Both the position numbers and the translations under genes were made by a program. 51,880 nt of DNA from IMG/VR virus record IMGVR_UViG_3300047564_000564, positions 1 through 51,880 of that record; one strand, written 5' to 3'. Source of the stretch: a virus. The notes beneath the pieces are model-generated. The model did not search any database, was not told where the DNA came from, and saw only the letters and a list, made by a program, of their open reading frames with translations. Shown piece after piece: positions 1-51,880 of the stretch; the first letter of the stretch is position 1, and the number at the start of each line of letters is the position of its first letter.

Positions 1-954
1 GGTAAGAACCATGGTTTGATCTTTGTTCTTGACTGGTCTGGTTCAATGCAGAATGTTCTCAAGGATACTGTCAAACAACTTCTCAATCTTGTTTGGTTCT
101 GTCGCAAAGTGAACATTCCTTTTGAAGTTTATGCATTCTCTAATGAATGGTTCCGTCAATGTGAAGATGCTGAAGACATTCCTTTCAGTTACCGCACTCT
201 TCTTCATCAGGAACCAATTGCAAATACTCTGGCTTTGACTGGGTTCTTCAATATGTTGAACTTCCTGTCTAGTAAAACCCGTGCAAAGGACTTCGAAAAT
301 CACTGTAAGTATCTCTATCTTCTTGCATCTAACCCTGGTGGTTATCCCCAACTGATGTTGTCTGGAACTCCCTTGAATGAAGCCCTGATTTCTCTGTACA
401 AACTGATCCCTCAGTTCAAAGAACGTCATGGTGTTGAGAAGTTGAACGCAATCATCTTGACTGACGGTGAAGCCCAATGCATTCCTTATATTGTCAACTA
501 TGATAATAACTATGGTTTCAACAGTATTACGGATCGTTGCGTTCTCCGTGATCGTAAACTGGGAACCACCTACAATATTCCTGGTCGATGGACTGGTCCC
601 ACTTCAGCTCTACTGAAGAACCTGCAAGATCGGTTCCCTGAAGTCAATCTTCTTGGTATTCGTATCCTTGGTGGTGGTGAACTTCGTCGTTATCTTTCAA
701 ATCAAAACCTAAAAAATGATGAAATTGAAAAAGCCATGACACAGTGGAAAAAGAACAAGTCTGCGACTGTTGTGGGTGTTCAGGGTTACACCAAATACTT
801 TGCAATGTCCTCTAGTTCTATTGGTAATGATAGTGAGTTTGAAGTCGCAGACAATGCAACCAAGTCTCAAATCAAGAGTGCATTCACAAAATCACTGAAG
901 TCCAAGAAACTGAACAAGAAAATCCTGAGTGAATTCGTGGAGGTTATCGCATGA
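1..954 (+). CDS. von Willebrand factor A (vWA) domain protein, CobT-like, 5' end outside window
   Basis: The reading frame is open from base 1 (GKNHG before LIFVLDWSGSM), so the gene starts upstream of the window. The metal-ion-dependent adhesion site is clear: DWSGS at the start of the visible part and a later ILTDGE strand. The first residues resemble the vWA domain of CobT-type cobaltochelatase subunits and of vWA partners of MoxR ATPases. A CobS-like AAA+ ATPase follows two genes downstream, so the two may act as an ATPase-vWA pair. The stop overlaps the next start by 4 bases. The cobaltochelatase role is inferred; the vWA fold is well supported. Confidence 0.8.
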   Translation, partial: GKNHGLIFVLDWSGSMQNVLKDTVKQLLNLVWFCRKVNIPFEVYAFSNEWFRQCEDAEDIPFSYRTLLHQEPIANTLALTGFFNMLNFLSSKTRAKDFENHCKYLYLLASNPGGYPQLMLSGTPLNEALISLYKLIPQFKERHGVEKLNAIILTDGEAQCIPYIVNYDNNYGFNSITDRCVLRDRKLGTTYNIPGRWTGPTSALLKNLQDRFPEVNLLGIRILGGGELRRYLSNQNLKNDEIEKAMTQWKKNKSATVVGVQGYTKYFAMSSSSIGNDSEFEVADNATKSQIKSAFTKSLKSKKLNKKILSEFVEVIA

Positions 955-1481
955 ACATCTTCGTCACTGATCCAAGTCCCCGTGTTTCTGCCAGGGTTCT
1001 TCCTGACAAACACATTGTCAAGATGCCTTTGGAGAGTTGTCAAATGCTCTCCATCATTTTCTCTAAGTGGTATTATGACTGGGGTACAATCAACAAACTT
1101 GATGGTACGCCATACAACACTGTAAAGGGTGCATTTCGTAATCACCCTTGTACTCAGTGGGCTGCAGAAAATATCTACAACACTGCATGGTTGATCATGC
1201 ATGGAACTTCTCTTGCTTATGAGTATTATCTTCGATATGGTAAAGTGCATTCATGCACTAAGACTTTGTTTGAAGCTAAAAAACTTTTTCATCGCAAAAC
1301 TGGTAAACCAATTACTTGTTATGGTATGGCGGATAACTTTGCCCGTGCAATGCCTGACGAATGGAAGTTCGATGATAGTATAGATACTTTTACCGCGTAC
1401 AAGTTGTATATCAACTCCAAGCCTTGGGTCGCGGAAAACTATCTTCGCAATCCTGAACGTAAACCAGAGTGGATATCTTAG
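951..1481 (+). CDS. Conserved cyanophage protein of unknown function
   Basis: A 176-residue protein that begins at an ATGA overlap with the vWA gene. It has conserved-looking blocks: DKHIVKM near the start, then NHPCTQW and EYYLRYGKVH. I remember proteins of this type in many T4-like phages, without an experimentally known role. The DKH...E and HP...W layout loosely recalls small DNA glycosylases of the pyrimidine-dimer type, but the likeness is too weak to assign. No signal peptide or membrane segment is visible. It lies between the vWA and CobS-like genes. Confidence 0.6.
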   Translation: MNIFVTDPSPRVSARVLPDKHIVKMPLESCQMLSIIFSKWYYDWGTINKLDGTPYNTVKGAFRNHPCTQWAAENIYNTAWLIMHGTSLAYEYYLRYGKVHSCTKTLFEAKKLFHRKTGKPITCYGMADNFARAMPDEWKFDDSIDTFTAYKLYINSKPWVAENYLRNPERKPEWIS

Positions 1482-1978
1482 AGAGACCTTGTTATCAAAA
1501 AGGTGCAAGTGAGTGGGTTGTTATCAAAAAAGACATTCTTCACTATCACAAAATTCCATATACTATCAGTACAATCCTTGAGTGTTCACGGAGACTGAGG
1601 GAATGCCTTACTCCAGATCTTCTTACTAAGAAGTATCGTGTTGAGAATGAAACCAATCCCATGTACGGGCATTGTTACCATGCAACTCAGGCTATGTATT
1701 ATCTCCTTGACACTGACACTCTAGATCCTATGAGTGCCAGAGATTACAGAGGAGATCTACACTGGTGGTTAAGAGATCGTGAGAATGGCTTTGTGATTGA
1801 CATGACAGCGGATCAATACTATTCAGTTGGTAAAGAACCACCACATAACAAAGGTAAAGTCTCTAAGTGGTATGGATGGAAACACAGACCGCACAAGAGA
1901 ACCATGGTTCTCATGATGAAAATGCAAGAGGACGCCCGTATGGACAGTTGGGCGGCTGACCACCTGACCCCCTCCTAG
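1469..1978 (+). CDS. Hypothetical protein with a possible Cys-His-Asp triad
   Basis: A 169-residue frame starting at GTG 1469, overlapping the previous gene by 13 bases. The only internal ATG near the front would remove a third of the protein, so GTG is preferred, though not certain. GHCYHATQAMYYLL is followed by LHWWLRDR and then VIDMTADQY. The order Cys, His, Asp fits a papain or transglutaminase-like fold, but this is inference from motif order alone. The stop codon lies inside an intrinsic terminator, so this is the last gene of its transcription unit. Confidence 0.55.
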   Translation: MDILERPCYQKGASEWVVIKKDILHYHKIPYTISTILECSRRLRECLTPDLLTKKYRVENETNPMYGHCYHATQAMYYLLDTDTLDPMSARDYRGDLHWWLRDRENGFVIDMTADQYYSVGKEPPHNKGKVSKWYGWKHRPHKRTMVLMMKMQEDARMDSWAADHLTPS

Positions 1979-1987
1979 GGGGTTTTT
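1967..1987 (+). terminator. Intrinsic terminator after the vWA block
   Basis: ACCCCC (1967-1972), a 5-base loop, GGGGGT (1978-1983), then a T run to 1987. The hairpin includes the TAG stop of the upstream gene. Confidence 0.8.
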
Positions 1988-2027
1988 CCGTGTATATTAC
2001 ATACATACCAATGAGGGTTTCAACCAA

Positions 2028-3104
2028 ATGTCCAACAACATCATCGACGCTCTGCGTGATACCTACGGTGATAAGATCACTTCTGGTGATGTTCGTGGGT
2101 ACTGTGCCGCCAATGGCATCTCCTACCCTACTGTGACCAAACGACTTGATCAATATAAAATTTCCCGTGGTAAGTGGGACCTGACTATTCAAGAAGCCCG
2201 TCAACAACTTGAAAAAACTGTCACCGCACCTGCGGTAGTTCCTCCTATCGAACAAAATCTTATCCCTGAAAAAGATGATACCTTCGTCAAGTTTGGTAAC
2301 TTTGGTGATATTAAAAAAATTATTCAGTCCCGTCTTTTCTATCCTGCGTTCATTACGGGTCTGTCGGGTAATGGTAAAACGTTCTCGGTTGAACAAGCTT
2401 GTTCTCAACTTGGTCGGGAACTGATCCGTGTAAACATTACGATTGAGACTGATGAAGATGATCTGATCGGTGGTTTCCGTCTCATCGATGGTAATACTGC
2501 ATGGCACAATGGCCCCGTGATTGAAGCTCTTGAACGTGGAGCCATTCTTCTTCTGGATGAGATCGATCTGGCTTCTAACAAGATCCTTTGTCTTCAATCT
2601 ATTCTGGAAGGTAAGGGTGTCTTTCTGAAGAAGATCGGTCGTTGGGTCAAACCTGCACCTGGTTTCAATGTGATTGCAACTGCAAACACTAAGGGTAAGG
2701 GTAGTGATGATGGTCGTTTCATCGGAACTAACGTTCTCAACGAAGCTTTCCTTGAACGTTTCCCTGTGACCCTTGAACAACAGTATCCTTCTCCTAAGAT
2801 CGAACAGAAGATCCTTGAGGGTATCTCTCTTGATCTGGGTGTGGAAGATCGTGACTTCTGTGTTCGTCTTTGTGACTGGGCCGATATCATCCGTCGCACT
2901 TTCTACGATGGTGGTATTGAAGAGATCATTTCCACCCGTCGTCTGGTTCACATTATCCGTGCCTACTCTATCTTTGGTGACAAGGTTAAAGCCATTCAGG
3001 TTTGTCTCAACCGATTTGATGACGAAACCAAGGGTGCATTCCTTGATTTGTATGACAAGGTTGACGAAAACGTTGACATCAAGGCCACCGATGAGGTACA
3101 ATAA
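2028..3104 (+). CDS. cobS: CobS-like AAA+ ATPase
   Basis: A 358-residue AAA+ ATPase of the MoxR/CobS type. Walker A is GLSGNGKT (residues 111-118) and Walker B ILLLDEID (173-180); the N-terminal about 60 residues look like a small DNA-binding-type or CobS N domain (SYPTVTKRL). CobS is the ATPase of aerobic cobaltochelatase, which inserts cobalt during vitamin B12 synthesis, and cobS is a recurrent auxiliary gene in cyanomyoviruses. The vWA gene upstream is a plausible CobT-like partner. The gene starts 40 bases after a terminator, so it begins a new unit, but no strong promoter is visible there. Confidence 0.85.
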   Translation: MSNNIIDALRDTYGDKITSGDVRGYCAANGISYPTVTKRLDQYKISRGKWDLTIQEARQQLEKTVTAPAVVPPIEQNLIPEKDDTFVKFGNFGDIKKIIQSRLFYPAFITGLSGNGKTFSVEQACSQLGRELIRVNITIETDEDDLIGGFRLIDGNTAWHNGPVIEALERGAILLLDEIDLASNKILCLQSILEGKGVFLKKIGRWVKPAPGFNVIATANTKGKGSDDGRFIGTNVLNEAFLERFPVTLEQQYPSPKIEQKILEGISLDLGVEDRDFCVRLCDWADIIRRTFYDGGIEEIISTRRLVHIIRAYSIFGDKVKAIQVCLNRFDDETKGAFLDLYDKVDENVDIKATDEVQ

Positions 3105-3127
3105 GAAATGTAGCTCTATATGATGTG

Positions 3128-3604
3128 ATGACTGACGAAGAGTTTATCATGAACCACGGGGGGTATGACTACACTCCCCTCCGTATTGACAAACAGGAAA
3201 CACCAGATGGAAATGTTTTCACTATGAAAGTTGATGATGGTATGCGACCATGGGGTCATAGTGACCTTGAATATCTTGCAAACATGAATAAAGAAACAAA
3301 CCAGAACGGCTTCTGGAAATACCAAGAAGACAAAACACTTAAAGAAATCGAACAATATCTCACAAGTACATATCACCAACACTACACTTCTCAAGAATCC
3401 AAAACTCAAACTCTGGATTTGATTGAGAGTATCGGTGATGCCGAACCTTTCACTAGGTCCAACGCAATTAAATATCTCTCACGTTTTGGTAAGAAGGGTG
3501 GTAAGTCTAGACTTGACATCCTGAAAGCCATCCACTATTGTATTCTCCTCTACCACTTCTCTGGTCTTCACAATGAGCGCAAAGACACCTATGAAACTTT
3601 CTAG
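3128..3604 (+). CDS. DUF3310 (SaV-like) domain protein
   Basis: 158 residues from ATG 3128 (an in-frame GTG lies at 3125). The C-terminal half has the DUF3310 signature: HYTSQ, then DLIESIGDAEPF, NAIKYLSRFGKKGG and DILKAIHYCILLYHF. The family is widespread in phages and was described as a possible nucleotide-kinase-associated domain; its biochemical role is unclear. The N-terminal half is unassigned. It overlaps the sliding clamp gene, which suggests co-expression with the replication genes. Confidence 0.7.
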   Translation: MTDEEFIMNHGGYDYTPLRIDKQETPDGNVFTMKVDDGMRPWGHSDLEYLANMNKETNQNGFWKYQEDKTLKEIEQYLTSTYHQHYTSQESKTQTLDLIESIGDAEPFTRSNAIKYLSRFGKKGGKSRLDILKAIHYCILLYHFSGLHNERKDTYETF

Positions 3605-4253
3605 TAACACCACCAACATCCTCAAGAACTTCTCCCAGATCAATCAGTCGATCCTGATCAAACAGGGTAACAAACTGAAGACCATCTCTGTGATGAAGAA
3701 CATTCTTGCAGAAGCTGAGATTGAGGAAGAGTTTGAGAAGGACTTTGCGATCTATGATCTCAACCAGTTCCTGAGTGGTCTGTCTCTGTACGATGCACCT
3801 GATCTTGAGTTTGGTGAAAGTTATCTCACTATTCGTGATGGTCGTCGTCGTGCAAAATACTTCTTCGCAGATCCTGATGTAATCGTTTCTCCTCCTGAGA
3901 AAGAGATCTCCCTTCCTTCCCGCGATGTTTGTTTCTCTGTTGCAACTCAACAGTTGGACAAACTCCTCAAGGCTGCTGCAATCTATCAGGTTCCTGACCT
4001 GTCTGCAATTGGTCGCAATGGTAAGGTTGAACTGGTTGTTCGTGACAAGAAGAACGATACTTCTCACGAATTCAGTGAGGAAGTTGGTGAGACTGAAGAT
4101 GACTTCGTGTTCAACTTCAAGGTCGAGAACATCAAGATCATTCCTGGTACTTATGACGTTGTGATCTCCTCCAAACTCCTTGCAGAGTTCACCAATAAGA
4201 ATACTGACCTGAAATACTATATCGCTCTGGAGCCTGACTCCACTTATAATTGA
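3591..4253 (+). CDS. 45: DNA polymerase sliding clamp gp45
   Basis: 220 residues. The trimeric ring clamp tethers gp43 polymerase to DNA and, in T4, also activates late transcription. Recognised from the N terminus KLSSNTTNILKNF, which matches the T4 gp45 start pattern, and from AIYDLNQFL and the C-terminal VALEPDS-like end (IALEPDSTYN). An upstream ATG at 3573 would add six residues; 3591 is preferred because T4 gp45 starts at this point. It overlaps the upstream gene by 14 bases and shares TGATG with speD. The late promoters in this window fit gp45-dependent late transcription. Confidence 0.93.
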   Translation: MKLSSNTTNILKNFSQINQSILIKQGNKLKTISVMKNILAEAEIEEEFEKDFAIYDLNQFLSGLSLYDAPDLEFGESYLTIRDGRRRAKYFFADPDVIVSPPEKEISLPSRDVCFSVATQQLDKLLKAAAIYQVPDLSAIGRNGKVELVVRDKKNDTSHEFSEEVGETEDDFVFNFKVENIKIIPGTYDVVISSKLLAEFTNKNTDLKYYIALEPDSTYN

Positions 4254-4588
4254 TGAAACATATCCTGTTTACCCTCAAAGAATGCAACACAATATTGTTG
4301 GATGATGAGGAGTTTATCAGGGACACCCTGTATGTTGCCTCTAGGAAGTGCAATTCAACTTTGTTGGCTTTGAACTCTCACAAGTTCCAACCTCAGGGTG
4401 TCACTGCCCTTGCAATGCTTGCAGAAAGTCACATCAGTATCCATACCTGGCCTGAAAAAGGGATGGCTGTATGTGACGTTTTCACCTGTGGGGATCACAC
4501 AAATCCCCAGGATGGTGTAGACTACATGAAGGATGTCCTGGAGGCCCAGGACATTGTTTCAAACGAATTTATTCGTCCACTTGAGTGA
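4253..4588 (+). CDS. speD: S-adenosylmethionine decarboxylase proenzyme
   Basis: 111 residues, the size of the prokaryotic class 1b enzyme. It makes decarboxylated AdoMet for spermidine synthesis after self-cleavage creates a pyruvoyl cofactor. The cleavage site is Glu58-Ser59 in LAESHISIHTWPE, with catalytic His64 and Cys79 in VFTCGD. The spacing (Ser, +5 His, +20 Cys) equals that of the characterised Thermotoga enzyme. ATG 4253 shares one base with the clamp stop; the TTG one codon upstream is less likely. speD is a known auxiliary gene of cyanomyoviruses; polyamines may serve DNA packaging. Confidence 0.93.
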   Translation: MKHILFTLKECNTILLDDEEFIRDTLYVASRKCNSTLLALNSHKFQPQGVTALAMLAESHISIHTWPEKGMAVCDVFTCGDHTNPQDGVDYMKDVLEAQDIVSNEFIRPLE

Positions 4589-4594
4589 TTATTG

Positions 4595-5542
4595 ATGTCT
4601 CGTAATGATTTCCTTTGGGTCGAAAAGTATCGCCCCAAAACCATTGAAGATTGCATTCTCCCTGCATCGATCAAGAAGACATTCCAAGAGTTTCTTGATG
4701 CAGGGGAACTGCCTAATCTACTTCTTGCGGGTCCTGCAGGTGTAGGTAAAACCACAGTTGCACGGGCCCTTTGTGAACAACTAGGGTGTGATTACATTGT
4801 AATTAATGGATCAGATGAAGGACGTTTTCTTGACACGGTACGGAACCAGGCCAAAAACTTTGCATCGACCGTTTCACTTTCTTCAAGTGCTAAACACAAA
4901 GTCATCATTATTGATGAGGCTGACAACACAACCCACGATGTTCAACTCCTCCTACGGGCGAACATTGAGACGTTTTATGGTAACTGCAGGTTTATTTTCA
5001 CCTGTAACTACAAAAACAAAATCATTGAACCCCTTCACTCCCGTTGTGCAGTCGTTGAGTTCTCCATTCCTGGTAAATCAAAACCAACGATTGCAGGTAG
5101 TTTCTTCAAGAGGGTTTGTTCCATCTTGGATACGGAAAGTGTCACGTATGATCAAAAGGTTATTGCAGAACTGATCAACAAACATTTCCCAGATTGGCGT
5201 CGTGTTCTAAATGAATTGCAACGTTATTCTGTCAGCGGTACGATTGATAGTTCTATCCTTGCAGAGTTCTCCGACGTTAAAGTAAATGATCTCATTAAAA
5301 ACCTTAAAGAGAAGGACTTCGCTGAAGTTCGTAAATGGGTCGTTAATAATCTGGACAATGATCCTAGTGTATTACTGCGTCGCGTTTACGATGCTCTTTA
5401 TAATGCCGTTGAAGGTCCTTCCATTGCTGCTGCTGTCCTCATTATTGCTAAGTATCAGTATCAGATTGCCTTCGTTGCGGACCAAGAAATTAACCTTCTG
5501 GCGGCATTAACTGAAATCATGGTTGAGTGTAACTTCAAATGA
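4595..5542 (+). CDS. 44: Clamp loader ATPase subunit gp44
   Basis: 315 residues from ATG 4595 (TTG 4592 is also in frame). A clamp-loader AAA+ ATPase that opens and loads gp45 together with gp62. Walker A is GPAGVGKT (46-53), Walker B IIIDEAD (104-110), and the arginine-finger SRC motif is at 149-151. The N terminus FLWVEKYRPKTIEDC is typical of RFC and T4 gp44. The partner gene 62 is not adjacent as in T4 but about 4.7 kb away, separated by two unknown genes and the lysis-type cassette. Confidence 0.95.
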   Translation: MSRNDFLWVEKYRPKTIEDCILPASIKKTFQEFLDAGELPNLLLAGPAGVGKTTVARALCEQLGCDYIVINGSDEGRFLDTVRNQAKNFASTVSLSSSAKHKVIIIDEADNTTHDVQLLLRANIETFYGNCRFIFTCNYKNKIIEPLHSRCAVVEFSIPGKSKPTIAGSFFKRVCSILDTESVTYDQKVIAELINKHFPDWRRVLNELQRYSVSGTIDSSILAEFSDVKVNDLIKNLKEKDFAEVRKWVVNNLDNDPSVLLRRVYDALYNAVEGPSIAAAVLIIAKYQYQIAFVADQEINLLAALTEIMVECNFK

Positions 5543-6063
5543 CCTACATCACCAAGGAAGACATCAATAAATTTGGTTCATACAAAGATCGCAATAATCA
5601 CTTTGATGATGAACTTGATATTGATGTCTTCATTGCATTTCTTAAGACTGTATACATAGATGGTAATGTAGAGTACAAGAAAAAACCTTTCGGTGACTAT
5701 GGTGTAGATCTTGGTGTTTACATCGATGGAAAACTTTCTTTTACTGTTGATGTAGAAAGGTGGAGTGCTTGGAAAGATGAGTGGCCTAATTTCTATTCTC
5801 ACATCAGTTTCCTTGGTAGAAAAGAAAAATTCCTAAAGAGAAAAGAAAACTTTGTAATGGTCTATTTCAATTATGACCGTACAAAGTTTATTTGCGTAGA
5901 TAGGAAAGATATAGTAAAATATCCTACAATTGATAGACATACCAAAGGTAAACTTGATCGTATCAAGAAACTACCTTTTGATGTTGGTCGTCTCTATGGA
6001 TCAAATCTAACCGAAAGAGAAAAGACCCTATTTAAAAACTATAAGGTTCGTGAAATCAAATGA
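5539..6063 (+). CDS. Conserved hypothetical protein, possible PD-(D/E)XK-like fold
   Basis: 174 residues, overlapping gene 44 and the next gene by 4 bases each. A core of the form GDYGVDLGVYIDGK followed by FTVDVERW (D57, D71, E73) resembles the acidic centre of PD-(D/E)XK nucleases, but the expected lysine is replaced by arginine, so catalysis is uncertain. Then come several basic stretches (KEKFLKRKENF). I recall similar proteins next to clamp loader genes in other cyanophages, without known function. Confidence 0.55.
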   Translation: MTYITKEDINKFGSYKDRNNHFDDELDIDVFIAFLKTVYIDGNVEYKKKPFGDYGVDLGVYIDGKLSFTVDVERWSAWKDEWPNFYSHISFLGRKEKFLKRKENFVMVYFNYDRTKFICVDRKDIVKYPTIDRHTKGKLDRIKKLPFDVGRLYGSNLTEREKTLFKNYKVREIK

Positions 6064-7211
6064 TCTTAAGTGAGAACGATGCAGTGTATGCTGCAGACAA
6101 ATTCATCAATTACTTTTCCAACATGGATCGTATTGATGAGTATCTTCGCAATGTGAAGATTGAGAGAGTTCTCAATCGTAGTCCTCTGTCAAACTTCTAT
6201 GAGGAAGAGGATACTCATGGTATGTTCACGGCTTTTGACATGCATCCAGAGGACATGGATATCGCATGTTATGAAGCTGTAGATCTCAAGAAGACCAGTG
6301 GAAAGGTGTCTGGTATTCGTTCTCTTAAAGAGTTCAATGAGAAACTCCAGATCACTACCTCTCACGCAATTGAGGATAGTGTTCCTGGTAAGTCTCTCAA
6401 GTGGATGGTAGTTGAAAAAAATACCAATACTATCCTTGGTTTCTGTCGTTTCGGTTCTCCCACAATCAATTCCAAACCACGCAATGAGTGGTTGGGTCAA
6501 ACTCCAGATCTGACGATCTTCAATCGTCATGCGATCATGGGGTTTATCATTGTGCCTACTCAACCCTTTGGATACAATTATCTTGGAGGTAAACTCCTTG
6601 CAATGTTGTGTTGTACCCATGAAGTTCGTGAGTTGTTAAACTCCAAGTATGATGCAAACATCTGTCATTTTGAGACTACTTCTCTCTATGGTTCTACCAA
6701 GAGTGCATCTCAGTATGATGGTTTGAAACCAATCATGAGATACAAAGGTCTCACTGACAGTAACTTCACTCCTCTTCTTCATGACCATATCTTCAAAGAT
6801 TTGAACAAGTGGTTCATTGAGAGGAACAATGGTGAGGGTCTTGTCAAGGCTGATGCATCTAGCCGTAAACTCAAGACACAACAACGCATGATTGCAATCA
6901 TAAAGAAGTCTCTCTCTGGTGATAAACTCAAAGAGTTTGTGGATGCAATTGCAAGTGCAACCGCATTGACTGAGAAGAAACGTACATACTTTTCTGATTA
7001 TGGTTTTGCAAATGTTCGTGAGGTTCTTCGTGGTGAAGATACTCAGTTGGTAGAAAACCCACAGAACTTTGATAAGTTCTACATGGAGAATGTGGTTGAG
7101 AAGTGGAAGAAGATGGCTGCAAAACGTTATGCCAAGTTAAAGGAAGAGGGTAATCTCCGTACAGAATTGGAGGTTTGGACCAAAGATATGGAGATTGATA
7201 TCATTCGATAA
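6060..7211 (+). CDS. DruA/DUF4338-like protein
   Basis: 383 residues. The middle part shows a pattern I associate with DUF4338, the family of DruA from the Druantia defence system: GFCRFGSP, R..WLGQTPDL, then GFIIVPTQPFGYNYLGGKLL and FETTSLYG. The VPTQPFGYNYLGGKLL segment also resembles the acyl-CoA loop of GNAT acetyltransferases, which is the main alternative. The C-terminal third is charged and helical. It is the last gene before a late promoter. Family membership is moderately supported; the role in the phage is unknown. Confidence 0.55.
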   Translation: MILSENDAVYAADKFINYFSNMDRIDEYLRNVKIERVLNRSPLSNFYEEEDTHGMFTAFDMHPEDMDIACYEAVDLKKTSGKVSGIRSLKEFNEKLQITTSHAIEDSVPGKSLKWMVVEKNTNTILGFCRFGSPTINSKPRNEWLGQTPDLTIFNRHAIMGFIIVPTQPFGYNYLGGKLLAMLCCTHEVRELLNSKYDANICHFETTSLYGSTKSASQYDGLKPIMRYKGLTDSNFTPLLHDHIFKDLNKWFIERNNGEGLVKADASSRKLKTQQRMIAIIKKSLSGDKLKEFVDAIASATALTEKKRTYFSDYGFANVREVLRGEDTQLVENPQNFDKFYMENVVEKWKKMAAKRYAKLKEEGNLRTELEVWTKDMEIDIIR

Positions 7212-7213
7212 TT

Positions 7214-7220
7214 CTAAATA
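7214..7220 (+). promoter_or_regulatory. Late promoter CTAAATA
   Basis: CTAAATA 22 bases before the ATG at 7242. It matches the T4-type late -10 element (TATAAATA family) and sits at the junction into the lysis-type cassette. Confidence 0.6.
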
Positions 7221-7241
7221 GACTAGCCATATTCTCAACAT

Positions 7242-7913
7242 ATGACATTAGATCTTCATAACTTTTTCAAGTATTATGATGATGGTAATGCGAACCATGT
7301 AGCTGCAGTTCAATGGCTGGAAGATAATCTTCCTGCACAGTTCATGGATGACTCTGAGACTGAGTGGATTGGAATTTATAGAACTAAGCCACCTACACCA
7401 GAAGTTCTTGCAGTTCCGTATTACAATCAAGTAGATAACTACAGAGATGCTCATAGAACTTGTAACAGTTCTTCCTGTGCAATGTGTTTGTCATTCCTCA
7501 AGCCTGGTTCCATTAAAGGTGACGACGAATACGTCAAGAAGGTATTCGAAATCGGTGATACAACTGACCATGCAGTGCAGACCAAAGTCCTTGCTGCGTA
7601 TGGTGTTAAGTCACATTTCAGCTACAACCTTTCATTCAGTGATATTGATAAGAGCCTTGACGCTGGTAAACCAGTAGTCATTGGTATTCTTCACCGTGGA
7701 TCACTGACCAATCCTACTGGTGGCCACATGTGTGTGGTAATTGGTAAGACCCCAGATGGAAAGGGATACTATATCAATGATCCATATGGTTCTCTCAATG
7801 ATAACTATACTGGTCCAGTGACAAATGGTAAGAAGACCATTTACACCAAAGCCGTTCTCAAACATCGTTGGTGCCCTGGTGGTAACGATGGTTGGGGTAG
7901 AATTTTTGACTGA
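7242..7913 (+). CDS. C39-like cysteine peptidase with N-terminal DLHNFF module
   Basis: 223 residues. Residues 4-47 (DLHNFFKYYD ... GIYR) form a module shared with the next gene. The rest matches the papain-like C39-type peptidase pattern: Cys79 in NSSSCAMCL, His162 in GGHMCVVIG and Asp180 in INDPYG, in the right order for a catalytic triad. Such domains cleave peptides, and in phages they can act on cell-wall cross-links or on virion proteins. It begins the cassette behind a late promoter and lies 11 bases before the lysozyme gene, so a role in lysis or entry is inferred. Confidence 0.7.
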   Translation: MTLDLHNFFKYYDDGNANHVAAVQWLEDNLPAQFMDDSETEWIGIYRTKPPTPEVLAVPYYNQVDNYRDAHRTCNSSSCAMCLSFLKPGSIKGDDEYVKKVFEIGDTTDHAVQTKVLAAYGVKSHFSYNLSFSDIDKSLDAGKPVVIGILHRGSLTNPTGGHMCVVIGKTPDGKGYYINDPYGSLNDNYTGPVTNGKKTIYTKAVLKHRWCPGGNDGWGRIFD

Positions 7914-7924
7914 GGAGAAAACCA

Positions 7925-8593
7925 ATGGCAAGGATCGATTTACACAACTTCTTTAAGTTCTACGACGAAAGAAATCCTAACCACGTCAAAGCTGTACAGT
8001 GGTTAGAAGATAATCTCCCCGTCAAGTTCCTTGAGGACAATATTGATTGGGCAGAGATCTATCGCGGAAAAAAGTCTAGTGCTGCACCAGCCCCTGCCGC
8101 TGCTGCAGCTCCTGTAGTTGGTGGTGATGACATGCCTATGATGGGTCTCAAACTCATCAAAGAGTTTGAGGGATGCCATCTCAAGGCGTACCCTGATCCC
8201 CTCACAGGCGGACTGCCAATCACTATTGGTTGGGGTTCAACCCGTAAGAAGGATGGATCACCATTCCAACTGGGTGATACGATCACTCAACAGGAGGCTG
8301 ATGATCTTTTGATCAGTCAGTGCAAGAACCAGTTCCTTCCCTCACTTCGTAAAATTCCACACTGGAATGAAATGACGGATGGTAAACGTGGTGCATTATT
8401 GTCGTTTGCCTATAACTTAGGTGCAGGCTTCTATGGTGGAGATAACTTCAACACTATCACTAAACGACTGAAGAACAAAGAATGGGATTTGGTTCCCGAT
8501 GCGCTGTATCTCTACAGAAATCCTGGTTCCAATGTAGAAGCAGGTCTTGCCCGTAGAAGGAAGGCGGAAGGTGAAGCTTGGAAAAAAGGTTAA
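7925..8593 (+). CDS. GH24 lysozyme (endolysin) with N-terminal DLHNFF module
   Basis: 222 residues. Residues 5-47 repeat the DLHNFF module of the previous protein, then comes an Ala/Pro linker (51-64) and a T4-lysozyme-type GH24 domain. Catalytic candidates are Glu82 (EFEG), Asp91 (YPDP) and Thr100 before IGWGS. The fold's usual later blocks follow: RGALLSFAYNLG and LARRRKAEGEAW. It cuts the glycan strands of peptidoglycan. There is no signal peptide, so it would need the holin encoded nearby. SD GAGGAG precedes ATG 7925. Confidence 0.88.
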   Translation: MARIDLHNFFKFYDERNPNHVKAVQWLEDNLPVKFLEDNIDWAEIYRGKKSSAAPAPAAAAAPVVGGDDMPMMGLKLIKEFEGCHLKAYPDPLTGGLPITIGWGSTRKKDGSPFQLGDTITQQEADDLLISQCKNQFLPSLRKIPHWNEMTDGKRGALLSFAYNLGAGFYGGDNFNTITKRLKNKEWDLVPDALYLYRNPGSNVEAGLARRRKAEGEAWKKG

Positions 8594-8611
8594 CTTCACT
8601 TAAACACTACA

Positions 8612-8998
8612 ATGGAATTCTTAAATAACAAGAAAAAGGAAAACGCTTTGGGACAATTAATTCGTATTGCGATCTTGAGTTGGTCTGCTGCACTTCTTAC
8701 TGCAAGTTATGCAGGTATGTTATCCAAAATGGATCCTACCTTTATTGCAACGGTGTTCACGGCATCCGCCGCGACCTTCGGTATTAACACCATGAAGAAG
8801 GGTGATGATGACGATCATGAACCCAAGAGAGAAGAACCAAAAACTGAATATGTTATAACCGAACCCGCACCAGTTTGGAGTGATGAGGTTGCTGCTGCCC
8901 CTGCAAGAGATGCATCTCTTGAGGAAAGAGTAGAAGCCCTTGAGACTAAAGCTGAAGAAGGTGAAGGATTTGTTCAACCCCGTACTGGAGGTGCATGA
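8612..8998 (+). CDS. Two-helix membrane protein, holin candidate
   Basis: 128 residues. Two hydrophobic helices (about 14-35 and 43-60) are separated by a short polar turn (MLSKMDP), followed by a long highly charged tail rich in Asp, Glu and Pro that ends in a short coiled coil (SLEERVEALETK). Two membrane helices, small size and position directly after the lysozyme are the usual marks of a class II holin, which would release the endolysin to the periplasm. The family itself is not recognised, so the holin role is inferred from context. Confidence 0.55.
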   Translation: MEFLNNKKKENALGQLIRIAILSWSAALLTASYAGMLSKMDPTFIATVFTASAATFGINTMKKGDDDDHEPKREEPKTEYVITEPAPVWSDEVAAAPARDASLEERVEALETKAEEGEGFVQPRTGGA

Positions 8999-9186
8999 TG
9001 CAAAAGATTATTAATGCCTTGGCAGTCGCTTCATTTGTACTGAGTGCATCTGCAGTCGGTGCTGGTGTTTATGCCTACATGAACAGAGAAACACTGATCG
9101 AACAGGCAAAACGTGAGATCATGGAAGCAGTCATGCCTAAAGGCGTGAAAGAAGTTACCGAAAAGTTACCATTCAAATTGTTCTGA
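8998..9186 (+). CDS. Small single-pass membrane protein
   Basis: 62 residues from ATG 8998, chosen because GGAGG at 8987-8991 is 6 bases upstream; ATG 8995 is too close. One N-terminal membrane helix (about 5-27, LAVASFVLSASAVGAGVYAYM) is followed by a charged helix ending in EAVMPKGV. I recall similar small proteins in cyanophages. Next to a holin candidate it could be an antiholin or a spanin-like accessory, but nothing in it proves this. Confidence 0.6.
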   Translation: MQKIINALAVASFVLSASAVGAGVYAYMNRETLIEQAKREIMEAVMPKGVKEVTEKLPFKLF

Positions 9187-9365
9187 TGTATATCGCAAAG
9201 AGAGAAGGTGTCATGGGTACTTGGGATTATTTCCAAGATAACCTTGATGACAGTCCAAAATGGACAAAAGATAAGTCGAAGGCTGGTACTTTCAATACGA
9301 AAGAAGATGCCTTGGCTCACTCCAATCCAACTGGTCTTTATGACATCATTATTGAAACGGTCTGA
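9186..9365 (+). CDS. Small hypothetical protein
   Basis: 59 residues (MYIAKREGVMGTWDYF ... DIIIETV), starting on the A of the upstream TGA stop. It is soluble, with no motif recognised. The tight TGATG coupling and a sensible composition support it as a real gene. Confidence 0.55.
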   Translation: MYIAKREGVMGTWDYFQDNLDDSPKWTKDKSKAGTFNTKEDALAHSNPTGLYDIIIETV

Positions 9366-9369
9366 TTTC

Positions 9370-9398
9370 TTGACAAAAACTAAATAATAACTTATTAT
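9370..9398 (+). promoter_or_regulatory. Overlapping sigma70-type and late promoter
   Basis: TTGACA (9370-9375), 17 bases, TATTAT (9393-9398); the late element CTAAATA (9380-9386) lies inside the spacer. A terminator hairpin begins six bases after the -10 box. Confidence 0.55.
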
Positions 9399-9403
9399 GT
9401 AAG

Positions 9404-9429
9404 AACCCACCTCCGTTGGTGGGTTTTTT
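9404..9429 (+). terminator. Intrinsic terminator
   Basis: AACCCACC (9404-9411), loop of 6, GGTGGGTT (9418-9425), then T to 9429. It ends the small-gene part of the lysis-type cassette. The next about 100 bases to 9528 contain no convincing gene or site. Confidence 0.85.
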
Positions 9430-9528
9430 ATTATGAGACTTTGATTTGATTTTAGAGCCGTGGAGATTGCCTTCTGAGAAGAAGGTGTACCCCTTTCTCT
9501 ATACGGATGTCGAGTTCTATTTGTTTTA

Positions 9529-10176
9529 GTGCCACAATTCCTTTCAGTAGCCCTGCCTCTTATGGCAACGGTTACAACCGCAACGGCAACACTGCCATTC
9601 GTCAACTACAAGATGCAGGGGCCACCGCCTCCCTTCTCTATCATTAAAGAGTTTGAACTTGTAGATGAAAAGAAGACAGCGACCAGAGAGGTTGCTCCCG
9701 AAAAACCTAAAGAGACAAGGTTAATTTGTAAAGGGTGTAATGAGAATGAGAGCCTTACTCTTGCGTTCCTGCAAGATCAAGGTATTACTGACAGAAACGC
9801 CCTCGCTACCATCATGGGTAACATTAAACAAGAATCTATGTTCGTGCCTAATATCTGTGAAGGTGGTGCAAGGACCAGTTATAATGGCTGCGGCCGCGGC
9901 TATGGACTGATCCAATGGACATCTGCCAACCGTTATTATGGATTGGGTGATTTCGCTAAGAAGTATGGTGGTTCACCATCATCACTTCAAACGCAACTTC
10001 GTTATCTTACGAATGAAGTTCAATGGCAACGTATCGAAAACCTGATGAAAACTCCTGGTAAGTCGATCAACCGTTATATGAACTATGCGTATAGTTGGAT
10101 TGGTTGGGGGCATCATGGTGCCCGTACACACTATGCCCATGATTATGCCAACCGACTGATCACGGTAGAAGTTTGA
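9529..10176 (+). CDS. Membrane-anchored or secreted muramidase (phage tail lysozyme-like)
   Basis: 215 residues from GTG 9529 (ATG 9562 is possible; neither has a clear SD). The first about 25 residues are hydrophobic (FLSVALPLMATVTT) like a signal or signal-arrest segment, then a Pro/Lys-rich linker. From about residue 74 it follows the phage tail-lysozyme pattern: LAFLQDQGITDRNALATIMG, NIKQES with catalytic-type Glu102, then YGLIQWTSANRY. It may be a second endolysin exported by its own N terminus, or a virion enzyme that opens the wall at entry. Confidence 0.7.
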   Translation: MPQFLSVALPLMATVTTATATLPFVNYKMQGPPPPFSIIKEFELVDEKKTATREVAPEKPKETRLICKGCNENESLTLAFLQDQGITDRNALATIMGNIKQESMFVPNICEGGARTSYNGCGRGYGLIQWTSANRYYGLGDFAKKYGGSPSSLQTQLRYLTNEVQWQRIENLMKTPGKSINRYMNYAYSWIGWGHHGARTHYAHDYANRLITVEV

Positions 10177-10190
10177 TACAATAGAATAAT

Positions 10191-10205
10191 GGGGGCTATG
10201 CCCCC
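10191..10205 (+). terminator. Weak hairpin terminator candidate
   Basis: GGGGGC, loop TAT, GCCCCC, followed by TACTTTCATT, which is not a clean T run. It separates the muramidase gene from gene 62. Confidence 0.4.
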
Positions 10206-10229
10206 TACTTTCATTATGGAGATGTGACC

Positions 10230-10610
10230 TTGGAATTAAAGGATTGGTTAAATTCAATTAACCAGAACAAGAATGATCTGGTAGAGGAAGATCCCTCACT
10301 GGAAAAAGAATACCCTCCGTTCATCATCAACAAATGCATGTCTGGGCACCTTGATACTGTCCTCTATGCAAATGAGATGAACATGTCTCACTTCTTAGAC
10401 AAAAAACTGCAATATGACTTTTATCTAAATAGTGTCAGGAAAAGGAAGAGATTTTCTCCCTGGCTCCGTAAGGATAAAGTCAAGGATCTTGATGTAGTTA
10501 AATCTTACTATGGTTATAGTAATGAAAAGGCACAACAAGCCCTCCGTATTTTATCTCCTGAACAACTTGCATTTATTACATCTAAACTTGAGACTGGAGG
10601 AAAACAATGA
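10230..10610 (+). CDS. 62: Clamp loader small subunit gp62
   Basis: 126 residues from TTG 10230, which has GGAG 8 bases upstream; GTG 10224 is in frame but too close to that SD. Recognised as cyanophage gp62 from LKDWLNSINQNKNDL, YPPFIINKCMSGHLDT, LDKKLQYDFYLNSVRKRKRFSPWL and YYGYSNEKAQQAL. It works with the gp44 ATPase to load gp45. It is shorter than T4 gp62 (187 residues), as usual in cyanophages. ATGA overlap couples it to regA. Confidence 0.9.
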   Translation: MELKDWLNSINQNKNDLVEEDPSLEKEYPPFIINKCMSGHLDTVLYANEMNMSHFLDKKLQYDFYLNSVRKRKRFSPWLRKDKVKDLDVVKSYYGYSNEKAQQALRILSPEQLAFITSKLETGGKQ

Positions 10611-11041
10611 GTATCGCGGAACCTGAGGTTCGTTGGTCTCCTGATAAAATGGTAGAAGTGACTTTGAGAGAACCCGATGATTTTCTTAAGGTCCGTGAGA
10701 CCTTGACCCGTATCGGAGTTGCATCCCGTAAGGAGAAAAAACTCTATCAATCGTGTCATATCCTGCACAAACAGGGTAAGTACTTTATCGTTCACTTCAA
10801 GGAACTCTTTGCCCTTGATGGTAAGAAAGCCAACCTTACGGTGAATGATGTTCAACGTCGCAATCGCATCACCCAACTTCTGTGTGACTGGGGTTTGATT
10901 GATGTTGTGAAAGAAGAAACGGTTGCTGAAGTTGCACCCCTGAACCAGATCAAAGTTCTTTCTTATAAAGAAAAGAATGAGTGGGCTTTGGAGACCAAGT
11001 ACAACATTGGTAAGAAGAAAAAAGCTGACGAAACCGTATAA
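10607..11041 (+). CDS. regA: RegA translational repressor
   Basis: 144 residues. RegA binds the start regions of early mRNAs, including 44 and 45 in T4, and blocks translation. The core agrees with RegA: LREPDDFLKVRETLTRIGVAS, KLYQSCHILHKQGKYFIVHFKELF, and NDVQRRNRITQLLCDWGL. It has a lysine-rich C-terminal extension compared with T4 (122 residues). The order 62-regA is as in T4. A late promoter element and hairpins follow directly. Confidence 0.93.
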   Translation: MSIAEPEVRWSPDKMVEVTLREPDDFLKVRETLTRIGVASRKEKKLYQSCHILHKQGKYFIVHFKELFALDGKKANLTVNDVQRRNRITQLLCDWGLIDVVKEETVAEVAPLNQIKVLSYKEKNEWALETKYNIGKKKKADETV

Positions 11042-11068
11042 ATAATTCGTCGCTTTTCGTGCGCGACG
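11038..11068 (+). promoter_or_regulatory. Late promoter ATAAATA followed by hairpin
   Basis: ATAAATA 11038-11044, overlapping the regA stop, then CGTCGC (11048-11053), a 9-base loop and GCGACG (11063-11068). There is no T run. A transcript started here would begin inside the hairpin and run into the terminator at 11098. Confidence 0.45.
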
Positions 11069-11097
11069 CTATACATACGGAATATACGCTACTGTAT

Positions 11098-11126
11098 GGA
11101 CGGTGTTTTCGCCACCGTCCTTTTTT
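11098..11126 (+). terminator. Intrinsic terminator after regA
   Basis: GGACGGTG (11098-11105), 7-base loop, CACCGTCC (11113-11120), six T. TATAAT at 11135-11140 may be the -10 box of an hsp20 promoter, though no good -35 box is visible. Confidence 0.88.
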
Positions 11127-11200
11127 ATTGCTCATATAATTAGTATTGGATGCCTTCGGGGTCCACAAAACACAAACTCGCTTTTAAAGGAGCTACCATA

Positions 11201-11635
11201 ATGACGAACCTCACAAGGTATAGAACTGCCGATTTGCCTACCCTGTTGGATAGGATCACGCGCAACAGTATTGGAATGGATGAATATTTTGATCGTCTGT
11301 TCAATCTTCACGAAACTACAACAAACTATCCACCTTACAACCTTATTCAGGTAAATAATGTTGAATCCCATTTAGAACTTGCACTAGCTGGATTTAAAAA
11401 GGAGGAAGTTCATGTATACACAGAGTATGGAAAACTTTTTGTTGAGGGACAAAAGGTGGACGCCGAGACAGAGAGGACGTTTATCCACAAGGGATTGGCT
11501 CAAAGAAGTTTTCAACGAGCGTGGACTTTATCCGACGACACAGAAGTCAGGGACGTTGTATTCGAAGACGGACTTCTACGGATCGTACTTGGGAAAATAG
11601 TTCCAGAACATCACGCTCGTAAGGATTACCTCTAA
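11201..11635 (+). CDS. hsp20: Small heat shock protein Hsp20 (alpha-crystallin)
   Basis: 144 residues from ATG 11201, which has AAAGGAG nearby; the frame extends upstream but without a better start. The alpha-crystallin domain runs from about residue 44 (YPPYNLIQVNNVESHLELALAG) through EEVHVYTEYGKLFVEG, with the hallmark strand AQRSFQRAWTLSDDTEVRDVVFEDGLL kept. It is an ATP-independent holdase for unfolded proteins. hsp20 is close to core in marine T4-like cyanophages and may help folding of capsid or photosystem proteins. Confidence 0.92.
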   Translation: MTNLTRYRTADLPTLLDRITRNSIGMDEYFDRLFNLHETTTNYPPYNLIQVNNVESHLELALAGFKKEEVHVYTEYGKLFVEGQKVDAETERTFIHKGLAQRSFQRAWTLSDDTEVRDVVFEDGLLRIVLGKIVPEHHARKDYL

Positions 11636-11638
11636 ATA
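11632..11638 (+). promoter_or_regulatory. Late promoter CTAAATA
   Basis: CTAAATA built on the hsp20 stop codon (TAA 11633-11635), 24 bases before a terminator hairpin. Confidence 0.5.
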
Positions 11639-11661
11639 CTTACACCTGCGTGCCATGCAGT

Positions 11662-11689
11662 GGGGTTGCCTTTTTAGGTAACCCCTTTT
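11662..11689 (+). terminator. Intrinsic terminator after hsp20
   Basis: GGGGTTGCC (11662-11670), loop TTTTTA, GGTAACCCC (11677-11685, one G-U pair), TTTT. Confidence 0.8.
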
Positions 11690-11706
11690 ATAATTTGGAG
11701 AAAAAG

Positions 11707-12063
11707 ATGTCTGTAAAACTAATTGTTCTTAAATCTCTTGAAGAAATTATTGCTGACGTAAAGGAACTTGTTCTTGAAAAAGATGGAAAAGAACAAGTAG
11801 TTGGATTTCTTCTAAAAGAACCAAAGGTTCTAAGTTTGTCCAGAGCAATGACATTGAATGAGGAAGAAGATCCAAATCGTGTCAATGTCAACTTTGCAAA
11901 ATGGCAACCCTTCTCTGATGATGAACAATATCAAATTCCTGCAGATTGGGTTGTGACAATTTGTGAGCCAATTGAGAGGCTCAAAAAATCATATGAGGAT
12001 CAAGTAAATGCAAAAGAACGTACAATGTCTATTCTTGAAGAACAAAACAGTATTGATCTCTGA
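11707..12063 (+). CDS. Conserved cyanophage protein upstream of gene 43, paralogue of the next gene
   Basis: 118 residues from ATG 11707 (SD GGAG at 11697). LIVLKSLEEIIADVKEL, LLKEPKVL, and PADWVVTICEPIERLKKSY line up with the next protein, so the two look like tandem paralogues. The short beta-rich pattern K..E.IIADVKE followed by a Leu-Lys-Glu-Pro strand is reminiscent of Sm-like folds; that is inference. Proteins like this occur just before the DNA polymerase gene in other cyanomyoviruses. The function is unknown. Confidence 0.65.
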   Translation: MSVKLIVLKSLEEIIADVKELVLEKDGKEQVVGFLLKEPKVLSLSRAMTLNEEEDPNRVNVNFAKWQPFSDDEQYQIPADWVVTICEPIERLKKSYEDQVNAKERTMSILEEQNSIDL

Positions 12064-12286
12064 AGTTGCGGAAGTTGGTGGTGATATTGGGGAACCAGAT
12101 TGTAAACTGATCAAACCATATGAAGTTCTAACAAAACCTGGTTGCCCAAACGAACGTGCAGAGAATAGAATTGTTCCATGGTTGGATTTTACTCCACAAG
12201 ATGTTATACTGATGAGGTCGGATGACGTTCTCACGTTTGTAGAACCAACGAAAGAACTCCTTGATCATTACTTGAAGATTACCTGA
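12008..12286 (+). CDS. Conserved cyanophage protein, paralogue of the preceding gene
   Basis: 92 residues from ATG 12008, overlapping the upstream gene by 56 bases in another frame. LFLKNKTVLISEVAEV, KLIKPYEVLTK and PQDVILMRSDDVLTFVEPTKELLDHY match blocks of the preceding protein in the same order, which supports both frames as real and suggests an old duplication. Its stop shares TGATG with gene 43, so it is probably translated together with the polymerase. Confidence 0.65.
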   Translation: MQKNVQCLFLKNKTVLISEVAEVGGDIGEPDCKLIKPYEVLTKPGCPNERAENRIVPWLDFTPQDVILMRSDDVLTFVEPTKELLDHYLKIT

Positions 12287-14787
12287 TGCGATTTTATACG
12301 AACGTTCAAATGGTTGGGGACCAAATGTTGGTCCGTGGTTATGAAAATGGTAAACGGTATATGAACAGGGAGGTTTTCAATCCCACCCTGTTTGTATCTG
12401 CAAAAAACAAGAAGAGTAAATATCGCACTCTTGAAGGTGAACCAGTAGAACCTGTTCGTCCTGGAACCATCCGCGAAACCCGTGACTTCATGAAGAAGTA
12501 TGATAACGTGGATGGTTTTAACATTTATGGTTTTGAACGTTTCATTTATCAATACATCTCAGATCACTATCCAGAAGATCATGTTGAATTTGATATTGCA
12601 AAGATCAATCTGGTAACCATCGACATCGAGACCAAATCCGAGTATGGCTTTCCTGATGTTGAGAGTGTCAGTGAAGAACTGTTGTTGATTACTATTCAAG
12701 ACTTCAACACCAAACAGATCATTACTTGGGGGGTTGGACCATTCGACAACAAACAAGACAATGTTGATTACCGTCAGTTTCCTGATGAGTATTCGATGTT
12801 GAGTGCCTTTATTCAGTGGTGGATTGAGAATACCCCTGATGTGGTGACTGGATGGAACTGTGAGTTCTTTGATATTCCATACCTTGCAGGACGCCTCAAC
12901 CGTGTCCTGGGAGAGAAACTCATGCGTCGTTTATCTCCTTGGGGTCTTGTCACTCAACAGGAGATGTTTGTGCAGGGACGTAAGAACATCTGCATGGACA
13001 TTGGAGGTGTGTCTGTTCTGGATTACATGCGTCTATATCGGTGGTCTCCTGGTACTCCTAACCAAGAGAGTTTCCGTCTGGACTACATTGCACAACAGGA
13101 ACTTGGTCAACAGAAACTGGACCACAGTGAGTTCGATACGTTCAAGGACTTCTATACCAATGGTTGGCAGAAGTTTGTTGAGTACAACATTGTTGACGTA
13201 GAACTGGTAGACCGACTTGAGGACAAACTCAAGTTGATTGAACTCGCACTGACTATGGCTTATGATGCCAAGGTGAATTATCAAGATATTTTTTACCAAG
13301 TGCGACTTTGGGACTGCATCATTTATAACTACTTAAAGAAAAAGGATATTGTCATCCCACCCAAAGAAAGGAGTGAGAAGGATGAAAAATACGCAGGCGC
13401 ATACGTTAAGGAACCGATTCCTGGGCGTTATGATTGGGTGGTTAGTTTTGACCTTAATAGCCTGTATCCCCATCTTATTATGCAGTACAACATCTCCCCT
13501 GAAACCCTCCTGGAAGAAAGACATCCCACTGCGAATGTTGAAAGGATCCTGAACGAGGAGATCAACTTTGAAATGCACAAAGACTATGCAGTCTGTGCAA
13601 ATGGTGCAATGTATCGCAAAGATGAACAAGGATTTCTTCCTGAGTTGATGCAGAAGTATTATGATGAACGTGTCATCTTCAAAAAGAAGATGATCCAAGC
13701 CAAAAAGGAGAATGAGAAGTCTCCATCTATTGCACTGCAGAAAGAGATTGCACGGTGTAATAATATCCAGATGGCTAAGAAGATTTCTCTTAACTCTGCC
13801 TATGGTGCCATCGGTAACCAATACTTCCGTTATTACAAACTTGCTAACGCAGAAGCCATTACCCTCAGTGGTCAGGTTTCTATTCGTTGGATCGAGAACA
13901 AGATGAACGAGTATCTAAATAAGATACTCAAGACCGACGGCGTTGATTATGTTATCGCGTCTGATACCGATTCTATCTATCTACATCTTGGTCCACTTGT
14001 TGATCTTGTATTTCCTAAAGGAGTACGTGATAAAGGAAAAGTCGTTGACTTCCTCAATAAGGCTTGCGAAGATCAGATTGAACCATTCATTGACAAAAGT
14101 TATCAAGAACTTGCGACGTATGTAAACGCATACGATCAAAAGATGCAAATGAAACGTGAGAACATCGCGGATCGTGGTATCTGGACTGCAAAGAAACGAT
14201 ACATCCTTAATGTCTGGGACAGTGAAGGTGTGCGTTATGCAGAACCCAAACTGAAGATTATGGGTATTGAGGCTGTGAAGTCATCTACTCCTGCACCTTG
14301 TCGCAAGGCCATTAAGGATGCACTGAAAGTAATGATGAGTGGTACGGAAGATCAACTGATTGACTTCATTGATGACTTCCGCAATCAGTTTAAGAAACTT
14401 CCTCCAGAAGAGATTTCATTCCCTCGTTCTGTTAGTGAAGTTGCAAAGTACAAGAGTAACCAATCCATTTATGCGAAAGGAACTCCCATTCATTGTCGTG
14501 GAGCCCTTTTATTCAATCACCATGTAAAACGACTTGGTTTGGATGGTAAATACTCTTTGATTAAGAATGGAGAAAAGATCAAGTTCTGTTATCTTCGCAG
14601 CCCAAATCCTATTCATGAGAATGTGATGTCTTTCATTCAAGACTTTCCTAGGGAGATTGGTATTGAGAAGTATGTAGACTATGACCTTCAGTTTGAAAAA
14701 TCATTTCTGGACCCCTTGAAAATCATCTTGGACGTGATAGGATGGGGTGTAGAGAAATCCGTAAACCTAGACCTGTTCTTCTCATGA
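12286..14787 (+). CDS. 43: Family B DNA polymerase gp43
   Basis: 833 residues, the replicative polymerase with 3'-5' proofreading. The exonuclease motifs are DIE (113-115), NCEFFDIPYLAGRL and YNIVDVELVDRL. The polymerase motifs are A, DLNSLYP (389-395); B, KKISLNSAYGAIGN (499-512); and C, SDTDSIY (559-565). All key acidic residues are present. The length is near that of T4 gp43 (898), and unlike some phages the gene is not split. It is preceded by two small paralogues and followed by ATGA-coupled small genes and uvsX. Confidence 0.97.
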   Translation: MRFYTNVQMVGDQMLVRGYENGKRYMNREVFNPTLFVSAKNKKSKYRTLEGEPVEPVRPGTIRETRDFMKKYDNVDGFNIYGFERFIYQYISDHYPEDHVEFDIAKINLVTIDIETKSEYGFPDVESVSEELLLITIQDFNTKQIITWGVGPFDNKQDNVDYRQFPDEYSMLSAFIQWWIENTPDVVTGWNCEFFDIPYLAGRLNRVLGEKLMRRLSPWGLVTQQEMFVQGRKNICMDIGGVSVLDYMRLYRWSPGTPNQESFRLDYIAQQELGQQKLDHSEFDTFKDFYTNGWQKFVEYNIVDVELVDRLEDKLKLIELALTMAYDAKVNYQDIFYQVRLWDCIIYNYLKKKDIVIPPKERSEKDEKYAGAYVKEPIPGRYDWVVSFDLNSLYPHLIMQYNISPETLLEERHPTANVERILNEEINFEMHKDYAVCANGAMYRKDEQGFLPELMQKYYDERVIFKKKMIQAKKENEKSPSIALQKEIARCNNIQMAKKISLNSAYGAIGNQYFRYYKLANAEAITLSGQVSIRWIENKMNEYLNKILKTDGVDYVIASDTDSIYLHLGPLVDLVFPKGVRDKGKVVDFLNKACEDQIEPFIDKSYQELATYVNAYDQKMQMKRENIADRGIWTAKKRYILNVWDSEGVRYAEPKLKIMGIEAVKSSTPAPCRKAIKDALKVMMSGTEDQLIDFIDDFRNQFKKLPPEEISFPRSVSEVAKYKSNQSIYAKGTPIHCRGALLFNHHVKRLGLDGKYSLIKNGEKIKFCYLRSPNPIHENVMSFIQDFPREIGIEKYVDYDLQFEKSFLDPLKIILDVIGWGVEKSVNLDLFFS

Positions 14788-14963
14788 ACGATAACGAATC
14801 TAAACAAGATAAGTGGAATAGAGGTTTAGACCTCTTCGTAGAGAGTGTTCTCAAACCAGACCAAGAGTTGCGACAGTGTGCTCATAACCAAAAGTGTTAT
14901 ACTGAACTGTTGGACATTCGTGAGAATGTGTTAGAATATCTTAAGACCCTAAGGTGGTATTGA
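14784..14963 (+). CDS. Small hypothetical protein
   Basis: 59 residues from ATG 14784 (ATGA overlap with gene 43): MNDNESKQDKWNRGLDLFVE ... LRWY. Helical and charged, with no recognised family. Its place between 43 and uvsX suggests a replication accessory. Confidence 0.6.
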   Translation: MNDNESKQDKWNRGLDLFVESVLKPDQELRQCAHNQKCYTELLDIRENVLEYLKTLRWY

Positions 14964-15128
14964 ATGGATTTGCCAATTAATGATGAAGAACTCGCAACGA
15001 TTGTGAGTGCGATGTATTTGGGCGGCGATACCGCCCTTTATCAAAAACTTAAACTTGTAAAGGAACTTCGAGAACAAGATCTCCCTTACAAAAAAATTCT
15101 TCGTGAACAATATGGGATGGTAGCCTGA
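14964..15128 (+). CDS. Small hypothetical protein
   Basis: 54 residues, starting on the base after the previous stop and sharing TGATG with uvs[21 protein letters not shown] then a basic helix ([20 protein letters not shown]). No motif recognised; the coupling on both sides supports it. Confidence 0.6.
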
Positions 15129-16186
15129 TGGACTTTCTTAAAGAAATTGTAAAAGAAGTTGGTGGTGAATACACTCAACTTGCTTCCGAAATCGATGAAA
15201 CGGAAACTTATGTTGACACGGGTTCGTACATTTTTAACGCACTGGTCTCAGGTAGCATATTTGGTGGTGTATCTGGGAATAAGATTACTGCTATTGCTGG
15301 AGAATCTAGTACTGGAAAAACTTTCTTCTCTCTCGCCGTTGTTAAGAATTTTCTTGATAATAACCCCGATGGTTATTGTCTCTACTTTGATACTGAGGCT
15401 GCCATTACAAAGTCCCTCCTGGTCTCACGCGGCATTGACACATCACGCCTTGTCGTGGTTAATGTTGTCACCGTAGAAGAGTTTCGCGGTAAAGCCCTTA
15501 AGGCTGTAGATCTATACTTAAAAAAACCTGAAGGAGAACGCAAACCATGTATGTTTGTGTTAGACTCTTTGGGTATGCTCTCAACCGAGAAAGAGATTAC
15601 TGACGCACTAAACGACAAACAAGTTCGTGACATGACCAAATCACAACTTATCAAAGGTGCATTCCGTATGATCACTCTTAAGTTGGGGCAAGCCAAAATT
15701 CCAATGATCGTTACCAACCATACCTACGATGTTATCGGATCTTATGTACCAACTAAAGAAATGGGAGGAGGCTCTGGCCTCAAATATGCAGCAAGTACGA
15801 TCATCTATCTCTCAAAGAAAAAAGAAAAGGATGGAACAGAAGTGGTCGGCAATATTATCAAAGCTAAGACTGCTAAGTCGCGTTTGAGTAAGGAGAACCA
15901 GGAAGTCAATGTCCGTCTATTTTATGATGAGCGTGGTCTTGATCGCTACTATGGTCTTCTGGAACTCGGGGAACTCGCTGGACTCTGGAAGAATGTTGCG
16001 GGGCGTTATGAGATCAATGGTAAAAAGATTTACGGAAAAGAGATCATGAAGAACCCAGATCAGTATTTTACTGAAGATGTAATGGAGAAACTAGATGTTG
16101 CAGCCAGAAAAGAGTTCTCGTATGGTTCAAGTGATACCATCGATACTCCATCAGGAGATCTGCCAGAGCTTGATCCAGTCGTTTGA
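15128..16186 (+). CDS. uvsX: UvsX RecA-like recombinase
   Basis: 352 residues. A RecA/Rad51-family ATPase that drives strand exchange and recombination-dependent replication in T4-like phages. Walker A is GESSTGKT (58-65), followed by [10 protein letters not shown] and the Walker B strand [17 protein letters not shown] and [16 protein letters not shown] are typical UvsX blocks. The acidic C-terminal tail (LPELDPVV) fits the family. Its last 65 bases overlap the next gene in another frame. Confidence 0.95.
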
Positions 16187-16637
16187 ACAATCGGATCAAA
16201 AAGAAAGGGTTGATCATGATGCAAAACCAAGGTTCACTCAGGTGAACTTTGGTCAAAATCCATACCTTGTTCAAAGATCTAAGACTGCAGTTGATATCTA
16301 CAGAGAGTTACTTGGTCCTAGATCCTGGCACCTTCCTCCATTGAAATACATGGAGGAATTTCGCGTTAAGAAATATGATCCAGAAACAAGAGATCGATTT
16401 GATGAACACATTGATGTTGTGAATTATGCAACTGCACGTCGATATCTTGCACTTCTTTTTTATCTAAACGATGTTGATGAAGGAGGGGAGACAGAGTTCC
16501 CTCTTCATGGTAAGATGATTAAACCAGAGGCTGGTTCAGTCCTGGTGTTTCCTCCCACATGGGAATATCCACATGCAGGACGCCCTCCTGTAAGTGGATC
16601 TAAGTACATTATGAGCACGTATCTTCATTATGGATAG
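16122..16637 (+). CDS. 2OG-Fe(II) oxygenase, prolyl 4-hydroxylase-like
   Basis: 171 residues from ATG 16122; the family usually starts with a strand like [15 protein letters not shown], which this start gives. The iron triad is His96-x-Asp98 (DEHIDV) and His151 (YPHAGRPP), and Lys161 in VSGSKYIMS binds 2-oxoglutarate. [10 protein letters not shown] before the second histidine is typical of prolyl 4-hydroxylase-like enzymes. It hydroxylates an unknown protein or small substrate. Such oxygenases are common in cyanophages. It lies inside the replication operon, overlapping uvsX by 65 bases and gene 41 by 8. Confidence 0.88.
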
Positions 16638-18006
16638 AGTTGAAAGTACAATTCTTCGTAACATGGTTCATGATGAAGACTATCTTCGCAAGGTAGTCCC
16701 ATTCATCCAACCTGATTACTTTGATAACCATAAGGATCGTGTTGTCTTTGAGGAGATTGTGAAGTTTGTCGTCAAGTATGACAAACCCGCAAACCAAGAG
16801 ATCCTGAAGATCGAAGTTGAAAACAGGTCTGATGTTACAGATACTGAATTTAAGGAACTTCTAGAACTCATTTCTTCTCTAGATAATGTACCAACCAATA
16901 AAGATTGGTTGCTTGATACTACTGAGAAGTGGTGTCGTGACCGTGCAATTTATCTTGCCTTGATGAAGTCCATCAAGATTGCAGATGGTCAAGATGAAAA
17001 GAAAGGTCGTGATGCCATCCCCAGTATCCTCAGTGATGCACTAGCTGTATCATTTGATAATCACATTGGCCACGATTATCTGCAGGACTATGAACAACGT
17101 TACGAGGTATATCACAGAAAAGAGGAAAAGATCTCATTCGATCTTGAGTACTTTAACAAGATCACAAAAGGTGGTCTGCCTAATAAAACTCTCAACATCG
17201 CTCTTGCTGGTACGGGTGTCGGAAAATCTCTATTCATGTGCCATGTTGCTAGTTCCGTCTTGTTGCAAGGAAAGAACGTTCTCTACATCACACTTGAAAT
17301 GGCAGAAGAACGAATTGCTGAACGAATTGACGCCAACCTTCTTAACGTCAACATCCAAGAAATCACGGATCTCCCAAAAGTAATGTTTGATAACAAGGTG
17401 AATAACCTTGCAAAGAAAACTCAGGGTCAGTTGATTATTAAAGAGTACCCAACTGCGTCTGCACATGCTGGACACTTTAAGGCCTTACTTAACGAACTTG
17501 CACTTAAGAAGTCTTTTAGACCTGATATTATTTTCATTGACTATCTTAATATTTGTGCTTCCAGTCGGTATTCAAAACTGGGTAACGTCAATTCTTATAC
17601 CCACATCAAGGCCATCGCAGAAGAACTTAGGGGTCTTGCGGTCGAATTCAATGTACCAGTTGTTTCGGCTACCCAAACTACTAGGTCTGGTTATGGTAGC
17701 TCTGACGTTGAACTTACTGATACTTCTGAATCCTTTGGTCTTCCTGCTACTGCCGATCTTATGTTTGCTCTTATTAGTACGGAAGAGTTGGAAGAACTGG
17801 GCCAGATTATGGTTAAACAACTGAAGAACCGATACAACGATCCCACCATTAACAAGAGGTTCATCGTTGGGATTGACAGGGCCAAAATGCGCCTGTATGA
17901 TTGTGAACAGTCTGCACAGAGAGACATTCTTGACAATGGACAGGATGCGGACTATGATGAACCCGAAAACAAATTCAAAAACAAATTCGCGGAGTTGAAG
18001 TTTTAA
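16630..18006 (+). CDS. 41: Replicative DNA helicase gp41
   Basis: 458 residues, a DnaB-type hexameric helicase that works with gp61 primase. Walker A is GTGVGKS (194-200), then VLYITLEMAEERIAERIDA and Walker B IIFIDYLNIC (just after SFRPD), then the arginine-rich AEELRGLAVEFNVPVVSATQTTRSGYGSSDV block. The N-terminal domain (STILRNMVHDEDYLRKVVPF) matches the family. The primase gene is about 9 kb downstream, whereas T4 has 41 and 61 adjacent. Confidence 0.95.
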   Translation: MDRVESTILRNMVHDEDYLRKVVPFIQPDYFDNHKDRVVFEEIVKFVVKYDKPANQEILKIEVENRSDVTDTEFKELLELISSLDNVPTNKDWLLDTTEKWCRDRAIYLALMKSIKIADGQDEKKGRDAIPSILSDALAVSFDNHIGHDYLQDYEQRYEVYHRKEEKISFDLEYFNKITKGGLPNKTLNIALAGTGVGKSLFMCHVASSVLLQGKNVLYITLEMAEERIAERIDANLLNVNIQEITDLPKVMFDNKVNNLAKKTQGQLIIKEYPTASAHAGHFKALLNELALKKSFRPDIIFIDYLNICASSRYSKLGNVNSYTHIKAIAEELRGLAVEFNVPVVSATQTTRSGYGSSDVELTDTSESFGLPATADLMFALISTEELEELGQIMVKQLKNRYNDPTINKRFIVGIDRAKMRLYDCEQSAQRDILDNGQDADYDEPENKFKNKFAELKF

Positions 18007-18413
18007 TGAGTAACGTTGACTATAGTAAGTATCAGGAGTTTGTGAATGAAGTCACTTCCAAACCAAGTAAGAACTATTACGATTTTGGCCAACGCCTTGC
18101 GGTTCTCAACGACCAGGGATTTCCTACCGAGCGATTGCTTACTGCTGCTGTAGGTATGTGTGCCGAAGCTGGTGAGTTTACTGAAGTTGTGAAGAAGATT
18201 GTCTTCCAAGGTAAACCAGTAAATGATGACAACATGTTCCACCTAAAACGTGAACTGGGTGATATCATGTGGTATGTGATGCAAGCCTGTATGGGTCTTG
18301 GTGTGTCACTTGATGAAGTTGTCGAAATGAATGTGGAGAAACTTCTTGCACGTTACCCTGAGGGTGCGTTTGATGTTCACTTTTCTGAAAACCGTAAAGA
18401 AGGTGATGTCTGA
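18006..18413 (+). CDS. mazG: MazG nucleotide pyrophosphohydrolase
   Basis: 135 residues. The all-alpha NTP pyrophosphohydrolase signature is present: GMCAEAGEFTEVVKK, then LKRELGDIMWYVMQACMGLG, giving the E..E and E..D metal sites. MazG hydrolyses non-canonical or excess nucleotides, and in cyanophages it was proposed to affect (p)ppGpp or nucleotide pools. It begins at a TAATG junction with gene 41 and is TGATG-coupled to the next gene. Confidence 0.92.
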   Translation: MSNVDYSKYQEFVNEVTSKPSKNYYDFGQRLAVLNDQGFPTERLLTAAVGMCAEAGEFTEVVKKIVFQGKPVNDDNMFHLKRELGDIMWYVMQACMGLGVSLDEVVEMNVEKLLARYPEGAFDVHFSENRKEGDV

Positions 18414-18643
18414 TGGTACTATCTAAATCTGTTGAAGAATCTCTCAACGAAGCTGTGGTTGATTTGCGCAATGCACTTGCATTTGCCGCACGTCAGGAAG
18501 AACCCTACGTCGGTAAACAAATTGCAGACATGATCATGAACATTGATCAACTGCAAAAGATTGACAAGTTGTTTGATAAACTTGACAGTCGTGAACCAGG
18601 AAGTCGTGGTTCTTTCGGTAGTTTCTTTGATGATGTCGAATGA
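18413..18643 (+). CDS. Small hypothetical protein
   Basis: 76 residues: MVLSKSVEESLNEAVVDLRN, a helical body, and an acidic C terminus (SFGSFFDDVE). No family recognised. It sits in a run of overlapping small genes after mazG; the ATGA overlap with the next gene supports both. Confidence 0.6.
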   Translation: MVLSKSVEESLNEAVVDLRNALAFAARQEEPYVGKQIADMIMNIDQLQKIDKLFDKLDSREPGSRGSFGSFFDDVE

Positions 18644-18801
18644 ACTATGATGATCTCATTAAAATGTACAGTGATAGAATGAACACATGTCGTGAATGTG
18701 AACATTTTATAAAACTTACAAAACAATGTGGTAAATGTATGTGTTTTATGCCAGTAAAAGTAAGAATGGTTAACCAACATTGTCCGATTAACAAGTGGTA
18801 A
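18640..18801 (+). CDS. Small zinc-ribbon protein (DUF6171-like)
   Basis: 53 residues with CRECEHF near the front, CGKCMCFMP in the middle and HCPINKW at the end. This CxxC...CxxCxC...CPxxKW layout is common among small phage zinc-binding proteins. It probably folds around one or two zinc ions; partner unknown. Confidence 0.75.
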   Translation: MNYDDLIKMYSDRMNTCRECEHFIKLTKQCGKCMCFMPVKVRMVNQHCPINKW

Positions 18802-18803
18802 TT

Positions 18804-18974
18804 ATGAAAACTGTAACTCTCAATTTGTCCACCTATCAAGCTGCGGTGGTTCGTCAAGTTCTTTTTGAGGCCCAGAAAGGATATTCTTATGGACCTTCTG
18901 CACCAGAACGGGTGTTTGAGATCCGTGAAGTTATCACTGATCTGGATGATGCAATCAGTCAGGTTGTAGAATAA
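18804..18974 (+). CDS. Small hypothetical protein
   Basis: 56 residues (MKTVTLNLSTYQAAVVRQVL ... ISQVVE), predicted strand then helices. It starts two bases after the previous stop; the stop codon is part of a late promoter. No family recognised. Confidence 0.55.
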   Translation: MKTVTLNLSTYQAAVVRQVLFEAQKGYSYGPSAPERVFEIREVITDLDDAISQVVE

Positions 18975-18977
18975 ATA
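18971..18977 (+). promoter_or_regulatory. Late promoter ATAAATA
   Basis: ATAAATA overlapping the upstream TAA stop. A start 6-7 bases downstream would lie in the 5' arm of the terminator hairpin at 18979. Confidence 0.6.
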
Positions 18978-18978
18978 A

Positions 18979-19000
18979 GAGGGCTGAGGCCCTCTTTTTT
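18979..19000 (+). terminator. Intrinsic terminator
   Basis: GAGGGC, loop TGAG, GCCCTC, six T. It ends the replication operon; the next ATG (19002) follows the T run directly. Confidence 0.85.
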
Positions 19001-19001
19001 C

Positions 19002-20129
19002 ATGGCTAGTCTTTCAGGTAAAACAACCGCAGGAGAACAGAACTGGCAAGTTTATGTTGTAGATCGTGCTGACAGGGCATCAACAGAATATTTGGTCGAA
19101 GCTGCTGGAATGGTGTATACCAAGACATCACCATCCAAACAAACAGATATAATTGGTGTTGCACAAGTTGGTGAGAAAGTAAAGATCACTAGTACAACAA
19201 TTTACAATGTTACTGTAACTAAAGGACCTCTTGGTAGAGGAAGAACAGAACAGTGTGCTCAGGTTAGATATCAAAGTAAGACTGGATATCTCAAACTTAC
19301 ATCGATTAGAAAACCAACAAGTGCTGGAGATGCTGCAGAGAAAAGAACTCTAACACTTACACAAACTTTACTGGAACAATTAAAGGACATTGCTGGTGTA
19401 GGTAGAGGTGGTAATTCATCTTTCAATATCACTGTTCCTGGACTTGGACCTATTAATGGTATTAATGGTATTCGCAAGGTAACTACTAGGCCGTTGGGTA
19501 GAGAAGCAAAGGCTGACTTTGCATTGATTGACAAGAGAGGAAAGGAGATCCTCTATGTTTCACACAAACAAGGAAAGACTGCATCAGCTTTCCAACAGTA
19601 TGGTGGTGTGTCTGAAAAGTCTGGAACTCCTGGAAATCCTGGACTGATCATGAATGATCCAGAGGTCCAACAGTTCTTTGATGATCTTTATACTTTCTAT
19701 GAAGATGATAAAATGGGATTGAAACAGTATGATAACAATCCCTTTGGTAGTGGAAGACTGAATAAGAGAGTGTTTAGATACCTTGGAGATCCTACTTTAA
19801 TCAGTAGATCTGTATATGGTCCTGATTTTGGTAGACCATTTGGACCAGACAACGTACATCTTCTTGGTCAAGGTGAGTTTATCTTCACACCTATTGTTAG
19901 CCCTGATGGTGATATTACTTTCCAACTTACGTTCTCTGGACCAATGGAAATCAATGGTGTAACTACACCATTCACAGAGAGAAATAATCCATATAGAGCC
20001 ATCATCATGGCCAGATATACAAGTGGTAGAAAAGTGGTGAGTTCAAGGGGTGATATTCCTGGTGTTCGATGCGTCATCGCACCTGCCGCCCTCGCAGGGG
20101 CCGGTGTAGATATTGACACACTGCTCTGA
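19002..20129 (+). CDS. Probable PD-(D/E)XK endonuclease
   Basis: 375 residues. In the middle, KADFALIDKRGKEILYVSHK gives Asp172 and Ser187-His-Lys189, followed by ASAFQQYGGVSE. This D...SxK plus FQQYGG pattern is typical of a group of phage PD-(D/E)XK nucleases. The N-terminal part (about 1-105) is beta-rich with a possible SH3-like segment, and the C-terminal part is unassigned. It may degrade host DNA or process phage DNA. It starts after a terminator and under a late promoter, which suggests late expression. Confidence 0.6.
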   Translation: MASLSGKTTAGEQNWQVYVVDRADRASTEYLVEAAGMVYTKTSPSKQTDIIGVAQVGEKVKITSTTIYNVTVTKGPLGRGRTEQCAQVRYQSKTGYLKLTSIRKPTSAGDAAEKRTLTLTQTLLEQLKDIAGVGRGGNSSFNITVPGLGPINGINGIRKVTTRPLGREAKADFALIDKRGKEILYVSHKQGKTASAFQQYGGVSEKSGTPGNPGLIMNDPEVQQFFDDLYTFYEDDKMGLKQYDNNPFGSGRLNKRVFRYLGDPTLISRSVYGPDFGRPFGPDNVHLLGQGEFIFTPIVSPDGDITFQLTFSGPMEINGVTTPFTERNNPYRAIIMARYTSGRKVVSSRGDIPGVRCVIAPAALAGAGVDIDTLL

Positions 20130-20153
20130 CCACGGACCCGAAACTCTGGTAAA

Positions 20154-20160
20154 ATAAATA
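20154..20160 (+). promoter_or_regulatory. Late promoter ATAAATA
   Basis: ATAAATA 21 bases before the homing endonuclease ATG. It may originally have served the gene at 20606. Confidence 0.5.
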
Positions 20161-20180
20161 AAAGAACACGCACAAACTAA

Positions 20181-20606
20181 ATGAATGAAATTTGGAAAGA
20201 CATTGATGGGTATGATCAATATCAAATTTCATCATTAGGTAGAATAAGAAATAAAAATACTGGCAGAATAAGAAAAACCTTTTTAAAACCTGGTAGAAAA
20301 TACGAAGTTACAATACAACTTCACAAAAACTCCATTAAAAAAACTTACAATTTGCATCGGTTGGTAGCAAAACATTTTTTAGAGAATTATGATGACAATT
20401 TAATAGTAATGCATATTGATGAAAATCTTCCAGTTGATGTTGTCAATTCTGTTTCAAATCTAAAAATGTCAACTCAAAGTGAAAATATGAAGGACTGTTT
20501 TTTAAAAAATAGAAAATCACATTCTGGAAAGAATAATCCTAGGTATATTGATGGTAGAGAAATGAATAGGAAAACTAATCGCAATAAAGAAAGAGGTCAC
20601 TGGTAA
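20181..20606 (+). CDS. HNH homing endonuclease with NUMOD4 motif
   Basis: 141 residues. The start EIWKDIDGYDQYQISSLGRI is the NUMOD4 DNA-binding motif; LHRLVAKHFLENY and VMHIDENLP form the HNH core, with a SNLKMST block after it where NLEW is usual. The gene is clearly more AT-rich than its neighbours, with many AAA and AAT codons, as expected of a mobile gene. It is free-standing, inserted between the nuclease gene and the KxDG gene, and its stop overlaps the next start by one base. Confidence 0.88.
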   Translation: MNEIWKDIDGYDQYQISSLGRIRNKNTGRIRKTFLKPGRKYEVTIQLHKNSIKKTYNLHRLVAKHFLENYDDNLIVMHIDENLPVDVVNSVSNLKMSTQSENMKDCFLKNRKSHSGKNNPRYIDGREMNRKTNRNKERGHW

Positions 20607-21796
20607 TGGCTCTTAATACCCATTTGGAACACCTTGAAGACGACATCCTCAACCAGGGGACAGAAGGTGGCTTAAATGCGATCAAGTTCCTTCGTGAACT
20701 GGGGGACATGCTCACCCAACCCCAGTCCAACGTCAAGGTAACGACAAAGTGGGATGGTGCTCCTGCAATTATCTGTGGTAAAGATCCAGTCTCTCAACGG
20801 TTCTTTGTGGGAACCAAGTCTGTCTTTGCCAAGACTGCACCTAAAGTTATCTACAGTGAAGCCGATGCTGACGCAATGTATGAAGGTCAATTGGCTCAAA
20901 AATTGAAAGACGCATATCGATATCTCTCTCAACTTCCTATTCAAGGAGTTCTTCAAGGAGATCTTCTTTTCACCGACGACAAAGATACCCGTCTGGTGAA
21001 TGGTGAACAATCGATTGTGTTTCAACCAAACACGATTGTTTATGCAGTCCCAACTAACTCTGCTCTGGGTGCAAAGGTTGCCCGTGCAAAGTTGGGTATT
21101 GTGTTTCACACCACTTACGTTGGTCCAACTCTTGCAGATATGAATGCACAGTTCGGTGCAAGTGTCTCTAATCTTCAGGGTAATGCTGATGTGATGGTGT
21201 TTAGCTCTGACTTTACTGATGCTACTGGTGCTGCAAAGATGACAGAGGCTGAGAAACGTCAGTATGATCTGTTGGTCAATCGTGCAGAGGGATCTCTCAA
21301 ACAAGCCAGTGCATTCCTTAACCTACTGGGTTCCTTTGGACAAAGTAAGTTCATGATGAATGTGTTGTTCAAACAGTTTTTTAATACCTACATCCGTCAA
21401 GGTAAACCAATTCGCAACGTACAGGACGTAGTTCAAGACTTTAAAGTTTATTATTCTGGTCTTCTCAACAAAGAAATTGCAACAAAGAAGACGAAATCGG
21501 CCCAAGATAAATATTTACAAATGCGGACAGATGGTCTTAAGTTCATTCAAGTGAACGAAAGATCCATCTATTTCACCGTTGCCTCATACATGAATTTGAT
21601 TGAGGCTAAGAACTTTATTATTCGTAGACTTGAGAGGGTTCAAACTTTGGGAACCTTCCTTCGCACGGAGAACGGATACAAAGTCACGGCTCCAGAAGGA
21701 TTTGTGGCCATCCGTTCGGGTAATGCCCTCAAGTTAGTTGATAGACTAGAGTTCTCAAGAGCCAACTTCACCGCCGATAAAAATTGGTCAAAATGA
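20606..21796 (+). CDS. Nucleotidyltransferase/ligase-like protein (DUF6267-like)
   Basis: 396 residues. KVTTKWDGAPAIICG contains KxDG, the motif I of covalent nucleotidyltransferases (DNA and RNA ligases, capping enzymes); RFFVGTKSVF and later GVLQGDLLF fit the following motifs. This suggests lysine adenylylation and ligase-like chemistry, but full ligase motifs III-V are not obvious. I recall this protein as conserved in cyanomyoviruses (DUF6267). It is followed by an adenylyltransferase-like gene through an ATGA overlap, so the two may share a nucleotide-linked role. Confidence 0.65.
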   Translation: MALNTHLEHLEDDILNQGTEGGLNAIKFLRELGDMLTQPQSNVKVTTKWDGAPAIICGKDPVSQRFFVGTKSVFAKTAPKVIYSEADADAMYEGQLAQKLKDAYRYLSQLPIQGVLQGDLLFTDDKDTRLVNGEQSIVFQPNTIVYAVPTNSALGAKVARAKLGIVFHTTYVGPTLADMNAQFGASVSNLQGNADVMVFSSDFTDATGAAKMTEAEKRQYDLLVNRAEGSLKQASAFLNLLGSFGQSKFMMNVLFKQFFNTYIRQGKPIRNVQDVVQDFKVYYSGLLNKEIATKKTKSAQDKYLQMRTDGLKFIQVNERSIYFTVASYMNLIEAKNFIIRRLERVQTLGTFLRTENGYKVTAPEGFVAIRSGNALKLVDRLEFSRANFTADKNWSK

Positions 21797-22941
21797 GTTT
21801 TTTCAATCGCGTTAAAACTATCCTTGAGGCTGCAACTCAGGCATCTGAGAAGGCCAAACAGATGGGTCTCAAGAGTGATGGTCATGGTGATTACTATGAC
21901 AAAGATGGTAAGTTGGTTGCCAAGACTGTTGGTGGTAACTTGAAGTTCTTTGGTAACCGTCCTACCGCAGGTCAACCAATGACTGATGCGGCTGCCAAGA
22001 TGGTTCCAGAACCTCAACCGCAACAACAGAAACAACAAGAACCAGAGAAACCAAAGAAGACTGGTGAGACCCTCACTGTAGGATTTGGTCGTTTCAATCC
22101 TCCTACTGTTGGTCACGAAAAACTTCTCAACACTATTAGTCAAACTGCAGGTAGGGGTGGTCAGTATCGTATCTACCCATCCCGTAGTGAAGATCCAAAG
22201 AAGAACCCACTCCCTGCTGGTGAGAAGGTTCAGTACATGCGTAAGGCTTTTCCTCAACATGCAAATGCGATTGTTGATGATGAAAAGACTAGAAACATCT
22301 TTGACGTATTGAAGGCTGCAGATGCAAAAGGATACTCCTCTGTCAATATTGTGGTTGGTTCAGATAGGGTCAAGGAGTTTGAGAACCTTGCGAACAAATA
22401 CAACGGACAGTTATACAATTTTGACAAAATTAACATTGTCTCAGCCGGCGAAAGAAATGCCGATGCCGAAGGTGTTGAGGGTATGTCTGCCTCTAAACTT
22501 AGAAAGGCAGCTCTAGAAGGAGACTTTGCATCCTTCCGTAGTGGTGTAAGTAAGAACCTGGATGATAAGACCACAAGACAACTCTTCGATACCATTCGTA
22601 AGAGAATGAATGTGAAGACTGAGGGATGGCAGGTTGCTCCTAAGTTGTTTCCTCAGTCTCTTAGAGAACATTACATCACTCAAAAACTTTTTCAGGTGGG
22701 TTCTTGGGTAGAGAACATGAACCACGGCTTGATTGGTAAGGTTGCCCGTCGTGGTGCAAACTATGTTATCGCAGTAACAGAAGATAACATCATGTTTAAG
22801 TCCTGGTTGAAGGATCTTATTGAGGTTTATGAACTTGGAACTGATGCATATAGAGATCATGCAGTCAGTACCACACCTGGACAGAAGTACCCATTTATAA
22901 ATAAGATTAGGCAAAACTTGAGAAAATCCAGAAAAAGATGA
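21793..22941 (+). CDS. Cytidylyltransferase-like (NMN adenylyltransferase-type) protein
   Basis: 382 residues from ATG 21793. After a basic, Gln-rich N-terminal about 90 residues, GFGRFNPPTVGHEKLL gives the HxGH-type nucleotide site, and GMSASKLRKAA matches the ISSTxxR-type motif of NadM/NMN adenylyltransferases. The C-terminal third (VGSWVENMNHGLIGKVARRG) is a separate, KOW-like beta segment. It could make NAD or transfer AMP or CMP to another acceptor. The N terminus NRVKTILE-AA also resembles a prohead-protease cleavage site. Confidence 0.7.
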   Translation: MSFFNRVKTILEAATQASEKAKQMGLKSDGHGDYYDKDGKLVAKTVGGNLKFFGNRPTAGQPMTDAAAKMVPEPQPQQQKQQEPEKPKKTGETLTVGFGRFNPPTVGHEKLLNTISQTAGRGGQYRIYPSRSEDPKKNPLPAGEKVQYMRKAFPQHANAIVDDEKTRNIFDVLKAADAKGYSSVNIVVGSDRVKEFENLANKYNGQLYNFDKINIVSAGERNADAEGVEGMSASKLRKAALEGDFASFRSGVSKNLDDKTTRQLFDTIRKRMNVKTEGWQVAPKLFPQSLREHYITQKLFQVGSWVENMNHGLIGKVARRGANYVIAVTEDNIMFKSWLKDLIEVYELGTDAYRDHAVSTTPGQKYPFINKIRQNLRKSRKR

Positions 22942-24650
22942 AGGACTCTAAACAAGTCAGATCTGAATATCAATCTTTCGTAGAATCATATTCATCGATC
23001 GCGGCTAAAGGGGCTGAGGAAGCCAAAGAAGCGGAGATGAAAAAGAAGTCTTCCAGAAAGGAAAAGGAAGATGATGAGTGTTCTTGTGAGAAAGAAAGTG
23101 TTCTCATGAGAAAGTCTGGTGCTTTCACTGAACTGGCTGAGAAATACCAGATGAGTGTCAAACAGTTTGCCAGATTTGTAGAGAACAACCAAGGTCTGTT
23201 TGATGTTCCAACCAGACAAAAGGCCGTTCTTGCAAATAAGTTCTCTGGATTTAAAGAGACTGTAGAATGGGATAAGTTCTTTGGTGATCTGGAACTGGTA
23301 CAAGTAGAAGAAGGTCTTGGTGTTGTAACTGGAACCGCCAAGGTGATCAATAAAGTGATGAAGAGCCCATCACAAACTCCTGCACAGGAGAAGAAGGCAG
23401 TTAGAGATTTGACAAAGGCTATGGATGTGGTTGCAAAACCGATCAAGTCTTTTGTGAATGTTGGCGATAAGAAGAACCAGGAAATGATGAACAAGCGCAG
23501 ACCAACCGCTGCGCAAGCTCAAAGAATGGAAGAGTTTGATGCAGAGGTTGAAGAACTGCAAGAAATTCAAACCAAAGAGACTGCATCTGGAACCAAGTAT
23601 AAGGTTCGTGTAAAAGAGAAGGAGAGTGGTTCTTCCTATATTCGTTATGCAACCCGTGAAAAGATTGCACAACTTCGTGCTGATCCTAAGATCGCATCTG
23701 TTGAGATGACCGATGAGGGTGAAGCTCCTGAAGATAGAGGTGAGAAGAAAGCCCAAGCCAAGGGTGGTGGTCTCGCCGTTAAGATGAAGAAGAAACAGGA
23801 AAAAGAAGCTGCTGCAAAACCAGCAGGTAAGGTGAAGAGAAGTGTCACCACCGAAGGTCTTGATCCTGTCGGTAAAGAAGATGAAGACATCGATAACGAT
23901 GGTGATACCGATAAGAGTGATAAGTATCTTCACAAGAGAAGAAAGGCCATCGGTAAGGCCATGAAGAAGAGAATGAAGGAAGGTTTCTCTAACTGGAGAG
24001 AAGACCTCAAAGAAATCACTGATGTTCAAGACTTAAAAAAAGTCAAGGGTGGTAAGGTCAACAACAAGGTAATCATTAACCCACCTATGGGTGAGGGTTT
24101 TGATCCTCAAAAGATTGCTGAAGGTCTTGGTGCTGAGTTGGTTGATTGTAGAGAAGTAGAGGAAGCCGTTGAAGGTGGTCCTATTCTTCCTGGTGAAAAG
24201 GGTAAGAGAATTTATCCAAAGGGTCAGGAACCAAAACCAACTGGTGCAAAACTTCCTCCTCTCCAGAAGGCTGGTTACGAACCAGAAGGTGAACAAATCG
24301 ATGAGATCGCCCCTGCACTTGCCGCTGGTGCTGCATTAGGTATCGGTGCTGCTGGTATGGGTTTGATTAACAAACTGAGACAACAAAAGAAAGCTGGTGA
24401 ACAGGGCAAACCTCAACCTGGTGTTGTAGGAAATCTGCAGAAACGCAACCAGATGTTGCAACAACTCAATCAAGAGACTGAAGTTGAGGGTGAAGTCATC
24501 GATGAGAAGAAACTCACCGAACCTGAAATGAAGAAACGTGAAGAAGTTGTCAAGTCTATGAAGAAGAAGGGTGACTTCTCTAAGTACGGTTCTCGTGCAA
24601 AGGAAGTGATGTATGCCACCGCAACAAAAATTGCCAAGAAAAAGGCATGA
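22938..24650 (+). CDS. Large charged protein with EF-hand-like loop, probable virion-associated protein
   Basis: 570 residues, very rich in Lys and Glu with coiled-coil-like stretches. Residues 317-328 (DIDNDGDTDKSD) form a calcium-loop pattern of EF-hand or dockerin type. One hydrophobic segment lies near residues 455-475 (IAPALAAGAALGIGAAGMGL). The C terminus KREEVVKSMKKKGDFSKYG is a block I have seen at the end of other marine phage proteins. It is ATGA-coupled on both sides. The composition fits an internal head or scaffold-like protein, but this is inference. Confidence 0.55.
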   Translation: MKDSKQVRSEYQSFVESYSSIAAKGAEEAKEAEMKKKSSRKEKEDDECSCEKESVLMRKSGAFTELAEKYQMSVKQFARFVENNQGLFDVPTRQKAVLANKFSGFKETVEWDKFFGDLELVQVEEGLGVVTGTAKVINKVMKSPSQTPAQEKKAVRDLTKAMDVVAKPIKSFVNVGDKKNQEMMNKRRPTAAQAQRMEEFDAEVEELQEIQTKETASGTKYKVRVKEKESGSSYIRYATREKIAQLRADPKIASVEMTDEGEAPEDRGEKKAQAKGGGLAVKMKKKQEKEAAAKPAGKVKRSVTTEGLDPVGKEDEDIDNDGDTDKSDKYLHKRRKAIGKAMKKRMKEGFSNWREDLKEITDVQDLKKVKGGKVNNKVIINPPMGEGFDPQKIAEGLGAELVDCREVEEAVEGGPILPGEKGKRIYPKGQEPKPTGAKLPPLQKAGYEPEGEQIDEIAPALAAGAALGIGAAGMGLINKLRQQKKAGEQGKPQPGVVGNLQKRNQMLQQLNQETEVEGEVIDEKKLTEPEMKKREEVVKSMKKKGDFSKYGSRAKEVMYATATKIAKKKA

Positions 24651-25018
24651 AAACCTTCCAACAATTCTCTGAGGAAGTAAGTCCTTTTCGTAATCCTGTG
24701 CAATGGTGGAACCAGGGTAGAAATACCAGGGTTCCAAATGAAAACCAGGCTTCCTGGAAAGATCTTGCAAAGGATGATTGGAAACAACGCCAAGGTTTAA
24801 AGGGTGCTGGTGGAAAAGGTGGTTGGGATCCTACCAGAGGATTTAGAGTTCAGTCCGCTGCCAAAGGTGGACTGAACAGTGGTCCTACTCCTGCAGTTCG
24901 TCAGGCTTTTGAGAGACCAGTAAGAACCGCAAGGACAGTTGCAAGAGGTATTGCAACTGGAGCCCGTGTTGCAGGAACAGTTGGTTCTGCATTATTAGGT
25001 CTCGATAGATTTAAGTGA
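24647..25018 (+). CDS. Putative internal head protein with capsid-targeting-like N terminus
   Basis: 123 residues, basic, Gly/Arg/Lys-rich. The first residues MKTFQQFSEEV resemble the capsid-targeting sequence of T4 internal proteins (IPIII begins MKTYQEFIAEA), which sends proteins into the prohead and is cut by gp21 after a glutamate. The remainder is low-complexity and positively charged, as for DNA-associated internal proteins. The gene at 34498 starts in the same way. The role is inferred from this N terminus only. Confidence 0.55.
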   Translation: MKTFQQFSEEVSPFRNPVQWWNQGRNTRVPNENQASWKDLAKDDWKQRQGLKGAGGKGGWDPTRGFRVQSAAKGGLNSGPTPAVRQAFERPVRTARTVARGIATGARVAGTVGSALLGLDRFK

Positions 25019-25049
25019 TCCTATATAGAGCGTAGCTGCATATACGGTC

Positions 25050-25229
25050 ATGCCCGTTTTTCTTTTGGTATTGAAGCCAATTATTTTTAGAATTGCTACA
25101 CATCCATCTGTTAAAAAACTGGTTATTGAACTCCTTGAGAGATACGTGAAGTCTACTGACAACAGTATCGATGATGCAGTTCTGGCTACAGTTAAGGAAC
25201 TTATGTTCAAACCTCAAGCTGAAGCCTGA
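25050..25229 (+). CDS. Small conserved cyanophage protein
   Basis: 59 residues: MPVFLLVLKPIIFRIATHPS followed by a helical part (KKLVIELLERYVKST ... VKELMFKP). Amphipathic with a hydrophobic N terminus; no clear SD. I recall near-identical small proteins in other cyanophages. It ends just before a strong terminator. Confidence 0.65.
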   Translation: MPVFLLVLKPIIFRIATHPSVKKLVIELLERYVKSTDNSIDDAVLATVKELMFKPQAEA

Positions 25230-25233
25230 TACC

Positions 25234-25261
25234 AAGGAGGGTTCTAAACCCTCCTTTTTTT
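25234..25261 (+). terminator. Intrinsic terminator
   Basis: AAGGAGGGTT (25234-25243), loop CTA, AACCCTCCTT (25247-25256), T to 25261. Confidence 0.9.
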
Positions 25262-25268
25262 ATAAATA
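25262..25268 (+). promoter_or_regulatory. Late promoter ATAAATA
   Basis: ATAAATA directly after the terminator T run and 31 bases before ATG 25299. A clean late promoter for the structural-type gene. Confidence 0.65.
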
Positions 25269-25298
25269 AATTATAGGAAAATATTACAGGGACAAACC

Positions 25299-25859
25299 AT
25301 GGCTCTTTGGGGCAATAACGATAATGTAACCACTGCCACCGCTGGTATTGTCACGGTTAGTGGAACTACGGTAACTGGTACTGCTACCACTTTTACTAAC
25401 TATGAAGTTGGTCAAGTACTGACAATCGGTAAAGGATCTGGTACTGTTGCTGGTACTGGTGGTACGGCTGGTTTTGCTGTTATTAAGAGTATTGCTAGTG
25501 ACACTTCAATGACACTGGTTGATACCGATGCTCTTTATAATGGCGCCGTTACTGGTTTAGGAACTGACGGTTTTATCGTTGGTGACAGACCTAAGTATCT
25601 GGATGAGGATCCAAACTTCGCTCCTAGTTCTGCAAACGGTCAAAGATCATATACTTCCCATGTATATGGTGTTGATGAGACTATGCAGAAGTCCAGAGTA
25701 ACAACTGGTTCTAAGTACAAGGCTCCTCACGCTGGTTGGGTTGGCGTTACCACATATGTTGACTGCCACGGCAACCTGAGAGTTAAGAGTGAGACATTTG
25801 TTGCAATGTCTGGTATCTCTACTCACACCCAAATTCAAACTTTCGTTCTCCCTGCTTGA
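25299..25859 (+). CDS. Virion structural-type protein (Gly/Thr-rich, cyanophage family)
   Basis: 186 residues. The start MALWGNNDNVTTATAGIVTV and the many Gly, Thr and Val residues in short beta repeats (VSGTTVTGTATTF) match a family I recall among cyanophage virion proteins. After residue 95 comes PKYLDEDPNF and a KAPHAGWVGVTTYVD segment. It has its own late promoter and an upstream terminator, as expected of an abundant late product such as a decoration or tail protein. The exact structural role is not known. Confidence 0.65.
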   Translation: MALWGNNDNVTTATAGIVTVSGTTVTGTATTFTNYEVGQVLTIGKGSGTVAGTGGTAGFAVIKSIASDTSMTLVDTDALYNGAVTGLGTDGFIVGDRPKYLDEDPNFAPSSANGQRSYTSHVYGVDETMQKSRVTTGSKYKAPHAGWVGVTTYVDCHGNLRVKSETFVAMSGISTHTQIQTFVLPA

Positions 25860-25890
25860 TAAATAGTCCCACGTTATACCGTGGGGTATG
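25859..25890 (+). promoter_or_regulatory. Late promoter ATAAATA with RBS-covering hairpin
   Basis: ATAAATA 25859-25865, then CCCACG (25868-25873), loop of 6, CGTGGG (25880-25885). The only G-rich ribosome site (GGGG 25883-25886) is in the 3' arm, and ATG 25888 follows. A late start near 25871 would remove half of the 5' arm. Confidence 0.6.
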
Positions 25891-26259
25891 TTATTTCATG
25901 AGTTGAATGAAGACAACTACATGATGTTTGCGATCAAACATTATGAAAATCCTCAAGCAATCACGCAAGAGGATTTTTATGATGATCTTAAAAGGTTCAA
26001 ATACATCAAACGTCTTCTACGAAGATATAAGAAAACGGGAGTTCTCAAGACCCACTTACTATTGAACCACTTCATTAGTGTGTACAATGTGTTTGGTGAT
26101 GCAGCAACTCCCCTGTTGTTCTTTAAAATTGATAGAGATCTCTGGCCCTCCATGAAGTCTTTTATCATGTATTTGGGTAGGTTGCCAGAATATCCCAAGG
26201 GACAAATACATGACATCATGGTTGACATTGAATGTCTTAAACAGTTGAGATTGGTCTAA
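25888..26259 (+). CDS. Conserved T4-like cyanophage protein (DUF7207-like)
   Basis: 123 residues, mostly helical: MLFHELNEDNYMMFAIKHYE, DDLKRFKYIKRLLRRYKKTG and LLNHFISVYNVFGDAATPLLFFK. I recognise it as a protein widely kept in marine T4-like phages with no known function. It stands behind a late promoter-hairpin element and is coupled to the next gene. Confidence 0.7.
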   Translation: MLFHELNEDNYMMFAIKHYENPQAITQEDFYDDLKRFKYIKRLLRRYKKTGVLKTHLLLNHFISVYNVFGDAATPLLFFKIDRDLWPSMKSFIMYLGRLPEYPKGQIHDIMVDIECLKQLRLV

Positions 26260-26513
26260 TGGACAAAAGGCTGGAAAGAGTTATCAACTATTTTAAAGAA
26301 GAGATGACCGCCAACCCTCCTGGCCAGGGTGGTGGTTTTAGTGCATCTTCTGCAGCTGCAGGTCCTACTGCTGGGTATGATCCCTCTTTGGGTCGCATCG
26401 ACAGAAGAAAGAAGAAGAACAAGAATTATCCAAAAGAAATCACAACCTTCTATAACCGCCTGTTGAAGTTTAAGGGCGACGTTTACAAAGCCACTAGAGA
26501 TGGAAAATCTTAA
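26259..26513 (+). CDS. Hypothetical protein
   Basis: 84 residues with a Gly/Ala/Ser-rich middle (GQGGGFSASSAAAGPTAGY) and a basic stretch (RRKKKNKNYPKE). The start shares TAATG with the previous gene; its last 14 bases overlap the next gene. No family recognised. Confidence 0.55.
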   Translation: MDKRLERVINYFKEEMTANPPGQGGGFSASSAAAGPTAGYDPSLGRIDRRKKKNKNYPKEITTFYNRLLKFKGDVYKATRDGKS

Positions 26514-26958
26514 CTGCGAAGTGAAGGTAGCCGTTTTAGAAGAGAAGATAGAGAATTTCGAAAGAGTTTTCCTGCGTTTAGACACGGCGATTGACAAAAT
26601 CGCAGAGGTAAATAATAATGTGTCTAGAATGCTTGCCGTTCATGAAGAACGATTGACCAAGCAGGAGAAAGTCGATGAAGTATTATTCAATAAAATTGAT
26701 CAGCTACGCGCTGCGATGGATCGAGATCATGAGGGAGTGTTACAACGTCTCCAGCTCTTGGAAAGAAAGTTATGGGGAGCCCTTGGAGGAGTTGCAGTCG
26801 TGGCCTTCATGGGAGGTGGAGGACCAGGAATGGTCATGAAAATCTTGCAGAGTGACGCTGGACGTGGTATGATAGAGAGACCCCAGTTTGCGACCATTGA
26901 ACTACATCGACACCAAGTACATCAGTCTGGTCTCAGTAAGGCTCTCCAAGTTCGCTGA
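26500..26958 (+). CDS. Coiled-coil protein with a hydrophobic segment
   Basis: 152 residues. Residues about 5-88 have the heptad pattern of a coiled coil (VLEEKIENFERVFLRLDTAI). One hydrophobic Gly-rich segment follows (about 92-112, LWGALGGVAVVAFMGGGG). The tail overlaps gene 61 in another frame by about 62 bases. The architecture resembles small membrane-anchored phage proteins, for example DUF7201; function unknown. Confidence 0.6.
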   Translation: MENLNCEVKVAVLEEKIENFERVFLRLDTAIDKIAEVNNNVSRMLAVHEERLTKQEKVDEVLFNKIDQLRAAMDRDHEGVLQRLQLLERKLWGALGGVAVVAFMGGGGPGMVMKILQSDAGRGMIERPQFATIELHRHQVHQSGLSKALQVR

Positions 26959-27892
26959 GAAGAAGAAAGGTTTATACAATTTCCGTTGTCCGTACTGTGG
27001 GGACAGTCAAAAATATAAGAACAAGTGCAGGGGATACCTGTTTGTTAAGAAAAACGATTTCGTTTTCAAGTGTCATAACTGTGGGGTTGGAAGGACACTT
27101 GCAAACTTTCTAAAGGACCAAGATGGTAATCTCCATGATCAATATGTCATGGAGAGGTACAAAGAAGGTTTGACTGGAAAGGGTAGTAACACACCCAATC
27201 CAGTCTTTAATTTTCCTAAACCTACGTTTAGATCCAAAGACATTTGTTCTGAATTGACCAAAGTGTCTGATCTAAATAAAGAACACTTTGCGAGAGGTTA
27301 TCTTCTAGGCAGAGGTGTTGAGGACTTGTCAAGGTTCTATTTTTGTCCCAACTTCATGGAGTGGACTAATAAACACAAACAAACCTTTGACAACTTTAAA
27401 AAAGATGAACCACGTATCATCATTCCTTTGAGAGATGAAAAAGGATCTTTGTTTGGATTTCAGGGTCGATCATTAGAACCTCTTTCCAAACTTCGATACA
27501 TCACCATTATGCTTGATGAGGATGCACCCAAAATTTATGGACTTGATACGATTGATAAATCCAAAGATGTATACGTTGTAGAGGGACCATTTGATGCGAC
27601 ATTCATTCCAAACGCGGTTGCTATGTGTGGAGCTGATATTCATTTTGGTGACTGGGGGATTAACGATCCTGTGTGGGTCTACGATAACGAACCAAGAAAC
27701 CCCCAAATCGTCACCAGAATTGCTTCGACCATCTCCAGAGGTGGAAGAGTGGTTATCTGGCCCTCTGGCCTAACAGACAAGGACATCAATGACATGATCC
27801 TTTCTGGACTTAATGTTATGGACATGTTAAAATCAAATACCTACAAAGGACTAGAAGCACAAGTTAAGTTTACGCAGTGGAAGAAAGTATGA
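26897..27892 (+). CDS. 61: DNA primase gp61
   Basis: 331 residues from TTG 26897 (TTG 26888 also possible); the family usually begins with a sequence like LNYIDTKYISLVS. A zinc-binding domain with CPYCGDS and CHNCGVG is followed by a TOPRIM core, in which VYVVEGPFDATF carries the catalytic glutamate and DNEPR the acidic pair. It makes RNA primers for lagging-strand synthesis together with gp41. An ATGA overlap links it to nrdA. Confidence 0.92.
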   Translation: MNYIDTKYISLVSVRLSKFAEKKKGLYNFRCPYCGDSQKYKNKCRGYLFVKKNDFVFKCHNCGVGRTLANFLKDQDGNLHDQYVMERYKEGLTGKGSNTPNPVFNFPKPTFRSKDICSELTKVSDLNKEHFARGYLLGRGVEDLSRFYFCPNFMEWTNKHKQTFDNFKKDEPRIIIPLRDEKGSLFGFQGRSLEPLSKLRYITIMLDEDAPKIYGLDTIDKSKDVYVVEGPFDATFIPNAVAMCGADIHFGDWGINDPVWVYDNEPRNPQIVTRIASTISRGGRVVIWPSGLTDKDINDMILSGLNVMDMLKSNTYKGLEAQVKFTQWKKV

Positions 27893-30183
27893 GTAACGGG
27901 ATCAAAGTTAAAAAGAGAAACGGTTCTATTGAACCACTTGATCTAGAGAAGATGCATCTAATGGTGGATGCAGCCTGCGAAGGTCTTGCAGGTGTATCTG
28001 CCTCTCAGGTAGAAATGAAATCTGGTATCCAGTTTTATGATGGTATTACAACTGCAGAAATTCAGGAAATCCTTATCCGTGCTGCCAGTGATCTTATCGA
28101 TCTGGATCATCCTAACTATCAGTTCGTCGCTGCACGACTTTTGCTCTTTGCGGTTAGAAAAAGCCTTTATGGAAGAATGAAGGAACTTCCTAGCCTTGTC
28201 GATCACATTAATTCTTGTGTGAACGCAAAGGTCTATGACAATGCCATCTATGACAAGTATTCTCTGGAAGAGATCCAGAGAGCTGATAGTTGGATTGATC
28301 ATACCCGTGACATGCTCTTCACCTATGCAGGTCTTCGTCAGGTTGTTGACAAGTACCTGGTTCAAGATAGAAGTACTGGTCAGGTTTATGAAACCCCCCA
28401 GTTCATGTACATGTTGATTGCCCTCACCATGTTTGCTGAGTATCCTAGGGATACCCGTATGGATTACGTTCACCGATACTACAATGCAATCTCAAAACAC
28501 AAAATCAACATTCCGACCCCCATCATGGCGGGAGTGCGAACACCACTTCGACAATTTGCAAGCTGTGTTCTTGTTGATGTTGATGACACCCTCGACAGCA
28601 TCTTTAGCAGTGACATGGCTATTGGCCGCTATGTTGCTCAACGCGCAGGAATCGGTATTAACGCAGGTCGCATCCGTGGTATCAACAGTAAAATTAGAGG
28701 CGGAGAGGTTACCCATACTGGCGTTGTACCGTTCCTCAAAAAATTTGAGAGCACTGTCCGATGCTGCACTCAAAATGGCATCCGAGGTGGATCTGCTACG
28801 GTCCACTTTCCAATCTGGCACCAGGAAATAGAAGACATCATCGTCCTCAAGAACAACAAAGGAACGGAAGACAATCGTGTTCGTAAATTAGATTACTCTA
28901 TTCAGATTAGTAAACTTTTCTATGAAAGATTTATTCAAGATGGGGAAATCACCCTTTTCTCCCCACATGATGTACCTGGATTGTATGATGCTTTCGGAAC
29001 AGATCGTTTTGACGATCTCTACGTTTCATATGAAAATGATCCGTCCACACCGAAGAAAACTATTAAAGCTCAGGAACTTATTCTTGATCTTCTGAAGGAA
29101 CGTGCAGAGACTGGTCGTCTGTACATTATGAACATCGACCACTGTAATAGTCACTCTTCATTCAAAGACAAGGTTGAAATGTCCAACCTGTGTCAAGAGA
29201 TCACTCTTCCAACTTATCCACTGCAACATATTGACGATGAGTTTGGTGAGATTGCACTTTGCATCCTCTCTGCAATCAACGTGGGTAAACTTCACAAACT
29301 TGATGAACTTGAGGAACTGTGTGATCTGGCTGTTCGTGGTCTGGAAGAACTGATTGATTATCAGGAGTATCCAGTCAAGGCTGCAGAACGAGCCACAAAG
29401 GCGCGTAGATCCCTTGGCATCGGTTACATTGGTCTTGCCCACTATCTTGCACGCCACGGTGAACATTACGATGATCCTCGTGCATGGGAACTGGTCCATG
29501 ACCTGACAGAAGCCTTCCAGTATTACCTCCTGAAGGCCTCTAATAAACTTGCACAGGAGAAGGGATGGTGTCATGATTTCGGCCGCACCAAGTATGCAGA
29601 TGGTATCCTGCCTATCGATACATACAAGAAGGATGTAGACGAAATCGTTCCAAACGAACTGAAGTATGATTGGGAAGCTTTACGTGCCGACATTCAAACA
29701 CATGGACTCCGACACAGCACTTTGTCCGCACAAATGCCTTCTGAGAGCAGTTCCGTTGTGTCAAACGAAACAAACGGAATTGAACCACCTAGAGACTACC
29801 TGTCCATTAAGAAGAGCAAGAAGGGACCCCTTAAACAGATTGTTCCTCAGTATAACTCCCTTAAGAATAATTACACTCTCCTTTGGGATATGCGTGATAA
29901 TCGCGGTTACATCAATGTTGTGGCCGTCATGCAGAAGTTCTTCGACCAAGCCATCTCAGGAAACTGGAGTTACAACCCAGAGAACTACCCAGACAATGAA
30001 GTGCCCGTGAGTGTGATGGCAAATGATTTTCTAACTACATATAAGTACGGTTGGAAGACTTCGTACTACCAGAACACTCACGATCTCAAGACCGATGAGG
30101 TAGAGACAAAAGAGAGTGTTGATGATATAATCAGTCAACTGTTATCTAAAGAGGAGGAAGTTTGTGAATCCTGTGCAATTTAA
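27889..30183 (+). CDS. nrdA: Ribonucleotide reductase class I alpha subunit
   Basis: 764 residues from ATG 27889. It reduces ribonucleoside diphosphates for phage DNA synthesis. The N-terminal ATP-cone (VKKRNGSIEPLDLEKMH) is kept. Active-site elements are present: Cys in QFASCVLVD, NLCQEI, CILSAINVGK, the radical-path tyrosines in KTSYYQNTHD, and the C-terminal CESC pair. So the enzyme looks intact. It overlaps nrdB by 20 bases; both are core genes of cyanomyoviruses. Confidence 0.96.
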   Translation: MSNGIKVKKRNGSIEPLDLEKMHLMVDAACEGLAGVSASQVEMKSGIQFYDGITTAEIQEILIRAASDLIDLDHPNYQFVAARLLLFAVRKSLYGRMKELPSLVDHINSCVNAKVYDNAIYDKYSLEEIQRADSWIDHTRDMLFTYAGLRQVVDKYLVQDRSTGQVYETPQFMYMLIALTMFAEYPRDTRMDYVHRYYNAISKHKINIPTPIMAGVRTPLRQFASCVLVDVDDTLDSIFSSDMAIGRYVAQRAGIGINAGRIRGINSKIRGGEVTHTGVVPFLKKFESTVRCCTQNGIRGGSATVHFPIWHQEIEDIIVLKNNKGTEDNRVRKLDYSIQISKLFYERFIQDGEITLFSPHDVPGLYDAFGTDRFDDLYVSYENDPSTPKKTIKAQELILDLLKERAETGRLYIMNIDHCNSHSSFKDKVEMSNLCQEITLPTYPLQHIDDEFGEIALCILSAINVGKLHKLDELEELCDLAVRGLEELIDYQEYPVKAAERATKARRSLGIGYIGLAHYLARHGEHYDDPRAWELVHDLTEAFQYYLLKASNKLAQEKGWCHDFGRTKYADGILPIDTYKKDVDEIVPNELKYDWEALRADIQTHGLRHSTLSAQMPSESSSVVSNETNGIEPPRDYLSIKKSKKGPLKQIVPQYNSLKNNYTLLWDMRDNRGYINVVAVMQKFFDQAISGNWSYNPENYPDNEVPVSVMANDFLTTYKYGWKTSYYQNTHDLKTDEVETKESVDDIISQLLSKEEEVCESCAI

Positions 30184-31348
30184 ACTCACCACCGAAGAAA
30201 GGACCGTCGTCGATGGAATGACGGTCTTCAATCCAGAGAAGGTTAATACTAAAAAACAACCGATGTTCTTCGGTAAACCTCTGGGAGTTCAAAGGTACGA
30301 TTCATACAAATACCCCATCTTTGATAAACTGACTACACAACAACTTGGATACTTCTGGAGACCCGAGGAGGTCTCCCTCCAGAAGGATCGCGCAGATTAT
30401 CAGTTACTTCGTCCAGAACAGAAACATATCTATACTTCTAACCTGAAGTATCAGATCATGTTGGATAGTGTTCAGGGTCGTGGACCTGGGATGGCTTTCA
30501 TCCCTTATTGTTCACTTCCTGAACTTGAAGCATGTATGGAAGTGTGGGGATTTATGGAGATGATCCATAGTCGTTCATACACTTATATTATCAAGAATGT
30601 GTATTCGGATCCATCAGAGATCTTTGACACCATTACAGAGGATCCTGCAATCCTTAGACGTGCAGAAAGTGTAACCTCTGCATATAATGATTTCATTCGT
30701 GCAGCCCAGATGTGGAGTTCTGGCAATCAGTGGCAACACAGTATTGAAGGTGTTCCTGCAGCTAAACAAGAACTGTATGAACTCAAGAGAAAACTCTATC
30801 GTGCAGTTGCGAATGTAAACATCCTTGAGGGTATTCGTTTCTACGTTTCCTTTGCATGTTCGTTTGCCTTTGGTGAACTGAAACTCATGGAAGGATCTGC
30901 CAAGATCATCTCCCTGATTGCAAGAGACGAGAACCAACACCTTGTACTCACCCAAACCATCCTGAACAAATGGAAAGAAGGTGATGATCCTGACATGGTA
31001 AGGATTGCCAAGGAAGAAGAAGAGAACGTATATCAAATGTTCCGCAATTGTGTGGAAGAGGAGAAGGCTTGGGCGGAGTATCTGTTCAGGGATGGATCCA
31101 TGATTGGTTTAAATGATAAACTTCTTTGTCAGTATGTGGAGTGGGTTGCCAATCGCCGTCTTAAGGCTATTGGACTGAAACCTCTGTACAATATCTCTGC
31201 AAACAATAATCCTCTTCCATGGACACAACACTGGATCTCCTCTAAGGGTCTTCAGGTTGCGCCTCAGGAGACTGAGGTGGAAAGTTATGTCGTCGGGGGT
31301 ATCAAACAGGATGTCAAAAAAGACACCTTCAGTGGGTTTAAACTTTGA
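30164..31348 (+). CDS. nrdB: Ribonucleotide reductase class I beta subunit
   Basis: 394 residues from GTG 30164 (SD GAGGAGG upstream). It carries the diiron-tyrosyl radical for NrdA. The ligand set follows E. coli NrdB: DYQ (Asp78), EMIHSRSY with Glu132, His135 and radical-type Tyr139, then EGIRFYVSFACSFAFGE and IARDENQH. LFRDGSMIGLN and QYVEWVANRRL are also conserved, as is the C-terminal end TFSGFKL. It is preceded by nrdA and overlaps the next small gene by 38 bases. Confidence 0.96.
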   Translation: MNPVQFKLTTEERTVVDGMTVFNPEKVNTKKQPMFFGKPLGVQRYDSYKYPIFDKLTTQQLGYFWRPEEVSLQKDRADYQLLRPEQKHIYTSNLKYQIMLDSVQGRGPGMAFIPYCSLPELEACMEVWGFMEMIHSRSYTYIIKNVYSDPSEIFDTITEDPAILRRAESVTSAYNDFIRAAQMWSSGNQWQHSIEGVPAAKQELYELKRKLYRAVANVNILEGIRFYVSFACSFAFGELKLMEGSAKIISLIARDENQHLVLTQTILNKWKEGDDPDMVRIAKEEEENVYQMFRNCVEEEKAWAEYLFRDGSMIGLNDKLLCQYVEWVANRRLKAIGLKPLYNISANNNPLPWTQHWISSKGLQVAPQETEVESYVVGGIKQDVKKDTFSGFKL

Positions 31349-31664
31349 TATTGTTCTAGACAAAGAAAAAGAAACAGATCTGCAGAAGATCAAGAGGTGG
31401 ATTTCTAAACAGAGACCTCCTCTTGATCTCATTTTGTCGTATCTATTTTCTTTTGTGGAGAAATGGTATATTGATGCCAAGGTGGAAGCCACAATGCAGG
31501 ACGTTGATCGTCAAGCAGAAGAAATCGTTAAACAGTGGGAGGAAGAAGATGAACGAAATCGACCCAAAGCAGAGATCGTGGAGGAGGGATTATTTGGACA
31601 GGAAGGCTGGTCTATCAGCATTTCAAATCCAGTTGTTGAAAGACGGCCCGAAGAAACTAACTGA
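31311..31664 (+). CDS. Hypothetical protein downstream of nrdB
   Basis: 117 residues from ATG 31311, overlapping nrdB by 38 bases. A helical body (LQKIKRWISKQRPPLDLILS) with an aromatic, partly hydrophobic stretch (YLFSFVEKWYID) and an acidic tail. No family recognised. Its 3' part overlaps the next gene by 116 bases. Confidence 0.55.
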   Translation: MSKKTPSVGLNFDIVLDKEKETDLQKIKRWISKQRPPLDLILSYLFSFVEKWYIDAKVEATMQDVDRQAEEIVKQWEEEDERNRPKAEIVEEGLFGQEGWSISISNPVVERRPEETN

Positions 31665-31740
31665 TGCATGGGCTCTTGGTGCCATGAGGAAAGATTGGGA
31701 GGATCACTTCCAGACACGCAATAACGAAGGGGGCTCTTGA
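31549..31740 (+). CDS. Small hypothetical protein overlapping the preceding gene
   Basis: 63 residues from ATG 31549, with GGGAGGAAG as SD. The first 116 bases are shared with the preceding gene in another frame; beyond 31664 the frame continues alone (ALGAMRKDWEDHFQTRN) to the terminator. Basic and helical. The SD and the unique 3' part make it likely to be real; no family known. Confidence 0.5.
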   Translation: MNEIDPKQRSWRRDYLDRKAGLSAFQIQLLKDGPKKLTDAWALGAMRKDWEDHFQTRNNEGGS

Positions 31741-31754
31741 CCCCCTCTTTTTTT
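31728..31754 (+). terminator. Intrinsic terminator after the nrd operon
   Basis: AGGGGG (31728-31733), loop CTCTTGA, CCCCCT (31741-31746), then C and seven T. Confidence 0.85.
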
Positions 31755-31765
31755 GTCAGTATAAT
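31737..31765 (+). promoter_or_regulatory. Sigma70-type promoter embedded in the terminator
   Basis: TTGACC (31737-31742) spans the terminator loop and 3' arm; TATAAT is at 31760-31765, with exactly 17 bases between them. It would fire into the GIY-YIG gene. Confidence 0.65.
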
Positions 31766-31793
31766 AACTCTGCCAGGGTTCAAGAGACAAGCT

Positions 31794-31824
31794 ATAAATA
31801 TCTCTAAGGTTATTAGAGATAATG
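31794..31824 (+). promoter_or_regulatory. Late promoter ATAAATA with RBS-covering hairpin
   Basis: ATAAATA 31794-31800; ATCTCTAA (31800-31807), loop GGTTA, TTAGAGAT (31813-31820); ATG 31822. The weak SD AGAG lies in the 3' arm. A late start near 31806 would remove most of the 5' arm. Confidence 0.65.
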
Positions 31825-32307
31825 ATTACAGTTGACTATGAAAATCCATGGTATTACAATGGTGAACCTTTTCTTTCAGAACACATAGAGAATAACTTTG
31901 GTTTTGTTTATAGAATAACCAACTTACAAACAAATAGAAAATATTTGGGACGTAAGTATTTTTGGTCTTTTAGAAAACCCAAAGGTAAATCTAGAAGAGT
32001 TAAGAGTGAAAGTGACTGGAAGAAATACTATGGAAGTTCTGATGAACTTAACCAGGAACGAAAGGAACTGGGGAACTTTGCATTTAAACGGGAGATCATA
32101 AGTCTTCATGAGACTAAAGGATGGGTCAATTTTGAAGAGACCAGACAGTTATTTGTTCATAATGTTCTGTCAGAATCTCTTGCCGATGGGACCCCTGCCT
32201 ACTACAATAGCAACATCCTTGGACGTTACATGAGGAAAGACTACTATGTTTCAGCCAATCAATCACACTCCAGAAGAACAATTGAAACTGGAGGAGATGG
32301 TCTATGA
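31822..32307 (+). CDS. GIY-YIG endonuclease, SegE-like
   Basis: 161 residues. GFVYRITNLQTNRKYLGRKY is the GIY-YIG core (here GFVY...YLG) with the usual arginine and lysine, followed by WKKYYGSSDEL, as in phage SegE-type putative homing endonucleases. A C-terminal DNA-binding part is not recognised. Such genes cut phage DNA near their own site to spread, or have become resident nucleases. The hairpin-late promoter element in front suggests translation only from late transcripts. Confidence 0.75.
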   Translation: MITVDYENPWYYNGEPFLSEHIENNFGFVYRITNLQTNRKYLGRKYFWSFRKPKGKSRRVKSESDWKKYYGSSDELNQERKELGNFAFKREIISLHETKGWVNFEETRQLFVHNVLSESLADGTPAYYNSNILGRYMRKDYYVSANQSHSRRTIETGGDGL

Positions 32308-32467
32308 TATTATTGATTGGTCAAAAGATAGAATGCATGAATTAGTTGAGGCTTCAGATCTCAAAGATGGAAAGATCGATGATGCAACTGCAATCTATTT
32401 TGAATTCTCTGAGTGGTATGATCCAACTGTAGAGAGTGAAGTTCTCATTGTAGATGATTTGATCTAA
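32246..32467 (+). CDS. Small acidic hypothetical protein
   Basis: 73 residues, overlapping the endonuclease gene by 62 bases in another frame: MFQPINHTPEEQLKLEEMVY, then WSKDRMHELVEASDL and an acidic end. Mostly helical. No family recognised. The stop codon overlaps the next late promoter. Confidence 0.55.
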   Translation: MFQPINHTPEEQLKLEEMVYDIIDWSKDRMHELVEASDLKDGKIDDATAIYFEFSEWYDPTVESEVLIVDDLI

Positions 32468-32470
32468 ATA
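32464..32470 (+). promoter_or_regulatory. Late promoter CTAAATA
   Basis: CTAAATA on the stop of the upstream gene, with a 95-base AT-rich leader before the secreted protein's ATG 32566. No clear SD. Confidence 0.6.
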
Positions 32471-32565
32471 CTGAAGGACGAATTGTCACCAAATTAGTTC
32501 TTCTGTCATTGGACTTTGACTTGAATTTGAAATTCTTTGAATAAAGAACTTCATTCAAATCTACA

Positions 32566-34155
32566 ATGTCAAACTATACAAAGAAGGCCCTGGCCACAGC
32601 ATCTGCTCTGCTGATGGGTTCTTTTGCAACACCTGCATTTTCTCACACAAACTCTATTGGTTACGTCGGGGATGGTCAAGGTGGTATCACGTTCTGGTAT
32701 GGTTCTTGGCATGGAGGAACCAACTTCAATGAAGCCGAAATTAAACTAGAAGGTGCTAACGGGACCAGTTATACAACCACCATCACTCAGTTTAATTTAC
32801 TGCAGAACTCAACACCAGCTGGTTTAATTCCTGGAACCAACTACTTCACATCTGATGGAACTCAACTTGTTCCTTACGGAGATCCTAATGGTGGTGGAGA
32901 TTCATATACTTGGCAGGGTTTAACATTCTCTGGACTTTCTGCAGGTGATTATACTTTCACCTATATTCCTTTGGGTGACCCACAGTCATATCAACCAAAT
33001 GGCACTCCAACGATGGACTGGGTGCCTATGGACCAAGTTATCCGTAGTGCTACTGTTACTCTTTCTGCAACACTTCTTTCTGGTGATGCTAACCAGAATG
33101 GTATTCTTGATATCTATGAGTTTGGTACAGTTCAACAACCATCAACACCAACACTCACAAGTTCGGTAACCAATCCTTATTCTCAAACAGTTGTTACCAC
33201 CATCACCGAGACACCAAAAGAAGGTGATGGTGTACAGACAATGACCAGAGATGTTGATCTGGATGTAACCACAACCTATCAAACTGTAGATACTTATAGT
33301 GACGGTACAACAGTAACGGTTTACTCACAAACCAATTCTCAAAGTAGACACAGTAGCAAGAAGTATTCTGGTCGTATTGATCAGTTAGAAGTTCTTGATG
33401 GCATCAGTGATACATCTAATGATCTTCTGGATCATGAACCACTCACGAACCACAAGAAGAGATTTAGAATGTTTGAAAACAATACATTGACAAAATCTTA
33501 TAATGCTGATGGATATGATGGTTTCTCTACTATCTTTGGTGGTGGATTTGAATATGACCTGACAAAGGGATGGACTGCTGGAGCCCATTACAATACTCTC
33601 TACACAGAACTCAAAGGTGTAGATAGTCTTTCACATCTCAGCAGACAACACGTTGGTATCTTTAATAGTTTCCATGGTAAGAATGTTGCATTAGTAACAA
33701 ACGCTGGTGGTTCTAATGATACCTATGATTATGCAAGAACAGTTGAGTATCAATATGCCAACTGGGGTGAAACCAAAGGTCAACAGTGGTGGGTTCACAA
33801 TAGACTGTATCTCAATAACTCTGGCTCGATCAAACCATTCATCGGTCACACAGTTCAAAATGTAAAACGTGATGGATACACAGAGACTGGTACGGTTTCA
33901 TCTGCTAGAAGAGTTGCTGAAGTAAATAAAACCTCTCATGTTGGTGAGGCTGGTTTAACATTAGAAACCAGATTTGGTGGTAAGAAGAAAGATGTAATTG
34001 GTTTGAGTGTTGAAGGTTCCTACGGAACTGATAATTCTTATGGTGTTGTTGCTGCAGTTGATTACAAAGAAGTTATCTTCATTGAAGGATCACATATTGT
34101 TGCAGATGATGTTACAAACAACTCTGTTGCAGCCAAAGTGAAATTTAGGTTCTAA
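32566..34155 (+). CDS. Secreted outer-membrane protein with C-terminal beta-barrel (autotransporter-like)
   Basis: 529 residues. The N terminus is a classical signal peptide (lysines, then ATASALLMGSFATPAFS, cleavage near 26). Residues 27-170 are Gly/Thr-rich; GDANQNGILDIYEF (173-186) is an EF-hand or dockerin-like calcium loop; a Thr-rich stretch follows. From about residue 300 alternating strands (GGGFEYDLTKGWTAGAHY) end in AAKVKFRF with a terminal Phe, the mark of outer membrane barrels. This fits a passenger plus translocator made by the phage for the host surface. It has its own late promoter. Unusual in a phage. Confidence 0.7.
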   Translation: MSNYTKKALATASALLMGSFATPAFSHTNSIGYVGDGQGGITFWYGSWHGGTNFNEAEIKLEGANGTSYTTTITQFNLLQNSTPAGLIPGTNYFTSDGTQLVPYGDPNGGGDSYTWQGLTFSGLSAGDYTFTYIPLGDPQSYQPNGTPTMDWVPMDQVIRSATVTLSATLLSGDANQNGILDIYEFGTVQQPSTPTLTSSVTNPYSQTVVTTITETPKEGDGVQTMTRDVDLDVTTTYQTVDTYSDGTTVTVYSQTNSQSRHSSKKYSGRIDQLEVLDGISDTSNDLLDHEPLTNHKKRFRMFENNTLTKSYNADGYDGFSTIFGGGFEYDLTKGWTAGAHYNTLYTELKGVDSLSHLSRQHVGIFNSFHGKNVALVTNAGGSNDTYDYARTVEYQYANWGETKGQQWWVHNRLYLNNSGSIKPFIGHTVQNVKRDGYTETGTVSSARRVAEVNKTSHVGEAGLTLETRFGGKKKDVIGLSVEGSYGTDNSYGVVAAVDYKEVIFIEGSHIVADDVTNNSVAAKVKFRF

Positions 34156-34158
34156 ATA
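34152..34158 (+). promoter_or_regulatory. Late promoter CTAAATA
   Basis: CTAAATA on the stop codon of the secreted protein gene, 22 bases before ATG 34181. Confidence 0.55.
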
Positions 34159-34180
34159 CTACAGGTTGATATGGTCCTCT

Positions 34181-34498
34181 ATGTTATCTACCAAATATCG
34201 TCTCCGTCTGGAGTTCATTTGTGATCGTATCTCAAAGAGAGCTCCAGTTGAATTAAGTGAGATGATCTGGGCAGAAAAATTGGCGAAGTCGAATGCATCA
34301 GCCGCATCGATGTTGAGACAAGCCAGGAGGACCGCCAACAACCCTGAAATGGAGGAGGGTAGTCTAGATGACTTCATGAATATTATGGACATTGGAGATC
34401 CCGATCCCTCCAATCACAGAGGTGCCTTTGAAAGTGCAGACGATATTATCGACTTCTTTACTCAAGAGAAACCTGACGACTGGAGACAACGGGACTAA
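34181..34498 (+). CDS. Conserved cyanophage protein of unknown function
   Basis: 105 residues from ATG 34181. LSTKYRLRLEFICDRISKRA, EMIWAEKLAKSN and SAASMLRQARRT form a helical, basic first half; the second half is acidic and ends with DDWRQRD. I recall this protein in several cyanomyoviruses without a known role. TAATG joins it to the next gene. Confidence 0.65.
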   Translation: MLSTKYRLRLEFICDRISKRAPVELSEMIWAEKLAKSNASAASMLRQARRTANNPEMEEGSLDDFMNIMDIGDPDPSNHRGAFESADDIIDFFTQEKPDDWRQRD

Positions 34499-34884
34499 TG
34501 AAAACATTTAAAGAATTTTGCGAACAGGCTTATAATCCTTTCGGTGCAAACAAACCAGAAAATCCAGTAAAAAAATTTGCAAGAAACGTTATTGGTACGG
34601 TCCAGAACAAACTTAGTGCGGCCGCTAACACTGTTACCGACATACCTCTTGCATTAGGAATTCATACCGATCCACAGGCAAACTACATACAAAGACAGGG
34701 TGCCACTAGAGATGCAAGAATGCGATTAAGAGGTATTGATCCTAAAAATCCAGATCGCATGGATACCAATCTACAATTCAAAACTCATAAAAAGTTTCCT
34801 TCATCAATCAATTATTCTATGAAACAAGTGGCTCCTGCACCTGTTAAGAAAGGGTTTGGTGGGAAACCAACTCTAGACGTTTGA
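34498..34884 (+). CDS. Putative internal head protein with capsid-targeting-like N terminus
   Basis: 128 residues, strongly basic. The start MKTFKEFCEQA closely resembles the T4 capsid-targeting peptide (MKTYQEFIAEA) and the protein at 24647. After it the sequence is Lys/Arg/Pro-rich with little hydrophobic core (PENPVKKFARNVIG, ATRDARMRLRGIDP). By analogy with T4 internal proteins it may be packed in the head and injected. The evidence is limited to the N terminus and composition. Confidence 0.55.
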   Translation: MKTFKEFCEQAYNPFGANKPENPVKKFARNVIGTVQNKLSAAANTVTDIPLALGIHTDPQANYIQRQGATRDARMRLRGIDPKNPDRMDTNLQFKTHKKFPSSINYSMKQVAPAPVKKGFGGKPTLDV

Positions 34885-34909
34885 CAAACACTCCAATATC
34901 CCCTATAAT
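34881..34909 (+). promoter_or_regulatory. Consensus sigma70 promoter for the tRNA cluster
   Basis: TTGACA (34881-34886), 17 bases, TATAAT (34904-34909): both boxes are perfect. The expected start near 34916 is 8 bases before tRNA-Arg. It should be read by host RNA polymerase early in infection. Confidence 0.8.
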
Positions 34910-34923
34910 ATCTGGGTACTCAA

Positions 34924-34997
34924 GGGTTAGTAGCTCAGAGGAACAGAGCATCGCTCTTCTAAAGCGTTGGTCGCTGGTTCGAATCCAGCCTAACCCG
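34924..34997 (+). tRNA. tRNA-Arg (UCU)
   Basis: Full cloverleaf: acceptor GGGTTAG/CTAACCC, D stem GCTC/GAGC, anticodon loop CTTCTAA (anticodon TCT), T arm GCTGG-TTCGAAT-CCAGC. One T-T mismatch at the end of the anticodon stem. CCA is not encoded. It reads AGA codons. Confidence 0.93.
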
Positions 34998-35022
34998 TTT
35001 CCTACTACATAGGAAAAACATC

Positions 35023-35184
35023 ATGTCTTTAATTTCACAAAGAGATCGTCACATTGTCATTGCGGCGCTTGAGAACTATCTTATGAAACTGAGAACGGAA
35101 ACATCCTTCGATGATCCTTTGATCATGGAAACAAACGCACTTCTTAATTGGGTTAAGTTAGAGTATTCTAAGAATGAAAATTAA
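35023..35184 (+). CDS. Small hypothetical protein
   Basis: 53 residues between tRNA genes (MSLISQRDRHIVIAALENYL ... LEYSKNEN), helical. An SD-like AGGAAAA precedes it. It overlaps the next small gene by 11 bases; no family recognised. Confidence 0.55.
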   Translation: MSLISQRDRHIVIAALENYLMKLRTETSFDDPLIMETNALLNWVKLEYSKNEN

Positions 35185-35347
35185 TCTTTGGTATTGCGAA
35201 GACATGAAACAATGGCGTTGGACTTTAACGGACCAACCCAGAAGACAGTTTCTTCAAGAGAGTGGTCAACAACCCTTTCTTCGTGATGCAATGAACGACG
35301 TTGCAAACACTGTAGAATATGTTCTCTTGAATGATCCTCCAGAATAA
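35174..35347 (+). CDS. Small hypothetical protein
   Basis: 57 residues from ATG 35174: MKINLWYCEDMKQWRWTLTD, then QFLQESGQQPFLRDAMNDV. A mixed strand-helix pattern, possibly a small beta-alpha fold. It lies between tRNA-Arg and tRNA-Asn. No family recognised. Confidence 0.55.
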   Translation: MKINLWYCEDMKQWRWTLTDQPRRQFLQESGQQPFLRDAMNDVANTVEYVLLNDPPE

Positions 35348-35353
35348 CTTCAT

Positions 35354-35425
35354 TCCCCTATAGCTCAACGGCAGAGCAGAGAGCTGTTAACTCTAAGGTT
35401 CCTCGTTCGAATCGAGGTGGGGGAG
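35354..35425 (+). tRNA. tRNA-Asn (GUU)
   Basis: Acceptor TCCCCTA/TGGGGGA, D stem GCTC/GAGC, anticodon loop CTGTTAA (GTT), T arm CCTCG-TTCGAAT-CGAGG. The last anticodon-stem pair is mismatched. Only three bases separate it from tRNA-Val, so the two are processed from one transcript. Confidence 0.92.
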
Positions 35426-35428
35426 CCA

Positions 35429-35500
35429 GGGCGATTAACTCAGCGGTAGAGTGGCTGCCTTACAAGCAGTAAGTCGTTGGTTCGAATCCGACATTGCCCA
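35429..35500 (+). tRNA. tRNA-Val (UAC)
   Basis: Acceptor GGGCGAT/ATTGCCC, D stem ACTC/GAGT, anticodon loop CTTACAA (TAC), T arm GTTGG-TTCGAAT-CCGAC. The discriminator base is also the first base of a late promoter. Confidence 0.92.
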
Positions 35501-35506
35501 TAAATA
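35500..35506 (+). promoter_or_regulatory. Late promoter ATAAATA
   Basis: ATAAATA overlapping the end of tRNA-Val, 13 bases before ATG 35519 of the Dps-like gene. There is no clear SD in the short A-rich leader. Confidence 0.55.
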
Positions 35507-35518
35507 AAAATAAAAACA

Positions 35519-35953
35519 ATGGACGATCTATATCAATCCCTATTCAAAGCCCAGACAAGTCTTTTTCATTTGTTTCAAAAGACCTGGGCTTTTCATTGGA
35601 ATGTAGTTGGTCAAGACTTCCAACAGTTACATACATTGTTTGGTGAACAATACAATACAATGTTTGAAGAGATTGATCGTCTCACTGAACACATGCGGTA
35701 TCTTCGCATGAAACCTTTTAATTCACTTGCAAAAGTTGTTGAGATCTCAGAGATTGCCTCTGTTGATGGACAACCTGATGCAAAGTCTATGATTACACGT
35801 TTGGTTGCAGACAATAAGAAAATTGTTGACCTTCTTACAGACGTTATTGAAAAGGCAGAAGCTTCAAAACAATACACAACATCTAATATTGCACAAGACT
35901 TAATCGAAACTCACGGTAAGTTTATTTGGATGTTAAGATCCTTTCTAACATAG
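35519..35953 (+). CDS. dps: Dps-like ferritin (DNA protection during starvation)
   Basis: 144 residues. AFHWNVVGQDFQQLHTLFGEQ is the Dps signature. The inter-subunit ferroxidase ligands His26, His38, Asp53 and Glu57 keep the spacing of E. coli Dps (His51, His63, Asp78, Glu82), so iron oxidation with peroxide is likely. Dps forms 12-subunit shells that store iron and protect DNA. The N-terminal DNA-binding tail of E. coli Dps is missing. Together with a peroxiredoxin gene further on, it suggests control of oxidative damage in the infected cell. Confidence 0.88.
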   Translation: MDDLYQSLFKAQTSLFHLFQKTWAFHWNVVGQDFQQLHTLFGEQYNTMFEEIDRLTEHMRYLRMKPFNSLAKVVEISEIASVDGQPDAKSMITRLVADNKKIVDLLTDVIEKAEASKQYTTSNIAQDLIETHGKFIWMLRSFLT

Positions 35954-35957
35954 TACA

Positions 35958-36206
35958 ATGATTACTATAAGATGCAAACAGTGTAATAGAGAACTTGTTA
36001 ACTCCTCAAAATTTCAGTGTTGCGGGTGTTCTAACTTGTCTTCCATTCACAATGGAAACATTACTGCGGTTGACCTAAGTAAAGTTGTGTTAACCAATAC
36101 CGAAAACTCTGTAAATAATCATAGGGCCCTGACAAATCAGGACTTAGAATACCAAGAGAACAGACGCAAACGCAAAGTTCGCAAACTTGATTTTGAGGAA
36201 CGATGA
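35958..36206 (+). CDS. Small zinc-ribbon-like protein
   Basis: 82 residues with CKQCNREL and CCGCSNL (two CxxC pairs) near the front, then a polar part and a basic tail (QENRRKRKVRKLDF). Probably one zinc site; function unknown. An ATGA overlap links it to the next gene. Confidence 0.6.
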   Translation: MITIRCKQCNRELVNSSKFQCCGCSNLSSIHNGNITAVDLSKVVLTNTENSVNNHRALTNQDLEYQENRRKRKVRKLDFEER

Positions 36207-36424
36207 TCAACCTCCACGAAAAATTCAATCACTATCTGAACACTGAAAAAACAGTAGACCTTCGTGATGTCAATGAAAGAGTGATCAGTTATGGTTGGGT
36301 GGACAATGGTCATGATCTCACTGGTTATTATGTCTTGACAGAAAACTATGAGATCGTATATAATCTTAAAGAAGAGTTCCAATACAAGGTTCCTAGGAAG
36401 TCTTTGGCTTCTATGAAAAAATAA
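36203..36424 (+). CDS. Small hypothetical protein
   Basis: 73 residues (MINLHEKFNHYLNTEKTVDL ... KSLASMKK), rich in aromatic residues, with a beta-strand pattern in VISYGWVDNGHDLTGYYVL. Ends directly before tRNA-Ser. No family recognised. Confidence 0.55.
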   Translation: MINLHEKFNHYLNTEKTVDLRDVNERVISYGWVDNGHDLTGYYVLTENYEIVYNLKEEFQYKVPRKSLASMKK

Positions 36425-36509
36425 GGAAGGGTGGTCGAGTGGTTGATGGCTCTGGTCTTGAAAACCAGCGAGGGTAACACCTCCGTGGGTTCGAATCCCA
36501 CCCCTTCCG
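36425..36509 (+). tRNA. tRNA-Ser (UGA)
   Basis: 85 bases with the long variable arm of a class II tRNA (GAGGGTAACACCTC). Acceptor GGAAGGG/CCCTTCC, anticodon loop CTTGAAA (TGA), T arm GTGGG-TTCGAAT-CCCAC. It starts on the base after the upstream stop codon. Confidence 0.94.
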
Positions 36510-36513
36510 TTTT

Positions 36514-36520
36514 CTAAATA
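36514..36520 (+). promoter_or_regulatory. Late promoter CTAAATA
   Basis: CTAAATA 10 bases before the small ORF at 36530 and just after tRNA-Ser. Confidence 0.45.
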
Positions 36521-36529
36521 TCAGTAATC

Positions 36530-36658
36530 ATGAATTTCCTGATGGAAGAAGAAACGCAGGATCACCCCGAACCAATGGACGATCAATCAATTGTCCAAGA
36601 CGGGTTGACAGACGAGTACTGGTCACTGTATAGTACTAACAACAACGACGCACAATAA
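36530..36658 (+). CDS. Very small acidic hypothetical protein
   Basis: 42 residues: MNFLMEEETQDHPEPMDDQS followed by a polar end. Highly acidic, no SD of note. Supported mainly by its position behind a late promoter between two tRNA genes; it could be a chance frame. Confidence 0.4.
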   Translation: MNFLMEEETQDHPEPMDDQSIVQDGLTDEYWSLYSTNNNDAQ

Positions 36659-36667
36659 CGTTGTTAC

Positions 36668-36739
36668 ACCTCTGTCGCCTATCGGTTAAGGCCCACTGCT
36701 TATAACGGTGTGAACGGAGTTCAACTCTCTGCAGAGGTA
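36668..36739 (+). tRNA. tRNA-Ile (UAU)
   Basis: Acceptor ACCTCTG/CAGAGGT, D stem GCCT/AGGC, anticodon stem CACTG/CGGTG with loop CTTATAA (anticodon TAT), T arm CGGAG-TTCAACT-CTCTG. The anticodon UAU is uncommon in bacteria, where AUA is usually read by a modified CAU tRNA. Confidence 0.85.
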
Positions 36740-36775
36740 TTCCCCTTAGGGGGACCAAACCTACTATTCACTACA

Positions 36776-36994
36776 ATGTCTTTGTTGTCTAAGTTCAAAA
36801 AGAACATCCAAGTTCTTTCTCAGACCGTAGAGGGTACTGTTTCTTTAGACTTCCAAAATCCTAAACTGTACAAAAAAATCCTGCGATATTATGAGGATCA
36901 GGGAGTTGAGTTTTATGATGACCCCTATGACACTTACGAATATGTGATTGATCTTCTTAAAGAAGATCTTCAATCTGAAGGAGTGACCGTCTGA
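36776..36994 (+). CDS. Small hypothetical protein
   Basis: 72 residues from ATG 36776; the frame extends back into tRNA-Ile, so the internal start is required. MSLLSKFKKNIQVLSQTVEG, then KKILRYYEDQGVEFYDDPYD. Its stop overlaps the next start. A small CCCC-TTA-GGGG hairpin lies between the tRNA and this gene. No family recognised. Confidence 0.55.
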   Translation: MSLLSKFKKNIQVLSQTVEGTVSLDFQNPKLYKKILRYYEDQGVEFYDDPYDTYEYVIDLLKEDLQSEGVTV

Positions 36995-37218
36995 TGAACG
37001 TGGTTCTTGAACGTGGAGATGTCCGTTACACTTACAATGGTGTCTTGGAAAACGGTGTGAAAGATTATCGTATGCAATTGAAAGATTACTATACGAAACG
37101 TTGGAGTGATGTCTACTATTTTGATAATGAGATGCAGTGTACTATTGCAATTGAAGACGTAGATTATACAAACTGGCTTCTAGATCGACCCTGTTATATC
37201 AAGGATGATGAAGAGTAG
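36994..37218 (+). CDS. Small hypothetical protein
   Basis: 74 residues, beta-rich and tyrosine-rich (GDVRYTYNGVLENGVKDYRM, KRWSDVYYFDNEMQC), with an acidic end. Coupled to the previous gene by ATGA and followed by a terminator. No family recognised. Confidence 0.55.
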   Translation: MNVVLERGDVRYTYNGVLENGVKDYRMQLKDYYTKRWSDVYYFDNEMQCTIAIEDVDYTNWLLDRPCYIKDDEE

Positions 37219-37258
37219 TTTCTTATTTCTATTCAAAAAATAAGTGGCGAGCCTGCAG

Positions 37259-37284
37259 AAAGGGGTGGTTTATCCACCCCTTTT
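37259..37284 (+). terminator. Intrinsic terminator before the glycan operon
   Basis: AAAGGGGTGG (37259-37268), loop TTTAT, CCACCCCTTT (37274-37283), T. Confidence 0.85.
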
Positions 37285-37288
37285 GTTG

Positions 37289-37299
37289 TATAATAAATA
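37289..37299 (+). promoter_or_regulatory. Overlapping -10 box and late promoter for the glycan operon
   Basis: TATAAT (37289-37294) and ATAAATA (37293-37299) share bases. No good -35 box is visible, so the late element is the stronger call. This is the only promoter I see for the 14-gene operon. Confidence 0.55.
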
Positions 37300-37312
37300 C
37301 ATCGATTGATTT

Positions 37313-38404
37313 ATGACACTGATGAAAACTGCATTAGTTCTTGGGGCTGGAGGGTTTATCGGCTCCTGGATGGTCAAACGACTAAAGGAAGAAGGATATT
37401 GGGTCCGTGGTGTAGACCTGAAACATCCTGAGTTCTCCCGTCACCAAGCCGATGAGTTTGTCATTGGTGACCTGAGGGATAAAAGTTTTGTCAACCGTGT
37501 GGTTGAGTACAAAGGAACACAGGGTAACTTCTTTCATCAAATTCCCTACAAGATGATCGAAGGATTTGATGAAGTGTATCAGTTTGCAGCTGATATGGGT
37601 GGGGCTGGTTTCGTGTTCTCTGGTGATTATGATGCAGAGATCATGCACAACTCTGCTACCATCAACCTGAACTTTCTTGATGCGATTGTCAAGACCAAAG
37701 GTATGGGGCGTAAGGTTCCTAAAATTTTCTATTCATCTTCTGCATGTGCATACCCATCACATGTACAAGAGGACACCAATAATCCTGGTTTGAGAGAAGA
37801 AGATGCGTATCCCGCAAATCCCGACAGTGAGTACGGATGGGAAAAGTTGTTCAGTGAACGTCTCTACCTTACTTACGGTCGCAATCATGGGCTTGATATT
37901 CGTGTTGCTAGGTATCACAATATCTATGGGCCCGAAGGTACTTGGGAAGGAGGACGTGAGAAAGCTCCCGCAGCTATGTGTCGAAAAGTTGCGTCCGTCA
38001 TGGGCGATGAAGGAGAAGTTGAATGTTGGGGTGATGGAGAACAAACCCGTTCCTTCCTGTACATAGATGATTGTATTGAAGCCACCCGTCGTTTAATGGA
38101 GAGTAACCACAAAGAAGTTATTAACATTGGATCTGAGGAGATGGTTACAATCAATCAACTCATCAACACTGCTGCAAAGGTTTCTGGTAAGACTGTAACC
38201 ATCAAACACGTTGATGGTCCTCTTGGAGTTCGTGGTCGTAATAGTCAAAACGATAAGATCCGTGAGGCGTTGAACTGGGATTACTCAATCAGTCTTGAAG
38301 AGGGTATCTCTAGAACCTACAAATGGGTAGAAGAACAAGTTCATAAAAGTCATCTCAATGAATGTTGGGAACATTATTATTATCCCGAAGAGAGTGAAGT
38401 ATGA
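37313..38404 (+). CDS. GDP-mannose 3,5-epimerase-like NAD-dependent epimerase
   Basis: 363 residues (ATG 37322, giving MKTALVLGAGGFIGS, is an equally good start). An extended short-chain dehydrogenase: GAGGFIGSW binds NAD, SSSACAYP and YGWEK carry the catalytic Ser/Cys and Tyr-Lys. AADMGGAGFVFS and NIYGPEGTWEGGREKAPAAMCRK are the blocks I associate with plant-type GDP-mannose 3,5-epimerase, which makes GDP-L-galactose or GDP-L-gulose. As first gene of the glycan operon it probably supplies the donor for the GT11 enzyme next to it. Confidence 0.82.
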   Translation: MTLMKTALVLGAGGFIGSWMVKRLKEEGYWVRGVDLKHPEFSRHQADEFVIGDLRDKSFVNRVVEYKGTQGNFFHQIPYKMIEGFDEVYQFAADMGGAGFVFSGDYDAEIMHNSATINLNFLDAIVKTKGMGRKVPKIFYSSSACAYPSHVQEDTNNPGLREEDAYPANPDSEYGWEKLFSERLYLTYGRNHGLDIRVARYHNIYGPEGTWEGGREKAPAAMCRKVASVMGDEGEVECWGDGEQTRSFLYIDDCIEATRRLMESNHKEVINIGSEEMVTINQLINTAAKVSGKTVTIKHVDGPLGVRGRNSQNDKIREALNWDYSISLEEGISRTYKWVEEQVHKSHLNECWEHYYYPEESEV

Positions 38405-39219
38405 TTGGTTTTAATGCATTAGGTAAACTGGGACAACTGGGAAACCAGATGTTTCAGTTGGCCTCTTTGAGGGGTATTGGTTCACACAAAGGATACAACT
38501 TTTGTTTTCCAATTCACAATGAAGTCGTTGTAGATCATCTGGGAAATAAACTGAGAGTAGATGTTCATAACGTCTTTACTCTGCAGAATGTAAGTCCACT
38601 TAACATTCAAACGATTGATGTTGGTAGACCTACGGTTTCTGAAGGTACTTTTCATTTCAATGAAACTCTTTTCAATGAATGCCCTGACTGGGTAGATCTG
38701 CAAGGTTTCTTTCAAAGTGAAAAGTATTTTGCTCACGATAAAGGAATGGTTCGTGAGATGTTCACATTCCGTCCAGAAATTATTGATCCTGCCCGTGCAA
38801 TGATCAATGGGTTAAACAAAGCTCCTGTTGCACTTCATATTCGTCGTGGTGATTTCCTTCGTAACTCTGGGAACCATCATAATCTTGAACTTATGTGGTA
38901 TGCAAAAGCCCTAGATAAGTTTGATTTGAGGGGTCGTCAGGTTGTAATCTTTAGTGATGATCCTGAATGGTGCAAGAAACAAGAACTCTTTGAAGATGAT
39001 GATACATTCTTGATTAGTGAAGGTAATTCACACTATACTGATCTTGCAATGATGTCTTTGTGTACTGGGCATATCATCGCAAACTCTACCTTCTCATGGT
39101 GGGGTGCATGGTTGGCTGATAGTAAAGAAGTTATCGCACCTAAGACGTGGTTTGGTCCAGACAACGCACATCTTGATACAAAAGATCTTTATCCTGAACA
39201 TTGGGAGGTACTTGAGTGA
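38401..39219 (+). CDS. Glycosyltransferase family 11 (alpha-1,2-fucosyltransferase-like)
   Basis: 272 residues. GNQMFQLASLRGIGSHKG at the front, VALHIRRGDFLRN (the HxRRGD donor-binding motif), VVIFSDDPEWC and NSTFSWWGAWLAD are the classical GT11 motifs. The family moves L-fucose from GDP-fucose to galactose; with a GDP-mannose 3,5-epimerase beside it, the related sugar GDP-L-galactose is a possible donor here. No signal peptide or membrane segment, so it acts in the cytoplasm on a glycan intermediate. Confidence 0.88.
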   Translation: MIGFNALGKLGQLGNQMFQLASLRGIGSHKGYNFCFPIHNEVVVDHLGNKLRVDVHNVFTLQNVSPLNIQTIDVGRPTVSEGTFHFNETLFNECPDWVDLQGFFQSEKYFAHDKGMVREMFTFRPEIIDPARAMINGLNKAPVALHIRRGDFLRNSGNHHNLELMWYAKALDKFDLRGRQVVIFSDDPEWCKKQELFEDDDTFLISEGNSHYTDLAMMSLCTGHIIANSTFSWWGAWLADSKEVIAPKTWFGPDNAHLDTKDLYPEHWEVLE

Positions 39220-39944
39220 GAGCCGCAAAAGTTGCTGTAGTATTCATTGGGACTGGTAAGTATCTCAACTTCCTTCCATCTTGGTACGAACGTTGCGAAG
39301 AAAATTTTCTCCCCAATATGGAGAAACAATACTTTGTTTTCACTGATGGTAATGTTCCAGAAGTACCAGACAATGCCACTGTCTATCCTGTAGAACATCT
39401 AGATTGGCCATATATCACTCTCTATCGATTTAATATTATCGGTAAAGCCCGTGAAGAAATTAACAAGTATGACTGGTTAGTTTTTCTTGACGCAGACATG
39501 GCCGTGGTTGACAAGGTAACTCCAGAAGAGTTCTTTGATCCTCTCAAACCTTTCTTTGGTGTTCATCACCCATGTCACTTCCTCAAGTTTCCACCACATA
39601 ATCAACCACCTGGATCTTTTGAAACCAGTCCACTGTCAACTGCAAAGGTTCCTGATGATTATGACTTCTCTATCTATTGGCAGGGATGTCTCTGGGGTGG
39701 TCGATGCCCTGATGTAATTGAGATGATGGATGAACTCCATGATCGTGTTATGAAAGACGAGAAGAACAATGTGATTGCAAAGTGGCATGATGAAAGTCAT
39801 CTTAATGCCTTCTATGCACAGAACAGAGAACTTGTTCATACTCTTGGTCCAGAGTATGCGTTCCCAGAAGTCTTTGCTGATGCATGTGATTTCCAACCCA
39901 AAATGGTTCACCTAGCCAAAGACAACAGTAAGTATCATGTATGA
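39216..39944 (+). CDS. Glycosyltransferase family 6 (ABO/alpha-Gal type)
   Basis: 242 residues from GTG 39216. VVFIGTGKYLNFLPSWYERC, the metal motif FLDADMAV (Asp92-x-Asp94), FSIYWQGCLWGG and KWHDESHLNAF match GT6, the family of the histo-blood group A/B and alpha-1,3-galactosyl transferases. It keeps the metal-binding DxD, whereas many bacterial members have NxN. A GT6 in cyanophage P-SSM2 is known to me, so the family is not new for cyanophages. It probably adds Gal or GalNAc next to the sugar placed by GT11. Confidence 0.85.
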   Translation: MRAAKVAVVFIGTGKYLNFLPSWYERCEENFLPNMEKQYFVFTDGNVPEVPDNATVYPVEHLDWPYITLYRFNIIGKAREEINKYDWLVFLDADMAVVDKVTPEEFFDPLKPFFGVHHPCHFLKFPPHNQPPGSFETSPLSTAKVPDDYDFSIYWQGCLWGGRCPDVIEMMDELHDRVMKDEKNNVIAKWHDESHLNAFYAQNRELVHTLGPEYAFPEVFADACDFQPKMVHLAKDNSKYHV

Positions 39945-40744
39945 ACCTGAAGATAGGATTGTCTGGTTGTACTCTTGAAAAGATTGATAACACCATCAGG
40001 AAATATTCTTCCAGTGAAAGTTACAATCAGAGACTTCTAAAACAATCAGAAAAACAAGAATACTTCTCAAGATTTATCTTCACCAGACTATCTACTCCTA
40101 GGGTTATCTCTAGGGGTGATAGTTATTTTGATATGGAGTATATCCAAGCTTCATCATTCAATACATTTCTCAACTCTGCAGATGTAAATCAATTGGATTT
40201 TATTTGTGAAGGACTTTATGAATATTTTGAGTTCCTTATCGAACATTCGAGAACTCAAAACATCAAGACCAAGGTGATGAATAAACTGGACAGTCTAGAA
40301 CAAACACCATTCATTGACTATCTCAAGTCACTAGATGTTGATTATGATGTCCCGAAAAGTTTTTGTCACGGGGACTTGACATTCACTAATATTCTTTTTC
40401 ATAAAAAGAAATTATATTTTATAGACTTTCTGGATAGTTTTGTTGATACCTTTTACGTCGATCTTTGTAAGTTGAAACAAGATCTTTATTATCACTGGTC
40501 AATTAGACTTCATGATGGTATGAACGTAAGACTATATCAGTCAACTAATTACATCTGGAAAAATATAGAAGAAAGATACAAGAAGTATATCAACACTCTT
40601 GCGTTCGATGTTCTTGATGTTGTAAACTTACTTAGAATACAACCATATCTTAAGAACCAAGAGGATAAAACAATCCTTTCTTATCTGATACAAAATACCA
40701 AGTTATATGAAAACTTTAATTGTTCCTATGGCGGGACGGTCTAG
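39941..40744 (+). CDS. Aminoglycoside/choline-kinase-like phosphotransferase
   Basis: 267 residues. The C-terminal lobe has SFCHGDLTFTNILFHKK with HxDxxxxN and then LYFIDFLDSFVDTFYVDL, the metal-binding DFG-like part of the APH/choline kinase fold. The N-terminal lobe is weaker. Its neighbour is a nucleotidyltransferase-HAD fusion overlapping by 38 bases, so the kinase may phosphorylate a sugar or alcohol that is then activated as a nucleotide conjugate, as in phosphocholine-type pathways. The substrate is unknown. Confidence 0.7.
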   Translation: MNLKIGLSGCTLEKIDNTIRKYSSSESYNQRLLKQSEKQEYFSRFIFTRLSTPRVISRGDSYFDMEYIQASSFNTFLNSADVNQLDFICEGLYEYFEFLIEHSRTQNIKTKVMNKLDSLEQTPFIDYLKSLDVDYDVPKSFCHGDLTFTNILFHKKKLYFIDFLDSFVDTFYVDLCKLKQDLYYHWSIRLHDGMNVRLYQSTNYIWKNIEERYKKYINTLAFDVLDVVNLLRIQPYLKNQEDKTILSYLIQNTKLYENFNCSYGGTV

Positions 40745-41762
40745 TAGGTTCCCCAACAGCCGTCCTAAGTGGATGTTAACTCATCCAAAGAACAACAGAC
40801 TGATGGTCAGTGAGGCTATCTCTGGATTAAATCTAGACTTCTTTGATGAGATCCTGTTTATCTTTCTTGCAGAACATCAATCTGAGTATATGTTCTTTGA
40901 AGGTTTTATGGAGGAGATGAAAGAACTTGGTCTTAGTGATAAATGCAGACCCACCTTTCTTGCCAAACCAACAGGATCTCAATCCGAAACTGTTTACCAG
41001 GCTATCAAGAAAGAAAACATAGAAGGATTTATCTTCATCAAAGATAGTGATGGTTACTATGAATGTGAACTGACCACTACTGATAATCAGGTTGCATTCT
41101 TTGATCTCAATGATATGGATAATATCAATGCACGATCAAAGAGTTACATTACAATCGATGATCTTGGTGTTGTAACTAATATTGTAGAGAAGAAAGTGAT
41201 TAGTTCTACTTTCTCTTCTGGTGGTTATGGATTTAATTCTGCAAAACAGTTCTGTGATACTTTTGAAAGACTTAAAGACATGCCTGGAGAATGTTACATC
41301 AGTCATGTCATCTTTGAAATGATGTTAGATGGCCATTCTTTTAATGCAACCAAGACATCTAACTTCAAAGACTGGGGAACAAAAGATGTTTGGATGGAGT
41401 ACAAGAAGACTTATAAGACATTGTTCTGTGATATTGATGGAACATTGATTACCAATTCATCAATTCATTTTCCTCCTTACGTTGGAGAAGGAGAACCAAT
41501 CCAAGAGAACATTGATTACTTAAACTATCTTTACGGTGAAGGTAGAACTCACATTGTTCTTACTACAAGTCGCCCAGAAAAGACTAGACAAATTACCATC
41601 GATGAACTAGAATTGAAAGGAGTGAAATATCACCAACTTGTTATGGGGTTGCCTCACAGTCAACGTATTGTAATCAATGACTTTGCAGCTTCTAATCCAT
41701 ATCCTGCATGTGGTGCAATCAATTTACCAAGAAACAATAACAATCTAAGGGAGTTCTTATGA
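40707..41762 (+). CDS. Fusion: sugar nucleotidyltransferase (N) + HAD phosphatase (C)
   Basis: 351 residues. Residues 1-235 are a GT-A-type nucleotidyltransferase: TLIVPMAGRSSRFPNSRPKW, with FIKDSDGYYEC as the metal-binding strand. Residues 238-351 are a HAD phosphatase: FCDIDGTLITN (Asp242, Asp244), VLTTSRPEK and RIVINDFAAS. The pair could dephosphorylate a bisphosphate intermediate and then load NTP, as in heptose or related pathways. The gene at 44191 has the same two domains in reverse order. It overlaps the kinase gene by 38 bases. Confidence 0.8.
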   Translation: MKTLIVPMAGRSSRFPNSRPKWMLTHPKNNRLMVSEAISGLNLDFFDEILFIFLAEHQSEYMFFEGFMEEMKELGLSDKCRPTFLAKPTGSQSETVYQAIKKENIEGFIFIKDSDGYYECELTTTDNQVAFFDLNDMDNINARSKSYITIDDLGVVTNIVEKKVISSTFSSGGYGFNSAKQFCDTFERLKDMPGECYISHVIFEMMLDGHSFNATKTSNFKDWGTKDVWMEYKKTYKTLFCDIDGTLITNSSIHFPPYVGEGEPIQENIDYLNYLYGEGRTHIVLTTSRPEKTRQITIDELELKGVKYHQLVMGLPHSQRIVINDFAASNPYPACGAINLPRNNNNLREFL

Positions 41763-42739
41763 AAATTCTAGTCACTGGTGCCGCTGGTAACATTGGCTGC
41801 GGTCTTTGTTCCCACCTTGTTGAACAAGGTCATGAAGTTGTTGGTGTTGATAATCTTCGTAATGGACGTTTAGAAAATATTGACGGGTTCAAAGGTAAGA
41901 TCATCATCGGCGATGTTGATGATGAGAACTTTGTCAACACTACGTTGATGGAAGCCTGGGATGTAATCATTCACCTGGCTGCAATTTCATCTCTCCCCGA
42001 TTGTGAAACAAATAAGGCTGAATGTCTTCGTATTAATGTTGTCGCAGTCTCCAATATGTTGGAACTTGCCCGACACACTGGTGCATATCTTATTCATGCT
42101 TCAACCAGTGCAGTTTATGAGAACACCAACTCATTGAACTTCCATGAAGACTTGGATATCAATCCAACTCTTTACTATGCCCTCTCTAAGAAGATGGCTG
42201 AAGATCTGATCAACGCATATACTGAGAACTATGGTATTAAGGTTGGTGTTCTTCGTTTCTTCAATGTGTTTGGTCCTGATGGTGACCACACCCGACCCAA
42301 TCCTCCTCTGGTTAACTTCCTTGTTCGGGAGTTTAAGAAAGAAACTAGTCCCGTTCTAAGTGGTGATGGATCTCAAGTCCGTGATTTTATTCATGTCGAT
42401 GACATTCGTAGAATGATTGAGGTGTGCATCGAAAAACAACCTAGTGATGTTTTCAACGTATGCACTGGTATTACCTGTAGTGTTAACCAGATTGGTGAAT
42501 GGGTTCGTGAAGCTCTAGAGACTGATCTGCCTCTTGCACACAAGGACGCCGCAGAACTCTGGGATCGTTATCCCAGTCTCTTTGAGGGTTCTTATCCCCT
42601 CAATAAAGAGATCGTCGCCAAGGAGACTACACGATACTCTAAGGGTGTCTATGACAAGGCTAAAACTGAACTGGGTTGGGAACCTAACCTAGATATTGAA
42701 GGTCTAGTCAAAAAAGTTGCGAAGGAGATTGTGATTTGA
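41759..42739 (+). CDS. NAD-dependent sugar epimerase/dehydratase
   Basis: 326 residues of the extended SDR type: GAAGNIGCGL (NAD binding), HLAAISSLPDC, ASTSAVYE and YYALSKK (catalytic Tyr-x3-Lys), RFFNVFGP, then VRDFIHVDDI. Closest in pattern to UDP-glucose 4-epimerase-like enzymes, but the exact substrate cannot be told. It is ATGA-coupled on one side and joined to the next gene by a TTG start overlapping its stop. Confidence 0.85.
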   Translation: MKILVTGAAGNIGCGLCSHLVEQGHEVVGVDNLRNGRLENIDGFKGKIIIGDVDDENFVNTTLMEAWDVIIHLAAISSLPDCETNKAECLRINVVAVSNMLELARHTGAYLIHASTSAVYENTNSLNFHEDLDINPTLYYALSKKMAEDLINAYTENYGIKVGVLRFFNVFGPDGDHTRPNPPLVNFLVREFKKETSPVLSGDGSQVRDFIHVDDIRRMIEVCIEKQPSDVFNVCTGITCSVNQIGEWVREALETDLPLAHKDAAELWDRYPSLFEGSYPLNKEIVAKETTRYSKGVYDKAKTELGWEPNLDIEGLVKKVAKEIVI

Positions 42740-43500
42740 GAGTTGCAGTATTTGTATTTGGACAACCAAGGTTTCTAGATAATCCACACGCATTTGCATC
42801 ACAAAAGAAATTCATATTCGATAAGTATGACACTGATGTATTTGCACACATTTGGTGGTCTGAAGAAGAGAAGAGTTATTCATACTCTAAGTGGGAAGGT
42901 GGTGGTACATTCCACCCCTTCTTGAATGAAGATAAAATGCAGGTTGATAAATCTGCAATCGATACGATTAGGGAAAGATATAATCCAGTTAAACTTGAGA
43001 CCCAACCCTCAGAGACCTTCTCCAATGAAGACCTATATAATGCTATAACCGAAAGGTTTCAAGCAGAGGGTAGATTTACCAGAAACAATCTGAGTAACTT
43101 TCTATCTCAGGCTTATTCGATTGAGAAAACGTCAGAACTTTACGAGCAATATCTTTCTGAAGGTGGAGAACGCCATGACTTTATAGTCTTGGTAAGAACA
43201 GACCTTAACATTCAACACTTCCCAGATTTTAACGAACTCAATAAGAGTAAGTATTATCTTTCAAATCATCACAATGGGTTCCCAGACCTTGCGTTTATTA
43301 TGGGAACAAAGTTCTTGAAGACAAATAAGATCTATTCCTATATGATGAGTGACAAGTGTGTTCAGGATGTTCCTAAAATGCCAGGTGCATACGGAGAATG
43401 TTTTAAACTCTTCACATATCAGAAATATTTTTCAAACTCTGATCTTGATCCAATCCACATGCCATGTTTTGTTGTAAGAAACAATGAAGACCCAAACTAA
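42736..43500 (+). CDS. GQPR-family protein, copy 1 (unassigned, glycosyltransferase-like)
   Basis: 254 residues from TTG 42736, with AAGGAG 8 bases upstream. Blocks shared with two other proteins of this operon: VFGQPRFLDNP at the front, DTDVFAHIWWSEE, SQAYSIEKTSEL and DFIVLVRTDLN, then LSNHHNGFPDLAFIMG. The order strand, DVF.H.W, helix, R-T-D resembles a nucleotide-sugar-binding fold with an acidic metal site, so a glycosyltransferase is plausible. I do not know a characterised member. Confidence 0.6.
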   Translation: MRVAVFVFGQPRFLDNPHAFASQKKFIFDKYDTDVFAHIWWSEEEKSYSYSKWEGGGTFHPFLNEDKMQVDKSAIDTIRERYNPVKLETQPSETFSNEDLYNAITERFQAEGRFTRNNLSNFLSQAYSIEKTSELYEQYLSEGGERHDFIVLVRTDLNIQHFPDFNELNKSKYYLSNHHNGFPDLAFIMGTKFLKTNKIYSYMMSDKCVQDVPKMPGAYGECFKLFTYQKYFSNSDLDPIHMPCFVVRNNEDPN

Positions 43501-44194
43501 AAGACTTGCATTAATTTACTCTGGACAACCTAGACACCTGCGAGAGTGTCATCAAAATCATAGGTTGAACTTTTATGAGGCCAATTCAGATTGGGAAGTG
43601 GATGTGTTTGCCCACGTTTGGTATGACAAGAGTTGGGTTGGTGCATATTTCTGGGATCAATACAAAGATCGTGGTAAATGGGATGCAGATCTAATTCCTT
43701 TCATGGAAGAAAAATGGCAACCAAAAGCCCTAGAGTTTGAAGAACCAAAAGAGTTTGTATCTGAATGGAAACCAGATCCTAGATTTCCTCATCCAGTGAA
43801 CAATATCATCTCCATGTTCTACAGTCTTGAGAAGGCCAATGACCTCAAGAAAAAGTATGAAGAAGAAAATAACTTTAAGTATGATTGTGTGGTAAGATTG
43901 AGAACGGATGAATACTTCTATGAAGACATTGGACCTCTTGATGACTATGACCTCAACACTGTTAATGTATTCGATGAGTATGCTCATCTGGATTATGGGA
44001 TTAATGATCACTTTGCATTTGGTAACTCCGAACTGATGGATAAATACCTCAGTGTTTGTAGTAACCTTGGGACAATCATTGAGGAAGGTGCTGCAATCAA
44101 CCCAGAAACTTTGATTGGTTGGAACGCACAGAACCATCATAAATTACCAATTACAAAAAATAAATTTGGTTATCGCCTTTGGAGGGACATGTGA
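43484..44194 (+). CDS. GQPR-family protein, copy 2
   Basis: 236 residues, overlapping copy 1 by 17 bases. It has YSGQPRHLRECH, VDVFAHVWYDKSW, SMFYSLEKANDL and CVVRLRTDEYF, then DHFAFGN where copy 1 has DLAFIMG. The C-terminal part differs from copies 1 and 3, as expected if acceptors differ. Same reservations on function as copy 1. Confidence 0.6.
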   Translation: MKTQTKRLALIYSGQPRHLRECHQNHRLNFYEANSDWEVDVFAHVWYDKSWVGAYFWDQYKDRGKWDADLIPFMEEKWQPKALEFEEPKEFVSEWKPDPRFPHPVNNIISMFYSLEKANDLKKKYEEENNFKYDCVVRLRTDEYFYEDIGPLDDYDLNTVNVFDEYAHLDYGINDHFAFGNSELMDKYLSVCSNLGTIIEEGAAINPETLIGWNAQNHHKLPITKNKFGYRLWRDM

Positions 44195-45564
44195 CAAAAC
44201 TTGTTATTTTTGATCTTGACGGTGTACTGATTGATAGTAAAGATTATCATTACGAAGCTTTGAACCAGGCTCTTGGTTCAGAGTATGCAATCTCAAGAGA
44301 AGAACATGTAAGTATCTACGATGGTCTTCCTACCAAGGCCAAATTAGAACTTCTCACTAAGAATAAGGGTCTACCTGTAGACCAGTACGATAAGATCTGG
44401 AAAGATAAACAAGAAGCCACTCTCAAGATCTTTAATGACTGTGTTGCAAAAGACTATCAGTTGATGGGATACTTCCAACAACTTGTAGATGCAGGATATA
44501 AGATTGCAGTTGCATCCAATTCTATTAGGAATACTGTTAAAATCATTTTATTGAGATTAGGAGTATTAGAGTTTGTTGATATGTACGTCTCTAATGAAGA
44601 CGTAGTTCGTAACAAACCATTTCCTGCAATGTATTGGAAGTGCATGATTGCACTTGGGGCTCTTCCAAATGACACCGTTATTATTGAAGATAGTCATATT
44701 GGTCGTCAAGGTGCTCTGGATAGTAAGTGCCACCTTGTTCCTGTGGATGACCGTAAAGATTTGGATCAATCTAAAATTGATCGTATCAAAAAAATCCTCA
44801 ACGGAACCAAACAAAAAGTTGCATGGGAGAGTAAGACGATGAATGTATTGATCCCTATGGCTGGTCGGGGTAGTAGATTTGCATCTCAAGGATATACTTT
44901 CCCCAAACCTTTGATTGAAGTCAAGGGTAAACCAATGATCCAAGTGGTTGTTGAGAACTTGAACATCAAGGCCAACTACACCTTCATCGTTCAGAAAGAA
45001 CACTACGAACAATACAATCTTAACTATCTGTTGCCTCTGATTGCCCCAGGGTGTAATATTGTACAGGTAGATGGTATCACTGAAGGTGCCGCTTGTACCA
45101 CTCTTCTTGCAAAGGAGTTTATCAATAACGATGAACCCTTGATCATGGCTAACTCTGATCAGTTTGTGGAATGGGATAGTAATGAAACTCTTTATGCCTT
45201 CCAAAATGATGGTATCGATGGAGGTATCATTACGTTCCCTGCAACTCACCCTAAGTGGTCTTATGCCAAACTTGGTGAAGATGGTTATGTGTCTGAGGTT
45301 GCTGAGAAGAAACCTATCTCCGAACATGCAACAGTAGGTATATACTACTGGAAGAAAGGTTCTGACTACGTTAAGTACGCAGAACAAATGATTGACAAGA
45401 ACGTTCGTGTAAACAATGAGTTCTATGTCTGCCCTGTGTTCAATGAAGCTATTGAAGATGGTAAGAAGATCCGTATCAAGGAGATTGATAAGGATGGTAT
45501 GTGGGGTATCGGAACCCCAGAAGATCTCAACTATTTCTTAGAACATTATAAGGGTGAAGTTTGA
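44191..45564 (+). CDS. Fusion: HAD phosphatase (N) + sugar nucleotidyltransferase (C)
   Basis: 457 residues from GTG 44191 (SD GGAGG upstream). Residues 1-205 are a beta-phosphoglucomutase-type HAD: FDLDGVLIDS (Asp8, Asp10), VASNSIRNTV, IIEDSHIGRQGA. Residues 217-457 are a nucleotidyltransferase: NVLIPMAGRGSRFASQGYTF, PKPLIEVKGKPMI, IMANSDQFVEW and a final GMWGIGTPEDL. The domain order is the reverse of the 40707 gene. An internal ATG at 44839 could give the transferase alone. The likely role is activating a sugar phosphate. Confidence 0.82.
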   Translation: MTKLVIFDLDGVLIDSKDYHYEALNQALGSEYAISREEHVSIYDGLPTKAKLELLTKNKGLPVDQYDKIWKDKQEATLKIFNDCVAKDYQLMGYFQQLVDAGYKIAVASNSIRNTVKIILLRLGVLEFVDMYVSNEDVVRNKPFPAMYWKCMIALGALPNDTVIIEDSHIGRQGALDSKCHLVPVDDRKDLDQSKIDRIKKILNGTKQKVAWESKTMNVLIPMAGRGSRFASQGYTFPKPLIEVKGKPMIQVVVENLNIKANYTFIVQKEHYEQYNLNYLLPLIAPGCNIVQVDGITEGAACTTLLAKEFINNDEPLIMANSDQFVEWDSNETLYAFQNDGIDGGIITFPATHPKWSYAKLGEDGYVSEVAEKKPISEHATVGIYYWKKGSDYVKYAEQMIDKNVRVNNEFYVCPVFNEAIEDGKKIRIKEIDKDGMWGIGTPEDLNYFLEHYKGEV

Positions 45565-46346
45565 TGAAAGTCGCTCTTCTTTTTCATGGTCAACCACGAT
45601 ATCTAAAGAACCCTTTTCCACTCAAGTCTCATACTAGAGAGATCCTCAACAAGTATGAGACTGATGTTTATGTTCATACTTGGTTTGATGAAGAACAAAC
45701 TGAGTATGAATTTTCTACATGGAGTAGGATTTCTTCCTGTCCGATTGAACCAAACTCTCCTCAATTGATCGAGGAGTATTACAGTCCTAAACTAATGAAG
45801 GTTGAAAAACCTCAGAAGTTTGCCTTTTCTGAACACTCTAGAAAACTGATCAACGGTAGAGGGTTTCGTCCAGAAGACGGATGGCATGACCAGAACTATA
45901 ACAACATTCTCTCTTCACTTTATAGTATTGAGAGTGTTTGCAATCTGGTTGAACCTTACAAGAATGATTATGATTTCATTATTCTTTCTAGACTTGACAA
46001 CCTTGTCTATCGTCTACCGAATTTAAATGAACTGAATAATGATCGGTTCTATCTTTCAGATCACCATCCCAGGTTCCCAGATCTTCTGTTCTTCTTTGGT
46101 CCAAATTATCTGGACACAATGAAGGTCTATTCTAATGTTGATAGTCTAGTCGAAAAACATTGTCATGAACTGTGGGGTCCTTCTCTGAATGAACCACTGA
46201 AGATGTTCAACTATCTTCATGTTCATGGAGGAACAAATGTCGTTCCAACAAGACTTCCTGTTCGTGTTGTAAGAGACAATGAAGGTAGAGGTGATATTGA
46301 TAAACTATTTGAATATCAATTGACCTTGGAGGACATGTTCGGATGA
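45564..46346 (+). CDS. GQPR-family protein, copy 3
   Basis: 260 residues from ATG 45564, sharing one base with the upstream stop. FHGQPRYLKNP, ETDVYVHTWFDEE, SSLYSIESVCNL, DFIILSRLDNLV, LSDHHPRFPDLLFFFG: the same blocks as copy 1 and closest to it, including the HH..FPDL segment. Two copies flank the HAD-nucleotidyltransferase gene on one side and this one follows it, which ties the family to the sugar pathway. Confidence 0.6.
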   Translation: MKVALLFHGQPRYLKNPFPLKSHTREILNKYETDVYVHTWFDEEQTEYEFSTWSRISSCPIEPNSPQLIEEYYSPKLMKVEKPQKFAFSEHSRKLINGRGFRPEDGWHDQNYNNILSSLYSIESVCNLVEPYKNDYDFIILSRLDNLVYRLPNLNELNNDRFYLSDHHPRFPDLLFFFGPNYLDTMKVYSNVDSLVEKHCHELWGPSLNEPLKMFNYLHVHGGTNVVPTRLPVRVVRDNEGRGDIDKLFEYQLTLEDMFG

Positions 46347-46801
46347 AACTGATTGCACATCGGGCTAATCTAAATGGTCCAGATCTATTAACAGAAAACT
46401 CTCCACACCAGATCGTTCATTGTATCGAACAGGGATATGATGTAGAGATTGATGTTCGTTATGATCCTAAGACTGGTTGGTTATGGTTGGGTCACGATGA
46501 ACCACAATACTCTGTGACCTGGTGGTGGTTGGCTGGTAAGTCTGATCATCTTTGGATCCACTGTAAAGATCTTACAACTCTTCATGAGTTTTCTTCAAAT
46601 ACAAGTGGTTACAATTACTTCTGGCATCAGGATGATGATTACACCCTAACTAGTAAACAACACATTTGGGCCTACCCTGGTAAAACCTATACAAAGAATA
46701 CTGTAATCGTTATGCCAGAGTGGAACAATATGGATTGGGATAAGTTAAAAGTAACTAATTGTTATGGAATTTGTTCTGACTACATTTCTAAACTAAAATG
46801 A
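46343..46801 (+). CDS. Minimal glycerophosphodiester phosphodiesterase (GDPD)-like protein
   Basis: 152 residues. LIAHRANLNGPDLLTENSPH, VEIDVRYD and WLWLGHDEPQY match the catalytic front of GDPD enzymes (His-Arg, Glu-x-Asp, His), but the protein is about 100 residues shorter than a full TIM barrel. It may be a reduced barrel or a phosphodiesterase-like domain adapted to a glycan phosphodiester. ATGA overlaps on both sides. Confidence 0.65.
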   Translation: MKLIAHRANLNGPDLLTENSPHQIVHCIEQGYDVEIDVRYDPKTGWLWLGHDEPQYSVTWWWLAGKSDHLWIHCKDLTTLHEFSSNTSGYNYFWHQDDDYTLTSKQHIWAYPGKTYTKNTVIVMPEWNNMDWDKLKVTNCYGICSDYISKLK

Positions 46802-46941
46802 TTGTAACCTTATTAGAAGACGGTGAGGATCTTGTTTTTCCTTTCCCAGATGAACTTATCGATGAACTTGGTTGGAAAGATGGAGACACTCTTGAGTGGA
46901 TCGACAATAAAGATGGTACACTGACCTTAAGAAAGATATGA
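46798..46941 (+). CDS. AbrB/MazE-like small protein
   Basis: 47 residues: FPFPDELIDELGWKDGDTLE followed by a strand ending in GTLTLRKI. This matches the swapped-hairpin AbrB/SpoVT pattern (P..l...LGwk.GD.l). Such domains bind DNA or a toxin partner, but no toxin gene is next to it. ATGA overlaps on both sides place it firmly inside the glycan operon. Confidence 0.65.
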   Translation: MIVTLLEDGEDLVFPFPDELIDELGWKDGDTLEWIDNKDGTLTLRKI

Positions 46942-47891
46942 GAATTACACTGATTGGTCCTGGTATTATGCCTATCCCACCTACGGGATGGGGTGCTGTA
47001 GAAATCTTGGTTTGGGACACCAAGCTCGCACTGGAAAAACTGGGCCATCAGGTTCAGATTATCAATACCAAAGATGCGAGACAAATCATCAATGATATTA
47101 ATTCGTTTCGCCCAGACTTTGTGCATGTACATTATGATGAGTTTATTCCCATCGTTCCCTACATTCAATATCCATGTGCAATCACAAGTCACTTTGGGTA
47201 TCTTGAACGTCCACAAATGTTCAACGGCTACATCAATGTAGCTAATGAGTTTGTTCGTGTTAAACCTAATATCTTCTGTTTGTCTAGAGGTATTCAGAAG
47301 ATCTACAACGTGATGTTTGATATTCCCAGGGATAACACATATGTTACTCCCAATGGTGTGAATATTGATGAATTTAATTACTCCGATAATCCTGAGTATC
47401 CCGATCGTAGTATCTACCTTGCAAAGATTGACTACCGCAAGAGACAACATCTCTTCCAGTCTATTGATAGTCTTTGGTATGCTGGTAACCTTGCAGATGA
47501 TAGGTTCAATACTTCAAAGAATTATCTTGGTGAGTGGTCTAAGGATAGACTGTACAACGAACTCACAGAGTATGGTAACTTAGTTCTTCTCTCTGATGGT
47601 GAGGCTCATCCACTTGTTTGCATGGAAGCTTTGGCTGCAGGACTTGGTGTGGTAGTATGTGAATGGGGTAAGGCTAATTTGGATACTGAAAAGGAATTCA
47701 TTACAGTCATCCCAGAAGACAGGATCAATGACATTGAATATGTTGAACAGGAGATCGTCAAGAATAGAGAGTACTCTATCAAACACCGTGATGAGATCCG
47801 TGAGTATTCGAAGAAGTTTGATTGGGTCGAAGTTTTGAAGAAGTATTATCTTCCTAGTATTGAAAAGGTGATTGCAAAACATGGATCGTAA
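46938..47891 (+). CDS. Glycosyltransferase family 4-type
   Basis: 317 residues of GT-B type. The front GPGIMPIPPTGWGAVEIL is typical of GT4, PNGVNIDEF marks the domain junction, and LLSDGEAHPLVCMEALAAGL carries the E-x7-E donor site. It is shorter than most members (350-400), with a compact second domain. It transfers a nucleotide-activated sugar to a glycan or lipid acceptor in the cytoplasm. Confidence 0.82.
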   Translation: MRITLIGPGIMPIPPTGWGAVEILVWDTKLALEKLGHQVQIINTKDARQIINDINSFRPDFVHVHYDEFIPIVPYIQYPCAITSHFGYLERPQMFNGYINVANEFVRVKPNIFCLSRGIQKIYNVMFDIPRDNTYVTPNGVNIDEFNYSDNPEYPDRSIYLAKIDYRKRQHLFQSIDSLWYAGNLADDRFNTSKNYLGEWSKDRLYNELTEYGNLVLLSDGEAHPLVCMEALAAGLGVVVCEWGKANLDTEKEFITVIPEDRINDIEYVEQEIVKNREYSIKHRDEIREYSKKFDWVEVLKKYYLPSIEKVIAKHGS

Positions 47892-48645
47892 TAAGGCTGC
47901 ATACAAACTTAAGAACTTTGGCCCTCTGTATATCATCAATCTGGATGGACAACCAGATCGATGGAAATGGATGCAAGACCAACTGGATTATTGGCAAGTT
48001 GAAAACTACGAACGTATCTCTGCCTTTGATGGTAGAGTAAGTGACTTATCAGAAGTTATTTCTGGTAGGTATCCTAATGCAGTTTCATCTGGTGAGATTG
48101 GTTGTGTAACGTCTCACCTGAAAGCCATTAAACATTGGTACGAAACTACAGATACAGACTATGGTATCTTCATGGAAGATGACTGTGACTTCTGTTCTGT
48201 TAAACACTGGCCATTCTCCTGGAGAGAGTTTATGGCTAGAGTTCCATATGATTGGGACTGTCTTCAAATTGCAGTGATCAACCCTAGGAAACTAGTTGCA
48301 AACATTCACCCTAGGTATGTGGATGATTATTCCACTGCAGCCTTCGTGATTAACCGTAGGTACGCAGAGAAACTGATGCACTTCCATTGTCGTGATGAAA
48401 AATTCAAACTTGACAATGGTGTCCGTCCTCGTGCCGTCGCCGATGATCTTATCTACAATGCAGGAAAAACATACGCCATACCCCTATTCCTTTATAAACT
48501 GGAACTTGGTTCAACTATCCATCCAGAACATATTGATGTTTTCCATAAGTCTAGCCGTGAAGGACTAGATCACTGGTGGACCAATCAATCTGCGGACATG
48601 CCCATTGATAAGTTCTTTGAATACGATACCCACGAACTGAACTAG
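47881..48645 (+). CDS. Glycosyltransferase family 25 (LPS-type)
   Basis: 254 residues from ATG 47881. LYIINLDGQPDRWKWMQDQL, ISAFDGRVSD, GEIGCVTSHLKAIKHW and FMEDDCDF are the GT25 blocks known from LPS beta-galactosyltransferases, with the EDD metal motif. AAFVINRRYAEKLM and RAVADDLIY complete the domain. It is the last gene of the operon and points to a lipopolysaccharide-like or other envelope glycan as the target. Confidence 0.85.
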   Translation: MDRNKAAYKLKNFGPLYIINLDGQPDRWKWMQDQLDYWQVENYERISAFDGRVSDLSEVISGRYPNAVSSGEIGCVTSHLKAIKHWYETTDTDYGIFMEDDCDFCSVKHWPFSWREFMARVPYDWDCLQIAVINPRKLVANIHPRYVDDYSTAAFVINRRYAEKLMHFHCRDEKFKLDNGVRPRAVADDLIYNAGKTYAIPLFLYKLELGSTIHPEHIDVFHKSSREGLDHWWTNQSADMPIDKFFEYDTHELN

Positions 48646-48648
48646 GCC

Positions 48649-48730
48649 TTGACATGATCCCAAAGAGAATGTTAAAGTGTTCTCACGAAGACAAGTCAAG
48701 TCTTCTCCATCTGCGGGTAACCATTCCGCA
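48649..48730 (+). promoter_or_regulatory. Sigma70-type promoter and structured leader of the outer-membrane protein gene
   Basis: TTGACA (48649-48654), 18 bases, TAAAGT (48673-48678). The leader then has two hairpins: GAAGAC/GTCTTC (48687-48705) and TGCGG/CCGCA (48712-48730). SD AGAGG is at 48741-48745. Confidence 0.5.
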
Positions 48731-48755
48731 AGTAAATTTAAGAGGTATCAATTAA

Positions 48756-49133
48756 ATGATTAAATCTGTTATTGCAACTGCCGCTGTCGCCCCTTTCCTT
48801 GCCACCGCTGCGTTCGCTGGTCCTTATGTTGAGAGCAAGACCACTTCTGCTCTTTCTGACGGCACCTACAAAGGCGCTCAAACCGAACTTCGTGTTGGTT
48901 ACGAAGAGAAGGTCGCTCCTACCGTGACCGTCTTTGGCGAGATCGGTCCTGGTTATGAGTGGACCAAAGGCACCACTACTACCACTGGCGAAACTGTTGC
49001 CGTTGGTGAAGTTGGTGTGAAGGTTAAGGCAACCGATAAGGTTAGTGTGAATGCCAAAGTGACTGGTGAGTATGGTAATACCAGTGAAGTCTTTGACATG
49101 GGTGGTGAACTGAAGGTTCGTTACGCCTTCTGA
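48756..49133 (+). CDS. Small outer-membrane-type protein with signal peptide
   Basis: 125 residues. A signal peptide (KSVIATAAVAPFLATAAFA, cleavage near 21) is followed by a mature part of alternating strands (TELRVGYEEKVAPTVTVFGE, KVSVNAKVTGEYG) ending in VRYAF. The final Phe and the alternation are typical of 8-strand outer membrane barrels, though about 100 residues is very short for one. It is GC-richer at third positions than its neighbours, suggesting strong expression. It has its own promoter and a structured leader. Confidence 0.7.
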   Translation: MIKSVIATAAVAPFLATAAFAGPYVESKTTSALSDGTYKGAQTELRVGYEEKVAPTVTVFGEIGPGYEWTKGTTTTTGETVAVGEVGVKVKATDKVSVNAKVTGEYGNTSEVFDMGGELKVRYAF

Positions 49134-49279
49134 TGGAACAAGTCACACGGATCTGTTCCAAGTGTGAAGAAGAGAAACCACTGAACAAAGACAACTTTCA
49201 AGTTGTAAAATACTTCAAGAGTGGTTTCTCTTTTTATTGCAACGAATGCAATAAACCAAAACCAAGAGACAAAAAATGA
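49133..49279 (+). CDS. Small zinc-finger protein
   Basis: 48 residues with CSKCEEEKPLNKDNFQ and CNECNK: two CxxC pairs forming one probable zinc site, and a basic tail. The pattern resembles the zinc finger found in small phage HNH-associated or regulatory proteins. It is TGATG-coupled to the outer-membrane protein gene. Confidence 0.65.
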   Translation: MEQVTRICSKCEEEKPLNKDNFQVVKYFKSGFSFYCNECNKPKPRDKK

Positions 49280-49313
49280 GTATTAATACTCAGTTTGTTA
49301 GGATATAAAAACA

Positions 49314-49340
49314 AGAGGGGCTTGACCCCTCTTTCTTTTT
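49314..49340 (+). terminator. Intrinsic terminator before the hli genes
   Basis: AGAGGGG (49314-49320), loop CTTGA, CCCCTCT (49326-49332), then a T-rich tract to 49340. Confidence 0.8.
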
Positions 49341-49350
49341 CCTATATAAT
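49322..49350 (+). promoter_or_regulatory. Sigma70-type promoter embedded in the terminator
   Basis: TTGACC (49322-49327) in the hairpin loop and 3' arm, exactly 17 bases, TATAAT (49345-49350). It drives hli, 25 bases downstream. The same design is seen at 31737. Confidence 0.7.
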
Positions 49351-49374
49351 TCTGTAACAGTTCGTAACAATCCA

Positions 49375-49569
49375 ATGACTGTAACGTCAAATGAATTTGG
49401 TCAACAGAACATGTGGGCTAAAGAACCCGTCATGTACTATGCAAACTATGGACAAAAAACACCCAATCAAATAAAGGAACAAACCAATGGGCGTTGGGCA
49501 ATGGTCGGTATTATTGCTGGGTTTGTTTCTTATGCTCTCACTGACAAATTCTTCTTCGGGATCTTCTGA
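49375..49569 (+). CDS. hli: High-light inducible protein (Hli)
   Basis: 64 residues. One chlorophyll-binding membrane helix with the motif EQTNGRWAMVGIIAGFVSYA, preceded by a polar N-terminal part. Hli proteins bind chlorophyll and carotenoid and dissipate excess light energy around photosystem II; cyanophage copies probably keep host photosynthesis running. Transcribed from the promoter just upstream, together with the second hli. Confidence 0.93.
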   Translation: MTVTSNEFGQQNMWAKEPVMYYANYGQKTPNQIKEQTNGRWAMVGIIAGFVSYALTDKFFFGIF

Positions 49570-49601
49570 GGAATACACTAACTTATTAACGGAGAATAAA
49601 A

Positions 49602-49721
49602 ATGAAAAGTCTCTTCACTGATAAAGCTGAAGTTCTCAATGGTCGTCTTGCAATGATGGGTTTCATTGCCGCCGTTGGTTCTTATCTCACCACTGGTCAG
49701 GTTATTCCTGGTATTTGGTGA
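49602..49721 (+). CDS. hli: Short high-light inducible protein (Hli)
   Basis: 39 residues, SD ACGGAG. It is almost only the Hli helix: AEVLNGRLAMMGFIAAVGSY with the pigment-binding E..NGR..M, then LTTGQVIPGIW. Short Hli proteins of this form are frequent in cyanophages. The stop codon is the start of a late promoter. Confidence 0.92.
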   Translation: MKSLFTDKAEVLNGRLAMMGFIAAVGSYLTTGQVIPGIW

Positions 49722-49727
49722 TAAATA
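49721..49727 (+). promoter_or_regulatory. Late promoter ATAAATA
   Basis: ATAAATA on the stop of the short hli gene, 24 bases before the peroxiredoxin ATG. Confidence 0.6.
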
Positions 49728-49750
49728 TTTGAAAATTTCACTAATATAAA

Positions 49751-50344
49751 ATGGCTATTTCCGAACTCGCTGACTTGAGTATTGACAACATTCCTTTTAG
49801 GACATCAAATAACGCAAGGTATGTTCCTTCCGTTCATCCAAGAGACCCTGATCTCAAAGTTGAATTTGTATTCCGCGAGAAGGATGAGAATGGGGATTTC
49901 CAGTTCGTAACTAGAACTGCTGAGGAGATCTTCAAAGGAAAGAGACTTGCAATCTTTGGTCTCCCTGGTGCGTTCACTCCCACCTGTAGTGAACTTCAAC
50001 TTCCTGCATATGAACTCGCTTATGATGACTTCATTGCAAAGGGTATTGATGAAGTCTACTGTGTGTCTGTGAATGATGCATTTGTGATGAACGCCTGGTT
50101 TGAGAAACTGGGTATCACTAAAGTCAAGGCTCTTCCTGATGGTAATGGCATCTTTACCTGGTGTTGTGATTTGATGGTTTCCAAAAACAATCTGGGATTT
50201 GGAAATCGTTCTTGGCGTTATGCCGCCATCGTTGATGATGGAGTGTTCGAACAGTGTCTAGAAGAAGCTGGTAAGAGTGCAAACTGTGAGAGTGATCCTT
50301 ATGAAAACTCCACACCCCAAAGACTTCTTGCAACTCTTGGTTAA
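49751..50344 (+). CDS. Type II (Prx5-like) peroxiredoxin
   Basis: 197 residues. LAIFGLPGAFTPTCSELQLP holds the peroxidatic Cys79 in the PxxxTxxC motif; VYCVSVNDAFVMNAWFEKLG and NRSWRYAAIVDDG complete the Prx5 pattern. It reduces hydrogen peroxide and alkyl hydroperoxides using a thiol donor such as glutaredoxin or thioredoxin. The N-terminal about 50 residues extend the family's usual start. Between hli and psbA it likely limits oxidative damage caused by light during infection. Confidence 0.9.
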   Translation: MAISELADLSIDNIPFRTSNNARYVPSVHPRDPDLKVEFVFREKDENGDFQFVTRTAEEIFKGKRLAIFGLPGAFTPTCSELQLPAYELAYDDFIAKGIDEVYCVSVNDAFVMNAWFEKLGITKVKALPDGNGIFTWCCDLMVSKNNLGFGNRSWRYAAIVDDGVFEQCLEEAGKSANCESDPYENSTPQRLLATLG

Positions 50345-50363
50345 GTAATTTACACAACTTTAC

Positions 50364-50400
50364 AAAGATCCTCCTACATAATGTAAGAGGATCTTTTTTT
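50364..50400 (+). terminator. Intrinsic terminator after the peroxiredoxin
   Basis: AAAGATCCTC (50364-50373) and GAGGATCTTT (50387-50396), with TACAT/ATGTA pairing inside the loop, then T to 50400. The next ATG follows at 50401. Confidence 0.88.
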
Positions 50401-50556
50401 ATGCCTAGAAATCAACTTACGAAAGATTCCATCAAGTGTGATGTTCTTAAATTGAAGAGAGATCTTGACAAAGAACCATATTCGGATGGAATTAAATTTC
50501 TTACACACAAATACCTGAACGCCGTCCTGGACAAGATCGACGAGTATGCCAGATGA
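50401..50556 (+). CDS. Small conserved protein upstream of psbA
   Basis: 51 residues: MPRNQLTKDSIKCDVLKLKR then IKFLTHKYLNAVLDKIDEY, basic and helical. The start is on the base after the terminator T run, and its only SD (GAGG 50387-50390) is in the hairpin. I recall similar small genes near psbA in other cyanophages; no function known. Confidence 0.65.
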   Translation: MPRNQLTKDSIKCDVLKLKRDLDKEPYSDGIKFLTHKYLNAVLDKIDEYAR

Positions 50557-50568
50557 TCAACTGGGCTC

Positions 50569-50602
50569 TTGACTGGGACACGGGTTCGGGTTATACTAAA
50601 TA
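50569..50602 (+). promoter_or_regulatory. Sigma70-type promoter overlapped by late promoter, for psbA
   Basis: TTGACT (50569-50574), 17 bases, TATACT (50592-50597); the late element CTAAATA (50596-50602) shares its last two bases. psbA could thus be expressed both early and late. Confidence 0.75.
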
Positions 50603-50764
50603 GGTAAACAAATGTTACGGAAATCAAGGTTTTCTTAACATTGTTCACACCCGTTAACCGAGACCTATGGGTGTATAAATCACGTCTCTCATATCCCGCC
50701 TGAGGGTGGCGGGAACATAGTAACTCCACCATTTCCCTGATGGTCTTACTACTGTCTACTAACA
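50603..50764 (+). promoter_or_regulatory. Structured psbA leader
   Basis: 162 bases without a gene. Three hairpins: ACACCC/GGGTGT (50647-50674), CCCGCC/GGCGGG (50695-50713) and ACCAT/ATGGT (50728-50744). No SD stands before ATG 50765, so translation may depend on structure. Confidence 0.5.
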
Positions 50765-51844
50765 ATGACTGCTACACTTTCACGTCAACAACAATCGAAT
50801 ACTTGGGAACAGTTCTGCGAGTGGGTAACTTCCACTAATAACCGCCTGTATGTGGGCTGGTTCGGTGTGTTGATGATCCCATGTCTTCTCGCTGCCACTA
50901 TCTGTTTCATCGTCGCCTTTATCGCTGCTCCCCCTGTGGACATCGATGGTATTCGTGAACCCGTTGCTGGTTCACTCATGTACGGAAACAACATCATCTC
51001 TGGTGCTGTTATTCCTTCGTCCAATGCTATTGGACTGCACTTTTACCCCATCTGGGAAGCTGCTTCCCTAGATGAGTGGCTTTACAACGGTGGGCCTTTC
51101 CAACTGGTTGTGTTCCACTTCCTGATTGGTATCTACGCCTACATGGGACGCGAGTGGGAACTCTCCTATCGTCTGGGTATGCGTCCTTGGATCTGTGTTG
51201 CATACTCTGCACCTGTTGCTGCTGCTTCTGCAGTGTTCCTGGTCTATCCTTTCGGTCAAGGTTCTTTCTCTGATGCGATGCCTTTGGGTATCTCTGGCAC
51301 CTTCAACTATATGCTTGTTTTCCAGGCGGAACACAACATTCTCATGCACCCCTTCCATATGCTGGGAGTTGCTGGGGTCTTCGGTGGTTCTCTTTTCTCT
51401 GCTATGCATGGATCTCTTGTCACCTCTAGTCTCGTTCGTGAGACAACAGAATCCGAGTCACAGAACTATGGATACAAGTTTGGACAAGAAGAAGAGACCT
51501 ACAACATCGTCGCCGCTCACGGATACTTTGGACGACTGATCTTCCAATACGCTTCGTTCAACAACTCACGTTCACTTCACTTCTTCCTGGCTGCCTGGCC
51601 CGTGGTTGGTATCTGGTTCACTGCTCTTGGTGTTTCCACGATGGCTTTCAACCTCAACGGCTTCAACTTCAATCAGTCGATTGTCGATAGTCAAGGTAAA
51701 GTGATCAACACCTGGGCTGATGTCCTGAACCGTGCTAATCTTGGGTTTGAAGTAATTCACGAAAGAAACGCACATAACTTCCCTCTTGACCTCGCTGCTG
51801 CTGAGACAACTCCTGTTGCTCTTACTGCTCCTGCGATTGGTTGA
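50765..51844 (+). CDS. psbA: Photosystem II D1 protein
   Basis: 359 residues, complete and without an intron. D1 binds the reaction-centre pigments and the manganese cluster and is quickly damaged by light; phage copies keep electron flow going during infection. Tyr161 (TyrZ) and Asp170 are present, as are [13 protein letters not shown] and NFPLDLAA, with the processed C-terminal extension [14 protein letters not shown]. Residue 130 is Glu, the form typical of high-light D1 isoforms. The first bases of a likely terminator (CCCGAAAGGG) end the window. Confidence 0.98.
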
Positions 51845-51880
51845 TAAAAACTTTATAAGTTCTTTAGAGACCCGAAAGGG

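What the first reader, a model, noticed from the sequence alone, without database searches (positions are those of the whole stretch)
32566..34155. Phage-encoded autotransporter-like outer membrane protein
A signal peptide, a Gly/Thr-rich passenger with a calcium loop (173-186) and a C-terminal beta region ending in KFRF. Phages rarely carry such proteins. Under a late promoter it would reach the host surface before lysis, where it could mask receptors, bind other cells or assist envelope change together with the glycan operon.
Basis: partly seen in the sequence, partly recalled or inferred. Interest (0 to 1): 0.65.

Follow-up and report, generated by a model that had tools for sequence, protein, structure and literature searches.

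The report
Cyanophage surface-display autotransporter protein
This gene of a virus that infects cyanobacteria very probably encodes an outer-membrane "autotransporter" that would display a small, strongly conserved domain on the infected cell's surface; bacteria use such proteins widely, but their carriage by phages is almost undescribed and the purpose is unknown.

Summary
The ORF at 32566-34155 (529 aa) is real and under purifying selection (dN/dS about 0.15-0.23). It has a signal peptide, a 149-residue N-terminal beta-sandwich, a dockerin-like Asp/Asn loop, a Thr-rich stalk, a helix and a C-terminal domain. Pfam calls that domain an autotransporter beta-domain (E 2e-11). The AlphaFold2 model gives exactly 12 barrel strands preceded by a helix, and Foldseek matches it to NalP, EstA, Hbp, BrkA and EspP.

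It is an accessory gene of cyanomyovirus contigs (158 confirmed IMG/VR stretches, 2 of 50,697 phage records), usually directly after the two-gene lysis cassette. Other phages carry it inside a published curli/FecR/cyclase module, and one relative there keeps the barrel but has another passenger. Bacterial relatives carry the same N-domain on autotransporter barrels or IPTL-/PEP-CTERM-type tails, which points to surface delivery.

It starts with an invariant histidine exactly at the signal-peptidase site, with a near-invariant second histidine and an invariant glutamate. A metal or ligand site is conceivable, unproven. Surface display is well supported; the biological role is inference.

The parts
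32566..34155 (+). autotransporter gene (529 aa)
32566..32643 (+). signal peptide, residues 1-26, predicted cleavage AFS|H27
   Evidence: sequence; -1/-3 rule obeyed in 92 of 92 relatives
32644..33090 (+). N-terminal displayed domain (residues 27-175), Ig-like beta-sandwich; invariant His27 (mature +1) and Glu56, His49 conserved in 21 of 22 representatives
   Evidence: AF2 pLDDT 93; conservation
33082..33123 (+). calcium-loop-like GDANQNGILDIYEF (173-186)
   Evidence: motif only; conserved among phage members
33154..33378 (+). Thr-rich stalk of three long beta strands (197-271)
   Evidence: most variable region
33382..33429 (+). helix (273-288) preceding the barrel
33463..34152 (+). 12-stranded translocator barrel (300-528), terminal Phe529
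31794..31800 (+). ATAAATA, late-promoter-like motif upstream of segE; possible promoter for segE and the autotransporter
   Evidence: weak (12 matches, 7.5 expected)
31822..32307 (+). SegE-like GIY-YIG endonuclease gene upstream; also precedes the lysis pair and autotransporter in many relatives
7242..8593 (+). lysis pair (C39-peptidase/endolysin-like and lysozyme-like genes) that directly precedes the autotransporter in most relatives; here the slot between 8593 and 8612 lacks it

Best explanation
A monomeric type Va-like autotransporter used by a cyanomyovirus to display a small domain on the infected Synechococcus cell. It would be exported by Sec with cleavage before His27, and its C-terminal 12-strand barrel inserted by the host Omp85/BAM machinery through the terminal-Phe signal. 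The chain would then pass out through the pore, leaving the helix in the barrel, a beta stalk outside, and the 149-residue N-domain at the tip with its new N-terminal histidine exposed. Architecture and homology are shown computationally; Sec/BAM use, topology and timing are inferred. Most likely role (inferred, about 0.5 by itself): changing what the infected cell's surface binds, by receptor masking/superinfection exclusion or adhesion/aggregation, through one conserved ligand site rather than antigenic variation. The confidence given is for the autotransporter/surface-display part.
For: Pfam Autotransporter E 2.2e-11. 12 strands plus helix, pLDDT mostly above 90; Foldseek NalP 4e-9, EstA 6e-9, Hbp, BrkA, EspP. 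Signal-peptidase site obeyed in 92 of 92 relatives. The same N-domain sits on bacterial autotransporter barrels (L074, L075, L078, L165, L166), at the start of classical beta-helical autotransporters (Ochrobactrum and Novosphingobium plasmids, L163, L162) and on short proteins with IPTL-/PEP-CTERM-type tails (L076, L077, L127, L167), so it is a surface-targeted domain. In another phage group it lies in a csgF-csgG-curlin-FecR-[AT]-CHASE2/cyclase module, and L175 keeps a related barrel in that slot with a different passenger, i.e. a display chassis. Purifying selection; the N-domain is the best conserved part.
Against: No experiment places it on a cell surface. Expression timing is not shown and no promoter lies directly upstream. 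No cyanobacterial genome appeared among the seven close N-domain relatives found, so how well a cyanobacterial Omp85 would assemble it is unknown. Passenger function is unknown, and conservation of the N-domain argues against simple diversifying receptor mimicry.
Confidence: 0.85

Rival explanations
1. Lysis-associated envelope factor: it is made with the endolysin/lysozyme pair and weakens or opens the outer membrane at the end of infection (spanin-like role), the N-domain acting on surface glycans.
For: In most cyanophage contigs the gene directly follows the two lysis genes; likewise in DSL-LC02 and DSL-LC03.
Against: In the window the lysis pair lies at 7242-8593, 24 kb away, with the autotransporter absent from that slot; in the second phage group it sits in a curli module; bacterial homologues have no lysis context; a plugged 12-strand barrel is not a known lysis device.
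Confidence: 0.15
2. The N-domain is a metal (probably copper) site of histidine-brace type formed by the mature N-terminal His27, His49 and Glu56, acting as a surface metal binder or oxidase.
For: His27 follows the cleavage site in all 92 relatives found. In 22 representatives below 75% identity His+1, Thr+2 and Glu+30 are 100% and His+23 95% conserved. Strands 2-9 and 15-21 form a hairpin whose simplest register sets residue 1 opposite 23 (inferred).
Confidence: 0.2
3. Virion protein such as a tail fibre or head decoration.
For: Thr/Gly-rich beta-rich proteins are common in tails (general knowledge).
Against: Signal peptide, autotransporter barrel, non-structural neighbours, bacterial surface homologues.
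Confidence: 0.03

Closest known systems
Type Va autotransporters (NalP, EstA, BrkA, EspP, Hbp; PF03797)
   Same: Signal peptide, N-terminal passenger, helix followed by a 12-strand C-terminal barrel ending in Phe
   Different: Phage-encoded; small beta-sandwich passenger on a Thr-rich stalk instead of a long beta-helix; no known protease or esterase domain
Bacterial proteins with the same N-domain (L074, L075, L078, L162, L163, L165, L166; short tail forms L076, L077, L127, L167)
   Same: HTxSxGY start after the AxA site, WYGxWH...E motif, surface targeting
   Different: Stalk and barrel sequences differ; some use IPTL-/PEP-CTERM-type tails
DSL-LC03 gene WJZ47857.1 and DSL-LC02 gene WJZ48311.1
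   Same: Orthologous whole protein, about 58-70% identical; the first is annotated as an autotransporter domain protein
   Different: Located after the lysis pair, not after nrdB-segE
Pelagiphage curli (T8SS) modules (PMC7029224, PMC9599517)
   Same: Phage-encoded machinery for displaying protein on the host surface; relatives of this gene sit inside such a module
   Different: Different secretion pathway; neither text contains the word autotransporter

Membership tests
Type Va autotransporter | C-terminal 12-strand beta-domain (PF03797) | tested here: met
Type Va autotransporter | Sec signal peptide and N-terminal passenger | tested here: met
Type Va autotransporter | helix spanning the barrel pore before strand 1 | tested here: inconclusive
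   helix 273-288 predicted directly before strand 1; its position inside the pore was not measured
Type Va autotransporter | passenger exposed on the cell surface | not testable with these tools
   needs fractionation or shaving of infected cells
Type Va autotransporter | BAM-dependent insertion, terminal aromatic residue | tested here: inconclusive
   terminal Phe529 invariant; BAM dependence not testable here
LPMO / CopC histidine-brace proteins | mature N-terminal His plus second His | tested here: met
   sequence level only
LPMO / CopC histidine-brace proteins | family profile or fold match | tested here: not met
LPMO / CopC histidine-brace proteins | copper bound in T-shaped geometry | not testable with these tools
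   no coordinates or metal assay
Tail fibre / virion protein | found in virions | not testable with these tools
   relatives known from metagenome-derived genomes only

The most novel reading that the evidence does not exclude
Cyanophages and curli-module-bearing relatives carry an autotransporter display chassis with exchangeable cargo, and the cargo here is an undescribed family of surface domains whose mature N-terminal histidine builds a metal or ligand site, so infection would put a phage-made active site on the host surface.
Probability: 0.2. Interest if true: 0.75.

Novelty: new variant of a known kind. Interest (0 to 1): 0.55.

Why it matters
Phage remodelling of the host surface is mostly known through glycosyltransferases, small exclusion proteins and, recently, curli modules. 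A recurrent phage-borne autotransporter with a conserved displayed domain and swappable cargo would add a second secretion route by which phages put their own proteins on infected cells. The undescribed N-domain, shared with bacterial surface proteins, gives a concrete target for structure and binding tests.

Tried and rejected
Known N-domain family: Pfam, PDB sequences and Foldseek all negative. NCBIfam no hit; PHROGs only a weak uncharacterised hit. LPMO/CopC membership not supported by fold. Tail-fibre reading rejected. A direct late promoter was not found at the gene. Host origin: the close N-domain relatives found in genome contigs are Pseudomonadota-type MAGs and one Acidobacteria MAG, none cyanobacterial (which used only two exact peptide patterns). 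An N-domain tree did not resolve one clean phage clade, so the number of transfers is open. Literature on phage-encoded autotransporters: no paper on the topic in the held library; predicted-structure databases hold entries named 'Autotransporter beta-domain' from uncultured Caudovirales.

Full report
Observation. The ORF at 32566-34155 is intact. It has a signal peptide ending AFS|H27, the GDANQNGILDIYEF loop, a Thr-rich middle and a C-terminus KVKFRF. Against its nearest relatives dN/dS is 0.15-0.23, so the gene is kept for a function. The window is a 51,880-base virus record, and psbA, nrdAB, hli, peroxiredoxin and glycan genes mark it as a Kyanoviridae-like cyanomyovirus.

What it is. Pfam finds the autotransporter beta-domain (residues 309-486, E 2.2e-11). 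An AlphaFold2 model built with 38 sequences gives strands 300-313, 318-333, 336-351, 354-370, 374-393, 397-416, 422-435, 453-470, 478-487, 492-500, 504-513 and 516-528, i.e. twelve, preceded by a helix at 273-288, mostly with pLDDT above 90. Foldseek against the PDB ranks NalP, EstA, Hbp, BrkA, AaaA and EspP first (E 4e-9 and weaker). The viral library returns proteins named autotransporter from uncultured Caudovirales.

Distribution. Two of 50,697 phage records carry it (DSL-LC02, DSL-LC03, both assembled from a lake metagenome); 158 IMG/VR stretches were confirmed. In most of the mapped loci it directly follows the C39-peptidase/endolysin plus lysozyme pair, often with nrdA-nrdB-segE upstream. 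In the window the lysis pair lies at 7242-8593 and is followed at 8612 by the gene that elsewhere follows the autotransporter, so that slot lacks it, and the autotransporter sits after nrdB-segE instead. Contigs L001 and L002 share the window's arrangement. The gene therefore behaves as an accessory gene.

A second phage context. More distant homologues (L152, L158, L159, L178) lie in the order csgF, csgG, curlin-like, FecR, [autotransporter], 138-aa protein, with CHASE2/adenylate cyclase next where the contig reaches that far (Pfam; order). This module is published for pelagiphages (PMC7029224, PMC9599517), but the word autotransporter does not occur in either text. In L175 the same slot, next to the 138-aa and CHASE2/cyclase genes, holds a protein with a related barrel but an unrelated passenger; L176, L177, L181 and L182 match in the barrel only but are truncated at the contig edge. 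The chassis thus carries at least two cargos in phages.

The displayed domain. Residues 27-175 are shared with bacterial proteins. They sit on autotransporter barrels in L074, L075, L078, L165 and L166 (Pfam-tested for L075; the others judged from sequence). They sit at the tip of long beta-helical autotransporters on conjugative plasmids of Ochrobactrum and Novosphingobium (L163, L162). They also occur on short proteins with IPTL- or PEP-CTERM-type tails in L076, L077, L127 and L167, identified by eye from the tail sequence. Such tails and barrels all imply envelope or surface targeting. Folded as the mature fragment with bacterial relatives, the domain is a confident beta-sandwich (pLDDT 93, pTM 0.88), but no PDB entry matches significantly (best E 0.02, Ig/FnIII-like) and no Pfam or PDB sequence family is found.

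In all 92 distinct relatives found with the motif, the residue before the conserved histidine is A or S and position -3 is small (the histidine itself was part of the search pattern). In 22 representatives below 75% identity, found by profile rather than by motif, His+1, Thr+2 and Glu+30 are invariant and His+23 is present in 21; in L167 it is shifted by one. The first two strands (2-9, 15-21) form a hairpin whose simplest register sets residues 1 and 23 opposite each other. That would fit a metal or ligand site built on the new N-terminus, as in histidine-brace proteins (established knowledge of LPMO and CopC). The fold search does not place it in those families, and distances could not be measured, so this stays a hypothesis.

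Mechanism. Shown by computation: architecture, homology, selection, synteny. Inferred: Sec export, Omp85-assisted insertion, exposure on the infected cell, and a role at the surface. The domain is better conserved than stalk or barrel (69% mean pairwise identity against 49% and 57%), which argues for one constant ligand rather than antigenic variation. Candidate roles are receptor masking, adhesion/aggregation (compatible with the curli neighbourhood elsewhere) and help at lysis (compatible with the lysis neighbourhood, but broken in this genome).

Novelty. The translocator is a classical kind. New here are its recurrence in cyanomyoviruses and in curli-module phages, the swapped cargo, and an undescribed surface domain with a mature N-terminal histidine. 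The literature search was limited to the held open-access library.

Noticed in passing
window 48756-49133: A second predicted outer-membrane barrel gene, PF24653 'Cyanophage outer membrane protein like beta barrel domain' (phrog_417); a homologue is annotated in DSL-LC02.
   Followed up: partly
L152 2441-9715, L159 2179-10630: Autotransporter inside the phage curli/FecR/cyclase module, between FecR and the cyclase; not named in the two pelagiphage papers searched.
   Followed up: partly
L175 627-2555: Phage autotransporter with a related barrel but an unrelated passenger with no Pfam match.
   Followed up: no
L162 3851-8275, L163 3725 onward: Conjugative plasmids with large beta-helical autotransporters starting with the same N-domain; in the Ochrobactrum record the annotated start is placed inside the protein, so the N-domain is left out.
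   Followed up: partly
window 31822-32307: PHROG names this gene family 'NAD synthetase', but Pfam identifies a SegE GIY-YIG endonuclease (E 3.5e-53); the phage annotation looks wrong.
   Followed up: partly
window 35519-35953: Ferritin-like (Dps-type) gene in the phage, E 1.4e-22.
   Followed up: no

Follow-up and report, generated by a model that had tools for sequence, protein, structure and literature searches.

A cyanophage operon predicted to build a short histo-blood-group-like glycan, with an exchangeable GDP-sugar cassette

Introduction

Seroconverting phages with gtr clusters alter the O-antigen of their host and can block other phages. The gtr systems work with a flippase and bactoprenol-glucose, whereas the cyanophage operon described here encodes the enzymes that make its nucleotide sugars, and a search of 11 relatives revealed no flippase. 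Among T4-like cyanophages, P-SSM2, S-SSM7, and S-SM2 carry LPS gene clusters (PMC3037559, PMC2984593) that occupy the same neighbourhood, near tRNAs and hli, and have the same broad content; S-SM2 shares genes for GDP-mannose 3,5-epimerase (GME), GT11, GT25, and GQPR-like proteins with our operon but has no GT6 beside GT11. Those two papers gave no product, did not name the exchange of GME, GMD, and ColD reported below, and left open whether the clusters are stuffer DNA. Cyanophage S-SCSM1 combines GME, GMD, GDP-fucose synthase, and an alpha-1,2-fucosyltransferase with a wcaG RNA (PMC9602691); its genes were listed singly, and neither a branch of L-galactose and GT6 nor a comparison of donor classes was proposed. 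The wcaG motif (RF01761) is a cyanophage RNA found in the leaders of exopolysaccharide genes (PMC2864571).

The operon also shares two transferase families, and L-galacto donors, with the blood-group steps catalyzed by WbgN, FUT2, GTA/GTB, and BoGT6a. The GT11 enzymes E. coli WbgN and human FUT2 accept GDP-L-galactose, GDP-L-fucose, and GDP-L-colitose (PMC11987014); the operon differs in being virus-encoded and in its predicted donor, GDP-L-galactose. Its GT6 has DXD like vertebrate GT6, whereas most bacterial GT6 have NXN instead (PMC3961637, a study that also mentions two GT6 genes from cyanophages). The first-pass annotation of this DNA named no described pathway of such content; glycan and LPS clusters of phages have, however, been published (PMC3037559, PMC9602691). 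The new part is the donor-swap logic, of which we found no description in the literature.

Results

We analyzed a 51,880-nucleotide stretch of DNA from a virus of marine cyanobacteria (IMG/VR record IMGVR_UViG_3300047564_000564), hereafter the window. Positions 37313–48645 on the + strand hold 14 genes, and all 13 junctions between them overlap with no gap, by 4 nt at nine and by 38, 17, 16, and 20 nt at the other four. The genes, and one that adjoins them as its own unit, are as follows.

37313–38404, +, GDP-mannose 3,5-epimerase (GME), from its AtGME match and diagnostic residues
38401–39219, +, GT11, predicted alpha-1,2-L-galactosyltransferase (PF01531, 90 bits; motif; tree)
39216–39944, +, GT6, predicted ABO-type alpha-1,3-Gal/GalNAc transferase (PF03414, 90 bits)
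39941–40744, +, APH/choline-kinase-like kinase (PF01636, 30.2 bits)
40707–41762, +, nucleotidyltransferase-HAD fusion (PHROG 3980; profile matches to a nucleotidyltransferase, 4evw, and HAD/Pnkp)
41759–42739, +, SDR nucleotide-sugar epimerase/dehydratase, GalE/heptose-epimerase-like (PF01370, 168 bits)
42736–43500, +, GQPR protein 1, predicted GT-A glycosyltransferase (PHROG 13607; family of the modelled GQPR2)
43484–44194, +, GQPR protein 2, predicted GT-A glycosyltransferase (DUF7796, 29.4 bits, cut-off 27)
44179–45564, +, HAD (beta-phosphoglucomutase-like)-sugar nucleotidyltransferase fusion (PF13419, PF00483; bPGM and 4evw matches)
45561–46346, +, GQPR protein 3, predicted GT-A glycosyltransferase (same family as GQPR1 and GQPR2)
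46343–46801, +, short GDPD-like phosphodiesterase (residues, model, Foldseek)
46798–46941, +, 47-aa open reading frame, the fourteenth gene
46938–47891, +, GT4 glycosyltransferase (PF13439, 32.3 bits, cut-off 28.5)
47872–48645, +, GT25 glycosyltransferase (PF01755, 35.2 bits; EDD motif)
48756–49133, +, cyanophage outer-membrane beta-barrel protein (PF24653, 95.6 bits)

That fourteen genes overlap, as the first-pass annotation had it, holds once the 47-aa frame is counted and not without it: this frame fills an apparent gap before GT4, 4-nt overlaps couple it to its neighbours, and a 49-aa frame is annotated at the equivalent position in S-8S53, S-8S55, and S-CAM9. The beta-barrel protein has a signal-peptide-like start, read from the sequence.

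Judged by its residues, the first gene encodes a genuine GDP-mannose 3,5-epimerase, whose predicted product is GDP-L-galactose. Its best solved match is AtGME (2c59), at 280 bits against 86 for the next family, and S143, C145, Y174, K178, N203, K217, R246, and R309 are all present. GME is recognized by a Cys acid, a Lys rather than His base, an Arg rather than Lys acidifier, and YxxxK (PMC8787198), here C145, K217, R309, and Y174/K178. In the Fcl relatives the base is His, and the acidifier is mostly Lys, otherwise Arg. These residues exclude UDP-glucose 4-epimerase and GDP-fucose synthase, as which some records annotate the gene. GDP-L-gulose is a by-product of GME (PMC8787198). The start codon may be the ATG at 37322.

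GT11 membership follows from the Glyco_transf_11 score (cut-off 23.9) and HxRRGD at residue 146, an HxRRxD motif; solved structures gave no usable match. For GT6, the best solved matches are ABO transferases and BoGT6a, and the protein has the Glyco_transf_6 profile, DAD at residue 92 (the DXD/NXN metal site), and WHDESHLN at 190 with the catalytic Glu of the WHDES region, while scoring below the cut-off of the NCBIfam Gltr_6 subfamily (172 vs 250 bits). The two genes are adjacent in about 100 non-redundant loci, which is suggestive of GT11 and then GT6 acting on one galactose.

Pfam backs the earlier family calls for epimerase, GT11, GT6, APH kinase, HAD-nucleotidyltransferase fusion, second SDR epimerase, GT4, and GT25, and the second fusion is borne out by PHROG 3980 and the match to PDB 4evw. 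The kinase motifs HGDLT..N and IDFLD are invariant in 19 relatives, as are the motifs of the nucleotidyltransferase-HAD fusion in 28. In many bacterial loci a kinase gene lies directly 5' of the gene for this fusion, and in Ferrimonas cellular relatives of the pair adjoin heptose and heptosyltransferase genes. The second SDR epimerase is without the Cys and Lys of GME and reached no NCBIfam equivalog cut-off. Homologue context names no sugar for the block formed by these three genes, the bacterial homologues being scattered over varied polysaccharide loci.

The three GQPR proteins form one family, as first proposed. An AlphaFold2 model of GQPR2 (pLDDT 94.5), with window and IMG/VR sequences as alignment rows, gave best Foldseek matches that were all GT6 (E 2.7e-6, TM about 0.5), and we predict that these proteins have a GT-A fold and are putative transferases. 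The GDPD-like assignment stands at the level of fold and not beyond: HR, EN, ExD, HD, and K are invariant in 30 relatives and the model (pLDDT 92.5) has GDPDs as top Foldseek matches, while the protein has 152 aa against about 230–250 for GDPD (TIM barrel) and no Pfam match. A unit for precursor synthesis and transfer, acting on an existing acceptor, agrees with these families; neither Polysacc_synt/Wzx (PF01943) nor Wzy_C (PF04932) matched in 11 related phage records, the window's own genome being incomplete. The absence of flippase and polymerase that had been noted extends to those records.

The leader contains three features.

37172–37258, +, degenerate wcaG cis-regulatory RNA (RF01761), 5' hairpin lost (34.1 bits, E 2e-4)
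37259–37283, +, hairpin with T-rich tail AAAGGGGTGGTTTATCCACCCCTTT, read from the sequence, directly before the promoter
37289–37299, +, promoter-like TATAAT overlapping the late-type AATAAATA (motif match, conservation)

The RNA has the leader position of the published wcaG motif (PMC2864571); its degenerate sequence scores below the RF01761 gathering score of 42, which identifies it as a remnant rather than a family member. Many related glycan operons are headed by an intact wcaG RNA. We found no ligand named in the literature for this riboswitch candidate. The hairpin is a possible terminator or attenuator; it is retained in most close relatives and was not flagged by a scan. TATAAT (37289–37294) overlaps AATAAATA (37292–37299), which agrees with the consensus of cyanophage late promoters, NATAAATA (PMC2984593), and which close relatives keep at -20/-21. 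In many of the other relatives, a TTGACA/TATAAT promoter of sigma-70 type occupies this place. WATAAATA is not above chance in the window (7 found, 3.9 ± 2.3 expected). Of the single late promoter first proposed, the consensus match and its conservation stand; because of the overlap and the sigma-70-type relatives, late timing is only plausible.

Cultured cyanophages and IMG/VR contigs share GT11-GT6-GT4-GT25 as a conserved frame, and GT25 is found in 33 of the 38 operons with 9 kb downstream. One relative has all 13 large genes at 85–97% identity. Because the whole operon is found again in another locus (L018), an assembly artefact is ruled out, and this copy and the frame exclude a patchwork without co-occurrence, although middle cassettes are swapped. 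The GDP-sugar cassette varies above all: the window, S-CAM9, S-PRM1, and Bellamy carry GME; DSL-LC03 and DSL-LC02 carry GMD and Fcl (fucose synthase; GDP-L-fucose); and ACG-2014f carries GMD, an Fcl-like gene, and ColD (GDP-L-colitose). The ACG-2014f aminotransferase was considered as a perosamine synthase and rejected, since ColD is its best PDB match and the catalytic Lys is replaced by the His of E. coli ColD. Some contigs have both ColD and GME cassettes, and some GME loci have no GQPR genes.

Among the 84 GT11-GT6 loci for which 3 kb of upstream sequence was available, GME occurs in 41, Fcl in 27, both in none, and neither in 16, so that some must use a host donor. The GT11 tree requires 4 changes for the three donor classes over 91 loci (about 42 when shuffled), whereas the GT6 tree requires 11 and does not follow the donor. 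In matched sets, GT25 requires 7 changes to 2 for GT11, GT4 6 to 2, and the HAD-nucleotidyltransferase fusion 4 to 1. Most loci have GT11 right beside the donor genes, and linkage may account for part of its tracking; in the 24 loci where the two are apart, GT11 requires 2 changes (shuffled mean 8.3) and GT6 also 2, so the contrast is gone there and we claim no proof against linkage.

Discussion

We think it reasonably probable that, in infected cells, the operon's enzymes extend an existing acceptor, most likely the LPS of the host, with a short and branched glycan resembling histo-blood-group antigens. Host GDP-D-mannose would be converted by the epimerase to GDP-L-galactose; GT11 would add L-galactose, a rare sugar, probably alpha-1,2, onto the terminal galactose of a stem assembled with help from GT25 and GT4; and GT6 would attach Gal or GalNAc alpha-1,3 alongside, like the A/B transferases on the H antigen. 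Kinase, nucleotidyltransferase-HAD protein, and second epimerase would supply a further activated sugar for the GQPR transferases, and the HAD-nucleotidyltransferase fusion another. Published LPS of WH8102 and CC9311 contains mainly glucose, with galactose and fucose not named (PMC4515613), so the phage itself may need to make the acceptor, possibly through GT25. Gene content, diagnostic residues, the exchange of donor cassettes, and its tracking by GT11 are read directly from the sequences; linkages, acceptor, and target we infer, and the benefit may be a receptor altered against other phages or grazers.

GT11 might instead take host GDP-fucose, with GDP-L-galactose or GDP-L-gulose passing to another transferase such as GQPR. 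The 16 loci without a nearby donor gene and the donor promiscuity of GT11 enzymes (PMC11987014) fit such a division; the mutual exclusion of GME and Fcl, the GT11 tree that follows the cassette, and the GME loci without GQPR genes make it unlikely in our judgement. The stuffer possibility raised for cyanophage LPS clusters, that they fill larger heads or ride along functionless, draws on the presence of large clusters in large genomes (PMC3037559). This we regard as very improbable: the operon is carried in genomes of 175 kb (S-CAM9) and 144 kb (S-PRM1), its frames are all open with active-site residues retained, and the correspondence of donor genes and GT11 is not expected of neutral cargo.

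Alternatively, the target of these enzymes could be the virion, with sugars placed on tail-fibre or capsid proteins and not on host LPS. Phages that glycosylate their own virions exist, and the promoter may be late-type, yet the operon sits among auxiliary genes (tRNA, hli, psbA) and not structural ones, Pfam names GT25 an LPS family, the Ferrimonas relatives lie beside heptose genes, and an outer-membrane beta-barrel gene adjoins the operon. None of these points is decisive, and we give virion glycosylation a minor share of the probability.

Beyond the favoured LPS glycan, a bolder and rather doubtful extension is antigen switching: a conserved GT11-GT6 core fed by interchangeable GDP-L-galactose, GDP-L-fucose, or GDP-L-colitose cassettes would let phages of the same host coat it with differing ABO-like epitopes and exclude each other. 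The wcaG RNA and terminator-like hairpin that precede the unit in many members may sense GDP-mannose or another shared precursor and gate its drain.

A comparison in 2010 left cyanophage LPS clusters open as functional or stuffer; the operon offers a specific predicted product, L-galactose added through GT11 with a GT6 cap. From the three exchanged donor routes one would predict that the three available phage types leave three different, distinguishable sugars on the cells they infect, and the wcaG RNA is linked to operons whose donor genes would draw on GDP-mannose.

A conserved fourteen-gene operon

The window is DNA (51,880 bases, from an IMG/VR record) of a T4-like cyanophage whose closest annotated relatives at this locus are S-8S53, S-8S55, S-8S56, S-CAM9 (Kanaloavirus), S-PRM1 and DSL-LC03. 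Thirteen large genes fill 37313-48645 (+ strand), and a 47-residue open reading frame (ORF; 46798-46941) closes the only gap; counting this ORF, the first-pass annotation's fourteen genes are borne out, with overlap at every junction. The small ORF, possibly of AbrB/SpoVT-like hairpin type, is coupled on both sides, and one of similar size is annotated at its place in relatives.

The view of these genes as one unit also holds. All thirteen large genes recur in identical order, at 85-97% identity, in a second viral contig, L018 (IMG/VR 3300005805_000202), and five cultured phages share, in order, GDP-mannose 3,5-epimerase (GME)-GT11-GT6, the HAD-nucleotidyltransferase (HAD-NTP) fusion, the GQPR genes, GDPD, GT4 and GT25. 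Among operons with 9 kb downstream, GT25 is found in 33 of 38 and GT4 in 34 of 38. The kinase/NTP-HAD/SDR block, missing from the same five phages, is a separate cassette, located behind GT6 in many IMG/VR loci and also in the single-cell virus AG-345-E15; its kinase/NTP-HAD pair is present in many bacterial loci, and the motifs are intact across relatives (19 for the kinase, 28 for NTP-HAD). Both middle cassettes occur together in the window and L018. The operon as observed is thereby confirmed, and its earlier interpretation sharpened.

Exchange of the sugar-donor cassette

The first gene matches Arabidopsis GME at 280 bits (next family, 86), and its product carries the Cys/Lys/Arg set distinguishing GME from GDP-fucose synthase (PMC8787198). 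The otherwise syntenic DSL-LC03 has GMD and GDP-fucose synthase in GME's place. In ACG-2014f the position is filled by GMD, an Fcl-like enzyme and a DegT protein; among solved structures this last protein best matches ColD, and it shares ColD's His at the site of the PLP Lys. Further loci of this type were seen in IMG/VR. Through these swaps, GDP-mannose would be converted along three routes, each ending in a different L-galacto sugar: L-galactose, L-fucose or L-colitose. Of 84 non-redundant GT11-GT6 loci that include 3 kb of upstream sequence, 41 carry GME, 27 Fcl, none both and 16 neither (one of these, L113, has a GME cut by the contig edge), an exclusion significant at p = 4e-11 (Fisher, without correction for relatedness). 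Seven contigs (L317, L345, L346, L348, L349, L352, L353) hold a ColD cassette together with GME and one or two GT11 genes, possibly giving two L-sugars in one phage.

GT11 follows the donor

A GT11 supplied by the cassette would be expected to track it more closely than other genes do. Across matched loci, a two-class donor label changes 2 times on the GT11 tree versus 8 (GT6), 7 (GT25) and 6 (GT4), and once versus 4 for the HAD-NTP fusion. With three donor classes in 91 loci, the GT11 tree requires 4 changes (shuffled mean, 42; minimum possible, 2) and the GT6 tree 11, counts to be read knowing that GT11 usually adjoins the donor cassette; in the 24 loci where it lies elsewhere, GT11 requires 2 (shuffled mean, 8.3) and GT6 also 2. 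Independent biochemistry fits: GDP-L-galactose, GDP-L-fucose and GDP-L-colitose are donors that characterised GT11 enzymes (E. coli WbgN, human FUT2) accept (PMC11987014).

The third gene encodes a GT6 member that, among solved structures, comes closest to the human ABO transferases and next to BoGT6a. Its DXD motif is the form kept in vertebrate enzymes, whereas bacterial members mostly carry NXN (PMC3961637). When A/B antigens are made from the H antigen, a GT11 step is followed by a GT6 step; we infer that the phage enzymes would act on one galactose. Phage LPS clusters are already known; the literature searched yielded no description of exchangeable donor cassettes that feed a blood-group-like GT11-GT6 pair.

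The GQPR proteins (PHROG 13607; one exceeds the DUF7796 cut-off) are likely GT-A transferases, since a confident model (pLDDT 94.5) best matches GT6 structures (TM about 0.5). The 152-residue GDPD-like protein retains GDPD residues and fold. In Ferrimonas aestuarii (L264, 7126-9074), heptosyltransferase-like, GmhA-like and HldE-like genes beside a kinase/NTP-HAD pair may name its sugar. Other phage operons add methyltransferase and Sulfotransfer_2 proteins (L010, 16869-18986; L005, 17241-17945), so their glycan may be methylated or sulfated.

The operon leader

37172-37258, leader: degenerate wcaG RNA (RF01761), 34.1 bits (gathering 42)

Downstream of this RNA come a hairpin and, after it, TATAAT overlapping AATAAATA. 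A single wcaG match occurs in each of five of the 11 phage records that have such operons, above cut-off in four of them; these matches lie directly before the first donor gene or at most about 0.6 kb upstream of it. The RNA was not detected in S-CAM9 or S-PRM1, and exceeds cut-off in 29 of 50 IMG/VR records. In related phages (L359-L393), it heads glycan operons of each of the three donor classes, with a terminator-like hairpin after it. Around the hairpin, many relatives outside Kanaloavirus show TTGACA-like and TATAAT hexamers; in the window's group the -35 is lost and a late-type motif is present. wcaG has been rated a probable riboswitch tied to exopolysaccharide or high-light genes (PMC2864571); a link to GDP-mannose is our conjecture. 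Upstream, tRNA-Ile (36668-36739) overlaps the annotated GTG start of ORF 36710-36994, so the true start probably lies further downstream.

Proposed target of the glycan

Consistent with the proposed lack of polymerase and flippase, Wzx and Wzy families had no match among 11 relatives. An exported beta-barrel gene directly follows the operon. A 529-residue protein (32566-34155) 5' of the tRNA genes, which begins with a signal-peptide-like stretch and has an outer-membrane-like C-terminus, is a second candidate surface protein. In WH8102 and CC9311, 4-linked glucose is the main sugar of host LPS (PMC4515613), so the predicted phage sugars would be foreign to a surface of this kind; we tentatively favor the host surface over the virion as target.
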